IMG/VR virus record: IMGVR_UViG_3300030116_000538
Coordinates: 1-21,455 of that record
Length of the DNA stretch: 21,455 bases
DNA from: a virus
Direction: 5' to 3' (one strand)
In this document: piece by piece, positions 1-21,455 of the stretch
How positions within the stretch are numbered: the stretch's first letter is position 1
How the letters are laid out: every line of letters begins with the position of its first letter
The notes under the pieces: model-generated
The model's input: only the letters and a program-made list of their open reading frames with translations
Database searches by the model: none
What the model was told of the DNA's origin: nothing
Position numbers and translations under genes: made by a program

Positions 1-447
1 CTTAGTTTTAATCCCTTCATAACAAAAGGAGAATATTACAATACTCCAAGAAGTACCATACAAAGAACAAATATATATAACCAAGCAAAAGACAGCGAAA
101 CTGGACAGTTAACAAATCCTGGTGAAATACTTTACATAGCAGAACAGGAAAGGTTAGACCAGATAAATCATAATTTCTCATATGGAGCTACTATTAGTAT
201 CCAAGTACCATTAGGAAAAAGATTTGATGATGAGTGCTTGAAGGCAGCCCAAACTTATAGAAAGTATCAAGAGTTCCTATTAGATGCCAAGCGTTTAGAG
301 GTCAATCTCAATCGTGCCAAGCTCTGTTCGACCATGCTAAAGGAGGGTATAAAATTTGTAGGTGAAGATGCAGTTTCTTGTCGCAATATTGTTTTAACTA
401 CAATTCCAAATCAAGTTATCCCACATACTCATAAATTAAAGCAGTAG
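1..447 (+). CDS. Hypothetical protein, 5'-truncated by window edge, cyanophage-like
   Basis: The frame is open from base 1 to a TAG at 445-447, giving 148 visible residues, so the gene begins outside the window. A TTG at 238 is an unlikely start because the upstream frame reads as convincing protein, including NPGEILYIAEQERLDQINHN and then YGATISIQVPLGKRFDDECL. The C-terminal half is charged and probably helical (KAAQTYRKYQEFLLDAKRLE), with two further cysteines, and the end is PHTHKLKQ. From memory, the pattern 'NPGD.L ... I.IPL ... C..AA ... LE..RLK.C..L.K.GI.F ... PHTH' occurs in a family of hypothetical proteins in marine cyanophages; its function is unknown to me. It is the only plus-strand gene and converges on the tail operon. 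Confidence 0.75.
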   Translation, partial: LSFNPFITKGEYYNTPRSTIQRTNIYNQAKDSETGQLTNPGEILYIAEQERLDQINHNFSYGATISIQVPLGKRFDDECLKAAQTYRKYQEFLLDAKRLEVNLNRAKLCSTMLKEGIKFVGEDAVSCRNIVLTTIPNQVIPHTHKLKQ

Positions 448-471
448 GCAAGCACGGTTAAACTTGCCTAC
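444..471 (+). other. Hairpin overlapping the stop codon of the plus-strand gene
   Basis: A perfect 9-bp inverted repeat, GTAGGCAAG at 444-452 and CTTGCCTAC at 463-471, encloses a 10-base loop and includes the TAG stop of the left-edge gene. No U-run follows directly; the nearest T-run is at about 508-512. It may be a weak terminator or an mRNA 3'-end stabiliser for the plus-strand gene. The structure is clear, the role is inference. Confidence 0.45.
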
Positions 472-521
472 CTAAACGCCCCATCCATTGCCTTGTCGAA
501 TAGGGTCTTTTTATTATACAC

Positions 522-564
522 AAAAAAAAGTAGATAAGCCCCTTCCAAGTAACCTATCTACTTT
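522..564 (-). terminator. Rho-independent terminator of the minus-strand operon
   Basis: Read on the minus strand, AAAGTAGATA (564-555) and TATCTACTTT (536-527) form a perfect 10-bp stem around an 18-base loop. The T-run continues to base 522, giving eight consecutive Ts. It lies about 45 bases past the stop of the last minus-strand gene. On the plus strand the T-run is missing, so it should act mainly on the minus-strand transcript. Confidence 0.75.
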
Positions 565-607
565 AGGCTAAGTCTCACAGCCTACATTTATTATATCAAA
601 TTAATAT

Positions 608-1261
608 CTATTTTACTTTATCTTTCTTTTTTGTAAGTTTTTTAATTATATTTTTTACTAAGGGTTTGACAATATTAAGTAGTAATGGAGTAGTGGCAGC
701 AACAGAAGCAATAACAGCAGTAGATACAACAACACTAGCTGTCGGTATGTACTGGTCAACAAACGGTACTTCTTCCCAGATTGCATCACAGGAACCCTCC
801 AATAGCCCACGCTCATATTTTACCAGCCTTTCTAATCTAAGCTCATTTCTCCAATCTCCAGGTCTGTATGGTGGGTTTTTTGGTGGACAAGGTACTAACT
901 CAATCTCTTCTTCCTCTTCTTTTTGTCCTAAATTTATATTTACTCCACTTGCTTTTGGTTGAAAATTATATGTACCTTCTGTTTCTATAGTGTCTTGTGC
1001 ATCATAAACAATAGGTCTAAATGTTTTAGCCTCTGGTTGAACTTTAATTGGTTGTGTACCAGCGATTGCCTGACCATTAGGACAAGTAGCATAAGCCTTT
1101 CTGCCATGAAAAATTATAGTTGGATTTTCTGATAGTTCTATATCTCTATTAGTTAAATCACACGCAGGGTTCTCTCCTACCAATACAGTTTCAGGTACAT
1201 ATGGCGTTTCTGGTATATTTATTTTTGGTATTTTTATCTCAGGTACTTTAATCGTAGGCAT
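608..1261 (-). CDS. Hypothetical protein with C-terminal membrane segment, cyanophage-like
   Basis: A 217-residue protein with no function I can assign. The N-terminus has a short alternating repeat (VPEIKIPKINIPETP, about 6-20), then an acidic run EEEEE (115-119), a cysteine-proline motif VPCPPKNPPYRPGD (123-136), a hydrophobic segment at about 174-200 (IPTASVVVSTAVIASVAATT) and a very basic C-terminus (KKLTKKKDKVK). One membrane helix with a lysine-rich cytoplasmic end is expected. From memory, proteins with a CPPP-type motif followed by this Ala/Thr/Val-rich helix are found in tail-fibre regions of marine cyanophages. Its ATG lies inside the end of the preceding small gene (14-base overlap). 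It is the last gene before the terminator. A holin-like role cannot be excluded but nothing specific supports one. Confidence 0.8.
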   Translation of the reverse strand: MPTIKVPEIKIPKINIPETPYVPETVLVGENPACDLTNRDIELSENPTIIFHGRKAYATCPNGQAIAGTQPIKVQPEAKTFRPIVYDAQDTIETEGTYNFQPKASGVNINLGQKEEEEEIELVPCPPKNPPYRPGDWRNELRLERLVKYERGLLEGSCDAIWEEVPFVDQYIPTASVVVSTAVIASVAATTPLLLNIVKPLVKNIIKKLTKKKDKVK

Positions 1262-1409
1262 CTCTTTTCTTCAATATTTCTACTTCAGAAAAACATTTAG
1301 GGCAGGATAAATTAGTCATCACTGAAAACTCAGGATAGCCATTCATTCCATCTTCAATATCAATATCGCCACCTATTATTAATTCTGTATCGCACCAATA
1401 ACATTTCAT
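1248..1409 (-). CDS. 53-residue zinc-ribbon-like mini-protein, cyanophage-like
   Basis: This short gene starts with ATG at 1409-1407 and ends with TAA at 1250-1248. It begins MKCYWCDTELIIGGDIDIED and continues with TNLSCPKCFSEVEILKK. Two CxxC pairs (C3/C6 and C36/C39) could bind one zinc ion as a small ribbon. From memory, almost the same N-terminus ('MKCYWC.TELIWGGD.DIED') occurs in small proteins of marine cyanophages, which supports both the call and the host guess; the function is unknown. The start is two bases after the stop of the 1412-1954 gene, and the end overlaps the next start by 14 bases, so translation is probably coupled. Confidence 0.82.
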   Translation of the reverse strand: MKCYWCDTELIIGGDIDIEDGMNGYPEFSVMTNLSCPKCFSEVEILKKRDAYD

Positions 1410-1411
1410 AA

Positions 1412-1954
1412 TTAACAGTCGTTAAAGTCAGAGGCCATATTACCTCCTATCTTACCGCCTTCTCTCCTTGCTGTGTTGGTTGCAAATCCAGATAAGAACC
1501 AGCCAACTATAGGAACATTAGCTAATGAACTAGATAAACCTGTTCCTGTAGCTACTGACGTTCCAATAAGTTGTCCTGTAGATTCTCCTTTTGCTCTTTC
1601 TTTTATGCAAGCTATTTGTTTTGCTGTAAGCTCACCATTATTGACAATAGTTACATCCTTTTCACCAGCTATCTTCTGACTTTCTTTTGTAACGTAAGCC
1701 TTACTAGCACCTAAAAATCCTGCTGGTTTTTTGCTGCTTTCAATAGAAGCAATAATTCTTGGGTCGTGCATCCTGTGTCTTATCTTATAACTATCTTTAT
1801 CAGCTTCAATTTCGTAAGTAGAATACTTACTAACAGGTAAATCAAAAATTGGTAAGTTTGGTTTTTTACTTAAAAGGTTAATTGTATAAAAGTTGGAAGC
1901 AACAAAGACAGTTCCAAGTCCTATTGATACTCCTTTGATGATATTACTATTCAT
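1412..1954 (-). CDS. Hypothetical membrane-anchored protein, cyanophage-like
   Basis: A 180-residue protein. An N-terminal hydrophobic segment (about residues 6-26, GVSIGLGTVFVASNFYTINL) looks like a signal anchor. It is followed by a polar region (PNLPIFDLPVSKYSTYEIEADKD) and a C-terminal region with KQIACIKERAKGESTGQLIG, a hydrophobic stretch (NVPIVGWFLSGFATN) and the ending GGKIGGNMASDFNDC. From memory, the features 'EI.AD.D.YK', 'CIK..GAGESTG..VG' and 'VPVVGW' recur in an uncharacterised family in cyanomyoviruses. The function is not known to me. Six bases separate it from the preceding gene stop, so it belongs to the same transcript as its neighbours. Confidence 0.8.
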   Translation of the reverse strand: MNSNIIKGVSIGLGTVFVASNFYTINLLSKKPNLPIFDLPVSKYSTYEIEADKDSYKIRHRMHDPRIIASIESSKKPAGFLGASKAYVTKESQKIAGEKDVTIVNNGELTAKQIACIKERAKGESTGQLIGTSVATGTGLSSSLANVPIVGWFLSGFATNTARREGGKIGGNMASDFNDC

Positions 1955-1960
1955 ATAAGC

Positions 1961-2251
1961 TTAAAGTTTAGGAAGAGATTTAGTAGGTATAGATGGCCCT
2001 GTTACGTCAGGTAAACCTTTATCTAATACCTTCGGCATCAGCCCAGATACGTTACCCATTATCTCTTTCATTACCTGGGATTTAAAATTCTCACTCGTTA
2101 CATACTTGTAACCGAAGTACGCTCCACCACTCATGGAGGCTACCATGATAAAAGAAACAATACTTAAAACATTAGCGATCTTTTGAAACATGATTAAATT
2201 TGCAATAATTAAAGCACTTTCATTTACAAGTGTGCTTGTGTTACTACTCAT
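1961..2251 (-). CDS. Small single-pass membrane protein, cyanophage-like
   Basis: I chose the ATG at 2251 (96 residues). An upstream GTG at 2278 is in frame, but the sequence AAAGGTG lies 11 bases before 2251 and fits a ribosome binding site. A further in-frame ATG at 2191, starting MFQKIANVLSIVSFIMVASM, would give 76 residues and matches the usual size of related phage proteins, so it remains possible. The hydrophobic stretch after MFQKIANV is followed by YFGYKYVTSENFKSQVMKEI, a small amphipathic region and a proline-rich end (GLPDVTGPSIPTKSLPKL). A similar layout, membrane helix then 'KAQVMEEV ... GLPD' and a proline-rich tail, is found from memory in small cyanophage proteins. The function is unknown. 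Confidence 0.75.
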   Translation of the reverse strand: MSSNTSTLVNESALIIANLIMFQKIANVLSIVSFIMVASMSGGAYFGYKYVTSENFKSQVMKEIMGNVSGLMPKVLDKGLPDVTGPSIPTKSLPKL

Positions 2252-2313
2252 TCTAGCTCTGTCACCTTTATACGTCACTATGAGTTTAATGACAAGACAA
2301 ATGACTACCGAAA

Positions 2314-2442
2314 CTAAGTAGCAAGCTTTCTACGATAAAACCTTGTTTTGCAAGCATTAGAACAATACTTTCTTCTCTGTTCTGTTGTAGAAAATACTTT
2401 ACCGCAGCATTTACACTGCTTTTCTATTATTTCGCAGAAGAC
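2314..2442 (-). CDS. Zinc-finger extension read by putative -1 frameshift
   Basis: This minus-strand frame encodes 42 residues from the slip site to a TAG at 2316-2314. It holds QCKCCGKVF ... RRKYCSNACKTRFYRRK, a CxxC then CxxxC zinc finger of the type with 'CG+.F' and '+.YCS..C+.R', followed by a basic, possibly nucleic-acid-binding tail. Between the upstream in-frame stop and the first cysteine there is no ATG, GTG or TTG, so it has no normal start. It is in the -1 frame relative to the 2427-2597 gene, entered at A AAA AAG (2448-2442). Frameshifting would give a 94-residue fusion. Alternatives are a non-standard ATA start, a broken gene, or a one-base error in the seven-A run. Confidence 0.6.
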   Translation of the reverse strand, partial: VFCEIIEKQCKCCGKVFSTTEQRRKYCSNACKTRFYRRKLAT

Positions 2443-2597
2443 TTTTTTTCGGCTGTTTCCTCTTGTCTATCTACTAAAATTGCATTTATAGCAATAACTC
2501 TGTTTTCAATATTTTTTTGAACTTGCGTAGCTTCTTGATAATTTTTTTCTAATGTTTTTAGTTCTTCTTGCAGTTCTTCTGTTGTTTTGCGAGCCAT
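2427..2597 (-). CDS. 56-residue coiled-coil protein, candidate frameshift donor
   Basis: The gene runs from ATG at 2597 to TAA at 2429-2427. The protein (MARKTTEELQEELKTLEKNY through EKKSSAK) is almost wholly charged helix with heptad-like leucine/isoleucine spacing (L9, L13, L16, then I30, V34, I37, I40), so a short coiled coil is expected. From memory, similarly small 'EEL..EL..LE.NYQEA..VQ' proteins occur in marine cyanophages, function unknown. Near its end GAA AAA AAG contains the -1 slippery heptamer A AAA AAG, with GAGG (2462-2459) ten bases upstream. I see no clear Shine-Dalgarno sequence before the ATG. Confidence 0.75.
   Translation of the reverse strand: MARKTTEELQEELKTLEKNYQEATQVQKNIENRVIAINAILVDRQEETAEKKSSAK
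2442..2464 (-). promoter_or_regulatory. Putative -1 frameshift signal: slippery A AAA AAG plus upstream SD-like site
   Basis: On the minus strand, AAGAGGA (2464-2458) precedes the heptamer A AAA AAG (2448-2442), with ten bases between GAGG and the heptamer. This is the arrangement known from the dnaX -1 frameshift signal. No strong downstream stem is obvious; short CTGC/GCAG pairings are possible. Shifting here reads directly into the zinc-finger frame that has no start of its own. Confidence 0.5.
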
Positions 2598-2641
2598 AAA
2601 TAAATAGGGTGTTTTATTAAGTGTAACAAAAGCTAAGATAT

Positions 2642-3076
2642 TTAGCTAGGTTCGGTAGGCCAAGTAATATTAAATGGATCTGACTGTGTTGGTACATCCC
2701 TTAAAGCTTGTCTATAATTCTTCCAAGCATCAGATAAAGTTAGATCGCTGCTGGCTCTCCAATCAGTTTCTTTTAATAAATTATCTCTTTTTATTCTTAC
2801 TAATACCCATTCAGCATTAGTAAGATTAGTTTGTTCTTCTGCTGTTGTGGACTCTACCTTTACAGTGTAAGCTTTACCATTTTCAACATAAGCATCTACT
2901 GTAGTTAACTTTTGTGAAGGAGTTGTGTAACTGAGAGTTTCTACAAGTTCCACTACATTATTTGCAGCTAAAAAATCTGCACTTGGGCCAGCAGCAGAAA
3001 AACAGGTAGATGGAAATAGTTGTTGTAGTGTGCCAGTATTTAATACAACAGCACGATCAATAATTGCGTAGTTCAT
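2642..3076 (-). CDS. Tail fibre assembly chaperone, Phage_tail_APC type (copy 1)
   Basis: A 144-residue protein. The C-terminal half carries the hallmark of the Phage_tail_APC family: RIKRDNLLKETDWRAS, then DAWKNYRQALRDVPTQ and the ending NITWPTEPS. The N-terminal half (YAIIDRAVVLNTGTLQQLFP, then AYVENGKAYTVKV) matches the usual accessory domain of such proteins in cyanophages. These proteins are thought to help fold or attach tail fibres and normally sit directly after a fibre gene, as here after the LamG protein (13-base gap). The last about 50 residues are nearly the same as those of the 4444-4725 gene, so the two are paralogues. Confidence 0.85.
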   Translation of the reverse strand: MNYAIIDRAVVLNTGTLQQLFPSTCFSAAGPSADFLAANNVVELVETLSYTTPSQKLTTVDAYVENGKAYTVKVESTTAEEQTNLTNAEWVLVRIKRDNLLKETDWRASSDLTLSDAWKNYRQALRDVPTQSDPFNITWPTEPS

Positions 3077-3089
3077 AATAATAGTTTAG

Positions 3090-3911
3090 CTAGGAAAGAC
3101 CAAAACGACCTTTATCTAAATCATAGTGTTGTTGTACTTCTGTTGATGTTAAACCCTTGTTAATATATCTTCTGTAAATACCTGCTTTCACATCACCTCC
3201 TCCAGCTTGAAATAATCTTACCATTGTACCTGATAGGATGAATCCTGAAGCAATTCCAGTATAATTAATACTATTGGTATCCTGTTTAATTAGTGTACCA
3301 TTTCTATAATATTTCATGCCATTTGTGCCTGTATTTTCTCTCACTGCTACAAAATGCTCCCATCCAGCAAACGAACCAGTAGAATATCTATTTGATGTAT
3401 CGACATCAAACTCTGGATAATTGCTATTTACATTTGTACTACCTGACATACCTTGTGAACGCATTTTAACAGTAGTAACAAGACTGAAACGTTTATACTC
3501 AACTGCAATACTAGGACTAAATCTTATAAGTGTCATTTCATCTTGAAACAACGGGAACTCACCACCAGAATCTTCCGCATTAAACCAAAGTTCTATTGTG
3601 AAAGGATTAGTGCCTTGTGTTTGGGTAAAACCTACGCTAGTCTGATCGGTTCCATGGTAGGCGTGACCATTACTGTAATTACCTGGGACTTGAATATGAC
3701 GACCCCCAGAACCATAGCTACTTGTATATAGAGTGGGAGCAGAAGCAAAAGTCATATCATTGCCACTCCCAGATAAATCTGTTATTGCAGTAGCTCCACT
3801 TGAGGCATAACAATTTGTATCACTGAAATCAAAATGTTGCATCAGCCCATCAGTAACAAAGCTACCAGAAGTATTACCAGCAGCAGCACGAAGTCTATGC
3901 GATAATATCAT
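3090..3911 (-). CDS. LamG / concanavalin A-like lectin fold tail protein, probable receptor-binding protein
   Basis: A 273-residue protein. The short N-terminal MILSHRLRAAAG leads into a laminin G-like domain with its usual signposts: DGLMQHFDFSD (21-31), DLSGSGNDMTF (45-55), FTIELWFNAED (104-113), WEHFVAVREN (184-193), YRNGTLIKQ (202-210) and the closing GIYRRYINKGLTSTEVQQHY (244-263). Domains of this type bind sugars or proteins, so binding to host surface polysaccharide is a reasonable inference. The ATG overlaps the stop of the 3908-4408 gene (ATGA), and GGAG lies about eight bases upstream, so the two are probably made together. The chaperone copy 1 follows. Confidence 0.85.
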   Translation of the reverse strand: MILSHRLRAAAGNTSGSFVTDGLMQHFDFSDTNCYASSGATAITDLSGSGNDMTFASAPTLYTSSYGSGGRHIQVPGNYSNGHAYHGTDQTSVGFTQTQGTNPFTIELWFNAEDSGGEFPLFQDEMTLIRFSPSIAVEYKRFSLVTTVKMRSQGMSGSTNVNSNYPEFDVDTSNRYSTGSFAGWEHFVAVRENTGTNGMKYYRNGTLIKQDTNSINYTGIASGFILSGTMVRLFQAGGGDVKAGIYRRYINKGLTSTEVQQHYDLDKGRFGLS

Positions 3912-4408
3912 GAAAGATCTCCAAGAGTTGCTCCATATAATTGACTTCCTACTTTAAATAATTCTATTGCAGTCACATCAGTAGTAGATAAAGTTGGTGC
4001 TGAACCTCCAACCCATTTAATAGCTGGTGTTGAAGAAATGGTTAGGGTATAACTTCCTGCTGTAACTAAGAGTAACATTGATTGACCATTATCTAAATTA
4101 TCAGTTCCTGTGTTAACAGTATTGCTATTTGTACTAGTAAGTGTCCAGGTTTGTATCATGCCATTAATAGGATCTAAAGTAGCATCATCATTAGCATCTC
4201 CTGTAATAGCAAAAACATTTTCAGTTATTTCTTTTTGAAAAATAGCTTCACCTGTAAACGTACCACCTGTTGCAGTAATACCTGTAGATGAAGTTGTCAA
4301 CTTTGCAGAGCCACTATGGTTTAAACTAACACTGGAATCTGATGCAACAGATACTGCATTATTAGAGTTAGATGGATGTTGTATTTCTTCTACTTTTATT
4401 GTTGACAT
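3908..4408 (-). CDS. Short tail fibre protein, MSxIKVxEI N-terminus, WVGGSAPT module
   Basis: A 166-residue, Ser/Thr/Gly-rich protein. The N-terminus MSTIKVEEIQHPSNSNNAVS is of the type common at the start of cyanophage tail fibres and is shared with the 4726 and 6349 genes here. After a beta-rich middle with FTGEAIFQKEITENVFAITG comes a C-terminal module (GQSMLLLVTAGSYTLTI, then IKWVGGSAPTLSTTDVTAIE, then FKVGSQLYGATLGDLS). The same WVGGSAPT module closes the 6349-6843 protein. It is probably a fibre or fibre adaptor on which the downstream LamG protein is mounted; that pairing is inferred from the ATGA overlap. Confidence 0.75.
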   Translation of the reverse strand: MSTIKVEEIQHPSNSNNAVSVASDSSVSLNHSGSAKLTTSSTGITATGGTFTGEAIFQKEITENVFAITGDANDDATLDPINGMIQTWTLTSTNSNTVNTGTDNLDNGQSMLLLVTAGSYTLTISSTPAIKWVGGSAPTLSTTDVTAIELFKVGSQLYGATLGDLS

Positions 4409-4443
4409 AATAATTAAAAGTGCATTATTTGTATTTTACCCTC

Positions 4444-4725
4444 TTAACTAGGCTTTGTCGGCCATGTAATATTATCTGGATCGGATTGAGTTGGTACATC
4501 TCTTAAGGCTTGACGATAAGTCTTCCACTCATTACTTACAGCAACTCCTGTTTCAGATGCTTTGGTAACGACCCAATCTGTTTCTGACAATTTTGTATTT
4601 CTTTGTATTCGTACTCCTTCCCATTTTTGTGCAGTAATTTCTGCATCTGTTGGGCGATTTGTTTCAAATGCTGCAATTTCCTCATTTGTCATAGCGATTA
4701 CTACGCCATTTACAACTCTGTTCAT
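4444..4725 (-). CDS. Tail fibre assembly chaperone, Phage_tail_APC type (copy 2)
   Basis: A 93-residue protein that is mostly the APC domain: KWEGVRIQRNTKLSETDWVV, then NEWKTYRQALRDVPTQ and NITWPTKPS. Compared with copy 1 (2642-3076) it lacks the longer N-terminal domain and instead begins MNRVVNGVVIAMTNEEIAAF. The start is well supported: AAGGAGAG lies four bases before the ATG, inside the end of the upstream fibre gene, whose TAA directly abuts this ATG. It probably serves the fibre encoded just upstream (4726-5457). Confidence 0.85.
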   Translation of the reverse strand: MNRVVNGVVIAMTNEEIAAFETNRPTDAEITAQKWEGVRIQRNTKLSETDWVVTKASETGVAVSNEWKTYRQALRDVPTQSDPDNITWPTKPS

Positions 4726-5457
4726 TTAACTCTCCTTGTATTTATAAAGTAAAATTTCACCAGAAGTTATATACCAACCACTACTAGAGTTAAATCTCAT
4801 TCCAGAAATTCTTACAGTGCTTTCAGAAGATACATTAGATTCGCTGGTAATATTACTATTAAAATGACCTCTTACTAAAGAAAAAGAATAACCATTTGTC
4901 TGATAACTATGGCCTTCTGCATACATCCGTGGGTAATAATCTGTACTAAATTCTGCTGAAAAAGCATAAGGTACTGCTGAAAAATAACCATCATCATATA
5001 ACTGCCATGCTGTGTAACCGTATATTGATCCTCCTGTAGTACCACCTCGATTTATTAGAGAATAAGTACAAGCAGAGTTAGTAATTGGTGAAGTTGCTCC
5101 ATTTACGAATGGTGCTAAATTTGGGTATTGACCACCTGAACCACTAAATTCAAGTTTTTTACCTACAATTTTATAAATAAAACCATAATCAAGACCTGTA
5201 AAGTCTACTTCACTTGTATTACTTGATATTGTTGTTTTACTTACAAATTCTAAAGCTCCACCACCTGCATTAGTTAAAAGGTTGGCTGGTATTGCTCCTG
5301 TTAAATTAGCTGATGGTAAAGAGGTTAAACTTGCACCTGAACCTGAAAAAGTTGTAGCTGTACAATCACCATTTACAGTTGCACCAGTGCTAGTAAGACT
5401 TATTGTTGAGGCAGAGTGTTGCGTAGATTGTATAGTATCTACTTTTATTTTCGACAT
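4726..5457 (-). CDS. Tail fibre protein with MSKIKVDTI N-terminus
   Basis: A 243-residue protein. The N-terminal part (MSKIKVDTIQSTQHSASTIS, then TFSGSGASLTSLPSANLTGA, IPANLLTNAGGGALEF) is the repetitive linker typical of cyanophage fibres, where 'F.G.G..LT.LPSANLTG' recurs. The C-terminal two-thirds (from about residue 70) is rich in Tyr, Ser and Gly with no domain I recognise and would be the tip. Directly after its stop begins the APC chaperone copy 2, the usual fibre-then-chaperone order. There is no strong ribosome binding site before the ATG at 5457. Confidence 0.75.
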   Translation of the reverse strand: MSKIKVDTIQSTQHSASTISLTSTGATVNGDCTATTFSGSGASLTSLPSANLTGAIPANLLTNAGGGALEFVSKTTISSNTSEVDFTGLDYGFIYKIVGKKLEFSGSGGQYPNLAPFVNGATSPITNSACTYSLINRGGTTGGSIYGYTAWQLYDDGYFSAVPYAFSAEFSTDYYPRMYAEGHSYQTNGYSFSLVRGHFNSNITSESNVSSESTVRISGMRFNSSSGWYITSGEILLYKYKES

Positions 5458-5508
5458 AATACTTACGACTTTAAATTTATTTTACCTTTAATTTTGAATT
5501 TTGTCCTT

Positions 5509-6345
5509 TTAATAAACAAAATAATTTGAAGGAAGAGTATTACCAGTTAAACTTCCGAAAAGTGCATCAACAGCAGTTTCAGTCGTGGGATCATAAAGAG
5601 TAGGATAATAACAAGCACCTGCATCTGTAGCTTGTCCATTTGTATCTGCTGTGTTGGCGTTGTAAACGTAATCTCCTTTAGGTACAAAACAGGCAGATAT
5701 ATTATTACAAGTAACCCGAATAAGGGGATTATGATTATAGGCTAATAAATTTGCATAACCTGAATAATGTGTAATTACAATACCTAAAGCACTGCCTAGT
5801 CCATTTGAAAAAACACAGTCAACGTAAACGTTTGCTGCACTAGTGGTGTTTGCAACATAATTACCAGCGTAATAAGTTCCATGTGTTACATTTGGGATAT
5901 TGTACCCCACTAAGTTACTTGTAAGCCAAGTATTTATATCTGAAAGTGGATTACCAAATGCAGCACCTTTAGCTGAAACCGAACTGCAAATAACTGTATC
6001 AGTAGGGTATCCATAAGTACCGTAAGAATAACCATATCTATTACCTCCGTTCCAAAGACCGATATTATCAGTAGCGGTTATGCCTACCATTGCTAGATAT
6101 GTGCCAGTAGAACCAACACTACTTATTGGGAAATCTGACCAGCCGTTTGCAGGTTGAGTATAGTCACAAGAATACCGATCATCTAGAAGTTCAATTCTTA
6201 ATGTAGTACTCGTTGAAGAGTCTACTCCAAAAAAACTTGCTAAATCAGTAGCACCGCCAGCCCCTGCAACAGAAAGCGAAGCAGCACCACCACCAAGCCC
6301 TGTCATTGATAAGGGTTTGTTATATGTCCAATAATCCTGTTTCAT
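5509..6345 (-). CDS. Unrecognised protein in tail fibre cluster
   Basis: A 278-residue protein that I do not recognise. It begins MKQDYWTYNKPLSMTGLGGG and continues with Ala/Gly/Ser-rich sequence; 'MTGLGGGA.SL' resembles the start of some phage fibre or tail-tip proteins. The rest is rich in Tyr, Asn and Gly and has several cysteines (in RYSCDYTQ, VICSSV, YVDCVFSNG, VTCNNISACFVP, GACYYP), more than its neighbours. No signal peptide or membrane helix is evident. It lies between two fibre genes, three bases after the 6349-6843 stop, so a role in the adsorption apparatus is likely from context only. Confidence 0.7.
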   Translation of the reverse strand: MKQDYWTYNKPLSMTGLGGGAASLSVAGAGGATDLASFFGVDSSTSTTLRIELLDDRYSCDYTQPANGWSDFPISSVGSTGTYLAMVGITATDNIGLWNGGNRYGYSYGTYGYPTDTVICSSVSAKGAAFGNPLSDINTWLTSNLVGYNIPNVTHGTYYAGNYVANTTSAANVYVDCVFSNGLGSALGIVITHYSGYANLLAYNHNPLIRVTCNNISACFVPKGDYVYNANTADTNGQATDAGACYYPTLYDPTTETAVDALFGSLTGNTLPSNYFVY

Positions 6346-6348
6346 GAA

Positions 6349-6843
6349 TTATGATGTTTTACTCTGGTTCGCAATAACAGTAAATGTAGCTGATGCTGTT
6401 TTAATAATTGTATAACTATAAATATCAACACCACTTGCACCACCGTCAGTCGGAGCAGATCCTCCAACCCAATTTTCTACAACCGCAGTACCGTCAATAG
6501 TTAACTGATCAGAATAAGCAGCAGCAGCAGCAGTTGTGATAATAGTCACTGATATAGCTTCTCCAATCCCTAAAACGCTATCAAGAGTTGTTGATGAATT
6601 AAATTTTATGTTAGGTGTAGATGTCGTTGTTTCTGTTGTTGTATAATAATGAACCATTCCATCTTCTAAATAAATATCTGGATTAGCACTTAATGTTCCA
6701 GAAGTGACAACTTTAACATTCTCTCTTAACAAACCAGAAAGATCTACACCTTTAACATCTAATGCACCAGTACCATTGGGAATTATTCTTATATCCCCAT
6801 TACTGGTAACTGTTTCAATTTCATCAACAATAACTTTTGACAT
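6349..6843 (-). CDS. Short tail fibre protein with WVGGSAPT module
   Basis: A 164-residue protein. It starts MSKVIVDEIETVTSNGDIRI, followed by PNGTGALDVKG, a motif that also occurs in modified form in the 1039-residue fibre (NPNGTGVVEVKGD). The C-terminal part contains DGMVHYYTTTETTT, an Ala-rich loop and WVGGSAPTDGGASGVDIYSY, the module shared with the 3908-4408 protein. It is Thr-rich and beta-prone with no enzymatic motif. It is probably a small fibre or cap subunit. The gap to the upstream large fibre gene is 21 bases. Confidence 0.75.
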   Translation of the reverse strand: MSKVIVDEIETVTSNGDIRIIPNGTGALDVKGVDLSGLLRENVKVVTSGTLSANPDIYLEDGMVHYYTTTETTTSTPNIKFNSSTTLDSVLGIGEAISVTIITTAAAAAYSDQLTIDGTAVVENWVGGSAPTDGGASGVDIYSYTIIKTASATFTVIANQSKTS

Positions 6844-6864
6844 GATTTTTAAATAAGAAAGAAG

Positions 6865-9800
6865 TTAAACAAACGTCATGGTAGAGTTTGCACTCACTGT
6901 AAGGGTAACACCAGAAGCAATAGTCATAGGACTAGCTGCTACATAGTTAAAGTTTGCTGTTGTAGCAAAACTGTTATCCATTTGGTTTTCTGCTTCAACA
7001 AATAATTTTTCGTTTGAACTACCAACTAAACCTGATGCTGCATCAGTAAAGCTTAAAACTCCACTTCCATTTGTTTGTAATACTTGTCCGTTTGTTCCAT
7101 CTGCACTTGGAATAGTAAATGTTGTGCTTGAAGATAATGTAGTTGGTGCTTGAAATTCTACATGATTTGCTGAAGTTGCATCACGGAATCTAAAAGGTGT
7201 AACTACACCTCCAGTTCCTTGTAGAGTTACAACACCACTAGAAGCTAGTAATCTTTGTACCGAACTATCATAAAGAGAATTTACTCCAGTATTATCAGTT
7301 ATATAGTTTGAAAAACTAAAATTACCAGAAGTGTCTGAAACTAAGACTTTACTTCCTCCTACAGGTAATGCATTAGGAAGAGTTAATGTATAGCTTGCAC
7401 TAGCACTATGAGGTGGTGATGCAATTTGTACACCATGATTATTATTTGAACAATTAAGTTTTATTGTTCCAACAGTACCATTAGTTGTACCATCACCTTT
7501 AACTTCTACAACACCTGTGCCGTTTGGATTAAGAATAATATTGCCATTAGTTGTGCTTGTATTAATTTCACTACCTTGAACATCTAAGTTACCACCTAAC
7601 TGTGGTGTAGTGTCATTAACAATGTCATACGCTCCAAAAGTTAATGCTCCGCTTCCATCTGTTTTTAAAACTTGTCCGCTACTACCATCTGCTGCTGGTA
7701 ACGTAAAAGTAATATCGTTAGGTTGTGAACTAGCTGCTTGAAAAGATGTTGTGTTTGTGTTAGTAGTATCTCTATCAAATGAAACTTTAACATTACCTAG
7801 AATTTCTAAAACACCAGAAGCCCCTCTCAAAAGCTGAGTAGATAAATTATTTTGGTCGTATATGATTGTAGGTTGAACACTACGAAAACTAAGATTACCG
7901 CTACCATCAGTCTGGATACAATGTCCATTAGTACCATCTTGAATCGGCAAGGTAAATGTTAAAGAACTAGGTATGCTTGCTGCTGCTTTTAAACCTGTGT
8001 AATATGTGCCACCATTTGAATCTGCTTCATAAAAACGTACTTCTTTTTCGTTATTTATAGATACATTATTAAGAAAATCAACACCATTACCTTTAAAATG
8101 TGCATCATGGTTTCCATCAAAACCAAGCTCTAAACGACTATTTGTATTGTCTAAAAATACGGCTCTACCACCAGTATCGTGACTAACTAGCCTTAAATCA
8201 TCGGCTGTTATTTCTAAAACGCCATCGGGTGCTGCTATATAACTTGCGTTAGATGCGTGATAAATTTCTAAATCATCAGACGCTCCAAAATGAAGTCTGT
8301 TTAAAGTAGGGTCATTTAAAGCTCCATCACCAAATTTTATATCTTTATTGTTAGTGCTTAAATCACCACCTAATTCTGGAGTGGTGTCTGAAACTAAATT
8401 TGTGTTAATAGTCTCAAATGTGGGATCTCCACCATTGTTTGCTCGTAAAAATTTACCATCGTTACTAGCCGTACCATGTTCTAACTTGGCTAAAGTTACT
8501 GCTTCATCAGCTATGGTAACTGCACCAGTTCTAGTCATAGAGACATCACCACTTAAGGTTTGTAACGCTCCATCAGCATTAGCATCTCCAATAATGATAT
8601 GAGCATCATTAACTTCAAGTTTATTTGCAACAATGTTCCCACTCAATTGAGTATTTGTAACGGCTCCTGATGCTATTTTTTGATCCGTTATTGCATTATT
8701 AGCTATCTCATTAACTGTTAACTTGTCAGATTGTAAAAGAGTTTTTATTTCAGCAGCAGTTTGATCGTCTTTAGCTCCAGCATCTATTCCATCTAATTTT
8801 GCACCATCTACAGATAAATCCCTACCATCTACAGTTTCTGTACCACTCATGACAATATTTCCTGTCATCGTGCCACCAGCTAAAGGTAATTTAGTAGCAA
8901 TATTATTTGTTACTGTTGTAGAAAAATTAGCATCATCACCGAGTGCAGCAGCAAGTTCATTTAAAGTATTAAGTGTTGAAGGTGCAGAATCAACAACACC
9001 AGCAACTTCTGTATCTACATAAGCTTTTACTGATTGTTGGGTCGGTACTTGAGTAGCACTGTTAGATGCCATATTATCTTCATCTACAACAAAACTCATT
9101 GCAGCAGTTGAAGTATCAGTATTCATTACCGCACCAGCAGCGTCTACATTAGTTGCGTCTGTTACATCTGCAAGAAGTTCAATATTATCTAATTTAGTTT
9201 TATCAGTGGCAGACATTGAACCAGCAGCAGATTGTGTAGCTGCTGAAATACTGATAGCTGGGGTATTACCACCAGAAGACACTATAGGGGCTGTACCAGT
9301 TACACCTGTTACTGATCCTCCTCCCCCAGAACCATTAGAGGCAGATGTTATTCTTCCCTGTGCATCAACTGTTATATCTGCATTTGTGTAGCTACCAGCA
9401 GTAACAGATGTGTCAGCTAATTTAGCAGCAGTAACAACATCATTATCAATAGTAAAAGTTGAACCTGAGTTGCTTACGACAATATCTCCTTTATCTCCAT
9501 CACTGATCGCTCCATCTGCCCCGTCATTTCCTGCTGGCCCTTGAATACCCTGAATACCTTGAATACCTTGGATTCCTTGTATTCCTTGATCGCCTTTTGG
9601 AATTGTAAAATCAAAAGTAGCAGCACTTGACGATCCAGAATTGGTAACAGTAGCTGAAGATCCAGCAGCACCAGTGGTCACTGTTCCTACAGCTATAGTT
9701 GCAGCAGCACCGTCTACACCGTCAGTTCCAGCAGTACCTTGGACACCTTGGATACCTTGAATACCTTGAAGTCCAGTATCTCCTTTCGGTATCGTAAAGT

Positions 9801-9984
9801 CTAAAACTGCTGCTGTTGCAGTGCCACTATTAGTTACAGTTGCAGAAGATCCAGCATTTCCAGTGGTAACTGTACCTATAGCAACAGTGGCAGAACCTTC
9901 TCCTTGCGGTCCTTGAACACCTGCAACACCCTGCGGTCCTTGGGTGACAATTTCAACAATGGCAATAGGATTAGAAGAACTCAT
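6865..9984 (-). CDS. Large modular tail fibre with collagen-like repeats (1039 aa)
   Basis: Collagen-like GXY blocks lie at about residues 16-30, 68-92 and 131-158, separated by a duplicated segment (see repeat entries). A long middle region has the standard vocabulary of cyanophage and prophage fibres: 'GTMTGNIVMSG', 'GAKLDGIDAGAKDDQTAAEI', 'ELGGDLSTNNKDIKFGD', 'DDLEIYHASNASYI' and 'LRLVSHDTGGRAVF'. From about residue 640 four beta modules of the form 'FTLP.ADG..GQVL.TDGSG.L.F' follow. The end (SPMTIASGVTLTVSANSTMTF) is a small beta module. Collagen-like blocks are expected to trimerise, giving a flexible shaft. The ATG overlaps the stop of the 9981-10322 gene as ATGA. This is probably the main side fibre. 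Confidence 0.88.
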   Translation of the reverse strand: MSSSNPIAIVEIVTQGPQGVAGVQGPQGEGSATVAIGTVTTGNAGSSATVTNSGTATAAVLDFTIPKGDTGLQGIQGIQGVQGTAGTDGVDGAAATIAVGTVTTGAAGSSATVTNSGSSSAATFDFTIPKGDQGIQGIQGIQGIQGIQGPAGNDGADGAISDGDKGDIVVSNSGSTFTIDNDVVTAAKLADTSVTAGSYTNADITVDAQGRITSASNGSGGGGSVTGVTGTAPIVSSGGNTPAISISAATQSAAGSMSATDKTKLDNIELLADVTDATNVDAAGAVMNTDTSTAAMSFVVDEDNMASNSATQVPTQQSVKAYVDTEVAGVVDSAPSTLNTLNELAAALGDDANFSTTVTNNIATKLPLAGGTMTGNIVMSGTETVDGRDLSVDGAKLDGIDAGAKDDQTAAEIKTLLQSDKLTVNEIANNAITDQKIASGAVTNTQLSGNIVANKLEVNDAHIIIGDANADGALQTLSGDVSMTRTGAVTIADEAVTLAKLEHGTASNDGKFLRANNGGDPTFETINTNLVSDTTPELGGDLSTNNKDIKFGDGALNDPTLNRLHFGASDDLEIYHASNASYIAAPDGVLEITADDLRLVSHDTGGRAVFLDNTNSRLELGFDGNHDAHFKGNGVDFLNNVSINNEKEVRFYEADSNGGTYYTGLKAAASIPSSLTFTLPIQDGTNGHCIQTDGSGNLSFRSVQPTIIYDQNNLSTQLLRGASGVLEILGNVKVSFDRDTTNTNTTSFQAASSQPNDITFTLPAADGSSGQVLKTDGSGALTFGAYDIVNDTTPQLGGNLDVQGSEINTSTTNGNIILNPNGTGVVEVKGDGTTNGTVGTIKLNCSNNNHGVQIASPPHSASASYTLTLPNALPVGGSKVLVSDTSGNFSFSNYITDNTGVNSLYDSSVQRLLASSGVVTLQGTGGVVTPFRFRDATSANHVEFQAPTTLSSSTTFTIPSADGTNGQVLQTNGSGVLSFTDAASGLVGSSNEKLFVEAENQMDNSFATTANFNYVAASPMTIASGVTLTVSANSTMTFV
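9508..9705 (-). repeat. Second unit of tandem duplication in fibre gene
   Basis: This encodes residues 94-159 of the 1039-residue fibre: TIAVGTVTTGAAGSSATVTN, a Ser/Ala-rich stretch, FDFTIPKGD and then a run of GIQ triplets ending GPAGNDGADG. It aligns unit by unit with residues 31-93. The GIQ run is longer than in unit 1, as expected from slippage in the short DNA repeat. Confidence 0.8.
9706..9894 (-). repeat. First unit of tandem duplication in fibre gene
   Basis: This encodes residues 31-93 of the 1039-residue fibre: TVAIGTVTTGNAGSSATVTN, LDFTIPKGD, then GLQGIQGIQGVQG and GTDGVDG. It is the partner of the unit at 9508-9705. Most positions in the 'GTVTTG.AGSSATVTNSG' and 'DFTIPKGD.G.QGIQGIQG' parts are the same. 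Confidence 0.8.
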
Positions 9985-10322
9985 GCTGTGTAACCTTCAC
10001 TTACAAATAGTGTACCCTCTAAATAATACATTTTATCACCGTTAGGATCTGTTAACTTTATATCATATTCAAGAATGTTTAAGGAGAAATTTGCAGTATC
10101 AGTATCAGTTAGTTTTATGTCAATAGTTCCATTAGCTCTATCAGTGTAAGTAACTCCGAAGTCAGCAAATTTATTGGTGCGTTCTCTATTCCAAACTTGT
10201 GCCTCTACCGTAAATCCTGTAAGGTTAACTGCTGTTCCAGCAGAATCCTTAAAAATCAAACGAACAGGAAAGTCTGCTCTTCTTTGAACTGTAAAATTCT
10301 TTTTTCCAGGTTTAATTGCCAT
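9981..10322 (-). CDS. BppU-N-like small tail/baseplate protein
   Basis: A 113-residue beta-sandwich-like protein: NFTVQRRADFPVRLIFKDSA, GTAVNLTGFTVEAQVW, then YTDRANGTIDIKLTDTDT, LEYDIKLTDPNGDKMYYLEG and TLFVSEG. This matches the pattern known from the N-terminal domain of baseplate upper protein BppU and related phage proteins, which anchor fibres to the tail tip. The start is well fixed: its ATG shares one base with the stop of the S74 fibre gene (TAATG), and its own stop overlaps the next ATG. It is probably an adaptor between the tip and the collagen-like fibre. Confidence 0.75.
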   Translation of the reverse strand: MAIKPGKKNFTVQRRADFPVRLIFKDSAGTAVNLTGFTVEAQVWNRERTNKFADFGVTYTDRANGTIDIKLTDTDTANFSLNILEYDIKLTDPNGDKMYYLEGTLFVSEGYTA

Positions 10323-11494
10323 TAACTTCCCTCGAGTGCAGCAACTTTAGTTTCTAATGTCTCTATCTTAGCAACTGCTTCTTGTAATGCTTTTGTTAAA
10401 ACAGAAATCAATGCGTCTACTCTTAATGATTGTATTCTTTCACCGTCTTTAACGCCTGTTGCTCCACTAGGAATAGCTTCCTGTACTTCGTGGGCTAAGA
10501 ATCCTTCTCTTTTTTCACTATCAGCCTTAAACGCTCCATAATCTTTAATTTCATATGTAATAGGCTTTAATAATTTAATTTTATCTATACCTGATTCAGT
10601 TTGTAATGCTACATTCGTTTTAATTCTATAATCTGAAGTTGGACCACTTACATTACCAACTTCAGTACCATCAACCCAACATTCTAAATGATTAGTGTCC
10701 CAATAAAAATTCCAAGGATTAGCTACATTAGCATTTGGAGCAACACCTCTTCTACTGATATATCCACGGGCTTGAACATCCCCACTTATCGGAGGAGCAC
10801 CTCCTCCTGTATGTTCTTGCCAAAAAAACCCGCCGTTATCATTAATTCTCCATCGTGTGACAGATTGAGTTGTAAAAGCAATATGACCAGCATCTTGACA
10901 ATAAAGGTGAAGTCTACCTATCCCTCTATGAATTAATTGTGATTCACCAGCATTAGTTTGTCTTCGTATAATATTAAAACCAGGTTGGGTAGTATTATAA
11001 GTTGAATCTGCTATAAAAAATAAAGCTGCATCGGCTGATGCGTTCGTTTTATCAATAAGTATATTTGATTTTGAATCAAGATTTGTTTGATTGAATGTAT
11101 ATTGTGTAGCCCCAGAACATGATATAGAAATACTATTAGAAGAATCTTTAAATAAACCTGTACTATTATCACCAAAATTTAAGGACGGAACAGAAGTAGA
11201 ACCAGTAGAAGCACTTAAAACACCAGTAAGCGTTCCTCCAGAAACAGGTAGTAACCCTAAATTTGCTGTATCTATATTTCCTATATCAGTAAAACCGCTA
11301 TTTGCACTATTTCTAACTTTTAAAGTATTCGTAGTGGTATTAAGAAAAGTCATACCAGCAACACATTGACTTTGATTTAAGTCAGTAGTCTCAGCATTTT
11401 GACCCTGTAATGCTTTAAAACAAGCTTCTATATCTAATCTGACAGCTTGACCAGAGGCGTTATCAATAGTGAAATCTGTAACTGAAAGACTCAT
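10322..11494 (-). CDS. Tail fibre/spike with C-terminal S74 intramolecular chaperone
   Basis: A 390-residue protein. The N-terminal 100 residues include LGLLPVSGGTLTGVLSAST, a common fibre motif. The middle (about 100-280) has features such as SVPSLNFGDNSTGLF and WRINDNGGFFW. The C-terminus is a Peptidase_S74 domain: GPTSDYRIKTNV (S287, D288, K292), LLKPITYEIKDYG, GFLAHEVQEAIP and a final coiled coil (LTKALQEAVAKIETLETKVA). In endosialidase-type chaperones the domain trimerises the fibre and then cleaves itself between Ser and Asp of the SD..(x)..K motif, which is intact here. The mature fibre would therefore be about 287 residues. It follows J by 24 bases. Confidence 0.88.
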   Translation of the reverse strand: MSLSVTDFTIDNASGQAVRLDIEACFKALQGQNAETTDLNQSQCVAGMTFLNTTTNTLKVRNSANSGFTDIGNIDTANLGLLPVSGGTLTGVLSASTGSTSVPSLNFGDNSTGLFKDSSNSISISCSGATQYTFNQTNLDSKSNILIDKTNASADAALFFIADSTYNTTQPGFNIIRRQTNAGESQLIHRGIGRLHLYCQDAGHIAFTTQSVTRWRINDNGGFFWQEHTGGGAPPISGDVQARGYISRRGVAPNANVANPWNFYWDTNHLECWVDGTEVGNVSGPTSDYRIKTNVALQTESGIDKIKLLKPITYEIKDYGAFKADSEKREGFLAHEVQEAIPSGATGVKDGERIQSLRVDALISVLTKALQEAVAKIETLETKVAALEGS

Positions 11495-11518
11495 AACTAA
11501 CTACTATATGCCTCCATT

Positions 11519-14500
11519 CTATCCTCCTTTACCGAAACCAACAGCTTGGAATGTAAATTTCTTATTTATTGGGTTATTATTGACATCTTTAATACTTACA
11601 TTAAATCCTGTTCCTGTCACGATTGTTCCAGCAGCGTTTAAGAAATTACCATTTGAATCCGTTTTTATAGTGGCATAATCACCTGAATTTTGGCCCATAA
11701 TTGTAATTGCAACTGATGGTTTATAAAAATTAACACCTCCTAAAGCAGATGTACCAACAAAAAATGGACTTCCAAAAGTAACATCTACACCTGATGAAGA
11801 CGTTCCAGAATCAATAGGACTTATAGAAGTCGAACTTCCAGATACATAACTTCTTTCTGTTCTTGATGGCATTTCTGCTCTGTATCCAAGCTGTTGTAAT
11901 ACAATATTTTGACCAGGATCACTGCTTTCTAATGTCACTCTAAATTGAAACCCTCTTCCTTTAAACGTACCATTGGAAAATTCATTAAAACCTGTATAAG
12001 TGCTCATGTCAGTAGAAGTTCTTACAGCCAATTTAGCATTTGCACTATCAGCAGCATCTCCATCCCAATCAGGCCAATCATTTACTAAACCTACTCTGTC
12101 ATCAAATAAAGCTGAAGGATAATAACCAGCACCTTGAAAATGTCTTTTTAAAACAAGAGAAAAAGTGCCTCCTAAATCTAAAGTGTCTATAAAATCATAA
12201 GTACCTGTTGCTTTAGTAGCAGGACTCGTAATTGCTGTGCTGATCAAATTCAATCCACCTTTAGTTGAATCATACTGAGTATTATTAAACAAACTAGTTG
12301 TCGTGTTGTTAAACGGTGGACTATCATTATCTTCTCTATCAAATTTTATAAGAATAGAATCTAAAATTTCTACAAGAGAAGATTCTATAGCTGCTGCATT
12401 TGCACTTAACCTTCCTCCATCGTCTTCAAATTTAAGTAGATAAGTTCCATCTAATGCAGGAATTATTGCTTCAGTTGCATTACCAGGTACAGCCTTAATA
12501 ACATCTTGTGCTGAAGCAAATGTAGCAGATGAACCTGTTTGATCTGTATGCCTTACGATTACACGACCACCATGAAGAACATCCACAGCCGTTGCTTGGT
12601 TAAAACGTAATCTTATAAACTGTTCATTTACAGGTTCAATACTTAAGCCAGATACATCTTCTGGTATAGCAGTTTTACCTGATGCAGTAAAACTAGTTTC
12701 AGATCCATTCGCAGATAAAAATAAAGCTGCATTATACGCAAATACTTGAATTGTATAAGTTCCTCTTTTACTATCTAACAGTTCAAAATCATTACTAAAT
12801 ACTACTTGTGAAACAAAATTAGTATCCTCATATTTGTAATTAACTTGATATTGGGTTACACCAGTTACAGCTTGCCAGCTAATAATAAGTTTACTTCTAG
12901 CCATATTGTTAATAACTACTATTTTTTCCTCAACACTTAAACCAGTTGGAGCAGGTGCAGGAGCACTCAATAAAGTTATATTTCTTGTGGGTAGAGGATC
13001 ATTATTTTCTATAAAAGCATATTTTCCTGAGACATAAGATAAAGCCGTAATTACATAATTAACATCGTCCTGTTCTTCTACTTGAATTACTCTGAATAAT
13101 TGAGTTTGTAATGTTGTACTGGATATTAAATAAGGAGAATTAACATTTGGTGCTGATGTAAATGTAGCTTGAGTAACTAATTCACCTTGAGCATCTGTTT
13201 TCGTAACAGCATCAGCCGTATTTTCTAGACTTAAAACTCCATTACTAATATTTCCAATTTTACCAACTTCTACTGATCCATCAGGTAACACTACACTTAC
13301 TGTTGGGCTATCGTTTATAGATGGTAAAGTTGTTTGAGCTTCAGCATCAATAGTTATAGTAGTTGTTGTTGCTGCTGTAACACGGCCACCTCGTCTAGCT
13401 CCTGCCCTTACTGGATCGTTTATCTCAATAACAGCCCCAGGTCTAACTACTACACCAGCATCTATCGAAGTTGTAAAAGTAACAGTTTCAGATTCATTTT
13501 GTTCAGCAAATAATACTGCCCTTCCAAGTCTTGCTGCTTGACCACGAGAAGTACAGGCATATGCCCTTATTTGTTTTACAATCGTTCCAAGTTTCGCTAT
13601 AGCTGTTGCATCTTCTACTACTTCAAAATCAATTTCTGTTGAATCCATATTGAAGTAGGCAACGGAAATAACAGAATGACGTTGTTTTAAACTGCTTCCT
13701 GAATAACTAAATCCATTAACTCCTACATTGGCTAAATTAAATAAATAACTTGCTTGTGTTTCTTTATCTTGAGATATGTTTATAGTTCCAGCAGACCATA
13801 TTGGCATACATCTCATAACACCTGATAAGTTATTTATGGCTGCAAATGCTTCTTGAGGACTTTGAATATTGACATTACAACTAAATCTAGCCTCTTGACC
13901 ATTCTGACCATCAGAAACTAATTCATTAGCATATATACTTGCAGCAACAAAACTAAATAAATCTAAATTGCTCTCTTGAATGTGATCTCCCAGACCATAT
14001 CTAGTGTTTGTGAGAAGGTCGAGTAAGCACATTGCAGGGCAATTGGTATAGACAGCAGCACCCATAACTCCATTAAAAATATAATTTTCTGGATAAATTA
14101 TTCTTCCTGTTGCATTATCAACAGTAGGAGTTCCAGAGTTATTGGCTCCAGCACCAGGGATTCTTACTTTTATACCTCTAATACGATATTTTCTTGAAGG
14201 AATACTATTAAATTGTTTACTATCCAAACGAACAGCACAGTAAGCACTGTTGTTATAAGTTGAAGTATTATAAATAACTTCTTGAATACTCGTAACTTGA
14301 AAAGCATTTATCCTATCTGAAGTTGTGCTATCTGCTGTTATGCGGATAACTCGTATATCAACAGGGAAAGCAGTTCCAGCATCTATTCTGGCTCTATCCA
14401 AAGTGATTCTATGATCTTTTGTATAAGCATCTCCTGTTCGACCACTAACCCTTCCTATTGTTGGGATGACACGATCTATGTATCCACCAGATTGATATTG

Positions 14501-15028
14501 AACTTGTATTTTGTAATCAACAGTATCTCCTCTTAAGTCTCCATCATCTTCTGCTACTTGAATTTGAGGCCAAGTTAAAGTAACAATTACAGCGTCCACA
14601 TCTGTATTAGTGATTTGTCTAGTAACAGGAGCACTGGTGGTTACAGTTACACCAACAGCAGTAGGACTTCTTGTTTCTGCTGGTATCCCTGGTAATGCTG
14701 TTTGATTAGCCGTACCAAAACGAGTATCAAACCCAACATCTACAAAATTAAAATCTGTTGGTTGAGGATTTGTACTATCAGCACTAGCATTTAAAACTGG
14801 AGTATCACCAAAAAATACATCTTTTTTCCCTGCTTCTAAATAAGGACTAGTTCCTTTTGTTCTGTTTTCTTTTGATGCTGTTGCAAAACCTTCTATTTCA
14901 CCTTCAGATATTAAATCCTGAATCGTTGCAAAACTTCTGCTATGTAAAGTATCAGGAGCACGATATGGAGTTGGAGGAGCCTGTCTACCACCTCCAGAAC
15001 CTTTGATAGTTTTATTTTTGTCGGTCAT
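11519..15028 (-). CDS. J: Central tail tip / host specificity protein, lambda gpJ-like
   Basis: A 1169-residue protein, close to the size of lambda J. The N-terminus has the family start LHSRSFATIQDLISEGEIEG (28-47). The Phage-tail_3 core contains NCPAMCLLDLLTNTRYGLGD (329-348), the counterpart of the 'NPA..L.DLL...RYG.G' motif in lambda J, followed by FSCNVNIQSPQEAFAAINNL. A fibronectin III-like domain begins at about 692 (APAPTGLSVE ... LIISWQAVTGVTQYQVNYKY) and a second related domain follows near 790. The C-terminal about 300 residues are variable and would contact the receptor or fibres. J closes the tail tip as a trimer and triggers DNA ejection. Its ATG overlaps the I stop (ATGA). Confidence 0.93.
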   Translation of the reverse strand: MTDKNKTIKGSGGGRQAPPTPYRAPDTLHSRSFATIQDLISEGEIEGFATASKENRTKGTSPYLEAGKKDVFFGDTPVLNASADSTNPQPTDFNFVDVGFDTRFGTANQTALPGIPAETRSPTAVGVTVTTSAPVTRQITNTDVDAVIVTLTWPQIQVAEDDGDLRGDTVDYKIQVQYQSGGYIDRVIPTIGRVSGRTGDAYTKDHRITLDRARIDAGTAFPVDIRVIRITADSTTSDRINAFQVTSIQEVIYNTSTYNNSAYCAVRLDSKQFNSIPSRKYRIRGIKVRIPGAGANNSGTPTVDNATGRIIYPENYIFNGVMGAAVYTNCPAMCLLDLLTNTRYGLGDHIQESNLDLFSFVAASIYANELVSDGQNGQEARFSCNVNIQSPQEAFAAINNLSGVMRCMPIWSAGTINISQDKETQASYLFNLANVGVNGFSYSGSSLKQRHSVISVAYFNMDSTEIDFEVVEDATAIAKLGTIVKQIRAYACTSRGQAARLGRAVLFAEQNESETVTFTTSIDAGVVVRPGAVIEINDPVRAGARRGGRVTAATTTTITIDAEAQTTLPSINDSPTVSVVLPDGSVEVGKIGNISNGVLSLENTADAVTKTDAQGELVTQATFTSAPNVNSPYLISSTTLQTQLFRVIQVEEQDDVNYVITALSYVSGKYAFIENNDPLPTRNITLLSAPAPAPTGLSVEEKIVVINNMARSKLIISWQAVTGVTQYQVNYKYEDTNFVSQVVFSNDFELLDSKRGTYTIQVFAYNAALFLSANGSETSFTASGKTAIPEDVSGLSIEPVNEQFIRLRFNQATAVDVLHGGRVIVRHTDQTGSSATFASAQDVIKAVPGNATEAIIPALDGTYLLKFEDDGGRLSANAAAIESSLVEILDSILIKFDREDNDSPPFNNTTTSLFNNTQYDSTKGGLNLISTAITSPATKATGTYDFIDTLDLGGTFSLVLKRHFQGAGYYPSALFDDRVGLVNDWPDWDGDAADSANAKLAVRTSTDMSTYTGFNEFSNGTFKGRGFQFRVTLESSDPGQNIVLQQLGYRAEMPSRTERSYVSGSSTSISPIDSGTSSSGVDVTFGSPFFVGTSALGGVNFYKPSVAITIMGQNSGDYATIKTDSNGNFLNAAGTIVTGTGFNVSIKDVNNNPINKKFTFQAVGFGKGG

Positions 15029-15636
15029 GCGTCTACCTGATTAGTATCAACGGCTGCTGAAATTACAACAGAACCAGTAAATATTTCTCCATAAACTATA
15101 GGAACTGGTGTACCTGCTCTTGATGTATTTTGTATTCCATTAAAGTTAAAAGATAATTGTGGGTCGCCTTCTGAAAAGTCAGCTTGAGGTAAAGGAAATA
15201 ACATATCGGAAACACCACTTAAAAGTAACGCTCCACCTATTGATACGGCTGCTTTTGTCATGAAACCTGCTGCTGCAAAAGAGCCTGGCTGTACAATCGG
15301 GCCAAAGAATGATCCAGCAGATAATGGCGTAAATAAAAAAGCTCCACCTATTAACGCTGCTCCTAATAATACTTTGCTAAAACCTCTACCCGCACCACTG
15401 ATTGCTGGAATAAAATGTATGTCTTCTTTTCCTATTGGATAAGATAGTTCATCCTTATCAATTTCATAATTACCAACTTTTACATGATAATATTTTGGAC
15501 CCATAAACTTTTCTACATTCGGAAAATTATAAATTAAAAAACTGACAGCTTTTGCTACCGAATCAACTTCCACTTCAAACTCTTTGTGTCCAATAAATTC
15601 TGCTAATTGTCCATATAATTTTATTTTACGAAGCAT
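15025..15636 (-). CDS. I: Tail assembly protein, lambda gpI-like
   Basis: A 203-residue protein of the Lambda_tail_I family. The first about 85 residues look like a beta-grasp (ubiquitin-like) domain: MLRKIKLYGQLAEFIGHKEF, EVEVDSVAKAVSFLIYNFP, then HVKVGNYEIDKDELSYPIG and IHFIPAISGAG. A Gly/Ala-rich hydrophobic region follows (about 85-145), then a conserved tail (FNFNGIQNTSRAGTPVPIVYGE), which is the usual end of these proteins. In lambda, I is needed for tail tip assembly but is not found in the finished virion. The gene overlaps K by 11 bases and J by 4, the same K-I-J order as lambda. Confidence 0.9.
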   Translation of the reverse strand: MLRKIKLYGQLAEFIGHKEFEVEVDSVAKAVSFLIYNFPNVEKFMGPKYYHVKVGNYEIDKDELSYPIGKEDIHFIPAISGAGRGFSKVLLGAALIGGAFLFTPLSAGSFFGPIVQPGSFAAAGFMTKAAVSIGGALLLSGVSDMLFPLPQADFSEGDPQLSFNFNGIQNTSRAGTPVPIVYGEIFTGSVVISAAVDTNQVDA

Positions 15637-16327
15637 AACGATACCTCTTTCCAGTACATTTTAACAGCCATTCAGAGTAAGGTTCTCTACAAGATAGTCT
15701 ATCGGTTAAATGATGAATTACATCTCCTTCAAAAAATAATGCTACATGATTTAAAGTTGGATGCAATATCGACATTAGAAGTACATCTCCATCTCTTAAA
15801 GGTTCTTCTGGCCTTAACTCTCTGAAACCAGTTCTCCAAGCACAGCTTTCAAATAACGGATTATCTAAAAATTCTTGTGGTGTCGTAGGTCTTTCCCAAT
15901 CTTTAAGATCTATATTTTTTTCTTCTTTATACCAATCTCTTACTAAACTCCAACAATCTGTAATACCCCATACCCATTGACGACCTAATAACGGTGCTTT
16001 ATATCCGCATGGTTCTAAATATGCCCATTGTTCTGTTTTTGGATTAACAATATACCAAGGTAAATTACTATCTTCACAACCAATCTTATCCGCTTGACTA
16101 GGAGTAGGAGGCGTTATGGGATGGCTATGAACAATACCAACAATCTCACCGATATTATCTGCTTTGACATAATCTTCTGGGTCAAGAATAAAACATTGAT
16201 GATCTGTTATTGAAAGATTACGGCATGGGTGATACCTTTCTTTACCCTTTACATTCAACAAAAGACCACAACATTCTTTTGGATCTTGCTCTTTTGCATG
16301 AAGTAGTGCTCTCTCTTTCCAGTTCAT
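15626..16327 (-). CDS. K: Tail tip peptidase, JAMM + NlpC/P60, lambda gpK-like
   Basis: I chose the ATG at 16327 (233 residues), which overlaps the L stop as TAATG. An in-frame ATG at 16369 would add 14 residues but overlap L by 43 bases, and neither start has a clear ribosome site. The N-terminal JAMM/MPN domain has E18 in DPKECCG and HSHPITPPTPSQAD, the HxH-x7-S-x2-D zinc motif (H67, H69, S77, D80). The C-terminal NlpC/P60 domain has the nucleophile in GITDCWSLVRDW (C125), a histidine in LNHVALFF (H194) and a possible third residue in VIHH. Both active sites look intact. By analogy with lambda, K acts in tip assembly and may cut peptidoglycan during entry. Confidence 0.92.
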   Translation of the reverse strand: MNWKERALLHAKEQDPKECCGLLLNVKGKERYHPCRNLSITDHQCFILDPEDYVKADNIGEIVGIVHSHPITPPTPSQADKIGCEDSNLPWYIVNPKTEQWAYLEPCGYKAPLLGRQWVWGITDCWSLVRDWYKEEKNIDLKDWERPTTPQEFLDNPLFESCAWRTGFRELRPEEPLRDGDVLLMSILHPTLNHVALFFEGDVIHHLTDRLSCREPYSEWLLKCTGKRYRYAS

Positions 16328-16899
16328 TATCCAAACGTACCAATAGAGGGAAAGTCTTTTCTTGTGCATTGACGCTTGGGTATTCTTACACCAGCAAGGT
16401 CTGTAGGAGCAGCAAGTTCAAATTCTACAAGTTCTCTAGTTTCTATTGATTTACGATCTATTCCATAGATTTCTCTTGGAAATTCTGCTGTTGGATCGGC
16501 ATCTGGATTTTGTCCGTTAGCAAAATTAGCAGCATCAATAAATTTAGCAAGAGTTCTTATTCTTGTTAGTGTCGCTCCTGTTAAATCATTACCACCTGTA
16601 ACTTGATTAACAGATAAAAGAATTGAAGACATAAACCCTGTCGCATTACTAATAGATATTTTAGGTCTAGGCAACTGCCCTCCTTGAAACGCAAATCCTG
16701 ATGCTAGTATGGGAAATCTAAGATAGTCGTTACCATCCCAAACTATTTTTCCATTTGCATTTAAATTACTTCCAGCATGAAAACGATAAATTGTATTCGC
16801 ACCATGTAATGTATTTGATAGTTCAAGAGTATATAATTCAATAATCGCTGACGGATTTATTGACTGTAAATCATCGAATACTGCTGCTGATACTGACAT
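16327..16899 (-). CDS. L: Minor tail protein, lambda gpL-like, lacking the cysteine-rich end
   Basis: A 190-residue protein of the Phage_tail_L family, identified by its place between M and K and by IIELYTLELSNT, YRFHAGSN, GKIVWDGNDYLRFPILASGF, LPRPKISISNATGFMSS and DLTGATLTRIRTLAKF. The conserved 'REIYGIDRKSIETRELVEFEL' region is present at about 142-162. Lambda L binds an iron-sulphur cluster through four C-terminal cysteines. Here the protein stops about where that domain should start (RIPKRQCTRKDFPSIGTFG) and has one cysteine, C178. The cluster therefore cannot form as in lambda. The start at 16899 is two bases from the M stop. Confidence 0.88.
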   Translation of the reverse strand: MSVSAAVFDDLQSINPSAIIELYTLELSNTLHGANTIYRFHAGSNLNANGKIVWDGNDYLRFPILASGFAFQGGQLPRPKISISNATGFMSSILLSVNQVTGGNDLTGATLTRIRTLAKFIDAANFANGQNPDADPTAEFPREIYGIDRKSIETRELVEFELAAPTDLAGVRIPKRQCTRKDFPSIGTFG

Positions 16900-16901
16900 G
16901 A

Positions 16902-17279
16902 CTACGCAGGTTCAAATACTTGTCTAAAGGTAGCTTGAATTGTAGCTCTATTTAAGTATGGTATCGACTTGCTCCATTTCTCGCAAACAAACTGAGAAGA
17001 TGAACTTTCTCCTGGAGGTGTATAAGTAAAACTAGCACTATCATTGGCACGAGCATCTAAAAAAGTTTCTATAGCATCTGCATCTGATTCTGATACTTCA
17101 AAAGTAAAACTAAATATCTTTGGATTTTGATGTTGAGCAAGTCCGAAAATAATTCGATGCTCATAACCATCAGCAAAACGTACTGTTCTAGTTAATGGTG
17201 CAGAGTTTTTTCTTTGACCATATTTAGGTGTTGTTCCTCCAGTTGATGTTCCAACTGTTGCATCATCAAAGGTAGCCAT
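16902..17279 (-). CDS. M: Minor tail protein, lambda gpM-like
   Basis: A 125-residue protein of the phage minor tail protein M family. Supporting motifs are TVRFADGYEHRIIFG, a signature of these proteins ('v.fGDGY.qr...G'), KIFSFTFEVSESDADAIETF, LDARANDSASFTYTPPGE and the C-terminal FVCEKWSKSIPYLN. M joins the distal end of the tail tube to the tip complex in lambda. The ATG shares one base with the stop of the tape measure gene (TAATG), so translation should be coupled. Confidence 0.9.
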   Translation of the reverse strand: MATFDDATVGTSTGGTTPKYGQRKNSAPLTRTVRFADGYEHRIIFGLAQHQNPKIFSFTFEVSESDADAIETFLDARANDSASFTYTPPGESSSSQFVCEKWSKSIPYLNRATIQATFRQVFEPA

Positions 17280-18961
17280 TATCTAAGTAAACCTCCAGGT
17301 CTTCTTTGTTCTATTAATTCTGATTGTATCGCTACAGAAATCAAACGCCCAAGTTCTCGACCCTGTTGTTCATCTCCTTCAACAGAAGAACCAGAAGCAT
17401 CTACATTTACTACGATATTTGTTGTACCACCCATTGCATGATTGGGTGTAATCGTTCCAGATACACCAGGGCTAAACATTTCTGGGCCACGTTCTCCAAC
17501 AAGATAAGACTTGCCTCCTTTCACTGGCCCTCCTTCTGCTCTAGTACCTCCAAAGAATCTTGAGCCAGGGAAAAGTCCTCCTAGTAAAGCATTTACACCA
17601 AAAGATATAAGAGATCTTTGAATTTGACCAAATACACTTCGAGCCACATCTCCAAGAGTTTTAGTACCATTTATTGCACCCTCAATTGCACTGACAAGAC
17701 CCGTTTCAATACTATTGCCAATATCTTTATATAAATCATTTAATTTTTTTACTTTTTCTTGCTCTTGATCTAATTTGTATAATTTTTCTAATTTCTTTCT
17801 TATTTCATCATCTTCTAAACCAAGAGTATTGTTTTTAATTTCCTGTATTCTCATTTCTATTTCAAATTCTCTTTCTGAAAGTGTATTTTTTAAAGTAGCT
17901 TTTTCTATTTCTTTATCTAGATCAGCCATGCGATCTTTAGCAAGTTGAGCTTGTGGTGTAAGTTTTTTGCCAGATTTACCTTGAGAAATAGGACCAGATG
18001 TTACTTGAAATCTTTCTAACATTTGTTCCATCATTGAAACTGTTAATTGTTTTCTGCTTTTTGGCCCACCTTTTAATTTGTCTACTTCTGAATCAAAAAA
18101 TTCTTTTTGTGATCCTCTTAATCCACTTCTAAATTCTCTAAACTGACTTCTAATAGAACTATCACGAAGGTTTTTATTTATAACAGATAATAATTTACTT
18201 AAAGGACCAGCAATAAACGCATCAAATCTAGTTTTTAATATTCCCATCAACCTACCAAATTCACTTGATACTTCATTTAATTTGTTCAATTTAGCTACCC
18301 CTTCAGCTCCTATAATTTTTTGATATTCTTCATTAAGTAAATTATTAAGTTCTTGAGCTTTACCTTGGCGTTCTAATTGACGAGCAAGTTCTTCAGTTTC
18401 ATTCGATGTAAATAGCGATCTTTCTCTTGCAAGCTCTAACTTTCCGCTTAAAGTGTTTATTTTGTTTGCTGTTTCAATAGAAGCTTGTCCAATTTTTGTC
18501 AACTCAGCGACTACTGCTGTAGCTGCAATAGAACCAGCAAAACCACCACCAGGAGTAGCTGCTTCACCTAACGCACCACCAATCAATCCTGGAATTGCTT
18601 GCCCAAATCCTCCTCCAAATAACAAAGGAAAACCACCACCAATAGCAGCACTTTGAATAATTCTTGATCTTCTTGATTTCTGTGGAAACCCTCCAAAACC
18701 GCCACTTTCTACTTCGTTTAATTTTTCTAATTCTTTCTTTGCTTGTTTAGCTTGTTTTTTTATTTTTTTTAATTTCCTATCTGTTTTATCAAACTTTTTA
18801 TTTATTTTATCTATTGATTGTGGAATAGTTTTTGCTGATTGCTTTGTAATTTTTACTAATTCTTTTACATTCTTATTTATTTGATTTACAGCTTTAGTAA
18901 GCTTTGTTATATCTCTTTGACCTTTAACTTTCAAAGCAATATCAACACTATAATCTGCCAC
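17279..18961 (-). CDS. H: Tape measure protein, lambda gpH-like
   Basis: A 560-residue protein starting at GTG 18961-18959 (MADYSVDIALKVKGQRDITK). Residues about 20-85 form a long charged coiled coil, about 100-150 a Gly/Ala-rich hydrophobic stretch (GGGFPLLFGGGFGQAIPGLI), and about 340-405 more coiled coil. The C-terminus matches the lambda tape-measure C-terminal domain: GLVSAIEGAINGTKTLGDVA, QIQRSLISFGVNALLGGLFP, then RAEGGPVKGGKSYLVGERGP and NIVVNVDASGS. The protein sets tail length and is ejected with the DNA. It is short compared with lambda H, which predicts a shorter tail. It follows the G/T region by 30 bases. Confidence 0.92.
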   Translation of the reverse strand: MADYSVDIALKVKGQRDITKLTKAVNQINKNVKELVKITKQSAKTIPQSIDKINKKFDKTDRKLKKIKKQAKQAKKELEKLNEVESGGFGGFPQKSRRSRIIQSAAIGGGFPLLFGGGFGQAIPGLIGGALGEAATPGGGFAGSIAATAVVAELTKIGQASIETANKINTLSGKLELARERSLFTSNETEELARQLERQGKAQELNNLLNEEYQKIIGAEGVAKLNKLNEVSSEFGRLMGILKTRFDAFIAGPLSKLLSVINKNLRDSSIRSQFREFRSGLRGSQKEFFDSEVDKLKGGPKSRKQLTVSMMEQMLERFQVTSGPISQGKSGKKLTPQAQLAKDRMADLDKEIEKATLKNTLSEREFEIEMRIQEIKNNTLGLEDDEIRKKLEKLYKLDQEQEKVKKLNDLYKDIGNSIETGLVSAIEGAINGTKTLGDVARSVFGQIQRSLISFGVNALLGGLFPGSRFFGGTRAEGGPVKGGKSYLVGERGPEMFSPGVSGTITPNHAMGGTTNIVVNVDASGSSVEGDEQQGRELGRLISVAIQSELIEQRRPGGLLR

Positions 18962-18991
18962 TTACTTAGAAAATAAAAGATTTCTTCTATA

Positions 18992-19183
18992 TTACCTCTT
19001 TCTGCCTCTTATAGCACTATTTCTTTGTGCTTGTTCTTCTTGTTTTTTATATTCTTCATTTTCTAATTCAAAATAAGCAGCCCATCCTATCATTTCTTCT
19101 ATTGTTAAAGTTTCACATAACTCAAGAACAGTTTTTTTTAATTCTCTAGCTAAAGAATATAAAAATTTAAATTGATTATTAGC
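18992..19183 (-). CDS. T: Tail assembly chaperone T, frameshift extension of G
   Basis: This start-less frame encodes 63 residues to a TAA at 18994-18992: NNQFKFLYSLARELKKTVLE, CETLTIEEMIGWAAYFELEN and EEYKKQEEQAQRNSAIRGRK. The part 'LTIEE..GW.AYFEL' is the typical mark of the T domain in lambda-type tails, which recruits tail tube subunits during assembly. There is no ATG, GTG or TTG before its first conserved residues, and a TGA at 19189-19187 closes the frame upstream. It can therefore be reached only by a shift between 19187 and the G stop (19181-19179). The shift is +1 or -2, not the usual -1. Confidence 0.85.
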   Translation of the reverse strand, partial: ANNQFKFLYSLARELKKTVLELCETLTIEEMIGWAAYFELENEEYKKQEEQAQRNSAIRGRKR

Positions 19184-19532
19184 TTTTCAATTCGGCTTTA
19201 GCCTCTTCAACTCCTCTGGTTTGTCCAGCTTCAAGCATAGCTAACTGTATTTCTTGTAATACATTTGCTTCTACTTCTCTTCTTAATGAAGCTTTATCTC
19301 CATCTTGAAAAATTCTCACTCCATCTTTATCTAATGCTTTTTCAATCATTAAATTTAAAGCAAATTCGTTTGGATCTTCAGATGTAGATTTTTTTTGTAT
19401 TGATTCTCTTTCTGCAATAGTTAATGGATGCCAATATACAGTAAGAATAATCTTATTATTTTTTCTTACATCATGTTGATATAGCTGGCTTACACCAAAA
19501 CTATTCTTCAAAAGTTCAATTGCTCTAGTCAT
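19179..19532 (-). CDS. G: Tail assembly chaperone G, lambda gpG-like
   Basis: A 117-residue protein: MTRAIELLKNSFGVSQLYQH, KIILTVYWHPLTIAERESIQ, then EDPNEFALNLMIEKALDKDG and REVEANVLQEIQLAML. The phrase 'VYW.PLT..E...I', a domain with 'LMI.KALD.DG' and the place directly before the tape measure gene define the G chaperone of siphovirus tails. G coats the tape measure protein during assembly, and a small share of ribosomes extend it to G-T. No strong ribosome binding site is seen before the ATG at 19532. Confidence 0.88.
   Translation of the reverse strand: MTRAIELLKNSFGVSQLYQHDVRKNNKIILTVYWHPLTIAERESIQKKSTSEDPNEFALNLMIEKALDKDGVRIFQDGDKASLRREVEANVLQEIQLAMLEAGQTRGVEEAKAELKS
19182..19190 (-). 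promoter_or_regulatory. G/T frameshift site TTG AAA AGC, non-(-1) type
   Basis: On the minus strand G reads TTG AAA AGC TAA. The T frame, open only after the TGA at 19189-19187, continues as AAA GCT AAT AAT. The window for the shift is thus only AAA AGC. A +1 slip of tRNA-Lys within AAAA (19187-19184) or a -2 slip at the same place both give the T frame; a -1 slip does not. Confidence 0.7.
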
Positions 19533-19557
19533 ATCAAAATTATATTACTTTACTATA

Positions 19558-19986
19558 TTAAGCGTTAGCGGTAAATTGGCAAGATAATATACCTACAAAG
19601 TGACTCCTATCTTCAATATCTAAGGATGTAGGGCCATTTATATCTCTAACTCTAGGTTTACAGCTAAATGTATCAACATAAGTAGAAGTATTAACAGAAG
19701 TCAAGCCATCAATGACAGCTTCAGATATTTCAGCTAATTCACTTGTACCTTTTGATTTTGGAACATATACATTACATTGAATAACACCTGAATAATAATC
19801 TGAAGCAGCACCATGGTTTTGTAAAGTTGATTGTTCAAAATTTAAAGTCATTAAAATATATTTTTTTGTTTTTCCAGGAGATGTAAAATGAACATTGTCA
19901 TAAACCATTAAAACAGTTGGGTCTACATCTGCTACTGCATCTGTCACTGCTTTTTCAAAAGCTGCTCTTGTATTTACTAAAGTCAT
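19558..19986 (-). CDS. Tail terminator-like protein
   Basis: A 142-residue protein: NTRAAFEKAVTDAVADVDPT, VLMVYDNVHFTSPGKTKKYI, then SDYYSGVIQCNVYVPKSKGT, a chain with 'G.IQCNVYVP...G' as in tail terminator proteins (lambda gpU and related DUF4128-type proteins), and TFSCKPRVRDINGP near the end. It would form the hexameric ring that stops tube growth and joins the tail to the head. The order (after a gp10/gpZ-like gene, before the G chaperone) agrees. GGAG lies about ten bases before the ATG. The family is inferred from pattern and place, not from a search. Confidence 0.75.
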   Translation of the reverse strand: MTLVNTRAAFEKAVTDAVADVDPTVLMVYDNVHFTSPGKTKKYILMTLNFEQSTLQNHGAASDYYSGVIQCNVYVPKSKGTSELAEISEAVIDGLTSVNTSTYVDTFSCKPRVRDINGPTSLDIEDRSHFVGILSCQFTANA

Positions 19987-19988
19987 AG

Positions 19989-20540
19989 TTAAAACTCCGT
20001 GTAGCTACTACCAGGAGATGCAGAGCCAAAACCAGTTGTAGCTCCACTTTGAACAAATAATTTACCTTTTGGTAATCCTTTATCTGTCATTGTCTCTTTA
20101 ATTAGTTTACCTAAAGAACCTTGAATAAAAAGTTGAACTTTACCTCCTTCTAAAGCATAAATAGCATATTTAGCTTTATTTCCTATATAAACAGGTCTTT
20201 TGTAATTAAATGCTCTTTTAACAGGAAATCTAGGCTTAATAACAGGTTTGACATTGTAATATCCAGTAGATTTATTAGCTGAATCTGCAAAGGAACTTTT
20301 GAAAAAATTTGCTGTAGCTTCTCTTTTAATGTCAGCCCAAGGCTTAAATTTTTCAACACGATCAGTTGCCCTTACTGGACTATTTTGTGCTTTCCAGCTA
20401 GAAGCAAAAAATCCTGTATAAACAGGACTTCTTTTTTTTGTTGATAATTGAGCATGAACTTTTTTTATAAGAGCATTAAAATCTCTTGATATCTGTTTGT
20501 CTAAATCTTTTGGTAAATCTGTTAATCTTCTTGCTGTCAT
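19989..20540 (-). CDS. HK97 gp10 / gpZ-like tail completion or neck protein
   Basis: A 183-residue basic protein: KDLDKQISRDFNALIKKVHA, SPVYTGFFASSWKAQN and PVYIGNKAKYAIYALEGG. The pattern 'PV.TG.F.SSW' followed by 'V.NNA.YA..LE.G' is the mark of HK97 gp10-like and gpZ-like proteins, which act at the head-tail joint. A middle insert (about 75-125, many Lys, Phe and Pro) is less usual. Its ATG shares one base with the stop of the upstream gene (TAATG). Confidence 0.75.
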   Translation of the reverse strand: MTARRLTDLPKDLDKQISRDFNALIKKVHAQLSTKKRSPVYTGFFASSWKAQNSPVRATDRVEKFKPWADIKREATANFFKSSFADSANKSTGYYNVKPVIKPRFPVKRAFNYKRPVYIGNKAKYAIYALEGGKVQLFIQGSLGKLIKETMTDKGLPKGKLFVQSGATTGFGSASPGSSYTEF

Positions 20541-20926
20541 TAGAACCTTACCAATAATGTAAACAAATAAGTCTGTCCACCTTTCTTTGTATCTATATCA
20601 ACTATTTGTGCAATCCTATTAGAACCGGCAAAACTAAGTGTAATTTCATCATCTAGATCTGGTTGATTATCTCCTATCAAATCAGGTGTAATGTAAATCT
20701 TTGCTTGTCTCATTTCTTGTGCATCTTCTTCTTCTGATCTGACAAAAGATATTGGTACTTTTATGTCTGAATAAGTTGTATCTATAGTGACTTGTTCACC
20801 TGTTTCCACGTTATAACCCGATATTCCTTTTTTTGTATAAGTAATAGTGTGATCTAAAGAATTACCCAGTTGAGCAACAACACTTTTAGCAACACTTTTA
20901 AATAATGAATCTAATTGACCTGCCAT
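20540..20926 (-). CDS. Head-closure-like connector protein
   Basis: A 128-residue protein: FKSVAKSVVAQLGNSLDHTI, ITYTKKGISGYNVETGEQVT, then FVRSEEEDAQEMRQAKIYIT and DEITLSFAGSNRIAQIVDID, with the end TYLFTLLVRF. The beta-rich layout, the size and the place between the adaptor and the gp10-like gene fit a head-closure or stopper protein (type SPP1 gp16 / lambda FII). The assignment relies mainly on gene order. Its ATG overlaps the adaptor stop by one base. Confidence 0.65.
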   Translation of the reverse strand: MAGQLDSLFKSVAKSVVAQLGNSLDHTITYTKKGISGYNVETGEQVTIDTTYSDIKVPISFVRSEEEDAQEMRQAKIYITPDLIGDNQPDLDDEITLSFAGSNRIAQIVDIDTKKGGQTYLFTLLVRF

Positions 20927-21455
20927 TATCCTCTAACTACCCTCATCTGAAATGTTCCTGCTCCACCTAGCATATACGCTCCAAGATAACTTTGTAACCA
21001 AGGGTAAACATCAAGAATATTATTAACAGAACCAGTACCTTGACTATCAGTATTATACTTAACTTGTAAATCTCCTAATTTAACTTCAGAAAAATTACCA
21101 TCTTTACCAGTAGTACCAGTAATAGCACCAGTATCATTGGCTAAAGCTCTAGCTAATTCATATTGTGCATATTTAATATTTAAAGGAATTGTAGAACAAG
21201 CTAACTCAACACCGTCTACCTGATAATTATTTCTAGGAAATTTAAGTGCCTGACCGTCATCACATCTATCACCATAATAAACAAAGCTATCAATCCATCT
21301 AGTTGCTGATATTAATGCTCTATTCTTTTGATCATCTGTTTTGTTTGTCCAAGTTGAAGAGTCTGGTACTGTTTCAAAATAACTATTAGCTTCTGTCAAT
21401 GTGACATAGCTATTAGCATTAGCATCTTTTATAGTTGCATTTATAGTGGCTGCCC
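20926..21455 (-). CDS. Head-tail adaptor, DnaT-like family, 5'-truncated by window edge
   Basis: The frame remains open to the right edge, so at least 176 codons are visible and the start lies outside. A TTG at 21399 is not the start: upstream codons read DANANSYVTLTEANSYFETV, which is the normal beginning of these adaptors ('ANSYVSLAEADAYFA'). Further family marks are QKNRALISATRWIDSFVYYG, LKFPRNN and IPLNIKYAQYELARAL, then KEV-type sequence (FSEVKLGDLQVKY). Proteins of this family (annotated as DnaT-like ssDNA-binding or gp6-like head-tail connectors) sit on the portal. It is the most upstream gene seen of the minus-strand operon. Confidence 0.82.
   Translation of the reverse strand, partial: AATINATIKDANANSYVTLTEANSYFETVPDSSTWTNKTDDQKNRALISATRWIDSFVYYGDRCDDGQALKFPRNNYQVDGVELACSTIPLNIKYAQYELARALANDTGAITGTTGKDGNFSEVKLGDLQVKYNTDSQGTGSVNNILDVYPWLQSYLGAYMLGGAGTFQMRVVRG

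Follow-up and report, generated by a model that had tools for sequence, protein, structure and literature searches.

A minus-strand gene of a marine phage very probably uses programmed −1 ribosomal frameshifting to yield two proteins, a 56-residue coiled coil and a 94-residue form tipped with a zinc finger. From the conservation of the sequence among relatives, we put the probability of this reading at approximately 90%. The window, that is, the whole stretch of DNA analyzed, comprises 21,455 nucleotides of the IMG/VR virus record IMGVR_UViG_3300030116_000538. The original prediction, which gave no strand, had described a 56-residue open reading frame (ORF) with A AAA AAG in frame near its end and GAGG ten bases upstream, followed in the −1 frame by a zinc finger without ATG, GTG, or TTG. 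All of these elements were confirmed on the minus strand (Table 1).

Table 1. Features of the frameshift gene and of its surroundings, in window coordinates
Feature	Position	Strand	Remarks
Zero-frame ORF, coiled-coil protein	2597..2427	-	ATG start, 56 aa; MARKTTEELQEELKTLEKNYQEATQVQKNIENRVIAINAILVDRQEETAEKKSSAK; phrog_20003; predicted long helix
GAGG, internal Shine-Dalgarno-like element	2462..2459	-	exactly 10 nt 5′ of the heptamer; 49/50 distinct sequences
Slippery heptamer A_AAA_AAG	2448..2442	-	codons 50-52 (GAA AAA AAG) of the zero frame; 50/50 distinct sequences
Tandem zero-frame stop TAA TAG	2424..2429	-	12 nt 3′ of the heptamer
−1 frame extension	2314..2442	-	42 codons plus stop; VFCEIIEKQCKCCGKVFSTTEQRRKYCSNACKTRFYRRKLAT; TAG stop at 2316..2314
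Predicted treble-clef zinc finger, basic C-terminal helix	2317..2415	-	C62..C83 of the fusion; AlphaFold pLDDT 91
Weak 5-bp hairpin	2404..2419	-	22 nt 3′ of the heptamer; some covariation; within coding sequence
Tail fibre assembly-like protein	2642..3076	-	upstream neighbor
phrog_568 (labeled "plasmid stability")	1961..2191	-	small membrane-like protein, downstream neighbor
Unannotated antisense ORF	2190..2321	+	43 aa, hydrophobic; MIKFAIIKALSFTSVLVLLLILALSPLYVTMSLMTRQMTTETK; conserved family
Tail assembly chaperone candidate	18961-19532	-	117 aa, phrog_20784/phrog_344 (19179-19532), then open frame KANNQFKFLYSLARELKKTVLELCETLTIEEMIGWAAYFELENEEYKK without obvious start

Translation of the window joins the zero frame and the −1 frame into a 94-aa fusion, with zinc finger ligands arranged as C62-x2-C65-x13-C79-x3-C83 (Cx2C-x13-Cx3C) and no ATG, GTG, or TTG codon in the −1 frame. 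In Escherichia coli, A_AAA_AAG is reportedly much more shift-prone than A_AAA_AAC or A_AAA_AAA, and Shine-Dalgarno (SD)-like elements located 9 to 14 nt upstream stimulate −1 shifting (PMC5009743), a range that includes the spacing of GAGG in the window. The AT-rich window contains three in-frame copies of A_AAA_AAG, compared with ∼0.9 expected from codon use. The heptamer alone is therefore within chance, and the case rests on its conservation across relatives.

A scan of IMG/VR retrieved 78 loci, of which L002 to L070 are relatives of the frameshift gene and L071 to L079 contain the zinc finger only. IMG/VR yielded about 67 relatives of the gene, and 64 copies have the full arrangement; these represent 50 distinct sequences, window included, that share ancestry, so that counts among them are not independent. 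The expected conservation of the heptamer and of both frames is borne out in these homologues: A_AAA_AAG starts at exactly nucleotide 149 of the gene in every distinct sequence, GAGG is missing from a single one, and the finger always lies in the −1 frame relative to the coiled coil (50/50). Parsimony on the tree of 50 sequences gives no synonymous change in the AAA AAG codons of Lys51 and Lys52, compared with 8, 6, 17, 11, and 11 synonymous changes at five other invariant lysines, and the background frequency at which these phages write Lys-Lys pairs as AAA AAG is 18% (P = 0.18). The preceding codon 50 differs among sequences (GAA, GCA, GTA, or ACA, encoding Glu, Ala, Val, or Thr) while its final A is always kept. 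Glu46, which provides the GAG of GAGG, is written GAG in 49 of the 50 sequences, compared with 21% GAG among the Glu codons of these phages, and changed once on the same tree, compared with 5 and 14 times for two other conserved glutamates; L054 lacks GAGG. The zero-frame TAA located 12 nt past the heptamer is invariant in the main-type sequences. The short product is 56 aa long, except in L065 to L069, five variants with a longer overlap, where it reaches 61 aa.

Runs of adenines call for two other explanations to be weighed. According to the first, the ORF was originally a single fused one that an indel in the A-run broke in two, which would make the arrangement a pseudogene or a sequencing artifact. 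Homopolymers are indeed error-prone, and one relative, L003 (1771-1998), presents a single-frame version of the gene. This copy is otherwise like L028 (1894-2174), and it owes its single 76-aa ORF not to the A-run but to a 53-nt internal deletion in the coiled coil that puts the finger in the zero frame; the deletion may be a natural variant, or it may have arisen when the contig was assembled across a short repeat. L003 is also the only member of the gene family with one of the contrary patterns that the original prediction named for homologues, namely, a finger in its own gene with a start or one uninterrupted frame. About 65 contigs, drawn from many metagenomes, share the two-frame arrangement, with A-runs of six, seven, or eight, a constant frame relation, and conserved zero-frame stops. 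The comparative data thus refute the split-ORF reading and leave it a negligible probability, and the indel error considered in the original prediction is ruled out by the many independent contigs, including those with six or eight A's, that keep the frame relation. In another relative, L023 (about 2590-2767), the start region of the coiled-coil ORF is damaged, and the heptamer and the finger are as usual.

According to the second explanation, an extra A is inserted in the run by RNA polymerase, whether of the phage or of the host, and the altered mRNA gives rise to the fusion by conventional translation. Poly-A runs (An, n > 7) can cause transcriptional slippage (PMC3711429); the window has a seven-A run, and L070 has eight A's, with A_AAA_AAA replacing A_AAA_AAG and the frame relation unchanged. 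No run among the relatives exceeds eight, however, and the run is no longer than six A's in 6 of the 50 distinct sequences, where GCA, GTA, or ACA precedes AAA AAG. That these copies keep A_AAA_AAG intact with a constant frame relation argues against both transcriptional slippage and an indel or sequencing error. Slippage by the polymerase also needs neither the terminal G nor GAGG at a fixed spacing, yet both are conserved, which makes this explanation improbable.

The way into the −1 frame is narrowly defined. A −1-frame stop directly abuts the heptamer in 11 distinct sequences, and all 50 are free of ATG, GTG, TTG, and CTG over the stretch that leads from the last −1 stop to the first zinc ligand, so that the −1 frame can be entered only within or just after the heptamer. 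These data bear on the idea that the finger is translated separately, by reinitiation or internal initiation at an ATA coupled to termination at TAA-TAG. Two ATA codons overlap the zero-frame stop, one of them invariant in 50/50 sequences, and the distant finger relatives L071, L073, and L078 are small stand-alone ORFs with their own ATG. The invariance of this ATA nevertheless follows from its overlap with the zero-frame TAA. ATA codons start translation very poorly, better start codons are absent throughout, and the constraint on synonymous sites in AAA AAG and GAG, which lie upstream of ATA, would be left unexplained. Separate initiation is consequently very improbable, even more so than slippage by the polymerase.

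Beyond the overlap, pairwise differences in the −1 ORF amount to 4279/4308/13364 at codon positions 1/2/3, a bias that indicates purifying selection on the −1-encoded protein. The zero-frame ORF is also conserved, so both frames are under purifying selection, with the zero frame evolving faster than the −1 ORF. The signal might still be real and its output mainly regulatory, or the long form a minor by-product of a functional 56-aa protein, as the coiled coil carried on its own by isolated Prochlorococcus phage relatives could suggest. This is unlikely, since in the clade studied here conservation is stronger in the finger than in the coiled coil, and the finger shows a strong codon-position bias, which points to selection on the long form itself. 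The invariant heptamer, GAGG, the constant frame relation, purifying selection in both frames, and the lack of a −1 start all support programmed −1 frameshifting, as originally proposed.

The 92 nt located 3′ of the heptamer fold little better than shuffled sequence (z-score of −1). Neither the fold z-score nor covariation revealed a convincing stem-loop or pseudoknot downstream of the heptamer, and an Rfam scan of the window gave no matches. The 5-bp hairpin in Table 1 is too weak and too distant to be claimed as a stimulator. The layout had been likened to that of dnaX, and this comparison stands for the heptamer and the upstream SD element but is doubtful for a 3′ stem-loop. E. coli dnaX (tau/gamma) has A_AAA_AAG, an upstream SD-like stimulator, and the −1 direction in common with the gene described here (PMC5009743; PMC3711429). 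In dnaX, however, a 3′ hairpin serves as a second stimulator and frameshifting generates the shorter product, whereas here no strong 3′ structure is evident, frameshifting generates the longer product, and the gene is unrelated.

The 56-aa product matches the phrog_20003 profile over residues 1 to 53 (E value of 4e-12), and AlphaFold predicts a single long helix spanning residues 6 to 55 (pLDDT of 92), fitting a coiled coil. The extension is predicted to form a treble-clef zinc finger, composed of a beta-hairpin and a helix (AlphaFold, pLDDT of 91), with C62, C65, C79, and C83 as putative Zn ligands that are invariant in 50/50 distinct sequences. Related fingers occur at the C terminus of HNH-like proteins (L072 and L074 to L076). 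The treble clefs of phage HNH endonucleases (phrog_1271 and phrog_15471) and YacG share with the extension the motif CxxCGKxF..KYCSNACK..RR and the predicted fold; unlike these, the finger described here is joined to a coiled coil by a frameshift and has no nuclease domain. The gyrase inhibitor YacG was the best fold match in the PDB, but this match was not significant (TM of 0.62, E value of 0.43), and the finger was accordingly not assigned to YacG. A PDB sequence search with the finger profile was uninformative, as nearly all of its matches were to C2H2 knuckles.

The Prochlorococcus phages MED4-117 (CPWG_00053) and P-HS2 (P-HS2_00005) encode a 59-aa homologue of the coiled coil in a syntenic position, before phrog_568. 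This member of phrog_20003 in Prochlorococcus siphophages has neither heptamer nor finger, and the same is true of L100 and of ten IMG/VR relatives of the MED4-117 type (L109 to L118); the finger-less IMG/VR relatives were sought with two single coiled-coil sequences as queries. Heptamer and finger are thus either both present or both absent, as would be expected if the role of the heptamer is to express the finger. In a tblastn search of the named phage collection, nothing covered the whole 94-aa fusion, and GTDB genomes yielded distant finger-like stretches only, with no coiled-coil fusion and no copy in a cyanobacterial host. Among named isolates, the closest matches to the 1169-aa tail tip protein at >90% coverage come from MED4-117, MED4-184, and P-HS2 (37 to 38% identity), which suggests that the host of these marine phages is likely a picocyanobacterium. 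Virus AG-345-A17 was not used to assign a host, since the sort on plate AG-345 was extracellular (PMC6122165).

The surroundings of the gene are themselves conserved. The downstream neighbor phrog_568 is syntenic in 60 of the 68 loci with room downstream, and in most loci the frameshift gene is followed by a cassette of phrog_568, phrog_605, and phrog_570 (608 to 2191 on the minus strand of the window). Some relatives have no phrog_605 match or have a divergent phrog_570 at about 31% identity, which suggests exchange. The antisense ORF occupies the whole space from the −1 stop to phrog_568; its ATG overlaps the phrog_568 ATG on the opposite strand (CATG), and its 3′ end overlaps the finger stop. 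Nearly all loci have it, with a length of 43, 36, or 35 aa, as do most of the MED4-117-type relatives examined, and no sequence in the codon bias analysis interrupts it. Differences of 9279/3258/12453, with codon position 2 the most conserved, support coding, and the ORF therefore appears to encode a genuine, so far unannotated small membrane protein.

Known phage frameshifts mostly concern tail chaperones and capsid or tail proteins. Membership of the gene in the tail assembly chaperone G/GT group was rejected, as it has no chaperone profile match and is located after tail fibre genes. The window has a separate tail assembly chaperone candidate, the region of which probably holds a G/GT-type recoding site near TTG AAA AGC TAA TAA, apparently +1 or −2. 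The gpG/gpGT pair of lambda is nonetheless the closest functional analogy, since in lambda and in other tail assembly chaperones, a tailed phage likewise makes a short product together with a frameshift-extended minority that bears a new C-terminal domain (PMC5009743). Gene, fold, and position differ, however: the gene described here sits beyond the tail fibre genes, a long way from the tape measure, and its extension is a zinc finger. In the IS3 family, frameshifting joins an upstream, generally DNA-binding product (OrfA) to a second domain in OrfAB (PMC5009743), whereas here there is no transposase and the DNA-binding-like part is what the shift adds.

By programmed −1 frameshifting in this late-region gene, most ribosomes would read to the TAA and produce the helical 56-aa protein. 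At A_AAA_AAG, the lysyl-tRNAs in the P and A sites would re-pair one base back, aided by base pairing between the 3′ end of 16S rRNA and the GAGG located 10 nt upstream, and the shifted ribosomes would add the 42-aa treble-clef zinc finger with its basic tail. The frameshift ratio may then set the number of finger-bearing subunits in a coiled-coil oligomer, such that the few subunits with a finger would anchor a mostly bare scaffold to a nucleic acid or a host protein. We infer the slippage itself, its ratio, the oligomerization, and the finger ligand, and by analogy with gpG/gpGT in lambda tail assembly, a ratio-setting and tethering function can be put forward only tentatively.

The mechanism is already known from −1 frameshifting of the dnaX and IS3 types, whereas the gene and its use appear new as far as our searches show, and our searches of the open-access literature yielded no cyanophage or zinc finger frameshift gene. 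It is conceivable, at less than even odds, that frameshifting serves a nonmorphogenetic purpose here, fixing the proportion of bare and finger-tipped subunits in a mixed coiled-coil assembly directed at a nucleic acid or host target; one clade of marine siphophages, probably picocyanobacterial, would have acquired it through a mobile finger appended in the −1 frame. A standard ORF call shows the 56-aa coiled coil only, so that the zinc finger is missed by annotation. The gene presents a compact and strongly conserved frameshift in an uncharacterized family of ocean phages, and its natural variants (six, seven, or eight A's, one SD loss, one frame-joined copy, and a finger-less sister group) form a comparative system for the gain and loss of a frameshift-encoded domain.
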